From contig JAAUTY010000005.1 of assembly GCA_012031265.1 (NCBI GenBank), positions 1 through 64,000 on the forward strand: a DNA stretch of 64,000 nt. The letters are read 5' to 3'. Every line of letters starts with the position of its first letter. The first letter of the stretch is position 1. The notes beneath the pieces were generated by a model. That model had not been told where the DNA came from and did not search any database. It worked only from the letters and a program-made list of their open reading frames with translations. Of the stretch, positions 1-64,000 are shown one piece after another. The translations under genes were made by a program, and so were the position numbers. This stretch comes from Spirulinaceae cyanobacterium SM2_1_0. GTDB lineage: Bacteria > Cyanobacteriota > Cyanobacteriia > Cyanobacteriales > Spirulinaceae.

Positions 1-770
1 CCTTTAATCTTCTGCTTCGGCTTCTTGCTCTGTCGCCGTACGCGGTCTAAATCTTCCATGACTGCTTTCATGACGTGAAAACGGTCAATGACAACCTGGG
101 CATTAGGGAAAACCTCTTGAATCACTTTTGGAAATCCTCCCCACATATCTACACTGACCTCTTCCACGGCTTGACGCCACTCTAACGGTAGCTTGCTCAG
201 CGTTTCGATGATGGCATCCTGTTCGTGTGTGTCCATGACTTCGACCAACTCGCCTGCTTCTATATCACTGACGACAGTCGCAAATTTTCCTCGACCTTTA
301 CGATGACTGAACTCATCGATACTTAGCTTTTTGGCGGGCTTTAGTTCTTTTTTTTTTGAGCACTGATGCTTAAATATTCCCTCAACAGCGTCAAATGTCA
401 GACCCTCCTCACAGCCGACTTGCGTCAGGCTCGATTGCTGTACTCGTTGATAAATGTCTTCTTCATACCGCTGGGTATAAGCACGTCGCGGTTCGACAAA
501 ACCTAAGTTCTCGGTGAAATACTTTTGGCAGCCCTGACAGTAGAATTGTCGGCTCGGAATTTCCAAGTAGCTGGCACGCCCAGCTATACTGAGATCGCGG
601 ACGGTTCGATAACGTACTTGGTTGACTTCTCGACTTGTCTGGCTACAGTGCGGACATTCACAGGTATCTTTGAGTACCTCTAGCCGCAGATCAATGGCTT
701 GCTCTTGGGTGCTACAGGTCTCAACGGTGACCCAAGGAAGGTTCAGCAAAGCGTCCAGATGCGTATTCAT
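1..770 (-). CDS. ISL3-family transposase, C-terminus missing at window edge
   Basis: DDE transposase that moves the surrounding element. The start is ATG at 768-770, giving MNTHLDALLNLPWVTVE. An N-terminal zinc-finger-like region follows, with CxxC pairs (CECPHC, CQGC). Next come a helix-turn-helix region (LTQVGCEEGLTFDAVEGIFK) and the start of the catalytic domain, with the motifs SIDEFSHRKGRGKFATVVSD and SVDMWGGFPKVIQEVFPNA, then the ISL3-typical VIDRFHVMKAV near the edge. About 256 codons are visible without an internal stop, so this part looks intact. Family identity rests on the recognised order of motifs; no search was run. Confidence 0.85.
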   Translation of the reverse strand, partial: MNTHLDALLNLPWVTVETCSTQEQAIDLRLEVLKDTCECPHCSQTSREVNQVRYRTVRDLSIAGRASYLEIPSRQFYCQGCQKYFTENLGFVEPRRAYTQRYEEDIYQRVQQSSLTQVGCEEGLTFDAVEGIFKHQCSKKKELKPAKKLSIDEFSHRKGRGKFATVVSDIEAGELVEVMDTHEQDAIIETLSKLPLEWRQAVEEVSVDMWGGFPKVIQEVFPNAQVVIDRFHVMKAVMEDLDRVRRQSKKPKQKIK

Positions 771-827
771 CGTTACCCCCTATCTCTGTATCTCAGTATA
801 CTAAACCACCTTGGATCCTGGAGAGCC
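1..827 (-). mobile_element. ISL3-family insertion sequence, partial (runs off the left edge)
   Basis: This is the 5' part of an insertion sequence whose transposase reads leftward out of the window. The probable outer end is near 827, where the minus strand begins GGCTCTCCAGGATCC; ISL3 inverted repeats commonly begin GGCTCT. The element end sits directly against the coiled-coil tail of the neighbouring wrecked gene, so it probably truncated that gene. The other end lies outside the window, so the inverted repeat and target duplication cannot be checked. The boundary is an inference. Confidence 0.6.
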
Positions 828-1240
828 TCTGGCTTTTTCAAGTTCGCGTAATGCTTTCTCTTCTTCGCGCATCTGTTCACGAATAATGCGCTGTTCCTCC
901 TGCTCTTGATATCTAGTCCTTGAAGCTTTGCTCTGAGTACTGAAATCTTCGCAGATAGTTCCTGCTCCTCTACTTGTGCCTGCTTATCGAGTTGCTTGAG
1001 CCGATCCGTCAGAACAGTAATTTTCGTGTCTAGTTCTTTGGCAGTATCTTCCCTGGAGATGAATCCTCCATATTCCCGATCGGCTTCCTGTAATCGCTTA
1101 TCTGCTTCTTTCAACTTCTCCTGAGCTATTGCATAGTCATTCTTTCGCTGTTGCAATCGCTTGACCACTAAAGCAAGCGCAGTAGCTAATCCGATAGATA
1201 GGAGAAATAGTAGGTATGTCATGGAAGCAAGCCGAATCAC
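790..1240 (-). pseudogene. Degraded DUF4041/T5orf172-type coiled-coil protein
   Basis: The first frame (from 1240) encodes an N-terminal membrane helix (TYLLFLLSIGLATALALVV) and a coiled coil rich in K, E, Q and R. Near 915 the frame breaks. In the next frame the peptide resumes as TRYQEQEEQRIIREQMREEE, followed by KALRELEKA, and then hits the ISL3 end. In DUF4041-T5orf172 proteins a globular DUF4041 domain normally lies between these two coiled coils, and a GIY-YIG-like domain follows. Here the globular domain is missing and the C-terminus is cut off. The gene therefore looks dead: internal deletion or frameshift plus IS truncation. Family assignment is from memory of the coiled-coil signature and is moderately sure. 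Confidence 0.55.
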
Positions 1241-1382
1241 CTGTTATAGATTGCCCGAATTAGTACCCATACGTACTAAAAATCAGAATTTGCTCAACCT
1301 TACACCCGATTGTATTAGAAGATACAAATTTATGTAGCCTCACCAAGATCTCGGATTACCACCCCAAGCAAGATGTAAAGCG

Positions 1383-1468
1383 ATCTAACGGTGAAGTTGT
1401 GCGGCGGCGGATAACCTCGAACACCCACCGATAACCTCTGTACTGTCCGCACCAACGCAGTGTTAGCT
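1383..1468 (-). other. attC-like (integron cassette recombination site) hairpin
   Basis: Read on the minus strand, this 86-nt palindrome starts AGCTAAC and ends GTTAGAT. GTTAGAT fits the attC core GTTRRRY exactly; the opposite core AGCTAAC deviates from RYYYAAC at one position. Inside lie a second pair of arms, GTTGGTGCGG and CCGCACAAC, set 5 and 6 nt from the cores. They pair with a single unpaired G, like the extrahelical base of attC L boxes. It lies 40 nt after the vapC stop in the orientation expected for a gene cassette. No integrase gene is visible in the window. Confidence 0.55.
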
Positions 1469-1508
1469 GGCTTACCCCACAGATAGCATTCAAGCAGGAT
1501 TAGAAGAT

Positions 1509-1907
1509 TCAAGGCTGAAAACAAAAGTGCTGGAGAGATCGTACTTGAGCAATCGTCTCGAAGTCACGATCGTTGTGAATCAGAAGCAAATTGTTTTCCA
1601 GTGCTGCTTGAGCAATACAGCAATCGATTGGGCTACGAACGGTGAGTCCTTGGCGGCGCAACTCGTAATAGATACGTGCAGCCTCTTGCCACGAAGAAGG
1701 CATGAGTTCAATGTAGTCCTGTGTTTCAAGATAAGTAGAGAGGAGAGCCCACTCTTGCTCGTTTAGGCTACCTTGTAGCAACTCAAGCTGAGTAAAGCGG
1801 GTGAGTAGAACTTCCCGGTTAGCAGCCAGAATTTCAAGTTGTTGCCGGACTTGACCACTACGATCTCGAAAGACGCTGATCCAAACAGATGTATCAATCA
1901 GCAGCAT
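1509..1907 (-). CDS. vapC: VapC-type PIN-domain toxin ribonuclease
   Basis: PIN-domain endoribonuclease, the toxin half of a type II toxin-antitoxin pair; family members are Mg2+-dependent RNases that cut tRNA or rRNA. The start MLLIDTSVWISVF (ATG at 1905-1907) is chosen because the first conserved aspartate belongs near residue 5. Further acidic residues sit in TQLELLQG, SPIDCCIAQAA and HNDRDFE, giving the usual four-acid site. Length 132 residues is normal. The start overlaps the end of vapB by 14 nt, so translation is probably coupled. An upstream in-frame ATG at 1949 would lie deep inside vapB and is unlikely. Confidence 0.9.
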   Translation of the reverse strand: MLLIDTSVWISVFRDRSGQVRQQLEILAANREVLLTRFTQLELLQGSLNEQEWALLSTYLETQDYIELMPSSWQEAARIYYELRRQGLTVRSPIDCCIAQAALENNLLLIHNDRDFETIAQVRSLQHFCFQP

Positions 1908-2106
1908 GACGAGTTTCGCGCAAGGCTTTGTGGTCAAAATCTGGGGCAAACTGAATTTGTCCTGCTAGGTCGAGAAGGTTTTTCTTACGACGCGATCTTA
2001 CAAGCTCTCTTAGTGCTAAATTCAGTAACTCCTCCTGAGTAGTCAGCTTTGTTAGTTGGAGCGCTTCATTAATAAGGGCTTCGTCAAGGTTAAGGGTAAC
2101 TTGCAT
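1894..2106 (-). CDS. vapB: VapB-type antitoxin
   Basis: Seventy-residue antitoxin that neutralises VapC and, in this family, represses its own promoter. The N-terminus MQVTLNLDEALINEALQLT resembles a ribbon-helix-helix DNA-binding fold, followed by LTTQEELLNLALRELVRSRR. The C-terminus DLAGQIQFAPDFDHKALRE is the likely toxin-binding tail. It overlaps vapC by 14 nt. Operator sites are not obvious. Family (VapB/DUF2191-like) is assigned from the sequence pattern and the toxin next door. Confidence 0.88.
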   Translation of the reverse strand: MQVTLNLDEALINEALQLTKLTTQEELLNLALRELVRSRRKKNLLDLAGQIQFAPDFDHKALRETRHAAD

Positions 2107-2180
2107 AGGGTTTACCTATAGATAGAAAAACGTCGAGACTATACCCCTCAAATTTTAACCTGCACATAAACTTCTCTAGC

Positions 2181-2349
2181 TCATCTACCGCCAGCAAGTT
2201 GTAGATACTTGGCTTTGAATGCCTCTGCAACTTCTTCAGATGTAGGTGGCTCACCATTGTTTTGAACAAATAACATATCCAATGCAGCGATATATGCTTC
2301 ACCAAAAGCAGTTGTAATTGCCGCTGCCGTAGCTGCTGCGATTTTCAAA
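2181..2349 (-). pseudogene. C-terminal remnant of a DUF697-type GTPase
   Basis: The open frame on the minus strand reads IAAATAAAITTAFGEAYIAA, then LDMLFVQNNGEPPTSEEVAE and AFKAKYLQLAGGR, then stop. This resembles the C-terminal tail (DUF697 region) of cyanobacterial Era/YcjF-like GTPases. Everything upstream is missing: the piece starts exactly at the target duplication of the 1.2-kb insertion sequence. Across that element the reading frame would continue from the phytanoyl-CoA dioxygenase gene, so the join was chimeric before the element landed, or the tail belonged to that gene. Recognition is from memory. Confidence 0.5.
2342..2349. repeat. Left target-site duplication TTTTCAAA
   Basis: Eight bases, TTTTCAAA, directly precede the left end GGGAGCATCCCAG. 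The same eight bases follow the right end at 3550-3557. Eight-base duplications are typical of the ISMich2 subgroup of ISKra4. Confidence 0.85.
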
Positions 2350-3549
2350 GGGAGCATCCCAGATTGGAACTAAGCAGAAATACTCAGACAAGGAGCCTGG
2401 TTGAGATAAGCGCAGCGGAGGCGAAGAATTTGAGGGACATTTTCCCGCTGCCAAAGTGCCCCCGGCAGCTTGACCCGAGCCGCAATCTGCTTGATGGTGG
2501 ACTCCACCGCGCCAGACCCAATCGGCAGACCGAAGCGTTGATAGTGAGCATAGTTGGGAATGCGATGACGATGGGTAAGTAAATAATTCTGGAAGCGTTG
2601 AACTTGCAGACGCTTCAAGCCCGCAAATTCCGCCAGTGCCAGCGAGACCTGCCCCTGCCAAAGCCAAGCTTTAGCTCGTGCTAAGCGTTTGAGTGACCCA
2701 CCCACCTTATCGAGATTCTCAACCAGGTGATACCAATCCAAGACCTTACGGCGCACAGCGACTTGCCGTCCACGAAAGGCGCGGCAGTCTTCCAGACACC
2801 CGGGTGTCCATCGCCCACTAGGGTAAAGATGGGGCTAAGCTTTTGCTGTTCACTCCAGGTCTGTAGGTCTTGCGGGGCTTGGAAAAATGCGGCGCCGCCC
2901 TTGTCGTGCAGACTGACCGCTTTGTAATCGCGCTATTCACCGCTGCCCGCCTCAGAACGGATGCGGATCTTGCCGCCATCAATACTCGCGGCGACGGCGG
3001 GCTCTTCGCTCGCGGCTTCGGGTAGCTCTGCTCCTTGCACCAGGCGATGCAAGACACTTGAACCCACTGGGAGTCCTAAAATCACCTGAGAGTTCTCGGC
3101 GGCTTGCTCGTATGAACTCTGGGCGCACAGACGTAAACCACATTTTTGCAGGACGGGACTGAGGCGGCATTTCGCGGCTAACCCCAAACGCTTCCCCTGC
3201 TTTTGACTCACGCTGATTTGACCCAGCACGCTCTTCAACCGCCTTTGCTTTCCACCTCTTCGCTTACCTCCTGCGGCAAAAAAAATTCCCCAATTCGTGG
3301 GCTGACCGTTTGCAGGATTTGCTCTCTCACCTCGACTTCGATACTCTCGAAGTCTTGCAGTTCTCGGCTTCGGTGTGGTCGTACAGTATTTGGGCGACCG
3401 CTTGGATATGTTCTTCTAGCTTGGCTTGGTCTTCGGGCGCTAATTCTCGCATCTCAGTTACCTCTCTTTGGTTTGTCCTGACTATTCTCACTGCTTTCTC
3501 TGCATTCGTTCTTGAGTATTTTTACTCATTGCCGAACTGGGATGCTCCC
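2350..3549 (-). mobile_element. ISKra4-family (ISMich2-like) insertion sequence, 1200 bp, inactive
   Basis: The element is bounded by inverted ends GGGAGCATCCCAGATTGG (left) and, as reverse complement of the right end, GGGAGCATCCCAGTTCGG. Perfect 8-bp duplications flank it. Ends beginning GGG, an 8-bp duplication, about 1.2 kb in length and a transposase in two frames joined at a homopolymer all agree with the ISMich2 subgroup. The transposase is broken, so the copy is probably immobile by itself. It interrupts the 3' end of the phytanoyl-CoA dioxygenase gene. Confidence 0.85.
2370..3450 (-). pseudogene. ISKra4-family transposase, frameshifted and with a nonsense codon
   Basis: The coding order on the minus strand is as follows. 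MRELAPEDQAKLEEHIQAVA starts near 3450. A frame change near 3370 continues as RELQDFESIEVEVREQILQ. A second change lies at the run of T (minus strand) near 3281-3288, which resembles the programmed-frameshift site of this IS group. The next part contains SIDGGKIRIRSEAGSGE and then a TAG at 2935-2937, where homologues usually have Trp. Reading on gives LVGDGHPGVWKTAAPF and a further frameshift near 2757. The C-terminal part is KVLDWYHLVENLDKVGGSLK and IGSGAVESTIKQIAARVKL. The nonsense codon and at least one non-programmed frameshift make it a pseudogene. Confidence 0.8.
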
Positions 3550-4360
3550 TTTTCAAAGCTCTGCAAACAGCCTCTTCAATGGGTATGGAAGATGCTTCCT
3601 TCCCGATACACTCAATCGGAGACGTTGCCTTGCTTGCACCCTCAAATGCTCCAATTGGATAAAGCGGTGGCTGTGTCATGAATCGAGGTTGAGAGCCTCG
3701 ATTAATTTGGGCTGCATGAACTAGAAAGGGATGGCAGAGGTAAACGGTTCCCGCTTCCCCAGTTGCAAGCACTTTGGGGCAGTTCACCGTGACACTGACA
3801 TCAAAATCCGTTAACCCTTCTTCTTCAGCAGGGGCGAGGATTCGTGCTACCTCTAAATGTGAACCAACTCGAATCCGGGTCGGTGCATTCTGCTCATCCA
3901 CATCCGAAAACAAGAACAACATCGACAAGGCGCGATCGCGGGAATGGATATTGATGCGCCATGTTGAATAATCATTCGGGTCTGAGTCTTCGCCTGGGAA
4001 GCTTGAGTCAATGTGCCAACCTGTGTCGCCGGAGTCTTCATTAATTGGAAAGCGCACAATGCAATATCCTGAACTAAACCTTGGTTGCCATCGCCCCTTA
4101 CCCACAAGCTGATCGAAGGCAGTACGCAATTTCCGCGTGTTCGCTGCTTGTACAAACATTGGTTCACTGTGATCCGGAGTCCGAATTACAGGCTTATTCC
4201 AGGTTGAGCAATCATCGGGGTCGCACTCAGTGTCAGCCCAAAAAATCTTGCGACCTCGATCTGCAAGCTCACGAGGAAATGCCTGCTCGACCTGAACATA
4301 CCCGTTGGTAATGAACTGTTCAATTTGTTCGTTTGTCAACATTTGGGCTGATGACTCCAT
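3488..4360 (-). CDS. Phytanoyl-CoA dioxygenase (PhyH) family protein, C-terminus altered by IS
   Basis: Fe(II)/2-oxoglutarate-dependent oxygenase fold; the substrate is unknown. Visible iron ligands are His and Asp in WHIDSS (HxD) and a distal His in CHPFLVHAA; the arginine of SQPRFM may bind 2-oxoglutarate. About 270 residues are native, from MESSAQMLTNEQIEQFITNG to EEAVCRALK. The last 21 codons (REHPSSAMSKNTQ and onward) come from the insertion sequence end. PhyH proteins often end soon after the helix corresponding to IEEAVCRALK, so the enzyme may still fold. MLTNEQIEQF at 4342 is an alternative start. Confidence 0.8.
   Translation of the reverse strand: MESSAQMLTNEQIEQFITNGYVQVEQAFPRELADRGRKIFWADTECDPDDCSTWNKPVIRTPDHSEPMFVQAANTRKLRTAFDQLVGKGRWQPRFSSGYCIVRFPINEDSGDTGWHIDSSFPGEDSDPNDYSTWRINIHSRDRALSMLFLFSDVDEQNAPTRIRVGSHLEVARILAPAEEEGLTDFDVSVTVNCPKVLATGEAGTVYLCHPFLVHAAQINRGSQPRFMTQPPLYPIGAFEGASKATSPIECIGKEASSIPIEEAVCRALKREHPSSAMSKNTQERMQRKQ
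3550..3557. repeat. Right target-site duplication TTTTCAAA
   Basis: Direct copy of the 8 bases at 2342-2349, immediately outside the right inverted end of the 1.2-kb insertion sequence. Confidence 0.85.
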
Positions 4361-4783
4361 AGACGATCGCGCAAGAATCTGTAAACTCTGTCGATCGCAC
4401 TACACGATACTACAAAACTGCAATTGCTTGGACTATGAACACTCACAAATAACTTTTAGGCTACTGTCTCACTCAAGATTTAGCGGCATAACTACTGCTT
4501 ATGCTGACTCCCCTACCTGGATTCCGTCTAACCCCCTGCAGCAGGGTAGTTAGCCAGAATCAAAGTTGCATATCACATCCTCTGGGGGCAGTTATGCTGA
4601 ATATTATCGGCATAACTGCAAATGGGGGTGTCATACAGAATTTTATCGGGCTATCTACCCAATTTTGAGTGTTATGCCGATTCAGGTCGTGATGATTACC
4701 CTTATAGAGGTGTTTAGCCATAGCCTTTTCCGCATGGTATGCTTGCTGAGAGGTGTTATGCCGATAGCTTCAGCAAATCGTAA
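4361..4783. repeat. Intergenic stretch with palindromic TTATGCCGATA-type motifs
   Basis: No gene is seen here. Several related motifs recur. GGCATAA/TTATGC arms lie at 4484-4505. A perfect inverted repeat GCAGTTATGC...GCATAACTGC spans 4589-4619. A decayed copy (TCATACAGAATTTTATCGGG) begins at 4631. Single half-sites GTTATGCCGAT occur at 4671 and 4755. A compact hairpin with ends GTCTAAC and GTTAGCC lies at 4526-4555. The pattern suggests binding or recombination sites of a lost mobile element. Confidence 0.5.
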
Positions 4784-4961
4784 CTATTCAGGGGATAGTA
4801 AAGAGGGGGCTTCAGAGCGAGGAGCCAGAATCAAGAAATCAAGCACCGAGCGACCCTGAGCGTGCAGAGTCGTGACCCCAGTCAGCAAACGAGTCACAAA
4901 TAGACTTCCCGCCAGAGACTGCGAGCCAAAACAGAGTCGCCGCCAGATTACCATTGATCCC
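4784..4961 (-). pseudogene. IS66-like transposase C-terminal remnant
   Basis: The minus strand reads MVIWRRLCFGSQSLAGSLFV, TRLLTGVTTLHAQGRSVLDF and LILAPRSEAPSLLSPE, then stop. This resembles the C-terminal end of IS66-type transposases, where a pattern like SFGTQSxxGSRFVERMLT..CRxQGRxxLDyL is common. No start codon, upstream domain or inverted end is visible. It is a short relic in a region already rich in mobile debris. Assignment rests on remembered family pattern only. Confidence 0.5.
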
Positions 4962-5054
4962 AAACAGGAAAAACGCGGTAGGAAATAATTTCACACCCTC
5001 CCAATGTGGTGATTGTCAGGATTCATGAAACGGGTTTAGTCTGAGAGCTGAATG

Positions 5055-7115
5055 CTATGCTGTGGCGGTCAGTTTTCTAGAGGCATCCCTCGCTGCATCA
5101 CTCATGCCCGCCTTGATGTTCCTGATTGGCAGCACAATTTTGAACCATGTGCCTCGCCCGCGCACGGAGTCACACTGCAACTGCCCGTTGTGGAATTCAG
5201 TCACGATCTGATAGCTAATCGATAATCCCAAACCTGTTCCCTGACCCGTTGGTTTAGTGGTAAAAAATGGCTCAAAAATCTTCGACAAAATTTTCTCGGA
5301 GATACCGACGCCATTATCACCAATCGTAATGCTGACCTGCTCGGCATTGAGCACCTCAGTGATGATCTGAATCTGAGGTTGCCAGCCTGCTTGTGGGTTG
5401 CGTTCGTCATCCCGCAAAGCATCAATGCTATTGCTCAATAAGTTCATGAATACCTGATTTAGTTGACCGGCTGCACAATCAACGAGGGGTAATAAGCCAT
5501 ATTTTTTAACCACTAAAATCTCAGGTTGGTTGCCGGTAGCTTTGAGGCGGTGTCTCAAAATCGTCAGGGTGCTCTCCAAGCCTTCATGCAGATCAGTTTG
5601 TTTCAAATCAACTTCATCCAGACGTGAGAAATTTCGCATCGATACGACCAATTCTTGAATGCGGCTCGCTCCCATGCGCATGGAGTCGATGATTTTGGGG
5701 AAGTCTTCAATCAAGAAATCAAGCTCGATGTCTTCAGAATATTTCTCAATTTCCGGGATGGCTGCTGGGAAGAATTCTTGATAGAGTCGGAGAAGCTGGA
5801 TCAGGCTCCGACTGTATTCCAAAGCATAGCCAGTATTGCCATAGATGAAACTGACGGGATTATTAATTTCGTGGGCAATCCCGGCGACGAGTTGACCTAG
5901 ACCCGACATCTTCTCGGCATGAACAAGGCGTGATTGGGTTTGCATGAGCTGTTTCAGCGTTTGTTCAGCCTGTTCTTTCTGGCTTTTGAGCTGTATGGAT
6001 GACTGGGTCAGCGCCTTGACCAATTCAGCCTGCTGGTGGCGATGTCTGAGGCTGTTGGCGAGGTAAAGGCTCAACAGAATGGTGCTGAGGGTACCGATGG
6101 CTAAAGCACTGGCGGCTCGCCAGGGGCGATCGCCAAAACTCGCATCGGGCAACACTAAAATCGACCATTCACCATCAACCCAGTTCAAACTCCGTAGACA
6201 GGCGAGGTGCTGGCGGTCGAAGGGGCAGACGGAAGCCTTGGCGGCGATTGGTGGCGATTGGTCAGAAAAGGTATCGCGGGCATAGCGGGTCAGGAGTTCC
6301 GCTTGCAGGGAATCGAGATCCTTGGAGAGGGCAGAATCGAGGTAGTCAAGCGGGAGTTGGTAGAGATAGATGCGGAGTGCGCCGCTATTGGTCTCGCGGA
6401 CGGCCTGGCGAATCAGGGTTTGGCTGGGCAGAACGGTGTAGGCGACACCAGTCAATGCTTGCTGACGTTCGGCGAGTGAAGTTACCTCAAGCGAGCGATA
6501 GACCGGGACATAGAGGAGGAAGCCGTTGGTCTCGCCGTCGGTCAACTGGACGCGGTCGGTCGCCGCCAGAATGCCGATGTCACGGGCCTTGGCGATCGCC
6601 GCCTGTCGCTGCCAATCACTCCCATGGTCGAATCCCAATTCTCCCTCAGCGACCCGCTCCGGCACAAACTGGGTGGTCAGGAAATATTCGCCATCGCTTT
6701 CAGGCACAAGGGTCTGCCGATCGCCATCCTCACTCAGTAGCCAGGCCGTGTCTACGGCTGACACATCAGCGGCGGTGAAACGCTGGGCGAAGCCTGCACC
6801 CGCGAGGACATCGGCGTCACGGAGCACTTGACTGGTGAAGCGCTCGAATTGCTCACGGCTGAGGTTAGTTTCAATGCTGTAGAGTCCGGCGAGCGATCGC
6901 GAAGCCTGTACCGAGCGGTCGAGTCGATTTTGGAGGGCGGCTTGCAGGGCATTGGCTTGGCGCTCAAATTGTTCGGCGCGGCCGGAGCGCTCCCAGCGAT
7001 AGATCCAGGCAGCAGCAGTGAAGGATAGGGAAAGACCGACAGCGAGAGCAGTCCCGACTACAAGACTGCCGCGCTTGAGTGCGAGAGGACGAAGGAAACG
7101 CAAGGGGGACTCCAT
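5055..7115 (-). CDS. CHASE-domain sensor histidine kinase
   Basis: Membrane-bound sensor kinase of 686 residues. A first membrane helix (about residues 16-39) and a second (about 337-358) enclose an extracytoplasmic CHASE-type sensor region. A coiled coil with LMQTQSRLVHAEKMSGLGQL leads to the phosphoacceptor His near residue 414 in GIAHEINNP. The ATPase domain has the N-box region NQVFMNLLSNSIDAL, the G1 box DNGVGI, FEPFFTTKPTGQGTGLGLS and a C-terminal LPIRN. The kinase core is close to that of the six-PAS kinase at 29245-32610. No receiver gene is co-directional, so the partner is unknown. Start at MESPLRFLRPL places the first helix correctly. Confidence 0.9.
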   Translation of the reverse strand: MESPLRFLRPLALKRGSLVVGTALAVGLSLSFTAAAWIYRWERSGRAEQFERQANALQAALQNRLDRSVQASRSLAGLYSIETNLSREQFERFTSQVLRDADVLAGAGFAQRFTAADVSAVDTAWLLSEDGDRQTLVPESDGEYFLTTQFVPERVAEGELGFDHGSDWQRQAAIAKARDIGILAATDRVQLTDGETNGFLLYVPVYRSLEVTSLAERQQALTGVAYTVLPSQTLIRQAVRETNSGALRIYLYQLPLDYLDSALSKDLDSLQAELLTRYARDTFSDQSPPIAAKASVCPFDRQHLACLRSLNWVDGEWSILVLPDASFGDRPWRAASALAIGTLSTILLSLYLANSLRHRHQQAELVKALTQSSIQLKSQKEQAEQTLKQLMQTQSRLVHAEKMSGLGQLVAGIAHEINNPVSFIYGNTGYALEYSRSLIQLLRLYQEFFPAAIPEIEKYSEDIELDFLIEDFPKIIDSMRMGASRIQELVVSMRNFSRLDEVDLKQTDLHEGLESTLTILRHRLKATGNQPEILVVKKYGLLPLVDCAAGQLNQVFMNLLSNSIDALRDDERNPQAGWQPQIQIITEVLNAEQVSITIGDNGVGISEKILSKIFEPFFTTKPTGQGTGLGLSISYQIVTEFHNGQLQCDSVRGRGTWFKIVLPIRNIKAGMSDAARDASRKLTATA

Positions 7116-7494
7116 GAGTAGCGACCGGGGTCGCCCGGGGTAAGCAAGGGAGTAGTTGCATGCTGATTTTTATTGTAGACACTCCCCGATTTATTGACAA
7201 TTTATTTCAATTGCAGTAGCCCTCAGCAGGGTGTATCCCAAGATACTACCCGTTCCCCAACCCGCTGGCAAAGCCTTGTTTTTCAAGACTTTGAGCCAGT
7301 ATCTTGGCAGAATGGGCTGGATTTTGCGCCATTGCGTGGATCGAAAGCAAGTTGTGGATCGAAAGCAAGTTGCAAATCGAAATTTTGTCTTTTTGTTCAA
7401 CGCCAGTGACAATGAGGGTCAATTTGTCGTTGAGCGGAGGGCACTGATGTCCAATTCCCTAAAGATTTGCGATGTCAATACGCTCGGCGATGCG
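7116..7494. other. Intergenic region with a short tandem repeat and a stray MITE-like end
   Basis: No convincing gene. At 7229-7242 GGGTGTATCCCAAG matches the outer end of the nearby MITE. At 7336-7371 the 18-mer GTGGATCGAAAGCAAGTT occurs twice in tandem, with a third decayed unit after it. Confidence 0.5.
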
Positions 7495-7502
7495 CAGCCC
7501 GT

Positions 7503-7693
7503 GGGTGTATCCCACTTTGGCGTTACGGTTCCCCACTCTGCGAGCAGCCGCTGCGCGTCTACATCCCCCAACCCCTGCTCCCAAGCTGGGCGCAGGGGAG
7601 CTAGAGGTCCCTCTTCCAGCTTGGGAGAGGGATTCAGGGTGTTGGCGGAGCCTGTTCTGTAGGAACGCTAAATTTCCAAACTGGGATGCTCCC
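7503..7693 (+). mobile_element. 191-bp MITE with ISMich2-type ends
   Basis: This non-coding element begins GGGTGTATCCCACTTTGG and ends, read as reverse complement, GGGAGCATCCCAGTTTGG; the two ends agree at 15 of 18 positions. The right end matches both ends of the ISKra4-type element at 2350-3549. The element is flanked by a perfect 8-bp direct repeat CAGCCCGT (7495-7502 and 7694-7701), the same duplication length as that insertion sequence. Inside are palindromic pieces such as CCCAAGCTGGG and CCAGCTTGGGAGAGGG. It encodes nothing plausible and must have been moved by a transposase in trans. Related but incomplete copies lie at 19548-19681 and 21611-21738. Confidence 0.85.
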
Positions 7694-7701
7694 CAGCCCG
7701 T

Positions 7702-8049
7702 CTTTGTCCTCGACTTTCTCATCGCGACGATCGCCTCAAGCGTCAGAGCCAATTCCAAAGCTATGCGGCTGAGATCATGGATCTGCTACGCGGTCAGACC
7801 AATTTGGAAGCGATGGCGATCACCCGAGCAATCATGATGCCTGGGCGACTCCAAATCGCCACGCGGCTGACAATTAGGGAATCAGGGAGCACAGGGGCGA
7901 TTTCCTGGCCTAAATGCGCCAATTCCAGCCATTTAGCGCCATGGTCGGCAAATCAACTGAACGCTGAGCAATTGGCCGGCACACACCTACCCATTCTCCA
8001 GACAAAAGTATAGAATTCTATTAAGCATCTGTGAAGGGGTAGGCTCAGG
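7702..8049. other. Intergenic region between MITE and response-regulator gene
   Basis: The only notable open stretch reads SYAAEIMDLLRGQTNLEAMA followed by ITRAIMMPGR. It has no recognisable start or family and may be a fragment of a lost gene. Nothing else can be supported. Confidence 0.3.
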
Positions 8050-8430
8050 ATGACTCAGCGTTGTGTTTTGATCGTGGATGACGAGTATCGCTTGCGAGAA
8101 GTCATCTGCATGACCTTGGAAATTATGACCAGTTGGAAGATCCTGGGGGCGGATTCGGGGCAGGCCGGGATCGAAATGGCGCGATCGCATTCTCCCGACG
8201 CCATTGTCCTCGACCTGATGATGCCGGAGATGGACGGCGTCACGACCTTTCAAAAACTGCAAGCCGACGCAGCCACGGCACACATCCCGGTCGTGCTGCT
8301 CACCGCCCAAGACGGCGCGAACTACCAGGCCGATGTTGTCAACATCCCTTTCGCAGCTCACATTGCCAAGCCATTTGACACGGTGCATCTCGCCGAAGAG
8401 ATTGCGGGGCATTTGGGCTGGGAGCTGTAG
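8050..8430 (+). CDS. Single-domain response regulator (CheY-like)
   Basis: A 126-residue receiver domain with no output domain. The acidic pocket is VDDE at residues 9-12, the phosphoacceptor is Asp near 54 in IVLDLMMPEMDG, the conserved Thr lies in VVLLTAQD, and the Lys is in AHIAKPF. Such proteins act as phosphorelay intermediates or by protein-protein contact. It converges on the hybrid kinase gene with only 3 nt between the stop codons, so the two may be functionally linked though not co-transcribed. Confidence 0.93.
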   Translation: MTQRCVLIVDDEYRLREVICMTLEIMTSWKILGADSGQAGIEMARSHSPDAIVLDLMMPEMDGVTTFQKLQADAATAHIPVVLLTAQDGANYQADVVNIPFAAHIAKPFDTVHLAEEIAGHLGWEL

Positions 8431-8433
8431 GCT

Positions 8434-11244
8434 CTAGATATCAGATGCGGTAGCCAGCAACTCTGCGATCGCCCTTTCATCGAACTTGACCACGAGCTGC
8501 ATGAGCCGCTCCGCAAATTGGGCATATTCTGGCTGCTGTTGGAGTCGCTCGGCTTCCTCGCGCAGACAGCGGTAGTCCCCGACTCGCAGCGCCTGATCCA
8601 CCGCTGCCAACTCCTCCGGTGGTGGCTTCATCAGCGGGCCAGTGGCGGGGCTAAGTTCGGCGGCGCATCCATCGTAGTGCCACTCGAGGTCAAGATAGCG
8701 TTGCAGGCAGTCGAGCAGACGGTCAGTGTCAACCGGCTTCGGCAAAAACTCGTTGTAGCCCGCCGCCAAACTCCGGCCCACATCCCTAGCAGAGGCGCTG
8801 GCACTGATGGCGATCGCCGGTATGTCCTGATCAGCCGACTGCCGCAGCCAGCGAGCGAACCCGTACCCATCGAGGACTGGCATCCGCAGATCCGCGAGGA
8901 TGAGATCAATCGCTGACTCGCGGGGTCGAGCCTCGAGACGAGCGATCGCCTCCTGTCCATGACTCGCCTCCACCACCCGGAAGCCGAGGGGGGTCAGCAG
9001 CTCGACCAAAAAGCCGCGATTGACCGGCTCATCATCGACAACCAGGAGCGTGCGGCGATCGCCCTCATAGCCAACAACCGAGCCTTCTAGATACTGCACG
9101 CGCTCCCATGCATGAGTCGTCGCTAGCGGCGACGTCACCACGAAGCTGAAGGTGCTGCCGACCCCTAGCTCACTCGTGACCACCAACTGACCGCCCATCA
9201 GCTCCACGATCTGGCGGCTGATCGTCAGACCGAGACCGGTGCCTTCTGCCTGCTGCTGCTGGTCACCCACCTGCACAAAGGGCTGAAAAATTTTCTCAAT
9301 CTGAGCCGCCGTCATGCCGATGCCCGTATCCTGCACGACAAACTCCAACGTAACAGCGTCAGGTTCGTCCGACTCACAGTGCGGCGACAAAACAGCCACA
9401 CGAAAACGAACCCGGCCGCTCGCCGTAAATTTAATCGCATTGTTGAGCAGATTGAGCAGCACCTGTCGTAGCCGTTGTGCATCGGCATAGATGGCAGTGG
9501 GTAAATCAGCAGGCAGCTCATAGTCCAAGGTCAGATGCTTGACATCGGCTCGGACACGCGCAATATCAATCACACTCATCAGGAGCGTCGGCAAGTGGCA
9601 GTCAGTGGGATACAGTTCCAGCTTGCGCGCCTCGATTTTGGAAAGGTCGAGAATGTCATTAATCAAGTTCAGGAGATGTGAACCCGCGTCCTGGATCACT
9701 TGGATCGCGCCGCGCTGGCTGTTGAGGTCGCGTGTGCGTTGCAGGATATGTGCATAGCCGAGGATGCTATTCAGCGGCGTGCGGAGTTCGTGGCTCATAT
9801 TGGCGACGAATTCACTCTTGGCATGATTGGCGGTTTCGGCGATTTGGCGAGCCGCTTCTAGCTCTAGGGTGCGGTCGGCCACCCGCTGTTCGAGGTCAGT
9901 ATTGGCCGCGGCGATCGCCGCAAAGGATTCCTGAAGCTGGCTCGTCATCTGATTGAACGAATGCGCAAGCACCGCTAATTCCACCACCAACTTTGAAGGA
10001 CGAGCACGACGCGCGAGATCGCCAGCAGCGATCGCCTGGGCGGTATCTTGGAGGCGTCGAAGCGGCTGCGCCAAACGGCGCGCAGTCAAAACGCCTACCC
10101 CAGTTGCGACCGAAGCCGCCAGCAAACAGAGCGCGATCGTCAAGCGGCGGTTTGCCGCGATCTGACTGAGAAAGTCCGCCTCCGGCACAACCGTAACAAT
10201 CAGCCAGTCGAGGCCGCGCTCATCTGCGAGCGGCTGTACATACAGAAAGTTGCGCTGCCCGTCGGCGACGAATGCCAAGCTTCGTGGTCGGGTCGAGTTC
10301 TCCAGCGTCTCGAACTGGGTTTCGAGGTGGCGAGCGGCAGCGCGGATCAGCGGGGTACGGCTGTCACTAGCCTGGAGACGCCCCTTCTCCCCAGCAACCA
10401 CCGCTACTGGATCAAGACCATCAGAGCTACCCACCAGCGCGCCAGAGCGATCGATGATGAAAGCTTCACCCGAGGGGCTGAATTCGAGCTGACTCAGGAA
10501 GCGGCTGACCGCTCGCAAGTTGAGGATCACCGTCACAATGCCGTCCAGGTTGCCCGCTTCGTCGTACACCGGGTGAGCGGCGGTGAGCGCTAGGGAATCC
10601 CGAGAGCCTTGGCTGATCGACAGATAGATGTCGCTCCAGATTGGCTTGCCCGCTGCTTTGGCGGCCTGATACCAGGGGCGCTGGCGAATGTCGAGATCGG
10701 GAACGCGCAGCGTTTGATTGAGGACGCGGCGCTGGCGATCGACTTCGTAGCTGAAGAAATCGCCATTGGTTGCAGCATCAGCATATTCGATAAAGTAGCG
10801 GCGGCGCGAACTCGCTGACTCCGGGTGAGGCGTGACAACGGCGATGACATTGCCATTGCGCTCGCTCCCAAAACCGACGCCTGTGATACCGTCATAGACT
10901 CGCAACTGATCCCAGAGCAGCGCCTCGAGCGATCGCACCGTTCCCAGATCGAGATTTTCGCGCGCGATCGCCCGTACCGTGGACTCATTAATCGCAAAGG
11001 GCAGATCTAAAAATGGCGTCACTTCACTCTCGACCTGTTGCGCGACTTCGCGCTTGAGCTGAAAGGCGAGGTCATTGATCGCTTGCTGACTATTACGAAT
11101 CGAGAGCCAGCCCACAAGACTCACTGCCGCCGCGATCTGGAGCACAAAGGGCACGATCAGGAGGACTTGTAGCGAGAGGTAGCGTTGGGGGCGACCCGTG
11201 CAATGGGGAGCAGTGGTCATGATATAGAGAACGCAACGGGGCAA
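8434..11244 (-). CDS. Hybrid histidine kinase: dCache-HAMP-HisKA-HATPase-REC
   Basis: A 936-residue membrane sensor. A first helix near residues 27-50 precedes a large periplasmic double-Cache sensor (about 60-350, including TGVGFGSERNGNVIAVVTPH). A second helix (about 372-390) leads to HAMP (RRLAQPLRRLQDTAQAIAAG). HisKA carries the phosphoacceptor in VANMSHELRTPLN (His near 485). The ATPase has NLLNNAIKFT, DTGIGM and GTGLGL. A receiver follows with VVDDEPVNR, phosphoacceptor Asp near 784 in LILADLRMP, and FLPKPVD. About 75 C-terminal residues follow without a clear domain; they could hold a degenerate Hpt-like helix bundle. Cache domains of this type usually bind small ligands. Confidence 0.92.
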   Translation of the reverse strand: MPRCVLYIMTTAPHCTGRPQRYLSLQVLLIVPFVLQIAAAVSLVGWLSIRNSQQAINDLAFQLKREVAQQVESEVTPFLDLPFAINESTVRAIARENLDLGTVRSLEALLWDQLRVYDGITGVGFGSERNGNVIAVVTPHPESASSRRRYFIEYADAATNGDFFSYEVDRQRRVLNQTLRVPDLDIRQRPWYQAAKAAGKPIWSDIYLSISQGSRDSLALTAAHPVYDEAGNLDGIVTVILNLRAVSRFLSQLEFSPSGEAFIIDRSGALVGSSDGLDPVAVVAGEKGRLQASDSRTPLIRAAARHLETQFETLENSTRPRSLAFVADGQRNFLYVQPLADERGLDWLIVTVVPEADFLSQIAANRRLTIALCLLAASVATGVGVLTARRLAQPLRRLQDTAQAIAAGDLARRARPSKLVVELAVLAHSFNQMTSQLQESFAAIAAANTDLEQRVADRTLELEAARQIAETANHAKSEFVANMSHELRTPLNSILGYAHILQRTRDLNSQRGAIQVIQDAGSHLLNLINDILDLSKIEARKLELYPTDCHLPTLLMSVIDIARVRADVKHLTLDYELPADLPTAIYADAQRLRQVLLNLLNNAIKFTASGRVRFRVAVLSPHCESDEPDAVTLEFVVQDTGIGMTAAQIEKIFQPFVQVGDQQQQAEGTGLGLTISRQIVELMGGQLVVTSELGVGSTFSFVVTSPLATTHAWERVQYLEGSVVGYEGDRRTLLVVDDEPVNRGFLVELLTPLGFRVVEASHGQEAIARLEARPRESAIDLILADLRMPVLDGYGFARWLRQSADQDIPAIAISASASARDVGRSLAAGYNEFLPKPVDTDRLLDCLQRYLDLEWHYDGCAAELSPATGPLMKPPPEELAAVDQALRVGDYRCLREEAERLQQQPEYAQFAERLMQLVVKFDERAIAELLATASDI

Positions 11245-11721
11245 ACATTGCGAGAACGATCACCCTCAAGGATTCAGCAGCGACGGGTAGAAATACTTAT
11301 ACTCAATCTCTGCAATATTTTACTGTGGAGAAGTTAAGAAGAGCCTAAGCCGAACACCGCAAAACCCCAGGACAGGTTCTATTGCACCCCTCCCCGAAAT
11401 CCTTCGCATCAGACCCCTGACGCGGAGGGGAGCTGATCGTCGAGCCGTGTCAGCTTGCATGACTCGCCCCCCCAGAACGATAAGTATGGTTCAGACCGAG
11501 AGAGTAGCTGAGCAGGGGATGATCCTCGGGGCGGTATCCCGTCAAATCTATCAGGAGGCTGGGTCAGTTTTGCAAGTGCCAGTCCCATTGTGCCCTTGCG
11601 GGAATGTTGGCGATCGCCCCCGTAGACTCCGTTCAAACTCTGACCGTTGCGGCAGAGAGAGGCTTAGCCCGGTGACACCCCGGCTCATGCTTCTGAGCAC
11701 TTCTATTTGGACTGAATCATC
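11245..11721. other. 477-bp intergenic region, nothing assignable
   Basis: No gene, terminator or known riboswitch could be recognised. A structured RNA cannot be excluded, because GC-rich complementary segments occur around 11400-11560, but I see no family signature. Confidence 0.3.
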
Positions 11722-11951
11722 ATGAAAATGTCAGACCAGAGCCTCATTTTCGAGACCCAGCCCCGAGCTGTCGCGCAACCGCCTGCTGTCGCTCGCCCGC
11801 CCGCCCGCCGCAAGCGCGCTGGGGACGCTTAGCGGGCATCATGGTGCTGAGTCTCGCCCTCGTGGGTTATCACTTGGTTCTGGTTTGGCTGGTGCTGGTT
11901 GCCATTGCCTTTCTGCTGTTGCCTGTTAGTACATTTCCCATCAGCTGCTGA
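11722..11951 (+). pseudogene. Possible small membrane protein, frameshifted
   Basis: An ATG at 11722 opens MKMSDQSLIFETQPRAVAQP and an Arg/Pro-rich stretch ending RRKRAGDA, then stop. Shifting one base near the GGGG run at 11821 joins it to RWGRLAGIMVLSLALVGYHL and VLVWLVLVAIAFLLLPVS, a clear hydrophobic helix, ending TFPISC. The joined product would be about 75 residues: a basic N-terminus plus one or two membrane passes. Alternatively only the second part is real, starting at ATG 11841 (36 residues). It ends 5 nt before the fatty acid hydroxylase start, so coupling is plausible. No family is recognised. Confidence 0.35.
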
Positions 11952-11956
11952 TCGCC

Positions 11957-12733
11957 ATGTTTGCAAAAGCATTGCTTGGTTTTCTGCTCCTTTTTGCCCT
12001 GTTCGCCACCATCGAGCGGCGCTGTGGGCTGCATCGTCAGCGGCTCTTTCGGCGCGGTTGGACGACTGACGCGATTTACTACGCGACGGGCAATCTGATT
12101 GGTCAAGGGGCGGCGATCGCCATCCCGGCGCTGCTGGCGCTGTCGGTGTTGAAGTGGGCTGTGAGTCCGGGCTTGCAGGCTTGGGTCGCCGCGCAACCGG
12201 TCGCGTTGCAGCTACCGGCCGTCGTCTTTTTCGCTGAGCTGGGCTATTACTGGGCACATTGGCTGCTGCACCATGTTCCTTGGCTGTGGCGCTTTCATGC
12301 CGTTCACCACAGTAGCGAGCAGTTGGACTGGTTGAGCACGGTGCGGGTACATCCCGTTGACCAGGTGTTTACGAAAACATTTCAGCTCGTGCCAATTTTT
12401 CTGCTCGGTTTCAGTGTCGAGACACTGGGATTGTATGCGCTGTTTTCGTCGGCGATCGCCTTCTTTATCCACGCCAATCTGCGCTGGCGTTTTGGTTGGT
12501 TCAATTGGCTGCTGGTGACCCCCGAATTTCACCACTGGCACCACGCTGATGAAGCCCAGGCCCATAACAAGAATCTGGCAGCGCAATGTTCACTGGTGGA
12601 TCGCTTGTTCGGCAGCTTCTATCTACCCCGTCGTCGCCCCCGCCTCTATGGCATTCCGGAGTCAGTGCCCCAAGCTTACTGGCAACAGTTGATTTATCCT
12701 TTCACTCGCCATCAGCGCCATGCCCGCCCTTAA
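11957..12733 (+). CDS. Fatty acid hydroxylase / sterol desaturase superfamily membrane protein
   Basis: A 258-residue multi-pass enzyme with a di-iron histidine cluster. Histidine boxes are visible as HWLLHH, HAVHHSSE and HHWHHA, with a further His in RVHPVDQ. Relatives hydroxylate or desaturate lipids or sterols; the substrate here cannot be told. The first residues (MFAKALLGFLLLFALFATIE) form a membrane helix. Its end overlaps the rhodanese gene by 14 nt, suggesting one transcript. Start is the only ATG that keeps the first helix complete. Confidence 0.88.
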   Translation: MFAKALLGFLLLFALFATIERRCGLHRQRLFRRGWTTDAIYYATGNLIGQGAAIAIPALLALSVLKWAVSPGLQAWVAAQPVALQLPAVVFFAELGYYWAHWLLHHVPWLWRFHAVHHSSEQLDWLSTVRVHPVDQVFTKTFQLVPIFLLGFSVETLGLYALFSSAIAFFIHANLRWRFGWFNWLLVTPEFHHWHHADEAQAHNKNLAAQCSLVDRLFGSFYLPRRRPRLYGIPESVPQAYWQQLIYPFTRHQRHARP

Positions 12734-13220
12734 CCGTTTGCCGACTCACCGCCTTGTTTTGCTGGGTGCGATCGCCTGTCTGAGTCTCGGAGCGATCGCG
12801 GCAATTGCCACTGACCAACTCACCGGTACCATGCACCTTCCTAGCGCTATCCTGAGCCTCCGTACCCCCCAAGTCACGGCTACCCAAATTCAGCAGGGGG
12901 AGTTGGGCGAGTTAGTGATTTTCATTGATGTGCGATCGCCCGAAGAATACGCAGAAGATCACATCACCGACAGCATCCTGATTCCGATTACGGACATCGA
13001 AGCCAGTTTTGGTCTCAAACAGATCGGCGAACTCGCCAATGCCAACCCCAACGCAACCTTGGTCATCTACTGCCAAACCGGCCCGCGCTCGTTTCGGGCC
13101 TACCACGCCCTCCAGCAAGCAGGCTTAGCCACCGGTCAAGATTACCGGGTTCTAAAAGGCGGGATTCGGGCTTGGCGTCAGCAAGTGCCCCTGCCAACAG
13201 CAGTACTGATGGGTTTCTAG
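12720..13220 (+). CDS. Exported or membrane-anchored rhodanese-like protein
   Basis: A 166-residue protein with an N-terminal hydrophobic segment (LVLLGAIACLSLGAIAAIA) that should act as signal anchor or signal peptide. A single rhodanese domain follows: FIDVRSPEEYAEDHITDSIL, then the active-site loop IYCQTGPRS with Cys as the persulfide-forming residue, and LKGGIRAWR near the end. It overlaps the upstream hydroxylase gene by 14 nt. The stop codon TAG is directly continuous with a dispersed repeat that begins TACCGCTGCGCGGAGT. Confidence 0.88.
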   Translation: MPALNRLPTHRLVLLGAIACLSLGAIAAIATDQLTGTMHLPSAILSLRTPQVTATQIQQGELGELVIFIDVRSPEEYAEDHITDSILIPITDIEASFGLKQIGELANANPNATLVIYCQTGPRSFRAYHALQQAGLATGQDYRVLKGGIRAWRQQVPLPTAVLMGF

Positions 13221-13306
13221 TACCGCTGCGCGGAGTTTTGAATTCTGAGTTCTGAGTCCCTACAATATCGGGAACCTGTGGATTTTAAATGGGCATCTCA
13301 TTGCGG
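13218..13306 (+). repeat. Dispersed repeat beginning TAGTACCGCTGCGCGGAGT, copy 1
   Basis: Starts at the rhodanese stop codon. Its first half contains a small palindrome (CCGC-TGC-GCGG) and GAGTTTTGA-like words. The second half, CAATATCGGGAACCTGTGG and ATTTTAAATGGGCATCTCATT, recurs at 20377-20415 and 21889-21933. Confidence 0.65.
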
Positions 13307-13382
13307 AAATAAGCGCACCATTGAATCGGCTGAAAGCCTTAAAATTCAAGGCATTCTAACTTCCACCTTCCGCCTCTCGGGA

Positions 13383-14081
13383 CTAAATCGGCAGCCGTTT
13401 AATATCCTTATTAGAACCAATCACGACCATTGCCATGCCTTTGCGGAGGCGGCGGTTGGGGAAAGGGTTGATCTCGAATTTCTGATCGTTTTCAGACACC
13501 GCCAAAATCGTCAGCCCATAGCAGCGGCGCAGCTCTAGCTCAGCGATCGTTTTGCCATCAAATTCAGCCGGGATCAAGATCTCAACAATGCTGTGGTCAG
13601 GGTCAAGATCGAAGCGGTCGAGAATGGCGGGTTTTGTCAAGGTGTGGGCGAGCGCACAACCGGCCTCGTATTCGGGAAAAACGACTTGATCCGCGCCGAC
13701 GCGATCGAGCAGCTTGCCGTGGATCTCCGAAGAGGCTTTAGCGATCACAGTTTTAACCCCCGCTTCTTTGAGGTTGAGCGTGGTGATAATGCTTTCTTGC
13801 ACGTAGTTGCCGATCGCCACGATGACTGTATCAAACTCAAAGATTCCTGCTTCCTTCAGTGCTGTTGGCTCGGTGGAATCTAGTTGGATGGCATGGGAGG
13901 CAATTTTGTCAGTCAGGGCTTGAGCCACGAGCTTCTCATTGATATCAGTGCCCAACACTTCACAACCCATGCTGTGCAGCGCTGAAGCAACCGCACGTCC
14001 GAAGCGTCCGAGGCCGATGATGGCAAAATGTCGAGCGTCGCGGCCGAGGCCATTAAGAAAGTTGAGCGATCGCAGATTCAC
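13383..14081 (-). CDS. TrkA/KtrA-type potassium transport regulatory protein
   Basis: A 232-residue cytosolic RCK protein that would gate a K+ transporter in response to nucleotides. The N-terminal Rossmann fold has HFAIIGLGRFGRAVA followed by the acidic residue in VLGTDINEKLV; IASHAIQLDSTEPT and DTVIVAIGNYVQ are typical RCK_N segments. The C-terminal RCK_C domain contains VEILIPAEFDGKTIAEL. No membrane subunit (KtrB/TrkH) lies in this window, so the partner is elsewhere. Confidence 0.9.
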   Translation of the reverse strand: MNLRSLNFLNGLGRDARHFAIIGLGRFGRAVASALHSMGCEVLGTDINEKLVAQALTDKIASHAIQLDSTEPTALKEAGIFEFDTVIVAIGNYVQESIITTLNLKEAGVKTVIAKASSEIHGKLLDRVGADQVVFPEYEAGCALAHTLTKPAILDRFDLDPDHSIVEILIPAEFDGKTIAELELRRCYGLTILAVSENDQKFEINPFPNRRLRKGMAMVVIGSNKDIKRLPI

Positions 14082-14187
14082 GCTCGCAACCCCACTATGT
14101 TAAAAACATTCTTTCTCTCAGTTTAGCACTTTGCCCTATCTGCCGCTGACGGGCTAGAACCATGACGCTGCAAGGAATTCAAGCCAT

Positions 14188-14832
14188 TCAGTGGAGGCTC
14201 AGAACCTCAGTCTCCTGCTCAGCCGCGTGCAACCAATCCTGCATTGCCGGGAGCTGCCAGAGGGTCTCGGTATAGGTGCGGGCGATCGCCGGCAGCTCGA
14301 CCTCATAGGTGACGAACCGTGACACGACGGGCGCATACATGGCATCAGCAATGCTGAATTGACCAAATAGAAACGGCCCGTCTTGACCAAATTCCTGGCG
14401 GCACTGTTGCCAGAGTGCCAAGACGCGCTCGATGTCTTGCAGAGTGGCAGGGGTGCGGCCCTGCCTCGGATAGCGGCTACGGCAGTCCAGCGGCATATTC
14501 GCCCGTAGGTCGGCGAAACCGGCGTGCATCTCGGCACTGACGGCGCGGGCGATCGCCCGGGGGCGCGGCTCCGTCGGCCAGAGCGACGGTGCGTAGGTTT
14601 CAGCAATGTATTCGCAGATCGCCAGCGATTCCCAAATCTGTACCGCCCCATCGCGCAAAGCAGGTACGCGCCCAGTGGGAGAGTGCTCCAGAATCGCGGC
14701 GCGCGTCGTCGGCAGATCGAGCGGGACGCGATTCTCGGTGAATTCGAGACCCACTTGGCGCATGGCGAGCCAGGGTCGTAGCGACCAAGACGAGTAGTTT
14801 TTGTTGCCGATGATCAGGGTGAGGGCGGTCAC
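14188..14832 (-). CDS. Glutathione S-transferase family protein
   Basis: A 214-residue cytosolic transferase. The N-terminal thioredoxin-like domain contains [15 protein letters not shown] with a candidate catalytic Ser, then [10 protein letters not shown] with the cis-Pro and [12 protein letters not shown], the glutathione-binding motif. The C-terminal helical domain contains [15 protein letters not shown]. The gene begins ATGAC and overlaps the miaB stop by 4 nt, so the two are translationally coupled. The physiological substrate is unknown. Confidence 0.88.
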
Positions 14833-16211
14833 GGCGAGGCAATGGGTTGCAGCGGTGGTTGGGCGATCGCGCCAGTCACACCCTCACCCGTCAGGCTAAA
14901 GGCACGGACTTGGGTGATCTTGACCGGCACGACTTGACCCCGCAATCGCGCGCAGTCGCCGTCGAAGAAGGTGAGACGATTGCCGCGCGTGCGACCCATG
15001 ACTTGAGCGGGATTTTTCGGGTTCTCGCCTTCGACCAGGATTTCCTCAATGTTGCCCAGGTAGCGCTGCGATCGCTCTGCCGCTTTCACTTCCACTAATC
15101 GGTTCAAGCGCTGGAGGCGATCGCGCTTCACGTCCTCACTGACCTGGTTTTCCCAGCGCGCGGCGGGCGTGCCAGGGCGAGGCGAGTAGGCGGCGGTATT
15201 GAGCTGGTCGAAGCCGATGTCCTCAACGAGGCGCAGCGTGTTCTCAAACTGGGCTTCGGTTTCACCGGGGAAGCCGACAATGGCATCGGCGCTGATCGCC
15301 GCTTGCGGCATCAGCTCCCGGATTTTGGCAATGATGCGGCGGTATTTCTCATGGGTATAGCCTCGCGCCATCGCTTTCAAAATTGCATTGTCGCCGGACT
15401 GAAACGGGATGTGGAAATGCTCGCAAACCTTGGGCAGCTCGGCACAGGCCCGAATCAAGCGCTCGGTAAAGTAGCGCGGATGGCTAGTCGCGAAGCGCAA
15501 CCGTTCGATCCCCGGTACATCGTGAACCGCATAGAGCAGGTCAGTGAAGGTATGGCTATGGCGACCATCTGACCGGCTACCCGGCAGATCGCGACCGTAG
15601 GCATCGATATTTTGACCCAGGAGCGTCACTTCCCGATAACCCTGGCGACCGAGTTCGACCAGCTCGGCGCGGATCGCATCGGGGGGGCGGGATTGTTCCT
15701 GACCGCGCACACCGGGGACGACGCAGTAGGTACAACGCTCGTTGCAACCATAGATGACATTCACCCAAGCACAGACGGCACTATCGCGGCGCGGCTTGGT
15801 GATGTCTTCGACGATGTGAATGGGTTCCGTCGCAACGACTTGGTTCCCGTCAAGAACTTGTTCGAGCAGGTCGCCAAGGCGGTTGGCGTGCTGCGGCCCC
15901 ATGACTAAATCCAGCTCAGGCACCCGCCGCAGCAGTTGCTCGCCTTCCTGCTGGGCGACACAACCAGCCACAATCAGGGTCAGATCCGGTTGCTGGTGTT
16001 TCCGCTTCGCCTGCCGCCCCAAGTAGGAGTAGACCTTCTGCTCGGCATTGTCGCGGATGGTGCAGGTGTTGTAGAGCACCACATCGGCTTGGTTGGCGTC
16101 CTCGCAAGCCTCAAGCCCAAGCGCGTCCAAGATGCCAGCCATGCGCTCGGAGTCGGCTTTGTTCATTTGACAGCCGAAGGTGGTGATGTGATAGGTGCGG
16201 GGGGCGGTCAT
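14829..16211 (-). CDS. miaB: tRNA-2-methylthio-N6-dimethylallyladenosine synthase
   Basis: Radical-SAM methylthiotransferase that adds the 2-methylthio group to i6A37 of tRNAs reading U-starting codons. The N-terminal domain has three cysteines for the auxiliary cluster ([34 protein letters not shown]). The radical-SAM cluster motif CxxxCxxC is in [32 protein letters not shown] is typical, and a C-terminal TRAM-like segment follows. Length 460 residues is normal. It is followed with a 4-nt overlap by the GST gene. Confidence 0.95.
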
Positions 16212-16337
16212 CGTCGTGGGCCGTTGAAATTTGAGAATGTCTTACATCTTAACGTCTGCATCGGTTGGGTTGGCGATCGCGTCACCTAACCAAACACTAG
16301 CGGGAGTTGGGTTTCGTTGCCTCAAGGGGAAAGTCCC

Positions 16338-17468
16338 TCAATCCCATTTTGGACGATCATCCGTAGGTAAATAGCCTTCCACCAAAAAATCTGGCTCCAC
16401 CAGGCGGTAACTGACGCGCTCCAATTGCAGGGCTTCCGTCATCCTAGCGAGACCCAGATCGCCAATCGGTGTTGGTGCGGACAAGCCGCCGATGATTTTG
16501 GGGGCAACAAAGGCCATGATTTTTTGTACGGCACCATCGGCGATCGCCCGGGCTGCTAACAAGCCGCCACACTCCCACATCACCTGCATGAAGCCGCGTT
16601 CGTAGAGCGCGGCCATCACGGCGGCGGGGGACAGTTGGGGGAGACCGACCACCTCCACGCCGCGCTGCTCAAGCAACCGTTGTAAGGGCGGATTTGCCCC
16701 AGTACCGGTGAAAACCAAAGTGGGTACTGCATCCGTATGCCAAAGATTAGCGGTCACCGGCAGATCGAGCTTGCGGCTCATGACTACGCGTAGTGGATTA
16801 TGATCGCCCACACCATGGGTCGTCAGACGGGGGTTGTCGCGGCGCACGGTGTTGCCACCGATGATGACAGCATCAGCCGCCGCCCGCTGTTCATGAACGA
16901 GCCGCCGCGACTTCTCGCCAGTCACCCAGGCGCTATGACCCGTCGAAGCGGCAATTTTTCCGTCCAGCGTCATCGCATATTTCAGCAAACCGAAGGGGCG
17001 TTGATAGCGGATGCGATGGCTAAAGGCTTCATTGAGCTGCTGGCAGGCCTCTGCCGCGACGCCGACTACCACGTCTAGACCAGCGGCTCGCAGTTGCTCA
17101 ACCCCTTTGCCTGCGACGCGCGGGTCAGGATCGATGCTGCCGATGACAACACGGGTCACTCCTGAGGCGAGAATGGCATCCGTACAGGGGGGGGTGCGCC
17201 CGTAGTGGCAACAGGGTTCGAGATTGACATAAAGGGTGGCACCGCGAGCGCGATCGCCTGCTGCTTGCAAGGCAAATACTTCAGCATGGGGTTGACCGGC
17301 CCCTGGATGCACTCCCTCGCCCACAATCGTCTCACCTTGGGCGATCACGCAGCCCACGAGGGGATTGGGCGCGGTCTGACCCAGTGCCTGTCGGGCTAAT
17401 ACCAGGCAGCGTTGCATCAGCTTGCGGTCGAAGTCAGACGCGGCCGCCACGCGCTCAGGATCACTCAC
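16338..17468 (-). CDS. ribD: Bifunctional riboflavin biosynthesis deaminase/reductase
   Basis: Catalyses two consecutive steps of riboflavin synthesis: deamination of the pyrimidine and NADPH-dependent reduction of the ribosyl side chain. The deaminase domain shows QTAPNPLVGCVIA, the zinc ligand HAEVFAL and EPCCHYGRTPPCTDAI. The reductase domain begins near residue 150 (RPFGLLKYAMTLDGKIAAST) and includes DAVIIGGNTVRRDNPRLT. Length 376 residues is normal. Its start overlaps the end of the upstream Uma2 gene by 4 nt. Confidence 0.95.
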   Translation of the reverse strand: MSDPERVAAASDFDRKLMQRCLVLARQALGQTAPNPLVGCVIAQGETIVGEGVHPGAGQPHAEVFALQAAGDRARGATLYVNLEPCCHYGRTPPCTDAILASGVTRVVIGSIDPDPRVAGKGVEQLRAAGLDVVVGVAAEACQQLNEAFSHRIRYQRPFGLLKYAMTLDGKIAASTGHSAWVTGEKSRRLVHEQRAAADAVIIGGNTVRRDNPRLTTHGVGDHNPLRVVMSRKLDLPVTANLWHTDAVPTLVFTGTGANPPLQRLLEQRGVEVVGLPQLSPAAVMAALYERGFMQVMWECGGLLAARAIADGAVQKIMAFVAPKIIGGLSAPTPIGDLGLARMTEALQLERVSYRLVEPDFLVEGYLPTDDRPKWD

Positions 17469-18250
17469 ATCAAGGTCTCGGGATCGATGCCGCGATCGCG
17501 CAGCATCGCCATTAACCGCTCCGACCGCTGGCGCTCCTGTTCTGCGCGCTGGCGCTCCTGTTCTGCGCGCTGGCGCTCTTGTTCTGCCCGCTGGCGCTCC
17601 TGTTCTGCGCGCTCGTCACCAGTCAACAACACATTGCCCGCCCCATCGCACCAGCGCAGCCAAGTGTCCCAGGTCTGATCCTCGAACTGCCCTGACCAGA
17701 GGGTCAGGCCGATTTGGCAATCCTCGAACCACTGCTCAGCGATGGCTTGATATTGTGTGCCCACGAGCCGGTAGATCCGCAGCATCGGTTCACCGAGATA
17801 TTGCAAGGGATCGAAGACCACATAGTAGGCGATACGACCGCGTGCGTAGTCATCCAGCTTGCTGCCCAGCTCATTGCCGACTTTGTTCGAGACGATCTCG
17901 ATGACGATATCCGGCGGCTTGCCCAAATTCCAGACAAAGTAGGAGCGGTTTACTTTTTGGCTCCAGTCGCCAGGGGCGGCGATACCGAGGCTGAGCATCA
18001 CATCGGGGACAATCGCGGGTTGACCAGCGGTGAAAAATAAGCCGACATTTGCCACCGCAATGAAAGGGCGGGCGAGTGATGGTGAGCTGTAGAGGCAAGT
18101 TGTCAGCAGGCGCTGCTGTTTTTCTGAAAAAATACTGTCCACGGGAGTATCATCTTCGATAGTGACCGACTCGACATCGGGAATCGGAACCTCGACCGGT
18201 TCCGCCGTGACGAGGCGATCGCGCTGTTCGGTGTATTGAGGTGCCGCCAT
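17465..18250 (-). CDS. Uma2-family (DUF820) restriction-endonuclease-like protein with C-terminal heptads
   Basis: A PD-(D/E)XK-fold protein of a family greatly expanded in cyanobacteria, with poorly known function. The core shows VPDVMLSLG and PDIVIEIVSNKVGNE, matching the Asp and ExV positions of the fold. After about 210 residues there is a charged tail of four AEQERQR units encoded by a 21-nt tandem repeat; it should form a coiled coil. Start MAAPQYTEQRD at 18250 is preferred over MILMAAPQ at 18259. It overlaps ribD by 4 nt. Confidence 0.85.
   Translation of the reverse strand: MAAPQYTEQRDRLVTAEPVEVPIPDVESVTIEDDTPVDSIFSEKQQRLLTTCLYSSPSLARPFIAVANVGLFFTAGQPAIVPDVMLSLGIAAPGDWSQKVNRSYFVWNLGKPPDIVIEIVSNKVGNELGSKLDDYARGRIAYYVVFDPLQYLGEPMLRIYRLVGTQYQAIAEQWFEDCQIGLTLWSGQFEDQTWDTWLRWCDGAGNVLLTGDERAEQERQRAEQERQRAEQERQRAEQERQRSERLMAMLRDRGIDPETLM
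17527..17610 (-). repeat. 21-nt tandem repeat, four units, encoding AEQERQR
   Basis: Four consecutive units of GCTGGCGCTCCTGTTCTGCGC (plus-strand sense), the third with a few changes, lie in frame inside the Uma2 gene. Copy number can change without shifting the frame. Confidence 0.9.
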
Positions 18251-18304
18251 CAGAATCACCTAGAAGACCGTTACATTGTAGCGCAGCACTTGTTGGCCTG
18301 CGCC

Positions 18305-19415
18305 TTACCCCAAATGCGTTTCTTGGCGCAGATAGGCCTCGATAAAGGGATCAATCTCGCCGTCCATGACATCGGCGATCGCGGTCGTTTCACGCTCTGT
18401 CCGTAGGTCTTTCACCATTTGATACGGGTGAAAGACATAGTTGCGAATTTGATTCCCCCAAGCTGCTTCAACAATATCGCCGCGAATTTCGGCAACCGCC
18501 TGCGCCCGTTGCTCACGGGCGATGACCAGCAACTTAGCCTTCAACAAGGCGAGAGCTTTCTCCTTATTTTGCAGTTGCGATCGCTCCTGGGTACAACGCA
18601 CCGCTAAACCGGTTGGCACGTGAACCACCCGCACCGCCGTCTCCACCTTGTTCACATTCTGACCGCCCTTGCCGCCTGAGCGTGAGGTGGTAATCTCTAG
18701 GTCGCTGTCGGGGATCTCGAGGTCGATCCGGCCAAGATCGAGCGCGGGCATCACCTCCACGCCCGCAAAACTCGTTTGGCGTTTGCCATTGGCATTGAAC
18801 GGCGAGATCCGCACCAAGCGATGCGTGCCCTTCTCGGATTTTAAATAGCCGAAGGCATAACGACCGTCAATTTCCAGCGTCGCCGACTTCAACCCGGCTT
18901 CATCCCCCTCCGACAATTCCGTCAGCGAAACCTTGTAACCCTGGCGCTCAGCCCAGCGCGTATACATTCGCAGCAGCATCTGCGCCCAGTCTTGGGCATC
19001 CGTGCCCCCCGCACCGGCATTGATCGTCAGCACCGCTCCTTCCGTATCGTAGTCACCGGACAGGAGCTGGCGCAGTTCCCAGCGATCGAGTTCTTGGGTG
19101 AGGCGGGTTAAATTAGTGTCTGCCTCTGCCAATAATCCATCGTCGGCTTCTAGTTCCAGGAGTTCGGCGATCGCCTGGCTATCGTCCCAAGACTGCCGCC
19201 ACTCGCCGTACTGAGTCAGCATCGCCTTGAGATCGCTCAGCTCCCGTAGCGTCTGCTGTGCAGCGCCCTGGTCGTCCCAAAAATCGGGCTGAGCAGCTAC
19301 TGTCTCTAGGTCTTGGATCTTGGCTTGGAGAGCAGGTGGGTCAAAGATACTCCTGGGTTTTACCCAGGCGCTGCGACAAGGTATCTAGCTCGCGTTTAAG
19401 ATCAGTTAGTTCCAT
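18305..19415 (-). CDS. prfB: Peptide chain release factor 2, with programmed +1 frameshift
   Basis: Terminates translation at UGA and UAA. The first 24 codons run from ATG at 19413-19415 ([20 protein letters not shown] then QEYL) to an in-frame TGA at 19341-19343. A +1 shift at CTT-TGA continues as [20 protein letters not shown] and into the main reading frame. The GGQ motif that triggers peptidyl-tRNA hydrolysis is in [19 protein letters not shown]. Domain order and total length (about 370 residues) are normal. The frameshift is the classic autoregulatory device: low RF2 favours shifting at its own UGA. Confidence 0.95.
19338..19355 (-). promoter_or_regulatory. RF2 programmed +1 frameshift site
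   Basis: Minus-strand sequence CAGGAGTATCTTTGAC contains a Shine-Dalgarno-like AGGAG three bases before CTT, then the UGA stop followed by C. This is the same arrangement as the known bacterial prfB site (AGGGGGTATCTTTGAC). Confidence 0.93.
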
Positions 19416-19547
19416 GGCGATCACTCCTGAATACCGTTGAATCGTGACTAACATTCCATTTTAAACTCAGCAGCGGTTGCCATGTCGGTTTGCAAGCCCT
19501 CCGGGATGAACGAAATTTCACGCGGGAGTTTTTACTGCTTAGCTCGG

Positions 19548-19681
19548 CCCTAACTCTCAATCCATCTCCCAAGCTGGGAGCGCCTCTTCCCAAACGGGGC
19601 GAAGGGGTCGGGGGATGTAGACGCGCAGCGGCTGCTTGCAGAGTGGGCAACTGCAACGCCAAAGTTGGGATACACCCAACC
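19548..19681 (-). repeat. MITE-related dispersed repeat, partial copy
   Basis: On the minus strand it begins GGGTGTATCCCAACTTTGGC and runs through CGCTGCGCGTCTACATCCCC and TTGGGAAGAGG-type palindromes. It matches the MITE at 7503-7693 over roughly 130 bp. The second inverted end is not recognisable, so the copy is decayed. It lies between prfB and the DUF302 gene. Confidence 0.7.
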
Positions 19682-19809
19682 CAACCTTGCTTCCTGCTCA
19701 GAAATTTTGGGTGGTGGCGATCGCCCTCTCCGCATCCAGTCCCCACCCGCCCATTACCGAAGCAGAGCCACAGCGCTAAGCTGTTGATACTCATCTTCAG
19801 GTTTTGAAT

Positions 19810-20304
19810 ATGCGTCAAGTGAGTCTGATCGCATTGGGCTTATCCTTCGGACTGGGATTCTCGCTGAGTCACGTCCTGTCTCCGAGGGCCGCGATCGCCC
19901 AAACCATCACCACCACGGGTCTCATCATCAAATCCAGTCCCCATAGTGTCGCCGAAACCGAGCGCCGCTTCATCCAAGTGCTCGAAGCCAACGGGCTGAA
20001 CGTTTTTGCCACTGTCGATCATGCCCAGAATGCCGCGAATGCTGATTTAGAGCTGCCCCCGACGCGTGTCGTCATCTTCGGTAACCCCAGGGCCGGAACG
20101 CCGCTCATGCAGTGCCAGCAGCGCATCGGCATTGACCTACCGCAGAAGCTGCTGATTCTTCAAAACGAACAGGGCGTACAGATCGTGTACAACGATCCGC
20201 GCTACCTCAGCGAGCGACATGGCCTCGATGGCTGCGGGGCGCAAGTCATTGAGAATATTGCTGGCGCGCTGGATGGGTTGACGGAGCAGGCGATCGCCCC
20301 CTAG
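19810..20304 (+). CDS. Secreted DUF302 domain protein
   Basis: A 164-residue protein with a signal peptide (VSLIALGLSFGLGFSLSHVL then SPRAAIAQ, cleavage likely after AIA or AQ). The DUF302 domain shows SVAETERRFIQVLEANGLNV, FATVDHAQNAANADLELPPT, RVVIFGNPRAGTPLMQC and LPQKLLI. The function of this family is unknown. ATG at 19810 is chosen over an in-frame TTG at 19804. The stop TAG leads straight into a dispersed repeat (TCCCGCTGCGCGGAGT). Confidence 0.87.
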   Translation: MRQVSLIALGLSFGLGFSLSHVLSPRAAIAQTITTTGLIIKSSPHSVAETERRFIQVLEANGLNVFATVDHAQNAANADLELPPTRVVIFGNPRAGTPLMQCQQRIGIDLPQKLLILQNEQGVQIVYNDPRYLSERHGLDGCGAQVIENIAGALDGLTEQAIAP

Positions 20305-20415
20305 TCCCGCTGCGCGGAGTTCTAAGTGCTGAGTTTTGAGTGATTCCCTCCGGGACGCTTCGCGAACAGAGTGCCTGCAACACGAGAATCCTGTGGGTTT
20401 CAAATGGGACTCTCA
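20302..20415 (+). repeat. Dispersed repeat beginning TAGTCCCGCTGCGCGGAGT, copy 2
   Basis: Begins with the DUF302 stop codon. Contains GAGTTTTGAGTGATT and, at its far end, GAATCCTGTGGGTTTCAAAT, which matches the distal half of copy 1. The rest of the 359-bp gap to the SDR gene shows nothing else. Confidence 0.62.
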
Positions 20416-20663
20416 AGATATTGACGGGGTTTTCCGGTTTCTCAAAGCGATTTTGAAACAACAAGACCAGTAGATTCCGAGCCAGCATTGGGATTCAGTG
20501 GCTTGGCACTTGAGAGAATCAGAGACATGAAACCCTGTCTCTGAATGGATCTTGGCATCGCTTGGGAATGCGCCCTAGGTCTGCCCTTTACAATTTCTTC
20601 CACCAAAGGGCGGTAGACGATCCGTTACGATACCAGCGTCAGTTTTCAGTCAGGAATATTACT

Positions 20664-21464
20664 ATGCCAAGTCTGCAAGGACAGGCAGCGCTGGTGACCG
20701 GTTCTAGTTCCGGCATTGGCACTGCCGTGGCTCAGAGCCTCGCTGCGGCGGGTGCGAAGGTTGGCGTCAACTACTCCCGTAGCGCTGATGAGGCTGAAGT
20801 GGTCGTCGCTGACATCCGAGCCGCAGGGGGTGAAGCGATCGCCATCCAGGCCGATGTCAGCCAAGAAGACCAAGTGCAGCGGATGTTTAGCCAGTTCTGT
20901 GAGGCCTTCGGCACCATTGATATTCTGGTGAATAATGCGGGCTTGCAACGCGACTTCAACCTCGTAGACATGAGCCTCGCCGACTGGAATCTCGTCATCG
21001 GCGTCAATCTCACCGGTCAATTCCTCTGTGCCCGCGAGGCGGTCAAAGAGTTTCTGCGTCGGGGCCTGGTTCCGGAGCGCTCTTGTGCCGTCGGCAAAAT
21101 CATTTGCATGAGTTCGGTGCATGAGGTCATTCCTTGGGCGGGTCATTGCAACTATGCGGCGTCAAAGGGAGGGGTAAGCCTGCTGATGAAAAGCATGGCG
21201 CAAGAACTCGCGCCACAAAAAATCCGCATCAACAGCATTGCGCCCGGTGCGATTCAGACGCCGATCAATCGCGACGCCTGGGAAACCCCCGAAGCCCTGG
21301 AAGCCTTGCTCAAACTCATCCCCTACAAGCGTATTGGTGTCCCCGAAGATATTGGCAAAGCCGCTGTCTGGCTCGCCTCCGACGACTCCGACTACGTTCA
21401 AGGCGAAACCCTCTTCGTCGATGGCGGCATGACTCTCTACCCTGGTTTTGAATCCGGTGGTTAG
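20664..21464 (+). CDS. Short-chain dehydrogenase, glucose 1-dehydrogenase type
   Basis: NAD(P)-dependent oxidoreductase of 266 residues. The cofactor motif is TGSSSGIG; Asp and Val at AIQADVS contact adenine; NNAG is present. The catalytic Ser is in ICMSSVHE and Tyr/Lys in YAASKGG; the C-terminus has VQGETLFVDGGMTLYPGF. The closest remembered group is the glucose 1-dehydrogenase-like SDRs, but the substrate is uncertain. ATG at 20664 (MPSLQGQAALVTG) is preferred over the in-frame ATG at 20562, because SDRs begin close to the TGxxxGIG motif. The stop TAG runs into a third copy of the stop-abutting repeat. Confidence 0.9.
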   Translation: MPSLQGQAALVTGSSSGIGTAVAQSLAAAGAKVGVNYSRSADEAEVVVADIRAAGGEAIAIQADVSQEDQVQRMFSQFCEAFGTIDILVNNAGLQRDFNLVDMSLADWNLVIGVNLTGQFLCAREAVKEFLRRGLVPERSCAVGKIICMSSVHEVIPWAGHCNYAASKGGVSLLMKSMAQELAPQKIRINSIAPGAIQTPINRDAWETPEALEALLKLIPYKRIGVPEDIGKAAVWLASDDSDYVQGETLFVDGGMTLYPGFESGG

Positions 21465-21610
21465 TACCGCTATGCGGAGTGATGAGTTTGAAGGGGGAGT
21501 TTTGAAGAGGGAGTTTTGAGTGATGAGTTTTGAGTGATGAGTTTGAAGAGGGAGTTTTGAGTGATGAGTTTGAAGGGGGAGTTTTGAAGGGGGGTTTTGA
21601 GTGGTGAGTT
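21462..21610 (+). repeat. Stop-abutting repeat copy 3 plus GAGTTTTGA tandem array
   Basis: Begins TAGTACCGCTATGCGGAGT at the SDR stop codon. About 130 bp of imperfect tandem words follow, built from GATGAGTTTGAAGGGGGAGT and TTTTGAGTGATGAGTTTTGA. On the minus strand these give spurious peptides of the SKLPLQTHHSK type, not a gene. Confidence 0.7.
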
Positions 21611-21738
21611 GGGTGCATCCCAACTTTGGCGTTACGGTTTCCCACTCTGCGAGCAGCCGCTGCGCGTCTACATCCCCCAACCCCTTCTCCCAGCTTGGGA
21701 GAGGGATTTAGGGTGTTGGCGGCGTCTGTGCCGTAGGA
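21611..21738 (+). repeat. MITE-related dispersed repeat, right end missing
   Basis: Begins GGGTGCATCCCAACTTTGGC and stays very close to the MITE at 7503-7693 through CGAGCAGCCGCTGCGCGTCT to TTAGGGTGTTGGCGG. The last 35 or so bases, including the inverted end, are absent. Near-identical words GTGGTGAGTT (before) and GTGATGAGTT (after) flank it, but the local array makes them uninformative. Confidence 0.72.
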
Positions 21739-21792
21739 GTGATGAGTTTTGATACCAAGCCTGGATTTTTTGCCCCAAAAATGAAATATGCC

Positions 21793-21935
21793 GTAGGGGC
21801 GGGTTTCCAACCCGCCCTGAATGCCCACAATCCCGGCATAGTCACAAAAGGCGTAAAAATTGAAACGTTTCCAACCCGCCCTGAGTACCAACAATCCGGG
21901 TATCCTGGGGATTTTGAATAGGCATTTCATTGCCG
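21793..21935 (+). repeat. GGGCGGGTTTCCAACCCGCCC palindrome and partial duplicate
   Basis: At 21798-21818 a 9-bp-arm hairpin GGGCGGGTT-TCC-AACCCGCCC is followed by CTGAATGCCCACAATCCCGG. A second partial unit (CCAACCCGCCCTGAGTACCA) starts at 21871. The distal half of the stop-abutting repeat family (CAATCCGGGTATCCTGGGG and ATTTTGAATAGGCATTTCATT) ends the stretch. Confidence 0.6.
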
Positions 21936-21967
21936 CCGTCTTGTATTAGCTGCAACCGGGACTTCCC

Positions 21968-23995
21968 ATGATTGAGTTCGGACGTGAGATTTGCGGTCAC
22001 TTGCCCGCTGCTGAACAGCGCGAGTGGCTGGTGACTAACGGCATTGGCGGCTTCGCAGCCGGAACCGTGGCAGGGCTGCTGACGCGCTGTTATCACGGTT
22101 TACTCCTAGCCGCGCTGGAGCCACCCGCCGGTCAAACGCTGCTGCTCGCGAAACTCGATGGCTTGGCACGCTATCGGGGCGAATACCACCCGCTAGCCAC
22201 GAACCGTTGGCGCGGCGCGGCGATCGCCCCGCAGGGCTATCGCGAGATCGAGCACTTCCGGCTCGAGGGTACGATCCCCACCTGGACTTATGCTTTTGCC
22301 GATGTCCAGCTCGAAAAGCGCCTCTGGCTCGCTCCCGGCTACAACACCACCTATATCCACTACACTCTTGCCCGCGCCAGCAGCCCGCTGGATCTGTCGC
22401 TGAAGGCATTGGTGAACTATCGCGATCGCCACCAAACTACCCAAGGCGGCGACTGGACAATGGCGGTGGATCTGATCGAGCGCGGTCTTTGTGTGCAAGC
22501 TTTTGCCGGGGCGACGCCGTTCTACCTGCTCGCTGATATTGCCAGTCATGACGCCAATGACGCCAGCGACGCCTGGTGGGAAATCGTCGGCGACTGGTAC
22601 TACAACTTCGACTTAGCCGTCGAGCGCTATCGCGGGCTGAGTGATCGCGATGACCACTTTCATGCCGCCAGCCTCGATGTGCGGCTACAGCCGGGGGATT
22701 GCCTCACGGTGGTCGCCAGTACCGAAAAATCCCCGGATCTTGATGGTGTGGCGGCCCTCGCTGAGCGTCGCCATTATGAGCAGAAACTGCGCGATCGCTG
22801 GCAAGCCAGCCAGCCATCAACCGTCGAGCAGCCCGCTTGGCTGGGACAACTGGTGTTAGCTGCTGACCAGTTCATCGTCGATCGCACCCTGCCCGATGGC
22901 ACGGTCGGCAAGACCGTGATTGCCGGTTATCCCTGGTTTGGGGATTGGGGGCGTGACACTATGATCGCCCTCCCCGGTCTCACCCTCGCGACCGGCCGCC
23001 CGGAGTTAGCCCGGACGATTTTGCAGACCTTTGCGCGCTACCTCGACCAGGGGATGTTGCCCAACCTCTTCCCCGACGGCAAGACCGAGCCGCAATACAA
23101 CACCGTCGATGCCATCCTCTGGTACTTTGAAGCCGTCCGTGCCTATGTCGCCACCAGCCAAGACCAGACACTGTTGCGCGAGCTATTTCCAAAGCTACAA
23201 GCCGTCATCGACTGGCACTGTCGCGGTACTCGCTACCAGATTCAGCGCGATCCCAGCGATGGTCTGCTCCATGCCGGTGAACCGGGCGTGCAGCTCACCT
23301 GGATGGATGCCAAGGTGGATGACTGGGTGGTGACGCCTCGCATCGGCAAACCGGTGGAGGTGAATGCCCTCTGGTATCACGCCTTGACCTTGATGGTGCA
23401 GTTTGCCCAGCAACTCGGTGAGCCGAGCGCTGAATATGAACAGTTGGCCCAGCAAGCAGCGGTCGGCTTCAAACGCTTTTGGCAGCGCGATCGCCACTAT
23501 TGCTACGACCTCCTCGACGGCCCAGATGGGGATGATGCCAGCCTGCGCCCGAACCAGATTTTTGCCGTCTCGCTGCCGGCCCTCGCTGGCGGCAACAATG
23601 CTCTGCCTCTGCTCTTGCCGCCGGAGCAAAAAAGTGTCGTCGATACCGTCGCGCGCACGCTGCTGACCTCGCACGGCTTGCGATCGCTCGCCCCGGAGCA
23701 TCCCGATTACATCGGCATCTATGGGGGCGATCGCCGCCGGCGCGATGGCGCTTATCACCAAGGCACGGTCTGGGGTTGGCTACTCGGCCATTTTGCCCAA
23801 GCCCACTGGCAGGTCTACGGCGACGCCGCCCGCGCTCGCAGCTTCCTCGCACCCATGCAACACCACTTGCGTGCCGCTGGCCTGGGAACGCTGAGCGAAA
23901 TCTTCGACGGCAACCCACCCTACCAGCCGCGCGGTGCCTTTGCCCAGGCCTGGACTGTGGCCGAGGTGCTGCGCGTCTGGCAGACAATCCGCTAA
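21968..23995 (+). CDS. Amylo-alpha-1,6-glucosidase-type glycogen debranching enzyme
   Basis: A 675-residue enzyme of the prokaryotic glycogen-debranching group. The N-terminal beta domain begins with [20 protein letters not shown] and [12 protein letters not shown]. The C-terminal (alpha/alpha)6 catalytic domain includes [20 protein letters not shown] (about residues 318-337), with Asp/Arg-Asp near the active site, [39 protein letters not shown] and [20 protein letters not shown]. It would remove alpha-1,6 branches or trim oligosaccharides in glycogen turnover. A second glycosidase follows after a 300-bp gap with a dead Uma2 fragment between them. Confidence 0.9.
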
Positions 23996-24093
23996 ACTCA
24001 GCTCGAGCGGCGATTCTGTTGGAGACATTCCGCATGGTATAGGTCAGCATCCCGCCTCAGAGTCTCGATGCCTTCTTAACGCAACCCGAAACG

Positions 24094-24251
24094 AATGGCT
24101 CATCGATCCCTATGGAGAAATGGTCTTCGTCTACAACCAGCAATCCCTGGTCACTGTCTGCGACCAGCCGCAACAGCCGACCACAGTCCCTGAATTTGCC
24201 CAACGGTATCAGCTAACTGTGGCAACACGATTCGGATGGCTGTTTGATTGA
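24094..24251 (+). pseudogene. C-terminal fragment of a Uma2-family (DUF820) protein
   Basis: The frame ATRNEWLIDPYGEMVFVYNQ, QSLVTVCDQPQQPTTVPEFA and QRYQLTVATRFGWLFD corresponds to the last 50 or so residues of Uma2 proteins, which often read RLGWLIDPxxxxVxVY and end near a LFGWL-like motif. The nuclease core upstream is missing and the upstream extension of the frame makes no sense. It is a truncated relic. Confidence 0.7.
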
Positions 24252-24295
24252 GATGAGTTTCGTGTCCTGTTTATTCACCCCCTTGTTGTGATTCC

Positions 24296-26989
24296 ATGAA
24301 CCACGAACAGCAACGCCTCGAAGCCGACCGCCACCCCCCGGTTGGAGCCTGGAAAAAATGGGGTCCCTACCTCAGCGATCGCCAGTGGGGCACAGTGCGC
24401 GAAGACTATAGCGCCGATGGCTCGGCTTGGGACTATTTCTCGCACGATCAGGCGCGATCGCGGGCCTACCGCTGGGGCGAAGACGGCATCGGCGGCATCT
24501 CGGACAGCCAACAGCAGCTTTGTTTTGCGATCGCCCTCTGGAACGGCTGCGATCCGATACTCAAAGAACGCCTCTACGGCCTCACCGGCAACGAAGGCAA
24601 CCACGGCGAAGATGTCAAGGAATATTACTTCTACCTCGACAGCACGCCAACGCATTCCTACATGAAGTTTCTCTACAAATATCCCCAAGCCGAATTCCCC
24701 TACACTTGGCTGATCGAGGAGAATCGCCAGCGCGGTCGTAGCGGCATGGAATTTGAGCTGCTAAATACCGGGATCTTTGACGAAAACCGCTACTTCGATG
24801 TTTTCGTAGAATATGCCAAAGCTGATACCGATGACATCTTGATCAAAATTGAGGTGGCAAATCGCGGCCCCGAAACCGCCAATTTACACCTGCTGCCCAC
24901 GCTCTGGTTCCGCAACACTTGGTCATGGTTTGTGAAGGCAAAAAAACCGACGCTCAAGCAAATTAAAGCCGACTATCAGTTCAGTACCATTGAAATTGAA
25001 CATAGTGAATTGGGACGGCGCTGGCTCTATTGTCGGGCGGATAGTAACCATAGCACGCCCTTATTGTTTACAGAAAATGAGACCAATTCCGAGCGCTTAT
25101 TCGGCTCACCCAATGCCAGCCCCTACGTCAAAGATGGCATCAATGATTACCTGATCAGTGGTCGCGTTGACGCAGTTAATCCCCAGCAGCAGGGAACGAA
25201 AGTCGCCGCCCACTATCACTTTGATGTTCCGCCCGGTGCGACGAAAACCATCTACCTGCGTTTGACCGATACCTTCAACCCGGCGAGCAATCCTTTTGGT
25301 AGCGATTTTGAGCGCGTTTTCAATGATCGTAAACGTGAAGCCGATGAGTTTTACTACGCGATCGCCCCAAAAGGAATCAGTGATGATCGCCGCAATGTCC
25401 AGCGGCAAGCCTTTGCCGGACTGCTCTGGAGCAAGCAGTACTACTACTACGATGTGACCACTTGGCTGCACGGCGATGAAACCATGCCCACGCCGCCTCC
25501 CGAGCGCGCCCAGGTTCGCAATCGCTCCTGGATTCATCTGGAGAGTGTGGACATCCTCTCAATGCCGGATAAATGGGAATATCCCTGGTTTGCCGCCTGG
25601 GATCTGGCTTTTCACTGCTTGCCGATCGCGCTCATTGATCCGGAGTTTGCCAAGTACCAAATCGACATCATGACCCGGGAGTGGTATATGCACCCCAACG
25701 GGCAAATCCCGGCCTACGAATGGAAATTTGGGGATGTCAATCCGCCAGTTCATGCCTGGGGGGCATGGCGGGTTTATAAGATCGAGCAGAAGTTGCGCGG
25801 GAAGGGCGATCGCGCCTTCCTCGAGCGGGTTTTCCAAAAGCTCTTACTCAACTTTACTTGGTGGGTGAATCGCAAAGATGCGGAGGGAAACAATGTCTTT
25901 GAAGGCGGCTTTCTAGGTCTCGATAATATTGGCGTTTTTGATCGCAGCTCGGAACTGCCGACGGGCGGTCACATTGAGCAAGCCGATGGCACCAGTTGGA
26001 TGGCGATGTACTGCCTGAATATGCTGACGATCGCGCTCGAACTCGCCCAAGAAAACCTGGTCTATGAAGACATGGCGACCAAGTTTTTTGAGCACTTCGT
26101 CTACATCGCTGATGCGATGACTCATATCGGTGAGGAGCGCACGCAACTCTGGGACGAGGAAGATGGCTTTTTCTACGATGTGCTGCACTTTCCCAATGGG
26201 CAACGCACGCGCCTGAAAGTACGCTCGATGGTGGGACTAATCCCCCTCTTTGCGGTTACGACCATTGAGCCGGAGCTGTTGGAAAAGCTGCCGGGCTTCA
26301 AAACACGGATCGAGTGGTTCATCGCCAATCGCCCGGAGCTGAAGCGCAATATCGCCTGTATGGAAACCACGGGCGAACAAGCGCGTCGCTTGTTGGCGCT
26401 GTGTTATGCGACGCGCGATCGCTTCGTCCCCGAAGATCGCTTCCGCCGCGTCCTCGCCCGCTTGCTGGATGAAAATGAGTTTTTGAGCGCCCACGGCATT
26501 CGTGCCCTGTCGCGTTACCACGCTGACAACCCCTATAGCTTCTATGTCGAGGGTCGGGAGCATCGGGTGGACTACGAACCGGCCGAGTCCAGCAGTGGCT
26601 TATTCGGCGGCAACTCCAACTGGCGCGGCCCGATTTGGCTGCCGGTGAATTATCTCCTCATCGAATCGCTACAGAAGTTTCATCACTACCTCGGCGATGA
26701 CTTTAAGGTGGAATGCCCCACCGGTTCGGGTCAGTGGCTGACACTCTGGGAAGTGGCGATCGAGCTATCCCAGCGGCTAACCCGTATCTTTCTCAATGAT
26801 GCCAGGGGTCAACGCCCCGTCTACGGCGGCAACCAAAAATTTCAAGCCGATCCTCAGTGGCACAATTACATTCTGTTTTACGAATACTTCCACGGCGATC
26901 TCGGTGCGGGGATCGGGGCGAGCCACCAAACGGGCTGGACAGGTTTGGTCGCCAAGCTGATCCAGCAACTGGGTGAGTACAGTTGGTAA
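24296..26989 (+). CDS. GH63-like (MGH1-type) glucosidase
   Basis: An 897-residue protein of the family that includes mannosylglycerate hydrolase-like and GH63 glucosidases. The N-terminus carries [20 protein letters not shown] and [20 protein letters not shown], followed by beta-sandwich segments. The (alpha/alpha)6 part contains [74 protein letters not shown] and [15 protein letters not shown]; the acidic residues in AWD and EQADGTS are probable catalytic candidates. Together with the debranching enzyme upstream it suggests a glucan- or glucoside-degrading pair. Substrate is not predictable from sequence. Confidence 0.88.
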
Positions 26990-26999
26990 ATAACAGGGT

Positions 27000-27188
27000 T
27001 GCTGAATCTGGAGATGGCATCTGATGGTCAATTGGCAGCAGAGACGCGGCCGGTCGCGTCTTCGAGATTTTGATGTGACACCAAATCCTGTTCTCGGAGC
27101 CCTAAGGATTGTATCCCTCATCCAGCGCCCAGCCTGGGAGAGGGCTGGGTGAGGGGTTTGATTTCGGGGTATAGATGCCGGATTTAGT
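27000..27188. repeat. Intergenic repeat fragments and a small hairpin
   Basis: AGACGCG-GCCGGT-CGCGTCT near 27041-27061 is a 7-bp-stem hairpin. GTATCCCTCATCCAGCGCCC and AGCCTGGGAGAGGGCTGGGT near 27111-27155 resemble the internal palindromes of the MITE-related repeats. No gene is present. Confidence 0.45.
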
Positions 27189-27515
27189 GTGACCGGTCGC
27201 ATCTCCGAGGTTGTGCCGATTGAGCTGAATGAGTACTATCGATCAGCAACGCTGCCCGGCGATCGCGAGCTAATCTATAGGCCATCCGTTGTGCGAGAAG
27301 AACTGCGCCAGTTTGTCCCGACTCCCCCCCCGGCTGCCGACGTTTTCGTCACCTATCAGTTGGCACTCGACTTCCGTACTGAGTGCGAGTATCGTCAGCG
27401 ACATCAGGCTCACTGCGACTGGTACGCCGCGACGGCCGCTGAGCATCGCCGCGAGGTGACAGCAATGCAGGGGGATTGGAACCTATTTCGTTGGTTTGTC
27501 CGGTGGCGGCAATGA
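27189..27515 (+). CDS. Hypothetical protein of 108 residues
   Basis: Open frame from a GTG start (MTGRISEVVPIELNEYYRSA) to TGA. It is charged and aromatic-rich, with RQRHQAHCDWYAATAAEHRR and WNLFRWFVRW near the C-terminus, and has no membrane helix or recognised domain. Amphipathic spacing of residues is protein-like, but there is no clear ribosome binding site and no homologue I can name. It could be a small cyanobacterial orphan or a chance frame. Confidence 0.45.
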   Translation: MTGRISEVVPIELNEYYRSATLPGDRELIYRPSVVREELRQFVPTPPPAADVFVTYQLALDFRTECEYRQRHQAHCDWYAATAAEHRREVTAMQGDWNLFRWFVRWRQ

Positions 27516-27554
27516 TGAGCTGGTGCGTTGCTGAACACTAGGGTCGGTTCGGGC

Positions 27555-27785
27555 TTAGGGCGATGCAATCACTTCCAACTCGTCTTCGCGCAGATGAGCA
27601 CGGAATTTGCCTGGAAATTGCACTTGCAGGGGCAAGTTGGCGCTGACGGGCCGACCTTGCCATTCGGTGACCACAGCGGCAATTTCCCCTTCTAAGCCTT
27701 TAATATCAAATGGCTGCTTTTTATGTTCCGGGTGGTGGTATACCACGACCGACTGCTTGACGCGGACGCGATCGCCAACTTTCAT
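27555..27785 (-). CDS. ftrV: Ferredoxin-thioredoxin reductase, variable (alpha) chain
   Basis: A 76-residue SH3-like subunit that caps the catalytic iron-sulfur chain of ferredoxin-thioredoxin reductase, linking photosynthetic electron flow to thioredoxin. Recognisable segments are MKVGDRVRVKQSVVVYHHPE, DIKGLEGEIAAVVTEWQGRP, ISANLPLQVQF-like SANLPLQVQFPGKFRAHL and REDELEVI. Length is normal for cyanobacteria. The catalytic chain gene (ftrC) is not nearby, as is usual. Confidence 0.92.
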   Translation of the reverse strand: MKVGDRVRVKQSVVVYHHPEHKKQPFDIKGLEGEIAAVVTEWQGRPVSANLPLQVQFPGKFRAHLREDELEVIASP

Positions 27786-28022
27786 AAACCTTTCTATTTC
27801 CCTACCACGCCGCTCGCAGCTTTCGCTCTATGTTGGAAGCAGATCGTGAACTAGCAGCTCAGTGGCGACGTTCAGTGCCCCACTATTTTTGCATAATGCG
27901 CGCCCTCTCCGGGGTGATTACTGCGCCAGTGATTGGCACGCCGGGGCGATCGCGCGTTAAAATCCTCAACAGCAATGTGTTGTTACAAAACGTGAAGTCG
28001 GCCTTCGTCAGGAATTTTAACT

Positions 28023-28235
28023 ATGTTTCTCAGCGAACTACAACCCCTCAGTCAAGAGTTTCTCCAGCAGCCGATTGCCTTCGTGGGGGGATTTTTCGCA
28101 GGCGCATTCAAGCTCAGTCTGGAGGAAGACCCCCTCAAAAATTGGCTGAGCCAACAGGGGATCACGCCGACCGGTTCGCCGCCGCCGACGGACAATAGCC
28201 ACAATGGCGGGCCACAGTCGATCGCGATCGATTGA
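28023..28235 (+). CDS. Conserved small cyanobacterial protein
   Basis: A 70-residue protein with FLQQPIAFVGGFFAGAFKLS followed by LEEDPLKNWLSQQG and a flexible Pro/Gly/Asn tail. The core pattern (QPIAFxGGFxxGxxxLxLxxDPxKxWLxxQ) is one I associate with a widespread cyanobacterial hypothetical family. The glycine-rich hydrophobic segment could lie on or in a membrane. Function unknown. Start ATG follows an A/T-rich upstream stretch. Confidence 0.75.
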   Translation: MFLSELQPLSQEFLQQPIAFVGGFFAGAFKLSLEEDPLKNWLSQQGITPTGSPPPTDNSHNGGPQSIAID

Positions 28236-28293
28236 CGCGAGCTGTCCTGATGCTGGCGTAGCCTTCAGTGCGCCAGCGGGATGAATGAGGCTG

Positions 28294-28917
28294 CTACTTG
28301 GCGAGCACGCCGTTGAGGAAGATGTCGGCGATGCCCTCGGCCATCTCCTGCATGGCGCGCGGCGAGGCTCCCGGCTCAATGATCGTGCGGTCGGAGAAGC
28401 CAGCAACCGCGAACATCCCCAGAAAAACTTGTGCCACAATTTTCGGATTGGTGCGGCGATAAACGCCGCGCTCCATGGCGGTCTGAAAGAAAGCTTCGGC
28501 GACGTCGGTCATCTTGTCGATGACTTCAAGCTGAATGCGATCGCGCAAGTCGGGATGAAACTGCGCCTCCATGAAACAGACACGCATCAGGTCATGGTTT
28601 TCTTGCATTCGCAGCATCCGTCGCCGCATCACCTGCGCCACGGCCTTGTAGCTGCCCATTTCGCTCAGCTCAGTGAGCAGATCGGTCAAGATTTCGACCC
28701 AGCCCTTGGTGGCGACTTCGACGAGGATCTCCTTCTTGTTTTTAAAATGCCGGAAGAGCGTGCCCTCCGCCACCCCCGCACCCGCCGCCAGATCACGAGT
28801 CGTCGTCGCTTCATAACCCTGACGGGCAAAGAGACGCAAGGCAGACGCCAAAATGCGATCGCGCGTGCTGGTTTCAGAACGGGTTTCGCTGGCGGGACGC
28901 GGATGAAAGACTCGCAT
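28294..28917 (-). CDS. TetR/AcrR-family transcriptional regulator
   Basis: A 207-residue repressor-type protein. The N-terminal helix-turn-helix is RDRILASALRLFARQGYEAT then TTRDLAAGAGVAEGTLFRHF; the C-terminal ligand domain begins KNKKEILVEVATKGWVEI. The effector and target are unknown. It has no divergent partner in close reach: the next upstream gene is the six-PAS kinase, 327 bp away on the other strand, which is the first candidate for control. Confidence 0.92.
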   Translation of the reverse strand: MRVFHPRPASETRSETSTRDRILASALRLFARQGYEATTTRDLAAGAGVAEGTLFRHFKNKKEILVEVATKGWVEILTDLLTELSEMGSYKAVAQVMRRRMLRMQENHDLMRVCFMEAQFHPDLRDRIQLEVIDKMTDVAEAFFQTAMERGVYRRTNPKIVAQVFLGMFAVAGFSDRTIIEPGASPRAMQEMAEGIADIFLNGVLAK

Positions 28918-29244
28918 AGTGGTGGCTCGTAGAAGAAATGCAAGCTGAATGCTTGCTAACCCTCAACCTAGCGCCGATCGTGACCGCGAGAGCATGAGCA
29001 ACGTAAAACCTTTATAAAAATTCCGGGGTGATCGCCGCGATCGCCCGGCAGCGCAGGCGAGCCAATCGTATTGGGCGACTCCCGCAAACCCGCTCAAAAG
29101 TAAGCGCAAACTTAGCCGACATTCACAAGTTTTTCACGATTGCCTGCCTACACTTAAGCCAGAAGGCGTGCCACAAGATTCGTGTCTCTTGTCTGCTGTG
29201 GCGTGCTGACAACCCATTGACTACTGAGTTGACCTTTCTCCACC
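28918..29244. promoter_or_regulatory. Divergent intergenic region between TetR regulator and six-PAS kinase
   Basis: A 327-bp gap that must hold both promoters. I could not define a clear palindromic TetR operator or -10/-35 pairs; AAAACCTTTATAAAAATTCC near 29003-29024 is A/T-rich and promoter-like. Confidence 0.35.
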
Positions 29245-32200
29245 ATGCCCGAATCCACTGTGACGCTCGACGTGATCGCCTACGACACGCTGCAACAGGA
29301 GTTGGCGGCACTACGCCAAAATCTACAAGCTTGTGAAGCGCGATTGGCGATCGCATCAGTTCATGATCGCCAGTCCTCCCCGCCTCAGGCAGTCCCCACA
29401 CTCACCCTCGAGTCGGCACGCCGTTTCCAGCGCCTCGCTGACAATGGCATGGGGACACTTTACCAATTCCGCCTCGAGCCCAATGGTTCTGTGTGGTTCC
29501 CCTACATCTCACTGGGTTGTCGGGCGCTGACCGGACTGGAGCCAGAGGCGATCTTGCAGGATGTCTCTCGCTTCATCGACTTGATTCATCCCGAGGAGAG
29601 CGATCGCTTCCAAGCCTCCATCACGCATTCAGCCGCCACCCTAGAACCCTGGTACTGGGAAGGGCGCTTGTTACTCCCCGACGGAACCGTCAAGTGGTTC
29701 AAGGCCGAATCGCGTCCCGAACGGCTCCCCGATGACGCAATCGTTTGGGATGGCTGGATCTTGGACATTACCTCCTACCGACAGACCGCTGAGCGCCTGC
29801 AAGTGACGAATGAGCGGATCGCCACGATTATCGAAGGAACCGGCGATGCTTTTTTTGCCTTAGATCGGGACTGGCGCTTTACCTATGCCAACCATCGCAC
29901 TGAGCGACTGCTGGGAAAACCCAAACCTGAGTTGATGGGGCAAAATATTTGGACGCTCTTTCCTGAGGCCATAGGCTCGGTTTTCTACGAGCAGTATCAC
30001 CATGCGGTCGAACAATCTGAACCAGTTGTTTTTGAGGAATACTATCCGCCTCTTGATGTCTGGTTTGAGGTGCGGGCTTATCCAGTTCATGGCGAGTTGT
30101 TTATTTACTTCACAGATATTAATGATCGCAAACAACTCGAAGCCCGCGTCGCCGAACGCACGGCAGAGATTGAGCGTACTACCGCTCAGCTACAGGCAAT
30201 TTTGGACAATGCGCCAGCCGTGATCTATGTCAAAGATCCAGAAGGGCGCTTCATATTAGTCAACCGTCAGTTTGAGCAGCTTCTACATCTGACTCAAGCC
30301 GAGATTATTGGGCGCTCCCATCACGAGCTATTTCCTCAAGAAGTTGCCGACACCTTCCAAATCAGTGACCAAGAAGTCCTGACCGAAAATAAGGTGGTTG
30401 CCCTAGAGGAAGTTACTTCCCGCGAGGACGGACTGCATACTTACGTGTCATCTAAATTCCCCCTCCTAGACGAAAATGGTCAGCCCTATGCCGTCTGTGG
30501 CATCTCCACCGACATCACCGAGCGTCAGCGAGCTGAAGCCCAGTTGCAAGCGACTCTGTCACTTCAGGAGGCGCTCTTCAATGGCATCGATTACATGATC
30601 ATGTCCGTTGACACTGGAGGCATCATTCGCAGCTTCAATGCAGCGGCTGAACGGATGACCGGCTACAGAGCGACTGAAGTGGTCGGACAGGCGAGTCCAG
30701 CGCTAGTCCATGATCCGGCTGAGCTTGTTCAGCGTACTGCTGAACTCAGTGCCAAGTTGGGGATTGAGATCGAACCCGGTCTTGAGACTTTCTTCGCGAA
30801 CGCTCGGCGCGGTCAGCGAGACGAATGCGAGTGGACGTTGATCCGCAAGGATGGCAGCCGTTTCCCGGCGCTCGTGACCATTGCTGCTTTGCGAAATGAA
30901 GCCGACGAAATCACGGGTATTGTCGGTATTGCTCAGGACATCACCGAGCGTAAGCAAGCCCAGGAAACCCAGCGCAAATTGGCGGCACTGGTCGAAAACA
31001 GTAGTGACTTTATCGGCATTGCTGACTTAGAAGGTCGCGCTCAGTATCTCAATCCTGCCGGTCGTCGTTTAGTGGGTTTGCCTCGCGAGGCTGACATAAA
31101 AGAGCACACGATGCTGGACTTTGTCCCGGCTGAATATGCACCAACGTTTGAGCGTGAAGTCCTAGCAACCGTAATCGAAACCGGGACTTGGCAGGGCGAA
31201 TCCCATCTCCATCACTTTGAGACCGGAGAGACAATGGAGGTGGAGAAGAATCTCTTTACCGTGACGAATCCGGAGACGAATGAGCTGCTTTGTTTCGCGA
31301 CCGTCACGCGCGACATTCGCGATCGCAAGCAAGCCGAAGCGGAGTTGCGGGCAGCGAAAGAAGAGTTGGAAAGCTTCTTCATACTGGCGCTGGATCTACT
31401 CTGCATTGCTGATACTAGCGGTCATTTCTTGCGCCTCAATCGCGCCTGGGAAGACGTACTGGGCTACTCCATTGATGAGTTGAGTAATGCCGTCTTCTTG
31501 GATTTTGTCCACCCTGACGATCTAGAATCAACGCTAGCGGCGGTCAGTATTTTGGCTGAACAGAAGACTGTGGTGAGCTTCGTCAACCGCTATCGCCATA
31601 AAGATGGCAGCTATCGTTATATTGAGTGGCGCTCTTCTCCATACGGCGATCTGATCTATGCCGCTGCGCGAGACATCACTGAGCGTCAGGAAGCCGAGTT
31701 GCAACTCCAGCAGCAGAAGCGCGAGTTGGAGAATACCTTGTATGAGCTGCGGGCGACTCAGGGTCATTTGGTTCAGAGCGAGAAAATGTCCAGCCTCGGT
31801 CAATTGGTAGCGGGCATTGCGCATGAGATCAATAATCCTGTCAACTTTATCTACGGCAACCTCGTTCACACCCGCGAGTACACCGAGAACTTGCTAGAAA
31901 TTGTTGGTGCTTACCAAGAGCAGTACCCCGAGCCGCCGGAGGACTTACAGGAAATAGCAGAAGACATCGATCTCGAATTTGTGATGACCGACTTCCCGCG
32001 CCTGCTCGACTCGATGAAAATCGGCGCGCAACGCATCCGCGAGATCGTTACGTCGCTGCGAACCTTCTCGCGTCTGGACGAGGCGGACTGCAAGCAGGCC
32101 AATGTCCATGAGGGGATCGATAGCACGTTGCTGATTCTGCAAAATCGCCTCAAAGCGAAGTCGGATCGGCCTGAGATTGCGGTCATCAAGGACTACGGAT

Positions 32201-32610
32201 CGCTATCCGATGCTGAATGCTATCCCAGCCAGCTCAACCAGGTGTTTATGAACATCTTGGCGAATGCGATCGATGCGCTGGAGGAGCGGGATGAGCAGCG
32301 GACCACTGCTGAGAAGAAGGAAAATCCCAGCCAAATCTGGATCACGACGGCTGAGGAACAGCCGAGTTGGCTGACGGTTCGCATCCGGGATAATGGGCCG
32401 GGAATTAGTGAGACGGTGCGCGATCGCCTTTTCGATCCTTTCTTCACCACTAAGGCGACGGGCAAAGGAACTGGTCTCGGGATGTCGATCAGCTACCAGA
32501 TCATCACCGAGCGCCACGGCGGCAAATTGACTTGTACTTCCGAGCTGGGGCAAGGCGCTGAGTTTGTCATCTCGATTCCGGTTCACCAGCAAGCGGCTAC
32601 GACCGATTGA
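29245..32610 (+). CDS. Soluble sensor histidine kinase with six PAS-type domains
   Basis: A 1121-residue kinase without membrane helices. Six PAS/PAC units are visible; most end with a PAC signature such as WDGWILDITSYRQ, YFTDINDRKQLEARV, VCGISTDITERQRAE, IVGIAQDITERKQAQ, FATVTRDIRDRKQAE and IYAAARDITERQEAE. A short coiled coil (QKRELENTLYELRATQGHLV) leads to the phosphoacceptor His near residue 859 in GIAHEINNP. The ATPase has NQVFMNILANAIDALEERDE, RDNGPGIS and GTGLGMSIS. Stacked PAS domains suggest redox, light or small-ligand input. The kinase core closely resembles the CHASE kinase at 5055-7115. No receiver is adjacent. A terminator follows. Confidence 0.93.
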   Translation: MPESTVTLDVIAYDTLQQELAALRQNLQACEARLAIASVHDRQSSPPQAVPTLTLESARRFQRLADNGMGTLYQFRLEPNGSVWFPYISLGCRALTGLEPEAILQDVSRFIDLIHPEESDRFQASITHSAATLEPWYWEGRLLLPDGTVKWFKAESRPERLPDDAIVWDGWILDITSYRQTAERLQVTNERIATIIEGTGDAFFALDRDWRFTYANHRTERLLGKPKPELMGQNIWTLFPEAIGSVFYEQYHHAVEQSEPVVFEEYYPPLDVWFEVRAYPVHGELFIYFTDINDRKQLEARVAERTAEIERTTAQLQAILDNAPAVIYVKDPEGRFILVNRQFEQLLHLTQAEIIGRSHHELFPQEVADTFQISDQEVLTENKVVALEEVTSREDGLHTYVSSKFPLLDENGQPYAVCGISTDITERQRAEAQLQATLSLQEALFNGIDYMIMSVDTGGIIRSFNAAAERMTGYRATEVVGQASPALVHDPAELVQRTAELSAKLGIEIEPGLETFFANARRGQRDECEWTLIRKDGSRFPALVTIAALRNEADEITGIVGIAQDITERKQAQETQRKLAALVENSSDFIGIADLEGRAQYLNPAGRRLVGLPREADIKEHTMLDFVPAEYAPTFEREVLATVIETGTWQGESHLHHFETGETMEVEKNLFTVTNPETNELLCFATVTRDIRDRKQAEAELRAAKEELESFFILALDLLCIADTSGHFLRLNRAWEDVLGYSIDELSNAVFLDFVHPDDLESTLAAVSILAEQKTVVSFVNRYRHKDGSYRYIEWRSSPYGDLIYAAARDITERQEAELQLQQQKRELENTLYELRATQGHLVQSEKMSSLGQLVAGIAHEINNPVNFIYGNLVHTREYTENLLEIVGAYQEQYPEPPEDLQEIAEDIDLEFVMTDFPRLLDSMKIGAQRIREIVTSLRTFSRLDEADCKQANVHEGIDSTLLILQNRLKAKSDRPEIAVIKDYGSLSDAECYPSQLNQVFMNILANAIDALEERDEQRTTAEKKENPSQIWITTAEEQPSWLTVRIRDNGPGISETVRDRLFDPFFTTKATGKGTGLGMSISYQIITERHGGKLTCTSELGQGAEFVISIPVHQQAATTD

Positions 32611-32645
32611 CGGCGGGGCATCTGAGCGGGGTGACAGCATCACAG

Positions 32646-32680
32646 GTTGGGGCAAGCATCGTTTGCCCCAATCTTTTTTT
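32646..32680 (+). terminator. Rho-independent terminator after the six-PAS kinase
   Basis: TTGGGGCAA-gcatcgt-TTGCCCCAA followed by TCTTTTTTT: a 9-bp perfect stem and a T run, 35 nt after the kinase stop codon. Confidence 0.93.
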
Positions 32681-32836
32681 GGGCGGGCAGGTTTTTGGCT
32701 CAGAGCGGCGATCGCCCCATCGTCACAAAACCCATCCCCGGCCCCGGCGCTCTCATTGGATTAGCATTTCTTAATGGTTTTCGTTAACATAAATTTATAT
32801 AAGCATTGCAAATCATCGCTATTTCCAACTGCAATT

Positions 32837-33373
32837 ATGTTGAACCTTGCCAAATTGACTCCCATCTTCAAGCCCAATATCAGCGCCAGCATTGTTTCGC
32901 AGACGGCTTGGGCTGTTCTGCGCGTCGTCATCGGTGCCATGATGATCCACAACGGCCTCGACAAGCTCAGCAACATCGAGAGCTTCGCCCAGGCCTATGT
33001 GGAAGTCATCGGTTTGCCCTTCCCGATCTTCTTCAGCTATGTCGCTGCCTTCACCGAGTTGTTGGGCGCACCGCTGATCGCTCTCGGTCTCTTGACTCGC
33101 CCTGCCGCGCTCGGTCTGTTCAGTACCATGTGCGTCGCCATGTATCACCATGTCAAGGTGGCGGGTTTTAGCATTCCTTACCTAGAACTCTCGGCGATCT
33201 ACGCTGCTTGCTTCCTATTCTTTGTAGTGAATGGTGCGGGCTTGTTTTCGGTAGACGCCCTGATTGCCAACTGGCTTGACACCAATGCTCTGACTGCGCA
33301 GGCGAAGCGGGTCATGCGCCTGGAGCGTGCCTACGAAGCGACGAGCACCGCAGCAGGAAAGGTGGCGCGTTAA
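32837..33373 (+). CDS. DoxX-family membrane protein
   Basis: A 178-residue protein with four predicted membrane helices. The DoxX signature is AVLRVVIGAMMIHNGLDKLS, then FAQAYVEVIGLPFPIFFSYV, AAFTELLGAPLIALGLLTRP and AALGLFSTMCVAMYHHVKVA. Family members are linked to redox or thiol stress and quinone interaction, but the function is not settled. ATG at 32837 (MLNLAKLTPIF) is preferred; an in-frame upstream ATG at 32774 would add a non-conserved leader. Confidence 0.88.
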   Translation: MLNLAKLTPIFKPNISASIVSQTAWAVLRVVIGAMMIHNGLDKLSNIESFAQAYVEVIGLPFPIFFSYVAAFTELLGAPLIALGLLTRPAALGLFSTMCVAMYHHVKVAGFSIPYLELSAIYAACFLFFVVNGAGLFSVDALIANWLDTNALTAQAKRVMRLERAYEATSTAAGKVAR

Positions 33374-33438
33374 GGCGATCGCGTCGCACTCGGTTTGAGT
33401 CTGCATCAATTTAAGTTTGCATCGGCAGCAAAGATTGT

Positions 33439-33475
33439 GGAGGGAGGTGAGCGATCGCCTCCCTCCCGATTTTTT
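33439..33475 (+). terminator. Rho-independent terminator after doxX-like gene
   Basis: GGAGGGAGG-tgagcgatcg-CCTCCCTCC-cga then TTTTTT: a 9-bp perfect stem with a HIP1 octamer in the loop region. Confidence 0.9.
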
Positions 33476-33544
33476 GGGGCTGGGGCGGTGGACAAGTGAA
33501 GTGACAGCTTGTATTATGTATGTAGCATAACGAGAGGCGTCCTC

Positions 33545-34726
33545 ATGACCTACGAAGCACTGAACGTCAAAACGCCCGCGCCAGTTTTGTCCTGGGCGGG
33601 CCATCCGCTCGGCTCGGCGGAAATCCAAATGGCAAAAAATGTCGCCTCGCTGCCCTTCGTGTTCAAGCACGTGGCGCTGATGCCGGATGTGCATCTCGGC
33701 AAGGGCGCACTGGTCGGCTCGGTGATTGCGACCAAGGAAGCGGTGATGCCAGCCGCCGTTGGTGTTGATATTGGCTGCGGCATGGCGGCTGTTCAGTTGC
33801 CCTTTCATGCCCACCAGCTCGACGGCAAACTGAAGGCGATCCGTCAGGATATTGAGGCTGCGATCCCGGTCGGCTTCGAGCAAAACAAGGAGGTCAGCAA
33901 GACTGCCGCCAACTGGCAGGGCTGGCGAGACTTCCAGCACTTGCATCGTGGTGTGCAGGATGTGCAAGGCAAAGCGATGAAGCAGCTTGGCTCGCTGGGT
34001 GGTGGCAACCACTTCCTGGAAGTATGCCTAGACACCAACGACCAAGTGTGGCTGATGTTGCACTCTGGCTCACGCCACATCGGCAACCGGCTAGCTCAAT
34101 GCCACATCAACACCGCCAAGGGTCTGATGAAGCTGATGGATCAGCGCTTACCTGACCCCGATTTGGCTTACTTTGTAGCCGGGACGCCGGAGTTCGCAGC
34201 TTACTGGCATGACTTGCAGTGGGCACAGGACTATGCCCGCGCCAACCGTGAGGTGATGCTGGTACGCTTTCGGCGGGTCATTGAGCAACATCTGGCAGGG
34301 GGTAAGCCGACGCAGCCCCAGCTAACGGTCAACTGTCACCACAACTATGCCGAGCAGGAGGTGCATTTTGGCACTGAGGTCTACGTGACGCGCAAGGGTG
34401 CGGTGCGGGCGCGAAGCGAGGACTACGGCATCATCCCTGGCTCGATGGGGGCGAAGTCATTCATCGTTAAGGGCAAGGGCAGTGCTGATAGCTTCTGTAG
34501 TTGCTCGCATGGGGCGGGACGGCAGATGTCGCGATCGCAAGCCAAAAAGCGCTTCTCAGTCGATGACTTGGTGCAGCAAACCGCTGGCATCGAATGCCGC
34601 AAGGATCCCGGCGTCATCGACGAGATTCCCGGCGCTTATAAGTCCATTGAGGCGGTCATGAGCCAGCAAGCCGATCTTGTTGAGATTGTCGCCACGCTGC
34701 GCCAGGTAGTCTGCGTTAAGGGTTGA
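33545..34726 (+). CDS. rtcB: RtcB-family RNA ligase
   Basis: GTP- and Mn2+-dependent RNA-splicing ligase that joins 2',3'-cyclic phosphate ends to 5'-OH ends. Motifs include MPDVHLGKGALVGSVIATKE, GVDIGCGMAAVQLP (metal-binding Asp and Cys), GSLGGGNHFLEV, LMLHSGSRHIGN and the nucleotidylated His in SCSHGAGRQMSRS. Length 393 residues is normal for the shorter RtcB clade. ATG at 33545 (MTYEALNVKTPAPVLSW) is preferred. No archease or RNA-processing partner lies nearby. It ends 17 nt before a strong hairpin shared with the converging gene. Confidence 0.95.
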   Translation: MTYEALNVKTPAPVLSWAGHPLGSAEIQMAKNVASLPFVFKHVALMPDVHLGKGALVGSVIATKEAVMPAAVGVDIGCGMAAVQLPFHAHQLDGKLKAIRQDIEAAIPVGFEQNKEVSKTAANWQGWRDFQHLHRGVQDVQGKAMKQLGSLGGGNHFLEVCLDTNDQVWLMLHSGSRHIGNRLAQCHINTAKGLMKLMDQRLPDPDLAYFVAGTPEFAAYWHDLQWAQDYARANREVMLVRFRRVIEQHLAGGKPTQPQLTVNCHHNYAEQEVHFGTEVYVTRKGAVRARSEDYGIIPGSMGAKSFIVKGKGSADSFCSCSHGAGRQMSRSQAKKRFSVDDLVQQTAGIECRKDPGVIDEIPGAYKSIEAVMSQQADLVEIVATLRQVVCVKG

Positions 34727-34743
34727 ATGCCAAGTTCCGAGAG

Positions 34744-34794
34744 AATTACAGCCGTCGGTGTGCTTGTGCGAGCAGGCCGACGGCTGTAATTTTT
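34744..34794. terminator. Strong hairpin between convergent genes
   Basis: AATTACAGCCGTCGG and CCGACGGCTGTAATT form a 15-bp perfect stem with an 18-nt loop, followed by TTTT on the plus strand. It should end rtcB transcription and may also serve the converging gene, whose stop codon lies at its edge. Confidence 0.92.
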
Positions 34795-36780
34795 AGCTGA
34801 GGTAGATCAACAGATTGAGACCCGGAATCGTGCGTGAGAGCGTCCAGAGCAGCAAAACAATATAGATCAGCCCCAGACTCCATTGGTACCAGGCGATCGC
34901 ACTCACACTCCCTGGCAGGCGCTCATCGCGCAGACGCAGATCATTGAAACTAATTTTTAGAAACACGTTCAAACCAAAGCCGTAATAATTGAGCCAATTC
35001 CAGCGTTTTCCCCAGGGCAGTGGGGTGTAGCGATCGCGAAAAACGGATATTTGGGCACCACGGGCAGGCGGATGATCGCGATCCCCAACTGCCGTTCGCC
35101 GCCGTTTTCGAGAAAGTACGGCTCGTCGCGCTGGTCGCGATCGCTGCCACGCTGGTAGAAGTAGCTGGTGATCGCCAGCGGGATCGGCAAAATCAGCAAA
35201 CTCAGGCAAAGCAACACCGTCAGCGGTTGTTCGGAGACGCGGGCGATCGCGCTGAGGCTGAACAAGAGCAACACAGCAGCACTCCCCAGCATCCAGACCA
35301 TTTCACCCGGTTGCGGCCGGATCTGGCTGGGCGGGCGTCGCCAGCGATCCAGCGTCCAAGCCCAGAGGCTAAAACCAGTCAAGGCAACGCCCCCGCTGCT
35401 CAGCACCAGGCCAACACTCGTGCCATAGTTGCTCACCAGCAGCAACACACTCAACCCCGCCCAGTGCAAGAGTGTTGGCCCCCGTCGCCAGAGAAAACGC
35501 CAATCGAGGGGAGTGCCCGCAATCGTGTTGCTGAGTTGCCGTAGCCGGAGCCGTTGCATTTTGTATTCGAGGCGATTGGCATCGGCAATTTGCTCGAGGC
35601 GACGGAAGTTGCGAATGGCGTTGCGTAAAACATTCTCGTTGCCTTCGAGTCCCGCCACGGTGATGACGGCACCAATCCGGCCTTTATCACCGAGGAGGCG
35701 GGCTTGGTCAGAGTCGAAGGCGAGGCTATCGATGTGAATCACCGCCCCGGCGGCAAAGACAGCTTCACTGAAATCGATTTGACTCAATAAATTCACTTCG
35801 CTCAGTTGCACGGGAGCATTGAAGCGCGCTGAGCGCAAGGCGGCAACTTTCTCAAACGTTGCGCCTTCGAGATTGAGGGCAGCGAGAAAGCGGCTCTTGC
35901 TAAACAGCGCGCGGTCGTGCCAGTGGGTCTGGGAGAAGTTGGCCGGTGCTTGCCAGGCTGAGTGCTGCCAGTTGCCCAGGTCGTCAAACTGGCTGCCACT
36001 GAAATCACCGCCCTGCTCAAAGGTGGTGCCGCTCCAGTCAGCAGCAGCTTGGAAATGGCTGTCGTCAAAGCGCACAGCGTCAGCAAAGCGGCTGTCGGCA
36101 AAGTTCACGGTTCGGCTGAAGTTGGCGCTTGACCACTGGTTGGGACGGGCGAAGTAGGCTTGTTTTCCGGTCACAGGGCCGTGGGCGATCGCCCCAGCAG
36201 CCTGCACGGGTTGCAACAGTACCAGCTCGTCAGCACGCAACCCTCCGAGAAGCTGGGTGTTGTGTAGCTTGAGGGCGCAACGCAGGAGCTTGATTGCGCC
36301 GAAGCCTTCTGTCGGTGTGGCTTGTGGTCGCAGGCGGTCGAGGTCGGCAGGCAGGTGATCGCGCTCGGGCGGCGTCAGCAGTGAGGTCAGGGCTGCCTCG
36401 GCTAGAGGCGCACGCTGGGCGAGGCGCGTCAGATCCAGTTCGCCCTGGATGGCTGAATAGCTTAAGTCCAAAGCCAGCGGCTGAGGACTCCCTTCTAGCT
36501 CAGCGCGTAACTCCGAGTAGAAGCGATCGCGCATTTCCCCCGCATCGGTCAGATCAATCCGCAGGTGATCCAGCGCCAGAGTCGGCATCCCAGAGACAGT
36601 CTGGAGTGCGGCGCGACGCTCGGCGAGTAATTCCACCGTCAACGGTTCTAGGCTACCCTGGCTCGCGGCAAAACTGGGTCGGACGCTCAGACTCCAAACC
36701 AGGAACGCGATTCCCAGCGTCACCAGCCCAGCCATCAACCACCAGCACCCCCTGATGGTTAGGGTTCTGGCCGGAGGCAT
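34793..36780 (-). pseudogene. Membrane protein with pentapeptide-like repeats, single frameshift near the C-terminus
   Basis: The main frame begins at 36780 with a membrane helix (CWWLMAGLVTLGIAFLVWSL). A long extracytoplasmic part contains pentapeptide-like repeats (SSANFSRTVNFADSRFADAV and similar, about residues 215-345). At least three more hydrophobic helices lie at about 430-540. The frame then runs LGIAIIRLPVVPKYPFF and derails at a HIP1 site near 35035. One base later it resumes as RDRYTPLPWGKRWNWLNYYG and FGLNVFLKISFNDLRLRDER, ending in a last helix, LGLIYIVLLLWTLSRTIPGL. The joined product is about 660 residues. The downstream frame is fully protein-like, so a recent 1-nt loss in the TTTTTC run or a sequencing error is likely. 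Function unknown. Confidence 0.8.
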
Positions 36781-36811
36781 GGCATAGGTAACTTTGAGAA
36801 TGGGTCAACTC

Positions 36812-37168
36812 CTAAGTGGCTAGTTTCTCCAGCTTCACAGCCTCGGAGGCGCGGAAGCCCACCAAGACGGCTTTGCCATCTTTGATAAATAGCGGTCGCT
36901 TCAGCAGCATCGGCTCGTTGGCAAAGACCTCTGCCCACTGCTCGTCGCTCCAACTATTCCGTTCTTCGCCGAGGGCGCGATAGGCCTGACCGGAGGTATT
37001 CCGCATCGATTTGATGCCGAGAGCGGCGATCCAGGTGGCGATCGCCGCCAGCTCCGGCGGCTGTTCCTTGGTATTGACAAATTCGTACTCGATGTCTTGC
37101 GCTTCCAGCCAGGCGAAGGCTTTTTTACACGTACCGCAGTTGGGAATACCGTAAACAACGAGAGTCAT
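36812..37168 (-). CDS. Spx/MgsR/ArsC-like protein
   Basis: A 118-residue thioredoxin-fold protein. The start MTLVVYGIPNCGTCKKAFAW places the CxxC (CGTC) near residue 10, as in the Spx/MgsR and YffB subgroup of arsenate-reductase-like proteins. WSDEQWAEVFANEPMLLKRP and LVGFRASEA are typical. Members act as RNA-polymerase-binding regulators or as uncharacterised reductases; cyanobacterial ones are not well studied. An upstream in-frame ATG at 37216 would add a non-conserved leader. Confidence 0.88.
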   Translation of the reverse strand: MTLVVYGIPNCGTCKKAFAWLEAQDIEYEFVNTKEQPPELAAIATWIAALGIKSMRNTSGQAYRALGEERNSWSDEQWAEVFANEPMLLKRPLFIKDGKAVLVGFRASEAVKLEKLAT

Positions 37169-37240
37169 GAGGAGCGTGAAGAAATCGGAAACGACCCGCG
37201 CAATCGGGGCGATCACGGCTCAGGCCTAGGGCTGCAACAA

Positions 37241-37498
37241 TTATTCCACCAACCGCACACCATGAACGGCGGAGGGGGGCAACTTCGGCGGTACCGCATT
37301 GATCTCAATCGTTTTGATATTCTGCTTAGGAATGATGGTCAGCTTGTCGCCCATCTCCAGCAGGATATATTCCTCGTGCAGTGTGTGCTGTAGTCGGCTC
37401 GCCATGTTGACGGTTTCCGCTTGTTCCGCCGCCTGCCATTCAAACGTCTGGCTGGTGCCGTCGATATACTGGATCGTCATTCTGACCAGTTCGCTCAT
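37241..37498 (-). CDS. Conserved hypothetical cyanobacterial protein
   Basis: An 85-residue soluble protein, MSELVRMTIQYIDGTSQTFE followed by WQAAEQAETVNMASRLQHTL and HEEYILLEMGDKLTIIPKQN. The beta-rich pattern, ending KTIEINAVPPKLPPSAVHGV, suggests a small regulatory or binding domain. I associate this pattern with a small widespread cyanobacterial family of unknown function. ATG at 37498 is preferred over 37513. It precedes the Spx-like gene by 72 bp on the same strand. Confidence 0.7.
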   Translation of the reverse strand: MSELVRMTIQYIDGTSQTFEWQAAEQAETVNMASRLQHTLHEEYILLEMGDKLTIIPKQNIKTIEINAVPPKLPPSAVHGVRLVE

Positions 37499-37736
37499 GA
37501 ACTCTTGCCTCACGTTCGCTTGTCCACTTCAAATTTAACCCACGGACAGAGCCTCACAAGACCGAGAATCTCGCGGCGATCACCGGCCCCAAACCTGGGT
37601 TAGCGATCACAGCGCATCCCTCAGTCATCCCGCTAGAGAATCGGTTCAGCACTCGTAGAAACCCAGCTTCTGCGTGGGCGGGTGGACGCGGTTTGGCGCT
37701 TCTTCAGATGAGAAACCGGGTTTCTGTACTGGCGCT

Positions 37737-38973
37737 CTAGAGGTCAGCCTTGACACAGTTCACCATCCGCAGTGTTGCGGCGGCGGCATAGTTGCGGAGC
37801 GCCGCAGCATTAGGCGCAAACTGGCTGCCGATTTCATTGACCGGCGAGGCGACATTGCAGTAGCCGGACATTTCGCGGATCAGGGTATTCGCCCAGTGGG
37901 TGGCGGTGTCGGAGAAGTTGGTGGGCGTGTTCTTTTGCGTCAAGGTGGGCGCGAGGTTGCGTTGCGATCGCACATATTCCGCCGTCTTCTTCATCACCAC
38001 CATCAGCTCCGCGCGGGTCACAGCCTGGGTCGGCCGGAAGTCGCCCTCGGGATAACCGGTGACGATGCCACTCGACCGCGCCCATTGGATTTTGGGCGCA
38101 CTCCAGCGATTCGCCGCCACGTCCGGAAACGGTGCTGTACTGACCTGTGCGGGCGCGTTGGGATTGAGATTGGGAACCGTGCCGACGGCATCCAAAATCA
38201 TTGACACCAACTGCTCGCGTGTCAGCGGCGTCAGCGGTCGGAAGGTGCGATCTTCAAACCCAGTGATGAACCCGGCGGCGACAGCGGCGGTGATTTCATT
38301 GCGATAGATGTCGTTGGTGATGTCCTGGGAACGCTGGGGTGGGGCTGGGACTCGGCGTTGGGGTGGGGCTGGGGCTGGGCGATGGACTGGGAGTGGGGCT
38401 GGGTTGTGGCGTACTTCCCAGATCGCCTTCAAAGGTCAGGTAGACGTGACCCAGGGTTTGCCCCTGATAGGTGCGCTTCGTGAAACGCCAGCCAGGTTGG
38501 AGCAGAATCTTGACATAGCCGCCCGTGACCCCGTTGGTTCGACCGATGGTGAGTTCTGGCAGTTGGTTGCTGCTGCCGATGCGTGGGGTGGCGAGGAGTA
38601 AGAGATCGCTGCCGCGCTGGCTCACCCGCAGTAGGTAATCGAGGCCGAAGTCTTGTCCATTGATGCGGACGGAGTAGCCGTTGCTGTCTACGCTGCGGCG
38701 GCAACTGCCGGTGAAGTCGAAGCTGAGCAGTAACGGGTTGATGATGACCGGGTTACTGCCGCTTTCGCTCCAGCATTGCTGTCGGCCGGGGATTTGCTCG
38801 ACGACGAGGAGGTTGTACTGGTTATTGCCAAAGGGGGTGGCGATCGCCGCAAAGTCGGTCTGTACCACTTCTTGCTGACCAAAGATCGAGGCGCGGGCAA
38901 GGCCCACACTGACCAATAGCGAGGCAGCAACGCCAGTGAATGCAGCACAGCTTAGCGGTAGTAGGTGTTTCAT
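37737..38973 (-). pseudogene. DUF3747 protein with SLH domains, frameshift in the Pro/Ser/Thr linker
   Basis: The first frame starts MKHLLPLSCAAFTGVAASLL (38973), a signal peptide, then a DUF3747 domain with FAAIATPFGNNQYNLLVVEQ, PLLLSFDFTGSCRRSVDSNG and YSVRINGQDFGLDYLLRVSQ. It enters a PSPSPTPTPSP linker and goes off frame near 38330. The other frame carries the expected SLH part: ITNDIYRNEITAAVAAGFIT, GFEDRTFRPLTPLTREQLVS, WSAPKIQWARSSGIVTGYPE and HWANTLIREMSGYCNVASPV. The joined protein is about 410 residues and would be exported and bound to the cell envelope. The low-complexity linker is prone to slippage or assembly error. Confidence 0.82.
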
Positions 38974-39439
38974 GCAGTCTCTCCTGGGGTTAGGCAAAGC
39001 ATTGGCGATCACAAAGTCGTGATCACAGGGGCAACTGACCGGCCTCCGTACAATCACCTGGCAAATTGTCTCATGTTTGCCTAGCGGCGGCGATGCCGCC
39101 CGCACCGTCGCGGTCAATCTTGGGTTATCGCCATGGGTTGGCGGTGAACCAGTGATTGAGTCGTAGCCCGTGGCGGCTTTGTTCCGTGTTGTGATGAGGC
39201 CGAGTCACCGCGCGATCGCGCCACTGATTTGTGAATTTTCTGCGCCAGACGTTTAAAGAAGCTTTAAAGTTTGCCTGACCCGAGTACCCAAACCCAACCT
39301 CCAATCCGTAAAATCAACGAGAGAGGTTCATGAATACGGCGGTTTGCAACCGGCCTTTAGACGCGCTCTACATCCTAGATTATTGACCCAAGCCCACCCT
39401 AGCTGACTCTTGTTGAGACTGAGCAGGGAAATATCCGCA
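38974..39439. other. Intergenic region upstream of divergent DUF3747 and HpsE-like genes
   Basis: About 460 bp that must carry promoters for both genes. GACGTTTAAAGAAGCTTTAA near 39247-39266 contains an imperfect palindrome around AAGCTT. No gene, terminator or known RNA is recognised. Confidence 0.35.
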
Positions 39440-40489
39440 ATGCCTAGCCTCATGACGTCAAGCAACTGCCAAGAGCAACCGCCACTGACACTGACCCACT
39501 CTGATGCCCAACTTTCCGGGCACAGGCCACGGTGGGATCTCACCATCGCGATCTGTACCTACAATGGTGAGGCGCGCCTGCCAGCCGTGTTGCGCTGCTT
39601 ACAGGCTTGTTATGACCACAGAACGGCAGATGACCGGCCAGTGATGTCTTGGGGCGTTTTGGTTGTTGATAATAATAGCCGCGATCGCACCGCCCAGATC
39701 ATCCAAAGCTTTCAAGCTGACCCCGACTATCCCGTGCCACTGCACTATTGCCAGGAGCCACGTCAGGGATTAGCGTTTGCGCGGCAGCGGGCGATCGAGA
39801 CCGCGACGAGTGAATGGGTGGCGTTTGTAGACGACGACAATCTGCCGCAACCTGACTGGGTTGTGGCGGCGTATCAATTCACCCAGGCCTGTCCGCAGGT
39901 GGGCGCGTTTGGAGGCAGGGTACTCCCAGCCTTTGAGAGCGAGCCGCCGACTTATTTTGCTCAGATTGCCTGTTTTTTATCCGTCAACGAGCGCTTACCA
40001 GCTACATCCTTTCTCTACACCCGTGCCGCTCGGCTGCTGCCACCAGGAGCGGGGTTGGTCGTGCGCCGCGCCGCTTGGCAGGCCTGTGTGCCGCCAGAAT
40101 TATCACTCTGCGGCCGTGTCGGTGACTGGCAGCTTGCCAGCGAAGACCTCGAAGCACTGACCTATATTCAGAATGGCGGTTGGGAAATCTGGCATAACGC
40201 CACGATGCAATTACGGCATCAGTTACCCCAATCCCGTCTCACCCGTTCTTATTTACTGAATGTGGTGCGGGGGACGGGGCTAGCGCGACACCGCATCCGC
40301 ATGGTGCGTCTGCCTGCTTGGCAGCGACCGCTATTTTGGGGTTTGTATCTGCTCAATGATGTGCAGAAGGCGCTGCGTTTTTACCTGTGTCATCGTGATC
40401 GCCTCGAAACCGATGTTGCTGCCGCCTGCCAGTGGGAATTTCTCACCAGCAGTATCAAAAGCCCATTTTTCCTATGGCGATACCGCTAA
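39440..40489 (+). CDS. HpsE-like family 2 glycosyltransferase
   Basis: A 349-residue GT-A glycosyltransferase. The N-terminal catalytic part shows LTIAICTYNGEARLPAVLRC, LVVDNNSRDRTAQI, CQEPRQGLAFARQRAI and the DxD-like VAFVDDDNLPQPDWV. GAGLVVRRAAW and CGRVGDWQLASEDLEALTYI follow. The pattern is that of the HpsE group, named from hormogonium polysaccharide synthesis in filamentous cyanobacteria; the exact acceptor is unknown. ATG at 39440 is chosen because it starts 10 codons before the poorly conserved leader ends; ATG at 39410 is possible. No other hps genes are adjacent. Confidence 0.85.
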   Translation: MPSLMTSSNCQEQPPLTLTHSDAQLSGHRPRWDLTIAICTYNGEARLPAVLRCLQACYDHRTADDRPVMSWGVLVVDNNSRDRTAQIIQSFQADPDYPVPLHYCQEPRQGLAFARQRAIETATSEWVAFVDDDNLPQPDWVVAAYQFTQACPQVGAFGGRVLPAFESEPPTYFAQIACFLSVNERLPATSFLYTRAARLLPPGAGLVVRRAAWQACVPPELSLCGRVGDWQLASEDLEALTYIQNGGWEIWHNATMQLRHQLPQSRLTRSYLLNVVRGTGLARHRIRMVRLPAWQRPLFWGLYLLNDVQKALRFYLCHRDRLETDVAAACQWEFLTSSIKSPFFLWRYR

Positions 40490-40530
40490 AGGTCACCCAA
40501 CTCCTCCCAATCGTCTGCTGAATCTCAGCA

Positions 40531-41799
40531 GTGAATCTCGCCATGCTCGTGGCAATCATTCTGGGTCTACTGCTGTGGTTGTTGCTGACGCTGTACTGGC
40601 AGGGTTACTGGCGATCACCCTCCAGCTACCACGTCCACAATCTCCCACCACTTGCCAGTGAGTCATTTGCGCTGGCGATCGCCAGCCTCACTGATGCCAA
40701 CGCACTGTCGGGTGAGGTTACCGGCTTTTGGGTTGAGGCTGAGGCGATTTTTGGGGCGCGGCTGGCTGCGATCGCTCGCGCACAACTGATCATTCAGTTT
40801 GAGACTTTTATTATGACCCCGGGCGATCGCGCCGAGCGTTTCGCTACGGCCCTCTGTGATCGAGCGCAGGCGGGCTGTACCGTGCAAGTGCTCGCTGACA
40901 GCTATGGTGCCCGCAACCTCTCAGCGACCTACTGGCGGCGGCTGCGAGCCAGCGGTGTGGCGGTGCGTTTTTTCAATGGCTGGAACTGGCGTGACCCCGC
41001 CCACTACCTGCGCCGCAACCATCGTAAACTGCTGCTGATTGACCATCAGGTAGCCTTGGTTGGCGGTGCCGGGGTGTCTGATCTCTGGGATGGCAAAGCG
41101 GAAGGGGCAGCTTGGTGGGATTACGAGGTGGCGCTGCGGGGGTCAGCGGTGACGCGGCTCAGTGGCCTCTTTTTGCAACACTGGCTGGATGCAGGTAGTT
41201 CTGTCGATCTTGCCGACTTCCGACCGACGACTGACCCGCCCGCGATCGCCAATCTCCTGGTTGCTGCCGGTGAAGCCCCGAACCATCGCGATTCGACGAT
41301 CCGTGCCACCTACGAGTCGTTCATTCAGGCAGCTCGCCGCCGTCTGTGGTTGTCGAGTCCCTATTTTTTGCCGGTGCCGAATACACGTCGCCTACTCGCT
41401 GAAGCGTGCCAGCGGGGCGTGGAGGTGAAGATTCTGACCATGGGGGCGCGCTGCGACAAGCCGTTCGTCCGCTCGGTTGCGCGCGAGTTTTATGGCGAAT
41501 TACTGGCGCAGGGAATCCAAATTTATGAATATCAGCCCAGCATGATGCACGCCAAGGCGATGCTCGTCGATGATGACTGGCTCTGTTTCGGCAGCGCCAA
41601 CTTCGATCCTCGCAGTTTTTTCCAAAATGATGAGCTGAATCTGGCGATCACTCGGCCGCCAATTCTCAACGACTTCGAGCACTTTTTCCAGATCGGTTTC
41701 AGTCGTAGCCAGGAGATCGAACGGTCGCAGTGGCGCGATCGCCCTTGGTCGGGGCGGCTGGTCGGTCGGCTGTTGATGCCGCTGTTCTGGCAACTTTGA
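40531..41799 (+). CDS. Phospholipase D-like / cardiolipin synthase family protein
   Basis: A 422-residue membrane-anchored enzyme. The N-terminal helix (MLVAIILGLLLWLLLTLYW) anchors it. Two HKD motifs are visible: HRKLLLIDHQVALVGG and MHAKAMLVDDDWLCFGSANF. These form the phosphatidyl-transfer site of cardiolipin synthases and other PLD enzymes. The family assignment is firm; cardiolipin synthesis itself is inferred from length and architecture. The start is GTG at 40531 or ATG at 40543. Confidence 0.88.
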   Translation: MNLAMLVAIILGLLLWLLLTLYWQGYWRSPSSYHVHNLPPLASESFALAIASLTDANALSGEVTGFWVEAEAIFGARLAAIARAQLIIQFETFIMTPGDRAERFATALCDRAQAGCTVQVLADSYGARNLSATYWRRLRASGVAVRFFNGWNWRDPAHYLRRNHRKLLLIDHQVALVGGAGVSDLWDGKAEGAAWWDYEVALRGSAVTRLSGLFLQHWLDAGSSVDLADFRPTTDPPAIANLLVAAGEAPNHRDSTIRATYESFIQAARRRLWLSSPYFLPVPNTRRLLAEACQRGVEVKILTMGARCDKPFVRSVAREFYGELLAQGIQIYEYQPSMMHAKAMLVDDDWLCFGSANFDPRSFFQNDELNLAITRPPILNDFEHFFQIGFSRSQEIERSQWRDRPWSGRLVGRLLMPLFWQL

Positions 41800-41877
41800 G
41801 TTTGGCGGGGCGACTGCCGGTTGGCAGGCCGCGAGCACGCCTTCAGCCGCGATCGCCTTTATCACGCGGCGATTCCG

Positions 41878-43677
41878 TCACTGGAACTGCCAAAGTTTAA
41901 TCGTCTTGTCCTGGGAGCCGCTGGCGATGGTTTGTCCGTCGGGGCTGATCGCCACTGCTCCGACCTCGCCCTCGTGCTCGGTGAGCGTCGCCAGCAATTG
42001 ACCGCTGCCGGGATGCCAGAGCTTCACCGTTTGATCGACACCACTGCTCACCAGCAAATTGCCCCGCTGGCTGACAGCGATCGCCTGAACCCCGCCGAGA
42101 TGGGCATCCAGCCGTTGCAAGAGGCGATCGCCCGCCAGATCCCAGACACAGATCGAGCTGTCCTCGCTGGCGCTGAAGAGGATCTTGCCGCTGGGACTGA
42201 AGGCTAAAGCCGTTACCGTGCCTTCATGAGTGGTCAAGCGGCGCACGACCCGCTGACGGGGCAGATTCCACAATAAGACCGTCTTGTCCGCGCTGCCACT
42301 CGCCAGCCACTGCCCGCTGGGGTCAATCACCAAGCTACTGACTGTACCCTCGTGCTCGGTCAAGGAAACAATGGCGGCCTGCGTCTCCAGATCCCAGAAC
42401 ACGATCGAGCGGTCGGCGCTGCCGCTCGCCAGCAGCTTGCCATCTGGAGCCAGGGCGAGCGACTGCACCCAGCCCGAATGCGCTTCGAGCTTTGCCAGTT
42501 CTGCCTTGCCTTCCCAGAGCCGAATTGTGTAGTCCCAACTGCCGGTCAGCAACCATTGACCATTGGGGTGTGCGAGCAAAACCGTGACAATGCTGCGGTG
42601 ACCGCTGAGCGTCCGCATCAGCTTCGGTGGGGCGAGTTGCCAGACTTTGGCGGTGCGGTCGGCGCTGGCACTGGCGAGATAGGGTTGCTGGGGATGAAAG
42701 GCGATCGCCTGCACCGTGCTGGTATGTCCGGTCAGGGTGGCGGTACAGTGCCAGCCGGGGATCAGTGTTTCTAGGCGGGATGTCGGATTGGGTTTGCCAA
42801 CTTGCAGGGTTTTCCCAGCGTTCAACTCGGCGTAGACTGCGGCAGCACTGGGATAGCGATCGCGCACCGCCTCCGCCAGCATTTGGTTCAAGATGTGCGC
42901 AAGGCGATCGCCGATCGTGGTGGTCAGGTAATCTTCCCAAACCCAGACCCCCTCCAGACTGCTGTAGAGATCGAAAGGGTGCAACCGCGTCAAGAGGTGA
43001 ATGCAGACTACTGCCAAGCTATAGAGGTCGCTGGTCGCCACGGCTTTACCGCGTAGTTGCTCGGGGGCAGCATAGGCAGCAGAACCCACAACTGTGCCAG
43101 TGCGCGCCAAAGCCGTTTTGGTGGTGACTTTCAGGGTGCTGAAATCGACGAGAAAGAGCTGGTCTTGAACAGTGCGGATGAGATTTTGGGGATTGATATC
43201 GCGATGAATCACCTCATGCTCATGGATGAAGTGGAGGATCGGTAAGACTTCGTTGAGCAGTTGGATGATCGCGTTTTCATCACCATCCGCATTCTCCAGA
43301 TCCTCCCCTTCGATCAGCTCCTGAACCAAGATGGGCGAGAAATTGTGGATGTGGTTGTCACTTTCAATGTAGGCCAGAAGTTCTGGAATATTGGCGTGCT
43401 GACCGAGCAACTGCAACTTACCGGCGTCGCGGCGAAATTCGGCGAGGGCACGCGGGCGATCGCTACCCCGCAGCGTCACCTGCTTGAGGATGCAACGCGG
43501 CTGATCCACCACCGCCTGGTTGACGGCGAGAAAGGTGCGTCCTCGCCCTTCCTGGCCGATGGGTTTGAGCGCACGATAGCGATCGCCCAACAACAACTGC
43601 GACCCACACTGGATGCAGAAGCGATTTTGGTCGTCGTTTTCGGGTTGCGGACAGCGCGGGTTGAGACAGTAAGCCAT
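41878..43677 (-). CDS. 4-Cys Ser/Thr kinase-like protein with seven WD40 repeats
   Basis: A 599-residue protein. Residues 1-30 carry two Cys pairs (YCLNPRCPQPEN and FCIQCG) typical of cyanobacterial 4-Cys kinases. The kinase fold has the glycine loop GQEGRGRTFLA, the ATP Lys in CILKQVTL, the catalytic loop HRDINPQNLIR and SAAYAAPEQLRGKAV. Two departures stand out: the Lys of HRDxKxxN is Asn, and DFG reads DFS. Seven WD40 repeats (for example LTGHTSTVQAIAFHPQQPYL) from about residue 310 to the end form a propeller for protein contacts. It may be a low-activity kinase or a pseudokinase scaffold. Confidence 0.9.
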   Translation of the reverse strand: MAYCLNPRCPQPENDDQNRFCIQCGSQLLLGDRYRALKPIGQEGRGRTFLAVNQAVVDQPRCILKQVTLRGSDRPRALAEFRRDAGKLQLLGQHANIPELLAYIESDNHIHNFSPILVQELIEGEDLENADGDENAIIQLLNEVLPILHFIHEHEVIHRDINPQNLIRTVQDQLFLVDFSTLKVTTKTALARTGTVVGSAAYAAPEQLRGKAVATSDLYSLAVVCIHLLTRLHPFDLYSSLEGVWVWEDYLTTTIGDRLAHILNQMLAEAVRDRYPSAAAVYAELNAGKTLQVGKPNPTSRLETLIPGWHCTATLTGHTSTVQAIAFHPQQPYLASASADRTAKVWQLAPPKLMRTLSGHRSIVTVLLAHPNGQWLLTGSWDYTIRLWEGKAELAKLEAHSGWVQSLALAPDGKLLASGSADRSIVFWDLETQAAIVSLTEHEGTVSSLVIDPSGQWLASGSADKTVLLWNLPRQRVVRRLTTHEGTVTALAFSPSGKILFSASEDSSICVWDLAGDRLLQRLDAHLGGVQAIAVSQRGNLLVSSGVDQTVKLWHPGSGQLLATLTEHEGEVGAVAISPDGQTIASGSQDKTIKLWQFQ

Positions 43678-43782
43678 TGGAACACAATCTGGCGCTGCGA
43701 CTCACGCCGTCAGCGGGGAACCGCACAAATGGCGTACTGAGCACCGCCATATCATCTATATAATCGTAGCAAGCCCCGCTAA

Positions 43783-43816
43783 AGAAAAGACCCGCCCAGT
43801 CTCCGGGCGAGTCTTT
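43783..43816 (-). terminator. Rho-independent terminator after the PEP-CTERM gene
   Basis: On the minus strand AAGACTCGCCC-ggagact-GGGCGGGTCTT then TTCTTT: an 11-bp stem with one mismatch and a T-rich tail, 50 nt downstream of the stop codon. Confidence 0.88.
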
Positions 43817-43868
43817 GACAGCAGTTCTTCAGTTAAAGTCGTCTAACGAGGTTGTGAGAAGGTTGCGC

Positions 43869-44603
43869 TTAGCGGCGGCGCAGGATCATCGCAGCACCCA
43901 CACCCAGCAGGCTCAGAACCGCCGCCGGTTCGGGCACGCTCTCAGGCTCGTCGGTGACACCCTTGACCACAAACACGGTGTCGTTGTAGTCCTTGTCGCC
44001 GCCATTGATGATGTCTTCAAACGCCAACAGGACGTACTCGCCGAAGTTGTAGCCAAGGATATGCTGGAGGCCGCTGGGGTTCTCAGCCGCATCGAAGCCC
44101 AAGAAGGTTTCGCCACCATTCTTACCATTCGACTTCAGGAAGAAGTCAATGAAGGTGTTGCCTTCAAAGTTACCGAGGCTCACGCCCTGACCCAGTGCCA
44201 AGGGGCCGTTGCCGTTCTTGAGGATGCTCAGTGGCGAGGAAACGTCGTCGAAGATGATTTCCTTGTTTTCGCCGCTATCGGTGGAATAGAACAGTTGATT
44301 GCGGTAGCCTGCGCCTTCGTTGATGAAGTAGACTTCGACATCTTGGACGCCGCCCGCCCAGCGCAGTGCACCGAGGTCAACTTCCGGCAGTTCGTCAACA
44401 TTTAAGCCATTCCGCTCAGTGTTGATGACGGCATTAAAGGTTTTCCAGTCTTCGTAGTCTAGGCGCAGCAGATCGCTGGGAGTGCCCTCGTATTGGGCGT
44501 CGTACTTCTCCTCCGTGACTTGGGCTTCAGCCGCGCTGCCGGTCAATACCGCAGCCGTCGCGATCGCGGTCGCCATGAATCCTTTCAGTAGTTTATTGCT
44601 CAT
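43869..44603 (-). CDS. Secreted DUF4114-like protein with PEP-CTERM sorting signal
   Basis: A 244-residue exported protein. The signal peptide is MSNKLLKGFMATAIATAAVL then TGSAAEA. The body contains GGVQDVEVYFINEGAGYRNQ and FEDIINGGDKDYNDTVFVV, typical of DUF4114 domains. The C-terminus SVPEPAAVLSLLGVGAAMIL then RRR is a textbook PEP-CTERM: Pro-Glu-Pro, a hydrophobic helix and basic residues, normally processed by exosortase. ATG at 44603 gives the signal peptide a proper start. No exosortase gene is in this window. Likely an exopolysaccharide-associated surface protein. Confidence 0.88.
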   Translation of the reverse strand: MSNKLLKGFMATAIATAAVLTGSAAEAQVTEEKYDAQYEGTPSDLLRLDYEDWKTFNAVINTERNGLNVDELPEVDLGALRWAGGVQDVEVYFINEGAGYRNQLFYSTDSGENKEIIFDDVSSPLSILKNGNGPLALGQGVSLGNFEGNTFIDFFLKSNGKNGGETFLGFDAAENPSGLQHILGYNFGEYVLLAFEDIINGGDKDYNDTVFVVKGVTDEPESVPEPAAVLSLLGVGAAMILRRR

Positions 44604-45141
44604 TCTCTCAGCTCCGAATGGTTGTCTAGCGAGGGAGTTGGTGAAGATTCCGTGTGTCGTCCTGCTTTCCCGTTCCTTACTTAATAGCTTAGGCAAGGGA
44701 TTGGCGATTGCCGAGAACCAGAAGCTTGATTTAATCAAGTCTTGATAGTGAAGCGCTTTTCGGTAAAGCCTCAATTTATAAACCGAAATCGCTCAAACTC
44801 ATGATTCCGAGTCATCTCTGAACTTAGCGATCTATTCTTCACTCTGACCCATTTTCCTTGCGTGTTTATGAGGGAGGTTGCCTCTCGAAGCTGAAACCTG
44901 AAGGAATAAAGAACTCAGGTTATCTCAGCAATCACGGAGGTCTTTGCAGCTTTTTTAAACTAGCCGCCCGGTTTATAAACCTCGGATGAAGCCCTTTGCC
45001 GACCGCACTCCGCAAAAACCCCGCATTGCGCCTGCGCGAGATGGAGGTTGACAAAAATGGCGATCAATGCACTTAAGCCGACTTGCTGAGAGCGGCGGCG
45101 ATCGCCCTAAAATAAGCCGCAGCCCCGACGCGATCGCCCTG
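44604..45141. promoter_or_regulatory. Divergent intergenic region with GGTTTATAAACC palindrome
   Basis: A 538-bp gap, A/T-richer than its surroundings. A perfect 12-bp palindrome GGTTTATAAACC lies at 44970-44981 and the half-match TTTATAAACCG at 44775-44785. Either could be an operator. No gene is recognised. Confidence 0.4.
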
Positions 45142-45477
45142 ATGACTGAGATTACCTACGCCGACTTCGAGCAAGTGGAGATCCATACCGGCTGTATCGT
45201 GCGGGTCGCCGACTTCCCCAAGGCACGCAAACCGGCTTACAAGCTCTGGATCGATTTCGGCCCGCTCGGCATCAAGCAGTCCAGCGCCCAGATCACGCAG
45301 CTCTACGAGCGAGATGCCCTAGTCGGACAGCAGATCGTCGCTGTCACCAACTTCCCACCCCGCCAAATCGCCGATTTCATGTCTGAGGTCTTGGTGCTGG
45401 GGGTCGTTCTGGAGGCGGGTGAAGTCGCCCTGCTCCAACCCGATCGCCCCGTGCCCCTGGGCCGGCGTGTGCTCTGA
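45142..45477 (+). CDS. csaA: CsaA-type tRNA-binding domain protein
   Basis: A 111-residue OB-fold protein of the CsaA family, reported as a chaperone-like and tRNA-binding protein. Segments include ITYADFEQVEIHTGCIVRVA, DFPKARKPAYKLWIDFGPLG, IKQSSAQITQLYERDALVGQ and FMSEVLVLGVV. Length matches the family. ATG at 45142 is preferred over an in-frame upstream ATG at 45067, which would add a non-conserved 25-residue leader containing HIP1-derived codons. Confidence 0.92.
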   Translation: MTEITYADFEQVEIHTGCIVRVADFPKARKPAYKLWIDFGPLGIKQSSAQITQLYERDALVGQQIVAVTNFPPRQIADFMSEVLVLGVVLEAGEVALLQPDRPVPLGRRVL

Positions 45478-45499
45478 GTCCCTTGCTGCGACTCGCGCG

Positions 45500-46291
45500 T
45501 TAGCTTGGGTAGAAACGGGGAGTGTAGACCCACTGTCGGTCGTGGGATTGTTGCACGATGCGCGTTTGGCTGGAGCCGACCAACACGACAGTTCGCATAT
45601 CGGCGTCGGTGCTCACCAACTCGCCCAGAGTTTTGACAGTCACCGTTTGTCCGGTGCGGCCGAGGTTGCGCGCCAACACTACCGGCGTCTGGGGCGATCG
45701 CCATTGCCGCAAAATCGCCTGGGCCTGTTCGAGTTGCCAGGTGCGTTGTTTAGAAACGGGATTGTAGAAGGCGATTACAAAATCTGCTCTAGCGGCTGCT
45801 TCGATCCGAGCGGCGATCGCCGTCCAGGGCTTGAGAATGTCCGACAGCGAAATTGCACAAAAATCATGTCCTAAGGGCGCACCGACCAGCGCCGCCGCCG
45901 CTTGCATTGCCGAAATTCCGGGACACACTTGAATAGTGACGGCGGCCCAAACGGGTGACGCCTCCCGCTCCAGCACCTCAAACACCGCCGCTGCCATCGC
46001 ATAGATGCCGGGATCGCCGGACGAGATCAAGGCAACCGTGCGCCCAATCGCGGCTAGGTCGAGGGCGGCGCGTGCTCGCTCCAGTTCGACGCGATTATCA
46101 GAAACGTGCCGCTGGGTGGTCGCGGCTCGCAGCGGTTCGACGAGATCGAGGTAGGTTTGATAGCCCACCCAATCGGTGGCGGTTTGCAAAATGGTCTGCA
46201 CTTCCGGCGACATCCAGGCGAGCGAGCCGGGGCCAATGCCGACAATGGCGAGTTTGCCGCTTGGGTTGAGGGTCAATGAGGGCGCAGTCAC
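45500..46291 (-). CDS. cobJ: Precorrin-3B C17-methyltransferase
   Basis: SAM-dependent methyltransferase that methylates C17 and contracts the corrin ring. Motifs are LAIVGIGPGSLAWMSPEVQT (glycine-rich N-terminus), LISSGDPGIYAMAAAVFEVL, VCPGISAMQAAAALVGAPLG and FVIAFYNPVSKQRTWQL. Length 263 residues is normal. It is the last gene of the cobG-cobH-cobI-cobJ set, 59 bp after cobI. The regulator is probably the B12 riboswitch far upstream of cobG. Confidence 0.94.
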   Translation of the reverse strand: MTAPSLTLNPSGKLAIVGIGPGSLAWMSPEVQTILQTATDWVGYQTYLDLVEPLRAATTQRHVSDNRVELERARAALDLAAIGRTVALISSGDPGIYAMAAAVFEVLEREASPVWAAVTIQVCPGISAMQAAAALVGAPLGHDFCAISLSDILKPWTAIAARIEAAARADFVIAFYNPVSKQRTWQLEQAQAILRQWRSPQTPVVLARNLGRTGQTVTVKTLGELVSTDADMRTVVLVGSSQTRIVQQSHDRQWVYTPRFYPS

Positions 46292-46350
46292 GGCGGCAGA
46301 CTCCGTCAGTGGTGGTTCAATCCTCAGCAGATGGGCTGCCGAGCGCCAAT

Positions 46351-47074
46351 CTACTGGGGCTGGGTTTGGCTGGGAATGAGGATCAGCGACCAGTAGGGAA
46401 CCTCGGCTGGGTCGAGGTCGGCGATCGCCACGATCCGTTGGTTCACTTGTGTCGCTCGTTCGATGTACCGGGCACGGTGGAGGAGGTTCAGTTCATCGAG
46501 AATGGCGCGCACTTTCGCAAAGTGGCGACCGAGTTTAATAATCACCGCCGCATCGGCGCTGGCGAGGCGATCGCGCAGAGTCTCCGCCGTCAGCGTGGCG
46601 GGAATGATGGTCAAAACATCATGACGGAAGGTGATCGGCACCCCGAGCATGGCGGCACTTGCCAGAGTCGAGGAAATACCGGGAACCACTTCCGTCGGAA
46701 AGCGGGCGGCGAGGCGCTGAAAAATGTACATGAAGGTTCCATACAGCATCGGTTCGCCTTCGCAGAGCACGGCAACATCGCGACCGGCGCTCAAATGGCG
46801 AGCAATTTTTTCAGCGCCGAGGTCGTAGTAGGGCTGCGAGGAACGCTGCACACTGAAGGGCAGCGGCATCGGGATCTCGATCTGCTCGGGGCGGATGAAG
46901 TCAGCGACGATCGAGCGCGCCAACGCTTTGCCATTTTCGAGTGTGGGGTAGGCGATCACCGGAACCGTGGTCAAGATCCGGTGCGCCTTGAGGGTCAGTA
47001 ATTCGGGGTCACCGGGGCCGATGCCCAGGCCGTAGAGGCGGCCGACGAGGGGGGGCGATGGGGGATGCGGTCAT
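46351..47074 (-). pseudogene. cobI: Precorrin-2 C20-methyltransferase with an apparent 1-nt frameshift in a G7/C7 tract
   Basis: Methylates C20 of precorrin-2. The body is intact: GLGIGPGDPELLTLKAHRIL, TTVPVIAYPTLENGKALARS, VAVLCEGEPMLYGTFMYIF and GISSTLASAAMLGVP. Its frame has no start codon before a TGA at 47075-side; the only sensible ATG (47072-47074, overlapping the cobH stop as ATGA) is one base off. Between them lies C7 on the minus strand (plus 47049-47055). With C6 the protein would begin MTASPIAPLVGRLYGLGIGP, exactly as the family does. So there is either a sequencing error, a real mutation, or slippage-dependent expression. All else in the operon is intact. Confidence 0.85.
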
Positions 47075-47706
47075 AGTTCGTTTTCTCTTGCTAGGGCATT
47101 GACAGCGGCGGCGGCGATCGCACTGCCACCACGCCGCCCGTGTAAGGTGATGAAGGGAATATCACCCTGACGCGCCGCCAGCGCGGCCTTCGATTCTACC
47201 GCACCGACAAAACCGACCGGAAACCCCAAAATCAAGGCTGGTTTTGGGGCACCTGCCGCTAGCTGTTCGAGCAGATGAAACAGCGCGGTGGGCGCATTGC
47301 CGATCGCAACGACCGCGCCCGCCAAATGCGGCAACCACAGCTCAATCGCGGCGGCTGAGCGGGTGTTTTGGAGGCGCTGGGCGAGGGGAGAGACTTCTGG
47401 CGCATTCAGCGTACAGATCACTTCGTTATGGGCTGGCAGGCGCTGGCGGGTGATGCCTCGGGCGACCATCTCGGCATCGCAGAAAATGGGTGCGCCCGCC
47501 GCGAGTGCTTGTCGGCCCACAGTCACCGCCTGGGGTGAAGCCGCTAAATCTTGGACAATATCCACCATGCCGCAGGCGTGGATCAGCCGCACGGCGACAT
47601 GAGCTAGGTCAGGAGGCAGTGCCGTCAAGTCAGCTTCGGCGCGGATGGTGGCAAAGGATTGGCGGTAGATGGCGGTGCCGTCGCGAAGGTAATCGATCAT
47701 GTTCAT
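47071..47706 (-). CDS. cobH: Precorrin-8X methylmutase
   Basis: Moves the methyl group from C11 to C12 to give hydrogenobyrinate. Motifs are the active-site His in VRLIHACGMVDIVQDL, FCDAEMVARGI and the C-terminal GRRGGSAIAAAAVNALA. Length 211 residues is normal. The start is immediately adjacent to the cobG stop (0 bp gap), and its end overlaps the cobI ATG by 4 nt, so the operon is tightly coupled. Confidence 0.94.
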   Translation of the reverse strand: MNMIDYLRDGTAIYRQSFATIRAEADLTALPPDLAHVAVRLIHACGMVDIVQDLAASPQAVTVGRQALAAGAPIFCDAEMVARGITRQRLPAHNEVICTLNAPEVSPLAQRLQNTRSAAAIELWLPHLAGAVVAIGNAPTALFHLLEQLAAGAPKPALILGFPVGFVGAVESKAALAARQGDIPFITLHGRRGGSAIAAAAVNALARENEL

Positions 47707-49233
47707 TCAATTCGCGATCGCGGTGCTCGACCCAAGGCACTGTACCCGAAAAAGTTGCGCCACCGGTTCACTGGGCTGGCGCTGCAAAAACTCGCCCAGG
47801 GACTCGGCGGGATGGTGTCGTTGCGCTTGGTACCAGCGAAGTAATCGCTCCAGTCGCAGCGGCAGCTCCGCCGCCGGAATCGCCGCGTCGAGGAGGGGCT
47901 GCCACCCACCATCGGCCTGACCGGTGTAGAGGTGATAGGCTTCGAGGGTTTGACCGTTCCGAACCAGCGTTGTGCCGAGGAGCATGATTTCGGCTGGACT
48001 GGGTTGGGCGCAGGACTTGCGGCAGCCGCTGAAGTGAATGTTGAGGGGGATGGCTGATTCCAGATGGCGTTCGAGGTGGCGTGTCAGGGCGATCGCGTGC
48101 GCCTGAGTTTGGGTAGCAGAGGCTGGGCAGCCGGGTTGACCGGCACAGGCCGTGATCCCGGCACTGACTCGATTCTCAGTGAGTGGCAGACCGAGTTCCG
48201 CCAGATTGAGCCGGAGGTCATCCAGGTGGCGTTCAGGAATGTCAGGCAGGATGATCGTTTGCCAGGGGGTGAGCCGGAGCTGACCACTGCCAAAGCTCTT
48301 TGCCAATGTGCTCAGGCAGAGGAGTTGTGCCACCGTTAAGCGGCCGAGCATTAAGTGGATGCCGACATAAACCCGGCCTGCTTGTCGCTGTGGTTGAATC
48401 CCCAGGTGGGCATAGGGCTGTGTAGGCGGTGATGGGAGGAGAGGCTGGGTTTGCCAGAGCGATCGCCCGGCCCATTCATTGACACGGTGTAGATAGCGGT
48501 CGATTCCCCAGTCTTGCAGAAGATCCCGCAAACGCGGCGGCGAATACGGGTCAGTCTGGGCATAGTCGTGGTAAACGGCGACCAAGGCTGAGAGCGCTGA
48601 CAAAACAGCGTCCGCCGCCACCCCAACACCCGCCGCCACAAATTGCTTGTTGATCGCAAAGGCGAGGTGAAAGATGACAGTGGGCGATCGCCCTGGATCC
48701 GGGTCATCAGCGGGGGTCAATGGCGTCGCGGCGGTGAGTTGAATGTCGTTGTAGCGATGTTCCCAGGGAATGGCTGAGCGATCGCCAATGCCAACCCGAC
48801 CGCCACCGTCAATGCCAATACTAAATTTTGAGGGCAGTCCAGCCCAGTCCGGCTGAGCCTGGAGACAAGCGTCTAGCGCTCTGAGCAGCGGACGGGTGTC
48901 GATGACTTCCTGGGGATCGATGCCGGCGGTCGGACTAGTCATCAGATTGCGGAGGCGATCGATCTGAGGATTTTGGGCGGCGAGTCCGGCTGCTTGCAAG
49001 TCCTGCAATACTTCGGCCGTCGGCGCAGTAGGCAGGGCGCGCAACTGAAGATTGGCGCGATTAGTAACCTGGAGTATTTCACACTGCCATTGCTGCGCGG
49101 CGGCGGTGATCGCCGCCGCCTGCTGCGCCGTCAACAGACCACCCGGCGTCCGTATGCGCAGCAGGTAGCCATCAGGCGCTGGGGTGACATAGAACAGACC
49201 CGGACAGCGGTGGGGTTTAGTCAGCGAGACCAC
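47707..49233 (-). CDS. cobG: Precorrin-3B synthase (ferredoxin-nitrite/sulfite reductase-like)
   Basis: Iron-sulfur monooxygenase-type enzyme that uses O2 to hydroxylate C20 of precorrin-3A, the step that commits to the aerobic route. The fold is an internally duplicated sulfite-reductase-like one. Visible features are CPGLFYVTPAPDGYLLRIRT, KFSIGIDGGGRVGIGDRSAI and the cluster cysteines in ITACAGQPGCPAS and HFSGCRKSCAQPS. Length 508 residues is somewhat long for the family. It is the first gene of the minus-strand cob operon and lies about 65 bp downstream of the riboswitch. Confidence 0.9.
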   Translation of the reverse strand: MVSLTKPHRCPGLFYVTPAPDGYLLRIRTPGGLLTAQQAAAITAAAQQWQCEILQVTNRANLQLRALPTAPTAEVLQDLQAAGLAAQNPQIDRLRNLMTSPTAGIDPQEVIDTRPLLRALDACLQAQPDWAGLPSKFSIGIDGGGRVGIGDRSAIPWEHRYNDIQLTAATPLTPADDPDPGRSPTVIFHLAFAINKQFVAAGVGVAADAVLSALSALVAVYHDYAQTDPYSPPRLRDLLQDWGIDRYLHRVNEWAGRSLWQTQPLLPSPPTQPYAHLGIQPQRQAGRVYVGIHLMLGRLTVAQLLCLSTLAKSFGSGQLRLTPWQTIILPDIPERHLDDLRLNLAELGLPLTENRVSAGITACAGQPGCPASATQTQAHAIALTRHLERHLESAIPLNIHFSGCRKSCAQPSPAEIMLLGTTLVRNGQTLEAYHLYTGQADGGWQPLLDAAIPAAELPLRLERLLRWYQAQRHHPAESLGEFLQRQPSEPVAQLFRVQCLGSSTAIAN

Positions 49234-49297
49234 AGGTCAATCCTTCTCTGTGCAACGCAGAGAGTTGATAGAAATACGCCCTCAAGGAGAGCACTTG

Positions 49298-49475
49298 AAA
49301 CTGGCATTCTGACTCAAGATTTTTAGGCTAGCCGGTTGAATGGGCGCAAAAAATTCGAGCCACAAATTCTGTCGAGAGCGCCAACCACCGGTTGCTAAAA
49401 TCAAATCACAGTTGCGGCACAGTGCCGGGATCACACCGGACTTTCCCAATATCAATTTTGTATAGCCTAGCATAG
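49298..49475 (-). promoter_or_regulatory. Cobalamin (B12) riboswitch upstream of cobG
   Basis: On the minus strand the leader contains GGGAAAGTCCGGTGTGATCC, then CGGCACTGTGCCGCAACTGT (the conserved B12-box-like core), further stems, and AGTCAGAATGCCAG near 49301-49314. The order of GGTG, CCCGGC, GCCGCAACTGT and the closing AGTCAG-A-TGCC matches adenosylcobalamin riboswitches. It should reduce cobG-cobH-cobI-cobJ expression when B12 is plentiful. Confidence 0.9.
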
Positions 49476-49532
49476 CGAGAAGCTGCAAAGATGCCGCTGA
49501 TTTCAACGGCAAGATAGTTAAGAAATTGTGAA

Positions 49533-50765
49533 ATGCAAAAGTGGTTGGCGATTGTCGGGATTGGCGAAACGGGGCTAACTGGTTTGAGTCCGGTGGGGCG
49601 ATCGCTCCTCGCCAACGCCGAGATCGTGGTTGGCGGTCGGCGTCACTTAGCGATGCTTCCGGCCGGCGATCGCCGCGAAAAGCGACTCTGGACGACCCCG
49701 ATCACCGACTCCATTGAGCAAATCGTGCAACGACGCGGGCAGGCCGTCTGTGTCCTCGCCAGCGGCGATCCTATGTGGTATGGCGTCGGCGTCCTACTGG
49801 CGCGCCGCGTTCCCGACGCCGAGCGCACCATTGTTCCTGCACCCTCGGCTTTTAGCTTCGCCTGTGCCTGCTTGGGCTGGTCGCTCGCCACGGTGGAGAC
49901 CCTCAGCCTCTGTGGTCGCTCACCCGCTTTATTGCGAGCACTGCTCTATCCCGGTGCTCAGATTCTCGCCCTCAGTGCCGATCGCACAACTCCGGCGACT
50001 GTTGCTCAGCTCCTAGTCGCAGCAGGGTTTGGTGCCAGCAAAATCACAGTCCTCGAACATTTGGGCGGGCCGCAGGAGCGCCTGATTCAAGGGATTGCTG
50101 CAAGTTGGCATATTGACGATCTGGCTGATTTGAATTTGTTGGCGATCGCCTGCCTTCCAGATACCGATTGTGGAACCCGTCAGCAATCCTTTGCGACCCC
50201 CTACTCGCGCTTGCCGGGACTCCCCGATCCGGTCTATCACCACGACGGACAGTTGACCAAGCGGGACATCCGGGCAGTCACGCTGTCGGCCCTCGCGCCC
50301 GTGCCCGGGGAATTGCTCTGGGATGTCGGGGCCGGTTGTGGCTCGATCAGCATCGAATGGCTGCGAAGTGATCGCCGCTGCCGGGCGATCGCCATCGAAC
50401 GTCACCCCGAGCGCCAACAATATATTGCCGACAATGCCAACGCACTGGGCGTGCCCCATCTCGAAATCATCGCCGGGGCGGCACCAGCGGCGCTGCAAAA
50501 TTTGCCGCAACCCAACGCTATTTTCATCGGCGGCGGCTTGACGAGGCCGGGGGTATTCACCGCTTGCTGGCAGGCACTCCGGGGGGGCGATCGCCTAGTG
50601 GCAAATGCCGTCACCGTGGAAGGCGAACAATTCTTGTTCACCCAGCAGCAACAGTTTGGCGGCAGCCTGACCCGCCTAGCCGTGCAACGGGCGGAGCCAG
50701 TCGGCCAGTTTCTCGGCTGGAAGGCAATGGCTCCTATTACCCAGTGGCGAGTCTTGAAAGCTTAG
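49533..50765 (+). CDS. cobL: Precorrin-6Y C5,15-methyltransferase (decarboxylating), CbiE-CbiT fusion
   Basis: A 410-residue fusion. The N-terminal CbiE-like half shows LAIVGIGETGLTGLSPVGRS, VCVLASGDPMWYGVGVLLAR and PSAFSFACACLGWSLA. The C-terminal CbiT-like half shows TKRDIRAVTLSALAPVPGEL, LWDVGAGCGSISIEWLR (SAM-binding) and IFIGGG. It methylates C5 and C15 and removes the acetate carboxyl at C12. It is transcribed divergently from cobG; the riboswitch lies on the opposite strand, so this gene is probably controlled separately. Confidence 0.93.
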   Translation: MQKWLAIVGIGETGLTGLSPVGRSLLANAEIVVGGRRHLAMLPAGDRREKRLWTTPITDSIEQIVQRRGQAVCVLASGDPMWYGVGVLLARRVPDAERTIVPAPSAFSFACACLGWSLATVETLSLCGRSPALLRALLYPGAQILALSADRTTPATVAQLLVAAGFGASKITVLEHLGGPQERLIQGIAASWHIDDLADLNLLAIACLPDTDCGTRQQSFATPYSRLPGLPDPVYHHDGQLTKRDIRAVTLSALAPVPGELLWDVGAGCGSISIEWLRSDRRCRAIAIERHPERQQYIADNANALGVPHLEIIAGAAPAALQNLPQPNAIFIGGGLTRPGVFTACWQALRGGDRLVANAVTVEGEQFLFTQQQQFGGSLTRLAVQRAEPVGQFLGWKAMAPITQWRVLKA

Positions 50766-50773
50766 TGGGCAAG

Positions 50774-52330
50774 TTAACTGCTGCCCAGCACAAAGAGGCT
50801 AATCAGCGTGCCGCTGTTCCAAAGACTATGCAGCAGCACTGAGGCGAGGAGGCTGCGCGATCGCGTGTACACCACTCCCAAAATCATCCCCAGAGTCATC
50901 AGCGGCAGCACCTCTGAGAGACTGAGATGGGCGATCGCAAAGATCAAGCTGCTGAGGAGAATAGCCTTGGTGACCGACAGATAGCGGGTCAGTGACGGCA
51001 AGAGAAAGCCGCGAAAGATGATCTCTTCAAAAATCGGCGCGGCGATCGCCGCCGTGCCGAAAAAGATCGCCAACGCCACGGCATCATCCGCTTGTAGCGC
51101 TAAAAAGATGAGCGGATTGCTGCCCCCTTTGCCCTGCCAAATTTGTTGGTTGAGCAGTGACACCAGCAACACCAGCGGGATCGCGACCAAATAGCCGCCC
51201 ACCCCCCAGAGCGGCCAACGACTCAGCCAGCGCGGGCGAAACCAGTCGGCAGGGAGCGGCAGATAAGCACGAATCGAGAGATAGAGCACCCCCAGCGCCC
51301 CCAGCGCCAAGCACAAGTAGCTGACGAGAATGTAGGTGGCTCGCACCCGCAGGCTTGCTTCCACGAGCGAGATGCCGAGGGCAGACACTGCCAGCGGTAG
51401 TAGCAGCGGCAGCACAAACTGTCCCCAAAAACAGAAGCCGACAATGATCACTTGCCAAGCGATCTCGCCATCCCAAGGCACTGTCCAGCCAGTCTGAGCC
51501 TGGGTCGCCAGCACCGCCGTTTTGCCCCTGAGAGCGAGTTGCACCAGGAGGGCGATCGCCAAACCCACACCCAGCACCCCGCCGACCAATGGCACCGCGC
51601 CGATCGTGACCAGCTTCACAAACGCCCGTTGCGCCTCGCTCTGCTGGCGCGTCTCGAGTGCTGCTAGCTCGGCAGACTGAGCTTGGGCGACATAGAGGCG
51701 CTGGCGGGCACGATCGCGAAACCAGCCGCTCAGATTTGCCTCGATCGCCGACTCGGCGCGCTCCGTCACCTGTGGCGGCTCCTGCCAGAGCGCTTGTAAC
51801 ACTGAGGCCGTCGCCGCTAGCGCTTCGGTGACCCCACCCGCCTTGATCTGCTGCCAAGTATTCTGTGCGGCGCTCGTCTCCGCCTGCACCGCTTGCAAAA
51901 TGCCGAGTTCGAGGCCGAGCTGGGCTTCGCGGCGATCGAGGCGTTGCAGTTGCGCTTGCAAGAGTTGAAGAGGGGCAGGCGACGGTTGTAAATCGGTGAC
52001 GGGTTGACCGGAGAGCGAGCGATCGCTCACTACCGCCAGTTGCTCAGTGAGTTGTTGCTGCTCCGCCTGCACCTGCTCACGCGCCTCGGCATACTGCATC
52101 TCAGCTTGGGCGTATGGTTCCGCGCCCAATAGCGTTTGGCGCACATCCTGCCAATTCCAGCCCTCGTCAGCCGGCGGTTGCCAATCCAGCGCCCGCAGCA
52201 CCAAGTTGGTTTGGTATAGCTCCAATTGTGCCTGGGCTTGGGGTTCCGAAAAACTCGCAGTCAGCGCCAAGACAATCCGCCCAACCGCTAATACAGTGAG
52301 GGCAATCAAAAGCAGGCGTTTGATAGTCAC
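50774..52330 (-). CDS. CPBP-family intramembrane metalloprotease with long N-terminal extension
   Basis: A 518-residue membrane protein. After an N-terminal helix (IKRLLLIALTVLAVGRIVLA) comes a Gln/Ala-rich coiled-coil domain (about residues 60-240), then several membrane helices. The CPBP (Abi) protease signature is in the last 130 residues: APIFEEIIFRGFLLPSL (EExxxR), LIFAIAHLSLSEVLPL (His) and VLLHSLWNSG. Members process prenylated or membrane proteins; the substrate is unknown. GTG at 52330 (VTIKRLLLI) is preferred because the 35 residues before it, if ATG at 52435 is used, look untranslated. Confidence 0.87.
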   Translation of the reverse strand: MTIKRLLLIALTVLAVGRIVLALTASFSEPQAQAQLELYQTNLVLRALDWQPPADEGWNWQDVRQTLLGAEPYAQAEMQYAEAREQVQAEQQQLTEQLAVVSDRSLSGQPVTDLQPSPAPLQLLQAQLQRLDRREAQLGLELGILQAVQAETSAAQNTWQQIKAGGVTEALAATASVLQALWQEPPQVTERAESAIEANLSGWFRDRARQRLYVAQAQSAELAALETRQQSEAQRAFVKLVTIGAVPLVGGVLGVGLAIALLVQLALRGKTAVLATQAQTGWTVPWDGEIAWQVIIVGFCFWGQFVLPLLLPLAVSALGISLVEASLRVRATYILVSYLCLALGALGVLYLSIRAYLPLPADWFRPRWLSRWPLWGVGGYLVAIPLVLLVSLLNQQIWQGKGGSNPLIFLALQADDAVALAIFFGTAAIAAPIFEEIIFRGFLLPSLTRYLSVTKAILLSSLIFAIAHLSLSEVLPLMTLGMILGVVYTRSRSLLASVLLHSLWNSGTLISLFVLGSS

Positions 52331-52510
52331 GGGCAAGGGGGTTGAGGGAATAAATGTTGGGGATAAGGCCGCGGGGGGTCTGAGACATTCTCCCAGATCA
52401 AGCGCGGCGGCGGGGGCTTGACGAGCGACCGGCAATGGGTTGAACGCAGAGTTGGACGTCTTGGCAAGGGTATGTTGGCACCGGCGAGCCTAGCGAGCGA
52501 AGGCGGCCGC

Positions 52511-54532
52511 TCAAACAATCGGCGTTGATTCGCTCGCCAGCACCGAGGCTGTCACCTGCGCTTTGAGCAACTCGCGGACGAGGCGTTGCGCCTGGTGGCG
52601 GTAGAGGGGCGATCGCAGCGTCGCGGGCAAGTGCTCCATCAGCTCCCGCGCCTCACCCAGCGAGCAACCCGCCACCCGTGCCACGAGGTTACCCCCCGTG
52701 AAACTCGCCGAACTGTGGCGTGCTGCCTCGAGTCGCACCAGCCAGCGGCGGGGGGCGAGGCTGCCGACTTCGACACGGCGCAGACCTTCAATATTTGCCA
52801 ACACGACGAGGCGATCGCCGGCGTGCAAGCGAATGTCATCCCCCGGCATCAGGCGACTCGACTCGCCTACGGCCTGGTGCAAAATTGGCACGACGCCATA
52901 CCCATAAGCGACATCACTCAGCAGCAGCCCCTGCAAGGTATCATCGGCTTCGATTTGATACTCGGTGACCAGAATCGTCTGGTTGTGGAGACGGAAGAGG
53001 CTGAGGATATTTTCCCCGAAGGCCGCCCCGGCAAAGGCTTCACCCATGACGGCATAGGTACAGAGCACTTGGTCATGGGGAAAGAGCTTAGTCAAATGGT
53101 TGCTGAGGCGCTGACCGTAGGTGCGGATCGCCAGCGGTGCATGGGGATTGACGGCGCGGGCCACTAAACCCACTTCGAGATTCAAAATCTCGTCATCGGT
53201 CGCCACCACCACACTCTTGGCGGCGCGGACATTCGCCTTGGTGAGCAAATCTTGCAAGATGGCTTTTGTGCCGCGCAGCAGCGGCACTTGCGGAAACAGA
53301 TTCAGGTCGAAGTCGGGGTTGAGGGCGATCGCCGTGAGCGATTGCTGGAACTCTTGCAGCAGCAGGGCAACGCGCTGCCCGACGCGCCCGAAGCCGATGA
53401 TCACCACATGGTCGCTGGTGGGCAGTGGCAGGCGGCGCTTGGAAAACTGGAAGCGGGAGGAGAGTAGGGCTTGGGTGAGTAGGGCGTAGAGAACACCGAC
53501 AAAAGCGGTACCGGCGACGGTGAGTGTGAGGGCGAAAAATTGCAGCCAAGCGGGGATGTCGGCGATCGCCCCAAAATCCCCAAACAGATCCGCATAGCCA
53601 CCGAGGAGCAAAATCGCCGTGGCGTAGAAGGCACTGAGCCAGGTAGTATCGGGGTAGTAGCGGTGAAACAGGATGGTTCCTGCAATCAGTAAAAATACGG
53701 TAATGACGGCGCAAATCAAGGCCACCCGCTGCACCTGTTGTTGCCAGCTCAGTTGCCAAAATTGCCTGAGCAATCGCCGCAAGTTCCTCCAGCGCAGCCG
53801 CCGTTGCCAGGTTGACCAAGCCAGGAAATTCCCGTTGCGGCGATCGCGGGCAGCGCGGGACTGGGCATTGAGAAAGCGCTCCGCTGTTTCCAGATAAACC
53901 AGGGTGTCGCCCACCTGAGCGATCGCGTCGGGTTCCCAGACATGAAAGCTCTGGGGTGCGTGCTCGCTGGGCGGGTAGTGGGCGAGGAGGCGGCGATTGC
54001 GGCTGTCGAGTTCACTGATGCGCCGAAAGTTGCACCAGTGATGTTCGGGGGGCAACGATTGTTTGACCACGCGCAACCACTGCCCGTCGAGGTTGAAGAA
54101 CCCCAGCGTTTCCGTACCCAGGGCGGCGATCGCAAAGGCCGCCGCTGGCAACTCCGTGGGATCAAAGGCAATAAAGTTGCCCAGTTGCTCGCTGAGTAAT
54201 TGGTTGAGATTGGTCTGACTAGAGCGGATCACGAGGCGAGCTTGCGGATTGAGTTGCCGGACGGCGAGGGCGGTTTCAGCGTTGACCTGCTCGCTGCTGG
54301 TGACGATCAGCGCCGCACGGCATTGTTGCACCTGGGCACGCTGGAGTACCGCGTCTTGGCAACAGTCACCGATAATCAGGTCTTCCAACAGCTCACGGAC
54401 TTGTGGTATCTCCCAATCCACAGGCGGCGACTGCTCAATGCCGATCACTCGCGCCCCAAATTCGCTCAACGCTACGGTGCAATGTTGACCAAGACTGCCG
54501 AGGCCAAAAACCAAGAAGCGATCACGTTCCAT
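52511..54532 (-). CDS. Double-RCK potassium-channel-like protein
   Basis: A 673-residue protein with the order RCK_N, two membrane helices with a pore-like loop, then a second RCK_N and RCK_C. The first Rossmann motif is FLVFGLGSLGQHCTVALSE. The membrane part is VALICAVITVFLLIAGTILF and LQFFALTLTVAGTAFVGVLY, with a re-entrant segment FYATAILLLGGYADLFGDFG between them. The second Rossmann motif is VVIIGFGRVGQRVALLLQEF, and RCK_C contains SRLMPGDDIRLHAGDRLVVL. The usual TVGYGD selectivity sequence is not present; the corresponding stretch reads LLGGYADLFG. It may be a ligand-gated ion channel with altered selectivity. Confidence 0.82.
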   Translation of the reverse strand: MERDRFLVFGLGSLGQHCTVALSEFGARVIGIEQSPPVDWEIPQVRELLEDLIIGDCCQDAVLQRAQVQQCRAALIVTSSEQVNAETALAVRQLNPQARLVIRSSQTNLNQLLSEQLGNFIAFDPTELPAAAFAIAALGTETLGFFNLDGQWLRVVKQSLPPEHHWCNFRRISELDSRNRRLLAHYPPSEHAPQSFHVWEPDAIAQVGDTLVYLETAERFLNAQSRAARDRRNGNFLAWSTWQRRLRWRNLRRLLRQFWQLSWQQQVQRVALICAVITVFLLIAGTILFHRYYPDTTWLSAFYATAILLLGGYADLFGDFGAIADIPAWLQFFALTLTVAGTAFVGVLYALLTQALLSSRFQFSKRRLPLPTSDHVVIIGFGRVGQRVALLLQEFQQSLTAIALNPDFDLNLFPQVPLLRGTKAILQDLLTKANVRAAKSVVVATDDEILNLEVGLVARAVNPHAPLAIRTYGQRLSNHLTKLFPHDQVLCTYAVMGEAFAGAAFGENILSLFRLHNQTILVTEYQIEADDTLQGLLLSDVAYGYGVVPILHQAVGESSRLMPGDDIRLHAGDRLVVLANIEGLRRVEVGSLAPRRWLVRLEAARHSSASFTGGNLVARVAGCSLGEARELMEHLPATLRSPLYRHQAQRLVRELLKAQVTASVLASESTPIV

Positions 54533-54769
54533 CGGGACAACCCCAACGAGACCAGAATTGCATCCATGTTAGCCGCTCGCGCAAAAGGGAAGCAGCACAG
54601 TCGTCGTGACATGGCTGCGTAAATTTACCTGGGTGACATCCGTATTTTTCCGGAAATCAGTGAATGGCAAGCGAAGGAAAAAAATTTTGGGCCAGTTTCC
54701 GGTTGGCCTAGCCTGATCGCTTGAATAGCTGAGGGATAGCCACCCTTCGTCTCCAACGAAAACTGCGCC

Positions 54770-57700
54770 GTGAGTCAGACTTCGCCCCCAACTCTCAAGC
54801 CTTGGCACCTCGGCCTCGCCGGTTTTGGTCTCCTCGCCGCTGGACTGGGCGATCGCCCGCTCCAAGCCCAACCGATCATCCCCGCCGGGGATGGCACGGG
54901 AACCGTCGTGATTCCGAATGGCGATCGCTTCGACATCCTCGGCGGCACGCTCTCGGGCGACGGCGCGAATTTGTTTCACAGCTTTCAACAATTCGGCCTC
55001 AGCGCTGACCAAATCGCCAACTTCCTCGCCACGCCCGCCCTGCAAAACATCCTGGGGCGCGTGGTCGGCGGCGACCCCTCAATGATCAATGGCTTGATCC
55101 AGCTTTCGGGGGGAAATGCCAATCTCTACCTGATGAATCCGGCCGGGATTGTTTTTGGGCCCAATGCCAGCCTGAATGTCCCCAGCGACTTTTTCGCCAC
55201 AACTGCGACGGGGATCGGCTTTAGCAACGGCGCTTGGCTCGAGGCCTTTGGTACCAACGACTATCACAATCTCGTCGGCACGCCGAACCAATTTGGCTTC
55301 GATGGCGTGACGGCAGGCGCGATTGTGAATGCCGGCAATCTCAGCGTCAATCCCGGTCAGCACTTAGCGCTGATCGGCGGCCAGATCGCCAACACCGGCG
55401 AATTGAGCGCCCCTGGCGGTCAGATCACCATCAGCGCCGTACCGGGCAGCAGCCGTGTCAAGTTCTCGCAGCCCGGACACCTGCTGAGTCTGGAGATCGA
55501 GCCACCCCGCGCCACCGATGGTAGCCCGCTGCCGATCACGCCGCAGGACATCCCCGCACTGTTGACGAGCAGTGGCTGGGATATGGGTCTGGTTGCAAGC
55601 CCAGAAAACACGGTCGAGTTTAGTGCTAGCGGTCACTCGGTTCCCTTGGGAGAGGCGACGGCAGCGATCGCCGGTCGTCTGGATGTCAGCAATGCCGACG
55701 GAACCGGCGGCGACATCGCCGTAGTCGGTGACAAGGTGGCGCTGCTCGCGGCCGAGCTAGAGGCTTCCGGTCTGACGGGCGGCGGCAACATCCGCATCGG
55801 CGGCGAGTATCGGGGCAGTGAAGGTTTACCGACAGCTAGCCGCACCTATGTCAGCAGCGGCAGCCAATTGCGTGCCGACGCGCTAGAAGTGGGTGATGGC
55901 GGTCGCGTCATTCTCTGGGCGGATGAAGTGACCGGTTTCTTCGGCGACATCAGCGCCCGGGGCGGCGAGCTGGGCGGTGATGGCGGTTTTGTGGAAGTGT
56001 CGGGCAAGGAATCGCTCGCCTTCAACGGTCTGGTGGATGTCAGCGCGCCACTAGGGGCAGACGGCGACATCTTGCTCGATCCCCGCAACATCATCATCGG
56101 CAACACCGGCACGCATGACAGCCATCTGGGCGATAACCAAATCTTGGCCGGCGACGGTACTCCTAGCCAGACCTTCGAGATTTCCGTCGCGACGCTGGCA
56201 GCACTGTCAGGAACGGTGACCCTAGAGGCAACACATCAAATCACCTTCAGCGAAGCCGTCACCTTTCCCAGCTACATTGACTTGATTGTCAATGGGCAGA
56301 ATGTGGATATTAACGCGGCGATCGCCTTCAACAATGCCGCCAGCCAATTCACGATCAATGCGGGGCAAACCATCGACATTCGGGCCGACATTAGCGGCGC
56401 GCAACTGTTGGATTTTAATGCCGGTGACTATATCAATATCTTCGATACCGCCACCGTCAGCGCCAATACGATCGACTTCTACGCCCAAAATCAACAGGTG
56501 GATGTTGAGGGCACGCTGAACGGCAGCAATATTTACCTGTCATCCGATTTCTTGATTGATATTGACGATGGCGGTGTGATTTCCGGGGATAATGTCGTCC
56601 TCACAGGGCCAAGCTATATTTTGTTCAACGATGGCTCTGTTTTGGATTCTGGTAATGTCACCTTGATCAGTGACGATATTGCCATTTGGAATGGCAGCTC
56701 ATTTAACGGCAATGGCAGCCTGAACATTGAACCCTACACACCCAGCCCCGGTACCGACCTCGCTGACATTCTCAATCACATCGGCCTGAGCAGTAGCGAA
56801 TTCGATAGCTTGCTCAACGGCTTCGATACAGTCACCGTGGACGGGATCACAGTCAAAGCACCGCCAGTTGAGCCACCGCCACCAGTTGAGCCACCGCCAC
56901 CAGTTGAGCCACCGCCACCAGTTGAGCCACCACCCGTGACGCCGCCGCCGGTCGTGGAGCCGATCACGCCGATCGAAGGCGGCGAGCCAGTGACGGTCAG
57001 CAACGAAGGCCGATTGGAAATGGCCAACACGCGCGCTTCGGTCGAACAAGCCCTCGATAGCGGTGATGCCGGGGTAGCGGCGCAAGCCCTGGACGGTCAC
57101 TTTAGCAATGCCTTTGCCGAGCAGCTCGGTCGCGGTGATCAGCCGGAGGTGTCAGTCTCTGAGTTTCAGCGCCGCTTGCAGCAGTTGGCGGCGAAAACGG
57201 GCACGAGTCCTGCCGCAATCTATGTTTTCGCCCGTGCTGAGCAACTGGAGCTGATCTTGGTGCCGACGGCGGGTGAGCCGATGCAATACAGTGTCCCCGG
57301 CGCAACGGCTGCGCAAGTCCGTGCCCAAGTGCGCGAGTTGCAAAACGAAGTGGTTGATCCGACCCGCCGCCGCACGACCTCCTATCTGTCCTCGGCGCAG
57401 CAGCTCGACGACTGGATCATGGCACCACTCCAGGCCGATTTGCAGCGACTGGGGGTTGATACCTTGCTGTTCAGCTTGGATGAAGGGTTGCGATCGCTCC
57501 CCCTCGCGGTTCTCCATGACGGTGAGCAATTCCTGCTGGAACGCTACCGCTTCAGCGTGATTCCTAGCCTGTCGCTGGCGAAGCTCAACTACACCGACGT
57601 GCGTAATGCCGATGTGCTGGCGATGGGGATGTCTGAGTTTCAGTACCTGAATCCCCTGCCAGCGGTACCAACGGAACTCGCGGCGATCGCTCAGCAGTCG

Positions 57701-58273
57701 CCCGGACGCAAGGCGATCCTCAACGACGGCTTCACGGTGGCGAATCTAAAAGCACAACGCCAGCAGACGCAAGCGCCGGTAGTCCATTTGGCGACTCATG
57801 CGGAATTCATGCCCGACGAGCAGGGTGGCTCCTTCATCCAGTTCTGGGAGCAGTCGTTGGCGTTTGAACAGATGGCTGGTCTGGACTGGAGTGATCCCGA
57901 ACTGGCGCTGCTGGTGCTGAGTGCTTGTCGCACGGCGCTCGGTGATACCACGGCTGAATATGGCTTTGCGGGTCTGGCGGTGCAGTCGGGGGTGGACACG
58001 GCGATCGCCAGTCTCTGGTATGCCAATGATGTCGGCACGCTGGGGCTGATGAGCGAGTTCTACCACCAACTCAGCCGCACGCCGCTCAAATCCGAAGCCT
58101 TGCGGCAGGCACAAATCGCCCTGCTGCGGGGTGAGTTGCGTGTGGAAGCGGGTCATGTGGTCGGCAACTTCGGTAGCGTCGATCTGCCAGCCGACCTAGA
58201 ATCCATTAATATCGAGACCTTCCAGCACCCGTACTACTGGTCGGGGTTCTCGGCGATCGGCAACCCCTGGTAG
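54770..58273 (+). CDS. Secreted haemagglutinin-type (TpsA) protein fused to a CHAT protease domain
   Basis: A 1167-residue protein starting at GTG 54770. A signal peptide (GLAGFGLLAAGLGDRPLQAQ) precedes a two-partner-secretion domain with NLFHSFQQFGLSADQIANFL and YLMNPAGIVFGPNASLNVPS. A beta-helix-type repeat region runs to about residue 690, followed by a linker with four PVEPPP units (701-724). The C-terminal CHAT (caspase-like) domain covers about residues 850-1160, with the catalytic His in HLATHAEF (about 1005) and Cys in LSACRTALGD (about 1052), plus FAGLAVQSGVDTAIASLWYA. No TpsB transporter gene is in the window. The CHASE2 kinase gene follows 94 bp downstream on the same strand. Confidence 0.9.
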   Translation: MSQTSPPTLKPWHLGLAGFGLLAAGLGDRPLQAQPIIPAGDGTGTVVIPNGDRFDILGGTLSGDGANLFHSFQQFGLSADQIANFLATPALQNILGRVVGGDPSMINGLIQLSGGNANLYLMNPAGIVFGPNASLNVPSDFFATTATGIGFSNGAWLEAFGTNDYHNLVGTPNQFGFDGVTAGAIVNAGNLSVNPGQHLALIGGQIANTGELSAPGGQITISAVPGSSRVKFSQPGHLLSLEIEPPRATDGSPLPITPQDIPALLTSSGWDMGLVASPENTVEFSASGHSVPLGEATAAIAGRLDVSNADGTGGDIAVVGDKVALLAAELEASGLTGGGNIRIGGEYRGSEGLPTASRTYVSSGSQLRADALEVGDGGRVILWADEVTGFFGDISARGGELGGDGGFVEVSGKESLAFNGLVDVSAPLGADGDILLDPRNIIIGNTGTHDSHLGDNQILAGDGTPSQTFEISVATLAALSGTVTLEATHQITFSEAVTFPSYIDLIVNGQNVDINAAIAFNNAASQFTINAGQTIDIRADISGAQLLDFNAGDYINIFDTATVSANTIDFYAQNQQVDVEGTLNGSNIYLSSDFLIDIDDGGVISGDNVVLTGPSYILFNDGSVLDSGNVTLISDDIAIWNGSSFNGNGSLNIEPYTPSPGTDLADILNHIGLSSSEFDSLLNGFDTVTVDGITVKAPPVEPPPPVEPPPPVEPPPPVEPPPVTPPPVVEPITPIEGGEPVTVSNEGRLEMANTRASVEQALDSGDAGVAAQALDGHFSNAFAEQLGRGDQPEVSVSEFQRRLQQLAAKTGTSPAAIYVFARAEQLELILVPTAGEPMQYSVPGATAAQVRAQVRELQNEVVDPTRRRTTSYLSSAQQLDDWIMAPLQADLQRLGVDTLLFSLDEGLRSLPLAVLHDGEQFLLERYRFSVIPSLSLAKLNYTDVRNADVLAMGMSEFQYLNPLPAVPTELAAIAQQSPGRKAILNDGFTVANLKAQRQQTQAPVVHLATHAEFMPDEQGGSFIQFWEQSLAFEQMAGLDWSDPELALLVLSACRTALGDTTAEYGFAGLAVQSGVDTAIASLWYANDVGTLGLMSEFYHQLSRTPLKSEALRQAQIALLRGELRVEAGHVVGNFGSVDLPADLESINIETFQHPYYWSGFSAIGNPW
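56864..56935 (+). repeat. 18-nt tandem repeat, four units, encoding PVEPPP
   Basis: CCAGTTGAGCCACCGCCA is repeated four times (the last copy with changes) in the linker between the secretion/beta-helix part and the CHAT domain. Copy changes keep the frame. Confidence 0.9.
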
Positions 58274-58367
58274 CGGGGGCAAGCCCCGCAGCCACGTGCT
58301 AAAACTGAGGTTAAGCCGCGTTGACACCAATGCCAGTGCGGTGGCTAGCCGGTCACCGCCCAATTCT

Positions 58368-60653
58368 ATGCCGCACCCTCTTGTCGCTTGGTTCCGCGAT
58401 CGCGCCCGCACCCGCTGGCGGGGTGCCGCCGTGGTGCTCGCCACAACCAGCGGTGTACTGCTGCTCCGCGTCCTGGGTCTACTGCAACTGCTGGAACTCG
58501 CCGCCTACGACCAGCTCGTCCGTGCCCGACCGACCCAACCCTCTGACCCACGCATCGCCATCGTCGGCATCACCGAAAACGATGTCCGCCGCTACAACTG
58601 GCCACTGAACGATGCGGTCATGGCGGAATTGCTGAGCACCATTCAAGCCCAGGAACCGATCGCGGTCGGTCTGGACATCTACCGCGACCTGCCTGTCGAA
58701 CCGGGACATGCGGACTTGGTGGCGGTGATGCGCTCAATGCCAAATCTGATCGGCATTACCAAAGTGGCGGGTCAGAATCCTGACGCAGAAGAATTCGACG
58801 CCGCGGGCAATGAAGGCATCATCGCGCCGCCGCCCGTGCTCGCGGAGCTGGGGCAAATCAGCGCCAATGACCTGCCCCTCGATCCCGATGGCAAAGTCCG
58901 CCGCAACTTCCTCTACCTCAGCGATCCCGACAGCAACATTGTCCTTGGCTTCGGCTTTCGCCTAGCGATGATCTATCTTGACACCCTCGGCATCGCGCCT
59001 GACAACGAGGGCGATGATCCCACGCGCATCGAATTGGGCGAGGCCGTCTTTCATCCCCTGAAGCGCAATGATGGCGGCTACGTGCGCGTAGATGCGGCCG
59101 GCTACCAAATGATGCTCAACTATCGCGGCTCCCAAGGCACCTTTGACAAGGTGTCGGTGTCGGACGTGCTCGACGGGAATATTGAGCCGGATCATTTTCG
59201 CGATCGCATCGTCATGATCGGCTCCACCGCTACCAGCCTCAAGGATTTTGAGATCGCTCCTTACGCCAGCCGCGTGATCGGCGAACCGGAAAACATGAGC
59301 GGCGTTGAGATCCACGCCAATATCGTCAGTGGGCTGGTGGATGCCGCGACGGGCGATCGCCGCCGCATGGTAGTTTTACCCAGCGGCCTGGAATGGCTGT
59401 GGATTGGTGCTTGGGCGCTCATCGGGACAAGCTGGCACGCCAAAAATATCTGGGCGGCCCTGCGTCGGGCCTCGTTGGGCACTAGTCTCGCGACCGGTGG
59501 TTTACTGTTGGGGGTCTACCTCGCCTTTCTCAGTTACTGGTGGCTGCCCGCTGTCCCGGCGCTGATGGCACTCTGGAGCGCCGCCCTGGGCAAGAGTGGC
59601 TGGTTGCTGGTTCAACATCTACGCCAGTCTTATCAAGAACTTGAAGACTATGCTCACACCCTAGAGATTCGGGTTGAGGAGCGTACTTACGAACTGCGGG
59701 TCAAAAATGAGGAACTCGAAACCGCCCTCGCCCAAGTCAAGGCGGCTCAGAAACAACTGATCGCCCAAGAAAAGCTCGCCTCCCTCGGTTCGCTGACGGC
59801 TGGCATCGCTCACGAAATTCGCAACCCGTTGAATTTTGTCAACAACTTTGCGCAAATCGCCGTGGAACTCGTCGATGAAATGGACGAAGAGCTGAAGGGC
59901 GATGCCGAACCGACGGCAGCGATTGCGGATGTGCAGTTTATGCTGACCGATTTCCGCGAATGCACGGCGGCGATCCAACAGAACGGTCAGCGCATCGATC
60001 GCATCGTCAATGGGATGCTGATGCACGCCCGCGAGGAGCGCGGTTCGCCGGAGTCGGTCGATTTGAACGTCCTCGTCCAGAATGCGCTTCAGTTGGTCTA
60101 TCACAACCGCGAGGAGCAAATCGATGCAGCGGGGGTTCAGTTCGACTCTGATTACGACGCGGCGATTGGCTCGATTGAGGTGATTGCCAAAGACTTGGAT
60201 AAATCCCTGCTCTGCATTTTGAATAATGCCTTTGATGCGGTAATCGCCCAACAGCAAGCCAGCGACACGACCTATCAGCCCCAGGTTCGGGTGACGACTG
60301 AGAATACTGGCGATCGCGTCACGATCCGCGTCCATGACAACGGCGTTGGCATCGCTGCTGATCAACTAGACAAAATTTTTGAGCCGTTTTACACCACGAA
60401 GACCGGCGGCGAAAGTACGGGTCTCAGTCTTTCCCTGGCCTATGAGGCGATCGCTTCCCTGCATCAGGGTGAATTGAATGTCGATTCCAAACCGGGCGAG
60501 TTCACCGAGTTCGCGATCATCTTGCCCCGCGAGCAGTCCCTGCTAGCGACCCCCACAGCGGCTGAACTCGCCCTAGTCGATATGGAAGTAGGAGATGAGG
60601 GGGATGAGGATGAGGAAGACACCGCCGTCGCCTTAGCGAGTGAAGTGTTTTAG
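58368..60653 (+). CDS. CHASE2-domain sensor histidine kinase
   Basis: A 761-residue kinase. An N-terminal membrane helix (VLATTSGVLLLRVLGLLQLL) precedes a periplasmic CHASE2 sensor (about residues 35-330, with RPTQPSDPRIAIVGITENDV, GKVRRNFLYL and HFRDRIVMIGSTATSLKD). Two or three membrane helices follow (about 350-425), then a coiled coil. HisKA has GSLTAGIAHEIRNPLNFVNN (His near 481). The ATPase has LCILNNAFDAVIAQQQ, VHDNGVGI and FEPFYTTKTGGESTGLSLSL. The tail is acidic (DEGDEDEEDTA). CHASE2 proteins are often encoded next to CHAT or haemagglutinin-type genes in cyanobacteria, as here. ATG at 58368 is preferred over a GTG at 58296. Confidence 0.92.
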   Translation: MPHPLVAWFRDRARTRWRGAAVVLATTSGVLLLRVLGLLQLLELAAYDQLVRARPTQPSDPRIAIVGITENDVRRYNWPLNDAVMAELLSTIQAQEPIAVGLDIYRDLPVEPGHADLVAVMRSMPNLIGITKVAGQNPDAEEFDAAGNEGIIAPPPVLAELGQISANDLPLDPDGKVRRNFLYLSDPDSNIVLGFGFRLAMIYLDTLGIAPDNEGDDPTRIELGEAVFHPLKRNDGGYVRVDAAGYQMMLNYRGSQGTFDKVSVSDVLDGNIEPDHFRDRIVMIGSTATSLKDFEIAPYASRVIGEPENMSGVEIHANIVSGLVDAATGDRRRMVVLPSGLEWLWIGAWALIGTSWHAKNIWAALRRASLGTSLATGGLLLGVYLAFLSYWWLPAVPALMALWSAALGKSGWLLVQHLRQSYQELEDYAHTLEIRVEERTYELRVKNEELETALAQVKAAQKQLIAQEKLASLGSLTAGIAHEIRNPLNFVNNFAQIAVELVDEMDEELKGDAEPTAAIADVQFMLTDFRECTAAIQQNGQRIDRIVNGMLMHAREERGSPESVDLNVLVQNALQLVYHNREEQIDAAGVQFDSDYDAAIGSIEVIAKDLDKSLLCILNNAFDAVIAQQQASDTTYQPQVRVTTENTGDRVTIRVHDNGVGIAADQLDKIFEPFYTTKTGGESTGLSLSLAYEAIASLHQGELNVDSKPGEFTEFAIILPREQSLLATPTAAELALVDMEVGDEGDEDEEDTAVALASEVF

Positions 60654-60658
60654 GCCCG

Positions 60659-61012
60659 CTAACGTCGCCGACCGCGCCGGAACAGCCTGGAAAATGGCAG
60701 CTTAATTCGACCTTTGGGCGATCGCTGCTCACGGATCCGCCGCTGGCGCTGCGCGGCCTCGATGCCAGGAACGCCCGAGTGCGTGGTCGTCCGGTCGAGC
60801 CGACGGTGCTTGCCCCAGCGGTGCTGCGGCGGCTCCGGATCGGGGTTGTTTAACCAGGACATCGACCAGCCTGCCGCAATACCACCCAGTGCTCCTAAGG
60901 TCAGCGCCAAGAAGACGCTATGACCCATCAACACCAGCGCGAATAGGAAGAATAACCAGAAGCCAAAACCAATCGAGGTAGCGCTACGCCAACGCGGCAG
61001 TGGTTTTGTCAT
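60659..61012 (-). CDS. Small membrane protein of unknown function
   Basis: A 117-residue protein. Two hydrophobic stretches (IGFGFWLFFLFALVLMGHSV and FLALTLGALGGIAAGWSMSW) form a helical hairpin, followed by a basic, proline-containing cytosolic tail (RRLDRTTTHSG, RRIREQRSPKGRIKL, LFRRGRRR). ATG at 61012 (MTKPLPRWRSATS) is preferred over 61039. It converges with the CHASE2 kinase with 5 nt between stop codons. No family recognised beyond general similarity to cyanobacterial hypotheticals. Confidence 0.72.
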   Translation of the reverse strand: MTKPLPRWRSATSIGFGFWLFFLFALVLMGHSVFLALTLGALGGIAAGWSMSWLNNPDPEPPQHRWGKHRRLDRTTTHSGVPGIEAAQRQRRIREQRSPKGRIKLPFSRLFRRGRRR

Positions 61013-61178
61013 GAGCAATGGTGGCTTGGTCGCGATCACTGCTCAAATTGTAAGCTGGTCATCAGTCCCAGCCGCGATCGCCGCCCTTGACCATGAGATG
61101 CCCGTCGCAGTGTAGGATGAGGGGCAATGCGCCGTGATCGCCGCAACGCTGGCGCTGAACCTCGTTCTACGCTCACCC

Positions 61179-63257
61179 ATGCTTGCCTTCTACATCGATC
61201 CCGTCAGAGGGACAGACAGTGGCGTCGGCAGCCGCAGCGCGCCATTCAAAACCCTGACCCACGCCCTCGCCCAAGCTCGCCCCGGCATCTCTCTCCAGTT
61301 GGCACCCGGAACCTACCACGCCGCCAGTGGCGAACAATTTCCGCTCGTCGTCCCTGCTGGCGTGATCGTCATGGGGACGGAGGCGGGCGATGGCAAAACG
61401 GTGCTGCTCTTAGGCAGCGGCACTCACCAAAGTCCGACGCTGCAAGCTCAGAATGTCACTCTCGTCGCCAGCGATGGTGCTCAACTACGCGGTCTGACGG
61501 TTCGCAACTCAGTCACCAAAGGCGTCGGCGTCTGGGTCGAGTCGCAGTTACCGCTGCTATCCCACTTGACGATCAGCCAGTGCAAGCTCGCGGGCATCTT
61601 TGTCACCGGTGATGCCAAGGTGCTGATCCGTGACTGTCGCGTGGTTGACAACGCCGCTAGTGGCATTCTCTTTGGGCGCAATGCCAAGGGCGAAGTGCGG
61701 CGGAGTCACTGTGATCGCAATGGCTATGGCATTGTCTGTGGCGATCGCGCCGCGCCGCTCTGCATCGACAATCAGTTGCGCGATAACGATACCGGCTTCT
61801 TTCTATCCCGCGAGACCAAGCCGGTACTGCGCCGTAATTTAATCGCCGGTAGCCACAAACATGGGCTACTGGCGAAGGATCGCGCCCAACCCGACCTCGG
61901 CAGTGCTCAAGACCCGGCACTGAATATTTTTCGGGAGGGTCGCGGGGTGGAATTGGTCAACGAGACGCTCCTCAAGCTCGTCGTTGCGGGCAACGAACTC
62001 AACCCCGCCCGGACTCAGGGCGAGATCGAGCTGGTGACGGTGATCGTCGATCAGCCCGCCCTCGGCCCCACTCAGTTTCGTGACATCGATGGTCACTGGG
62101 CCGCAGATTTTATCAATGCGCTGGCCAGCCAGGGGCTGATTCGCGGCTTTCCCAATGGCAACTTCCAGCCAGAAGGGTCGTTGACACGCGCTGAGTATGC
62201 CGCTCTGATCGCGCAGAGCTTCGATCTGCCGCGCCAACTCGGTACGCGCGGCAGCTTCAGCGATGTGCCGGAGTCCTTCTGGGGGGCGACGGCGATCGCC
62301 AAAGCGGCGGCGATGGGTTTCATTGCCGGTTTCGGTGACGGGACCTTTCGCCCCCAGCGCAACTTGACGCGCGTGCAGGCGATCGCCTCGCTGATTGGCG
62401 GCCTGGGCCTGACGGGCGGTGTGCCAGACTTGCTGCTGTTCTATCGCGATCGCGCCGCCATCCCCAGCTATGCCGTGAATGCCGTGGCGATCGCCACTCA
62501 GCACCGCCTAGTGGTGAATCACCCCGAACTGGATCAACTCGAACCCAACCGCGACATCAACCGCGCCGAAATCACCGCGTTCCTCTACCAAGCCCTCGTC
62601 GCTACCCAGCGCACCCCTACTCTAGCCTCGCCCTACATCGTCAGCCCTGATCGCTACCTGCCCAGCTTCAGCGACATGACCGCGCATTGGGCCAACGACT
62701 TCATCCGCCGCCTCGCCAGCGCCAATCTCGTCAGCGGTTTTGCCGACGGCAGCTTCCAGCCCGACGCCCCAATCAATCGCGCCCAGTATGCGGCGCTGCT
62801 TGTGAAGGCACTCAACCCAGCTCCGCTGCGTCCTCCGGCGCGCTTTCTGGATGTGCCCAGTGATTTTTGGGGGGCGGCAGCGATCGACCAGGCCTACCAA
62901 GCGGGCTATCTGTCCGGCTTTCCCGACGGCACTTTTCACCCTGAGCAACAGTTAAAGCGGGTTCACCTGATTCTCTCGCTGGCGAATGGTCTGAAATTGC
63001 CCGCCGCTGAGTTGGCAACGCTGACTCTGTATCGCGATCGCGATGCCATCCCGGCCTATGCTGAAGGGGCGATCGCCGCTGCTACCCAAGCCAGAATCGT
63101 CGTCAGCTACCCCGATTCTCGCCAGCTTCAGCCCCGCGAAAATGCCAGCCGCGCTGACGCCGCCGCGATGGTCTACCAGACCCTCGCCTACCAGGGTCAA
63201 ATCAGCCACCTCAATTCGGCCTACATCGCTGGCGAACTAGAGCCGGTCAGTACTTGA
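61179..63257 (+). CDS. DUF1565 (beta-helix) protein with six SLH motifs
   Basis: A 692-residue protein. The N-terminal DUF1565 domain reads MLAFYIDPVRGTDSGVGSRS, APFKTLTHALAQARPGISLQ and LAPGTYHA, continuing as a right-handed beta-helix (QCKLAGIFVTGDAKVLIRDC and similar). From about residue 300 two sets of three SLH motifs follow, for example FRDIDGHWAADFINALASQG and FSDMTAHWANDFIRRLASAN. SLH motifs tie proteins to the cell wall or outer-membrane-linked polymers. ATG at 61179 is chosen because DUF1565 normally begins with FYVNPxxGxD; a GTG at 61134 would add 15 residues that could be a short leader. Confidence 0.88.
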   Translation: MLAFYIDPVRGTDSGVGSRSAPFKTLTHALAQARPGISLQLAPGTYHAASGEQFPLVVPAGVIVMGTEAGDGKTVLLLGSGTHQSPTLQAQNVTLVASDGAQLRGLTVRNSVTKGVGVWVESQLPLLSHLTISQCKLAGIFVTGDAKVLIRDCRVVDNAASGILFGRNAKGEVRRSHCDRNGYGIVCGDRAAPLCIDNQLRDNDTGFFLSRETKPVLRRNLIAGSHKHGLLAKDRAQPDLGSAQDPALNIFREGRGVELVNETLLKLVVAGNELNPARTQGEIELVTVIVDQPALGPTQFRDIDGHWAADFINALASQGLIRGFPNGNFQPEGSLTRAEYAALIAQSFDLPRQLGTRGSFSDVPESFWGATAIAKAAAMGFIAGFGDGTFRPQRNLTRVQAIASLIGGLGLTGGVPDLLLFYRDRAAIPSYAVNAVAIATQHRLVVNHPELDQLEPNRDINRAEITAFLYQALVATQRTPTLASPYIVSPDRYLPSFSDMTAHWANDFIRRLASANLVSGFADGSFQPDAPINRAQYAALLVKALNPAPLRPPARFLDVPSDFWGAAAIDQAYQAGYLSGFPDGTFHPEQQLKRVHLILSLANGLKLPAAELATLTLYRDRDAIPAYAEGAIAAATQARIVVSYPDSRQLQPRENASRADAAAMVYQTLAYQGQISHLNSAYIAGELEPVST

Positions 63258-63289
63258 AGCGGCCAATACTGCATCGATCTGCACTCATT

Positions 63290-63769
63290 TCAATTTGAGA
63301 GCCGGTGATAGAGTGCGAGGCCGCCGCGATCGCCGCGCTCCAGATGCCATTCACGGTCTAGATAGGTTGTTTGTAGCCAGCCTTTTGCCCAACTCCCCAG
63401 CGGCAGCCCAAAACGCAGCGCGCCCAACTCGACCCGAGCCTGCTTGGCGACGAATTCGAGTCGCTGCTGCGGGGTGTAGGTGGCTTGGCTACGGACGCTG
63501 AGCCATCCCAGCGGGGTTTCGAGCCGATTCTCGAAGTGACCGGTCTCGGGTGTGAAGCACTGCACAACACGCGCCGGAAACCGGCCATTGCCGCTCGTCC
63601 AGATCAGCAACCAACAACCGGCGAGGTCGGTGGCGGTGCCCCGTTGGCGCTGGCGTTCGAGCTGGGCGATCGCCGCCTGTAGTGTCGCTCGGTCGGGAGC
63701 AGGGCCGCTGAGTAGGGATTCTAGAGTGGCGATCGCCGCAGTTGGGGGCGAGGAGTCGAGGTCTGACAT
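63290..63769 (-). CDS. Fibrillin/PAP (plastid lipid-associated) family protein
   Basis: A 159-residue lipocalin-like protein. Segments that fit the family are LAGCWLLIWTSGNGRFPARV, RLETPLGWLSVRSQATYTPQ and the C-terminal GWLQTTYLDREWHLERGDRG then GLALYHR, matching the WLxTTYLDxxxRISRGxxG pattern. Fibrillins associate with thylakoid or plastoglobule lipids in plants; cyanobacterial ones are less known. ATG at 63769 (MSDLDSSPPTAAIATLESLL) is preferred over 63832. Confidence 0.78.
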   Translation of the reverse strand: MSDLDSSPPTAAIATLESLLSGPAPDRATLQAAIAQLERQRQRGTATDLAGCWLLIWTSGNGRFPARVVQCFTPETGHFENRLETPLGWLSVRSQATYTPQQRLEFVAKQARVELGALRFGLPLGSWAKGWLQTTYLDREWHLERGDRGGLALYHRLSN

Positions 63770-63842
63770 GGGTGAGTGCAAGCAGGAGAGGGTTGACCAA
63801 TCTGAGGCAATGAAGGCAATGTCTAAGGGCAATTGCTACCGC

Positions 63843-64000
63843 TCAATCCTCAACCAGCCAATCCTGGCGCGGATTGAAGCGTTCGGTGGCGCGCAGTTTT
63901 TCATACAGCTCGCGCTCTTCGGTGGTCAGCTCGATGGGGATGACCACCGCCAACTCCACCAACTGATCGCCACGCTGACTCTGACCGCGTGGATAGCCTT
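63843..64000 (-). CDS. DnaJ-type co-chaperone, C-terminus only (runs off right edge)
   Basis: The last 52 codons are visible: GYPRGQSQRGDQLVELAVVI, PIELTTEERELYEKLRATER and FNPRQDWLVED. This matches the end of the DnaJ C-terminal substrate-binding domain (RGDQLVxVxVxxPxxLTxEERxLxExL). The J domain and any zinc-finger region would lie beyond the window. DnaJ proteins deliver substrates to DnaK and stimulate its ATPase. Confidence 0.82.
   Translation of the reverse strand, partial: GYPRGQSQRGDQLVELAVVIPIELTTEERELYEKLRATERFNPRQDWLVED

Follow-up and report, generated by a model that had tools for sequence, protein, structure and literature searches.

Near one end of the window, that is, the whole 64,000-nt stretch of cyanobacterial DNA analysed, a gene for a predicted exported protein carrying a caspase-like CHAT domain is followed on the same strand by a gene for a CHASE2 histidine kinase, which raises the question of whether the two belong to one system and what such a system might do. 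Taken together, an adhesin-like, putatively exported caspase-like protein and an envelope-facing membrane sensor that are repeatedly co-inherited point to an undescribed surface-protein control or signalling system, and we found no published description of the TPS-CHAT module. The analysis established the domain content of this module, its linkage beyond chance, its co-inheritance in the sampled genomes and the retention of its catalytic residues, as detailed below.

Architecture of the two genes and their surroundings

The first gene (54770–58273, + strand; open reading frame list and Pfam) encodes 1167 aa from a GTG start. Its signal-peptide-like N-terminus (aa 1–33, 54770–54868), with the top hydrophobic 12-mer at aa 16–27 and an LQA-Q cleavage site recognized by eye, precedes a TPS secretion domain (aa 46–237, 54905–55480; PF05860, E = 1.6e-43; TIGR01901, E = 2e-22) containing an NPAG motif at aa 123. 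The protein thus has the make-up of a TpsA exoprotein, a TPS domain with NPxG behind a signal-like N-terminus, the latter judged by eye and hydropathy. The following stretch (aa 238–697, 55481–56860) gave no Pfam match and is probably a beta-helix, to judge from its composition and the TPS family. A Pro-rich hinge (aa 698–737, 56861–56980), with four PVEPPP units from aa 699, then leads to the CHAT domain (aa 875–1165, 57392–58264; PF12770, E = 3.5e-61), which carries the motifs HLATH at aa 1006 and LSAC at aa 1050; beyond TPS and CHAT, no Pfam family was matched in the protein at E ≤ 0.001. His1006, His1010 and Cys1053, presumably the CHAT catalytic residues, were kept in 41/41, 39/41 and 40/41, respectively, of the aligned CHAT domains left after removal of duplicates, contained and short domains, and all three were present in 16/16 of the TPS-fused CHAT domains. 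A single-sequence structure model of the CHAT region reached a pLDDT of 34.8, which is too low, and was not used; the CHAT alignment found no CHAT structure among PDB sequences, giving one chance match to an endoglucanase (E 0.06), and the region had no match in viral contigs. Apart from the signal being assigned by eye, the Pfam and motif searches bear out the first-pass annotation, which had read a signal peptide, TPS domain, PVEPPP hinge and CHAT domain with His and Cys in one protein.

The second gene (58296–60653, + strand) encodes 785 aa from GTG 58296, with an alternative ATG at 58368. Hydrophobic 19-mers (≥ 1.4) were located at aa 42–72, 215–234, 358–376 and 393–427, and the protein has the features of a CHASE2 histidine kinase: a CHASE2 sensor domain between hydrophobic segments (aa 53–377, 58452–59426; PF05226, E = 1.1e-61), then HisKA (aa 497–582, H-box HEIRNP at aa 506) and HATPase_c (aa 641–746), both from Pfam and together spanning 59784–60533. 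The gap after the TPS-CHAT gene is 22 bp from the GTG and 94 bp from the ATG, the latter being the same-strand distance originally reported.

A DUF1565-SLH protein, previously suggested as a further partner, is indeed encoded downstream at 61134–63257 (Pfam; DUF1565, E = 7.7e-32; SLH, E = 1.2e-60), but a DUF1565 profile built from it found no other match in the loci searched in relatives and the window's own genome, and it was rejected as part of the module; the small gene in between (60659–61039, − strand) was likewise dropped. The TpsB had been expected elsewhere in the genome, and five ShlB (TpsB) matches over the cut-off lie on contigs C103, C119, C31, C91 and C140, with two further matches under the cut-off and none on the window's contig, C133. 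TPS, CHAT and CHASE2 are together at the window locus; DUF928 and a receiver-kinase, which accompany them in relatives, are absent there, none of the genome's eight DUF928 matches being on C133.

Conservation and co-inheritance of the pair

Kinase orthologues were defined by a score of at least 482 bits (next best match, 439), considering eight first-look candidates per genome with E ≤ 1e-100 only. Alignment A1 includes 12 orthologues at 43–48% identity. The conservation check proposed with the first-pass annotation was run and the pair survived it: a CHAT gene adjoins the kinase orthologue in 12 of the 21 genomes having that kinase, comprising 10/10 in two other families and 2/11 in the window's family. 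Ten of these 12 have both genes on the same strand and two are divergent with DUF928 in between; in three (G096, G048 and G058) the gene is truncated by a contig end ahead of TPS, leaving CHAT alone visible. The full order DUF928 > TPS-CHAT > CHASE2 kinase > receiver-kinase was found in five genomes (G032, G079, G088, G120 and G070), whereas the operon is partly inverted in G020 and G104, and G007 is without the receiver-kinase. Of the 12 paired genomes, 10 have a receiver-kinase next to the CHASE2 kinase. This common order recurs across several genera belonging to two families, and in a third family without its last gene; by comparison with it, the window pair looks like a remnant of the four-gene operon.

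Within the window's family, the CHAT and kinase genes are apart in 9 of the 11 kinase genomes, counting G002, where no more than some 1 kb of upstream sequence is on the contig. In four of these nine (G001, G002, G006 and G010), a PAS-type hybrid kinase stands opposite DUF928/TPS-CHAT in place of the CHASE2 kinase. A scan of genome contigs with the kinase alignment used patterns that lay within the histidine-kinase core and gave matches from many phyla, and its 80 loci were set aside.

Trees were built from TPS-fused CHAT rows and the best-scoring matches, some of the latter being subject to a profile-score threshold, and excluded the CHAT proteins that split modules encode separately (see below) and genomes with only weaker matches; nine rows were dropped from one alignment as too distant, partial or duplicate, and L051 was restored from a re-fetched contig. 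All 25 rows of the window's group came from kinase genomes, and 0 of the 27 rows from kinase-less genomes fell inside it. Support for the group was moderate (88/79 in this tree, 93/89 in another). It has a member in 20 of the 21 kinase genomes, including G048, whose CHAT end matches that of G070 exactly. The TPS-CHAT and CHASE2 kinase genes appear to be co-inherited even where separated, in the genomes sampled. The linkage and co-inheritance of these predicted proteins favour the earlier proposal that an envelope-facing CHAT protein is tied to a periplasmic CHASE2 sensor. In a kinase tree limited to 13 orthologues, from before the full orthologue scoring, the paired state was not clustered beyond chance (three changes; 126/500 shuffles as low). 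Pro-rich stretches were also common in the group: of its 21 TPS-CHAT proteins examined, 18 contain a 40-residue segment with eight or more prolines somewhere from residue 250 to the last 300 residues, not in every case immediately before CHAT.

CHASE2 neighbourhoods and alternative explanations

Across six relatives, DUF928 was found within 2 kb of CHASE2 in 29 of 63 CHASE2 matches (0.46 expected) and TPS within 10 kb in 20 (2.8 expected), the expectations assuming uniform gene placement and rounded genome sizes. Among the matches listed, with CHAT represented by the first 136 rows of its own list, DUF928, TPS and CHAT all lay within 10 kb in at least 17 of the 63 and none of the three in 26. 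TPS within 2 kb of CHASE2 was not above chance in the six genomes (2/63, 0.76 expected), and direct TPS-CHASE2 adjacency was dropped as the basic link. Large families could in principle meet at random, given that the window genome has 33 CHAT, 15 TPS and 11 CHASE2 matches and that none of its other fetched CHASE2 loci has TPS-CHAT directly beside CHASE2; against the 10-kb TPS and 2-kb DUF928 excesses and an operon order kept across families, a chance neighbourhood is scarcely credible.

A split form, TPS > CHAT > DUF928 > CHASE2 kinase, was found at L102, L107, L259 and L260. All 14 split CHAT proteins examined have a hydrophobic stretch early in the chain and lack any TPS match, so they should stop in the periplasm, alongside CHASE2 and DUF928. 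Similar exported genes lie beside CHASE2 proteins of varied output, namely kinases (L102, L107 and L260), cyclases (L093, L094 and L096), a CHASE2-GGDEF protein (L109) and CHASE2 proteins with an N-terminal CHAT (L095, L097–L100, L108 and L110); L092 combines TPS and DUF928 with a CHASE2 cyclase, but no CHAT lies within the stretch shown. This recurrence with other CHASE2 outputs, as well as DUF928 and the receiver-kinase, had been missed in the first-pass annotation.

Two-component genes are often neighbours of genes under their control, and the pair might reflect plain local regulation, in which the CHASE2 kinase senses an unrelated cue (an ion, a nutrient or a stress) and controls transcription of a surface-protein operon, CHAT being a structural or maturation domain that is not sensed. 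The receiver-kinase following in 10/12 paired genomes and the different kinase type in the four family members would suit this explanation, as would a Synechocystis DUF928 protein that, according to the available part of PMC5587647, responds to acid stress. However, no action on an adjacent promoter is expected of cyclase, diguanylate cyclase and CHAT-CHASE2 outputs, and their presence beside similar exported sets therefore argues against it, as does co-inheritance that survives separation of the genes; we consider local regulation possible but rather unlikely. Programmed death, raised originally together with Craspase and gasdermin systems, would make CHAT a surface-delivered toxin or contact-triggered death protease, with the kinase as the sensor, in an envelope-facing conflict module. 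CHAT domains serve as effectors in conflict systems, and CHASE2 is among the variable C-terminal domains of such networks, according to excerpts of PMC10907252 and PMC8195603, respectively, and the sheer number of CHAT matches in the window genome would also be in keeping. But neither a Cas7-11-type nor a gasdermin partner, nor any Cas family, was recognized by Pfam in the seven window proteins or the scanned locus genes of relatives, where an immunity gene could escape recognition, and the proposed kinship with those systems found no backing. CHAT is itself equipped with a TPS or signal sequence, the sets occur across families, and second-messenger enzymes make up several of the outputs; a death function is unsupported and a conflict module improbable.

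A putative envelope module and its known counterparts

Our preferred reading, held tentatively and at a little under even confidence, is by analogy with the CdrA/LapG system: an envelope module in which CHAT, with DUF928, cuts or gates the release of a TPS surface protein, while CHASE2 reads the resulting state. Its parts would be a TPS surface protein, an exported caspase-like CHAT protease, an exported DUF928 protein, an inner-membrane CHASE2 receptor and an exchangeable cytosolic output, and the two window genes would be what this locus retains. A TpsB would take the N-terminal TPS/beta-helix part to the cell surface, and the C-terminal CHAT, behind the Pro-rich hinge, would remain or pause in the periplasm, where together with DUF928 it may cut the surface part or gate its release. 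CHASE2 would sense bound CHAT, DUF928 or a cleavage product, and its state would set the kinase output to the neighbouring receiver-kinase, where present.

A bolder reading, which we regard as doubtful though worth stating, is that the exported cassette (TPS, caspase-like protease and DUF928) is the natural CHASE2 input in a modular cyanobacterial transenvelope receptor system of a new kind. Surface contact or shedding would lead to periplasmic proteolysis and a CHASE2 signal, and lineages would differ in the output joined to CHASE2, be it a kinase, a nucleotide cyclase or diguanylate cyclase, or an additional caspase-like domain located in the cytosol. The available text of PMC10581220 gives the CHASE2 input, or ligand, as unknown; if true, this reading would supply that long-missing input. 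The exported genes are candidate partners for the CHASE2 sensor domain, and since a conserved operon names three exported partners, the CHASE2 input becomes a testable question.

Among known systems, the envelope module would resemble CdrA/LapG, with a TPS-secreted surface protein, a protease in the periplasm and control from inside, all proposed here by analogy. LapG is a Cys protease. In Pseudomonas aeruginosa, the tail of the TPS adhesin is cut by a protease in the periplasm, which c-di-GMP governs from the cell interior (PMC5422565, in part), and one relative here has a GGDEF output. At the window locus, however, Pfam gives neither a LapG-family protease nor a LapD receptor: the protease domain is CHAT (PF12770), which is either part of the TPS protein or encoded alongside it; CHASE2 (PF05226) is the receptor domain, and in relatives DUF928 is added. 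The exoprotein also resembles FhaB/FHA, having a signal peptide, TPS with NPxG, a long middle and a C-terminal domain, and the FhaB prodomain stays intracellular, as worded in a title within the reference list of PMC5422565; here the C-terminal position is taken by a CHAT protease domain, and TpsB is not on the same contig. CdiBAI likewise has a large TPS-delivered protein with a distinct C-terminal domain, which here is CHAT, and contig C133 has no ShlB match that could be an adjacent CdiB; immunity genes vary too widely for recognition, and the gene directly after the exoprotein is the kinase. Craspase TPR-CHAT is a CHAT protease, and it and HetF share with the window protein PF12770 with conserved His and Cys; HetF is described in part of PMC8406250 as a membrane protein that combines CHAT, TPR and TM parts, whereas here CHAT is exported with a TPS domain and no Cas partner is seen. 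One CHASE2-DUF928 neighbourhood is already published, from Nostoc punctiforme (our reading of the name NOSP7), where the two genes are close together as in the relatives here; the accessible part of PMC5587647 reports it only in that species among seven surveyed cyanobacteria, and names WD40 proteins there and neither TPS nor CHAT. Leptolyngbya Dgc2 (CHASE2-PAS-GGDEF), in the passages available from PMC10581220, also has an extracytoplasmic CHASE2, whereas here named exported partners are inherited along with the CHASE2 receptor.

The TPS-CHAT and CHASE2 kinase genes

The TPS-CHAT gene (54770-58273, + strand) is an open reading frame of 1167 residues. Its product starts with a signal-like sequence, followed by a TPS domain (residues 46-237, Pfam), an extended central region, a hinge of PVEPPP units (residues 698-737) and, at the C-terminus, a CHAT domain (residues 875-1165, Pfam). 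The CHASE2 histidine kinase ORF (58296-60653, + strand) has an alternative start at ATG 58368, from which a distance of 94 bp between the two genes is counted, in agreement with the first-pass annotation. In an alignment of CHAT domains, His1006 was kept in 41/41, His1010 in 39/41 and Cys1053 in 40/41, and all three, which we take to be the residues expected for catalysis, were present in the 16/16 CHAT domains fused to TPS. Between the kinase and SLH genes, 60659-61039 (− strand) encodes a short basic polypeptide that includes a hydrophobic stretch and that neither Pfam nor NCBIfam recognised at E ≤ 0.001. Outside the window, some 7.6 kb away (locus L078, 11638-15681), lies a divergent 1347-aa CHAT protein in which, by the CHAT alignment, the second His and the Cys are absent; it is possibly inactive.

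Linkage and co-inheritance of the kinase and CHAT genes

Profile searches of the window genome, a draft of 5.03 Mb judged cyanobacterial from its genes, returned 33 CHAT, 15 TPS and 11 CHASE2 matches, and a chance neighbourhood therefore needed to be excluded. Kinase orthologues (≥482 bits; best match below the gap, 439 bits) were gathered from 39 relatives, the window genome counted in, and from 120 genomes of the order, the two sets partly overlapping, and were found, set apart by this score gap, in 21 genomes. The CHAT gene was the kinase neighbour in 12 of the 21, so that the gene pair proposed earlier is conserved: it lies directly upstream on the same strand in ten genomes (G000, the window's own, G007, G032, G079, G096, G058, G088, G120, G048 and G070), and in G020 and G104 the two genes diverge on either side of DUF928. 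All 10 kinase genomes of families f9 and f21 were paired, as were 2/11 of the window's family (f1).

Five relatives (G032, G079, G088, G120 and G070) share the order DUF928, TPS-CHAT, CHASE2 kinase and a receiver-HisKA-HATPase protein of ~416 residues. G096, G048 and G058 match this operon from CHAT onward, a contig end before the TPS domain leaving the CHAT part alone visible; G020 and G104 have all of its genes with one half inverted, and G007 lacks the final receiver-kinase gene. Pfam confirmed the receiver-kinase gene in 8/10 genomes; in G096 and G048 it was assigned from the kinase profile only. Since DUF928 and the receiver-kinase, both present in the relatives' operon, are absent at the window locus, the window pair looks like a shortened relic. 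Elsewhere in the window, kinase cores at 31720-32583 (+) and 5121-5981 (−), both parts of larger ORFs, are 50-52 % identical to the operon-ending receiver-kinase.

A kinase tree was built from 13 orthologues and three outside kinases. In it the paired G032 and G020 branch off first, and the other eleven form a fork, without resolution, of G007 (paired), G005 with G009 (unpaired) and a set of eight, in which the window kinase groups with seven unpaired orthologues (support 81/83). Pairing requires three changes on this tree, possibly a single gain with two losses; 126/500 shuffles did as well, and the kinase tree alone is thus no proof of ancestral linkage. Ancestral linkage is nevertheless favoured, because pairing holds in 10/10 genomes from the two outer families.

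The CHAT tree comprised 58 rows chosen as best matches, genomes having weaker matches alone not being placed. A group of 25 rows (support 88/79; 93/89 in a tree with fewer rows) contained the window protein, four more copies from its genome and rows from other kinase genomes. The 27 rows taken from genomes lacking a kinase orthologue all fell outside it, including the four fetched from G004 and five from G008, both of the window's family, and six further rows from kinase genomes were paralogues outside it. Counting G048, whose CHAT end is identical to that of G070, 20/21 kinase genomes have a group member; none was found in G011 (82 % complete), whose two fetched TPS-CHAT proteins fall elsewhere. 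The kinase and the TPS-CHAT group are probably used together, because within this sample they were kept in the same genomes after the linkage broke.

Wider CHASE2 neighbourhoods

Matches to CHASE2 (63), TPS and DUF928 and strong matches to CHAT were compared in six better-assembled relatives. Within 2 kb of CHASE2 lay DUF928 in 29/63 (expected 0.46), CHAT in at least 14/63 among the strong matches listed (expected 1.46) and TPS in just 2/63 (expected 0.76); within 10 kb, TPS was found in 20/63 (expected 2.8). All three lay within 10 kb in at least 17/63, and none of them, among the CHAT matches listed, in 26/63. TPS, CHAT, DUF928 and CHASE2 kinase occur as separate genes at four loci (L102, L107, L259 and L260), and a similar set stands beside a CHASE2 with nucleotide cyclase output at three (L093, L094 and L096), L092 being such a cyclase set without CHAT in the stretch seen. 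The CHASE2 output is GGDEF at L109. An N-terminal CHAT joined to CHASE2, the CHAT-like half being a second kind of CHASE2 output, was found at L095 (with an added cyclase domain), L097-L100, L108 and L110, with a DUF1822-group gene close by in 6/7 (one group member Pfam-confirmed). In many CHAT-CHASE2 loci the neighbours include DUF928, DUF1822 and an unnamed conserved gene. The window genome has such proteins on contigs C98 (L069), C11 (L070) and C119 (L071), called from the shared open frame of both matches, C11 being Pfam-confirmed. On its contig C28 (L064, 5352-13613), separate TPS and CHAT ORFs that overlap slightly lie next to a copy in which the two are fused, and may have arisen when the fusion split recently; on C78 (L068), the TPS part is spread over two frames.

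Probable compartment, proposed mechanism and known systems

An early hydrophobic stretch was present in 14/14 separate CHAT proteins examined (in two with uncertain start codons, it falls at residue 67 or 79) and the TPS profile matched none of these 14, which argues that separate CHAT proteins should end in the periplasm, the space that CHASE2 also faces. DUF928 proteins begin, as judged by eye, with signal-like sequences. Domain content, gene linkage, residue conservation and, within the sample, co-inheritance are observed, and from there we infer the compartment, cleavage, sensing and phosphotransfer of a candidate module: CHAT would cut or gate the release of the TPS part, DUF928 would be an exported helper or ligand, and CHASE2 would read the state of the TPS/CHAT/DUF928 assembly. 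The chief alternative is local regulation of the ordinary kind, in which a neighbouring kinase controls a surface gene. Four members of the window's family (G001, G002, G006 and G010; loci L192, L195, L196 and L202) have, in place of the CHASE2 kinase, a PAS-type hybrid kinase divergent to DUF928/TPS-CHAT, a possible sensor exchange that is compatible with either reading. Because the exported genes recur while the CHASE2 output is exchanged, we propose that they are the input of CHASE2 and not just its target.

The component families are all known, and their combination appears to be the new part. No description of TPS-CHAT proteins with CHASE2 or DUF928 was found in the literature searched, outside which most subscription papers lie, and priority is not certain. 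CHASE2 and DUF928 are reported to share one five-gene cluster with two WD40 proteins in NOSP7, a code read as Nostoc punctiforme, alone among seven species (PMC5587647); CHASE2 is noted in a Trichodesmium metacaspase (PMC2853523), CHASE2 ligands are described as unknown (PMC10581220), and Hmw1B-type TpsB proteins are reported in many cyanobacteria (PMC4104836).

The proposed release resembles that of CdrA by LapG, in which a protease under cell-interior control cuts the periplasmic end of a TPS surface protein (PMC5422565). A Pro-rich stretch (8 or more Pro within 40 residues) was found in 18/21 TPS-CHAT proteins of the group, in some of them several hundred residues before CHAT. The fused form is likened to CdrA, whose tail is reported to stay in the periplasm, and to FhaB, whose tail is called 'intracellular' in a reference title there (PMC5422565); by analogy with such a held-back C-terminal tail, the CHAT end behind the Pro-rich stretch would stay or pause in the periplasm.
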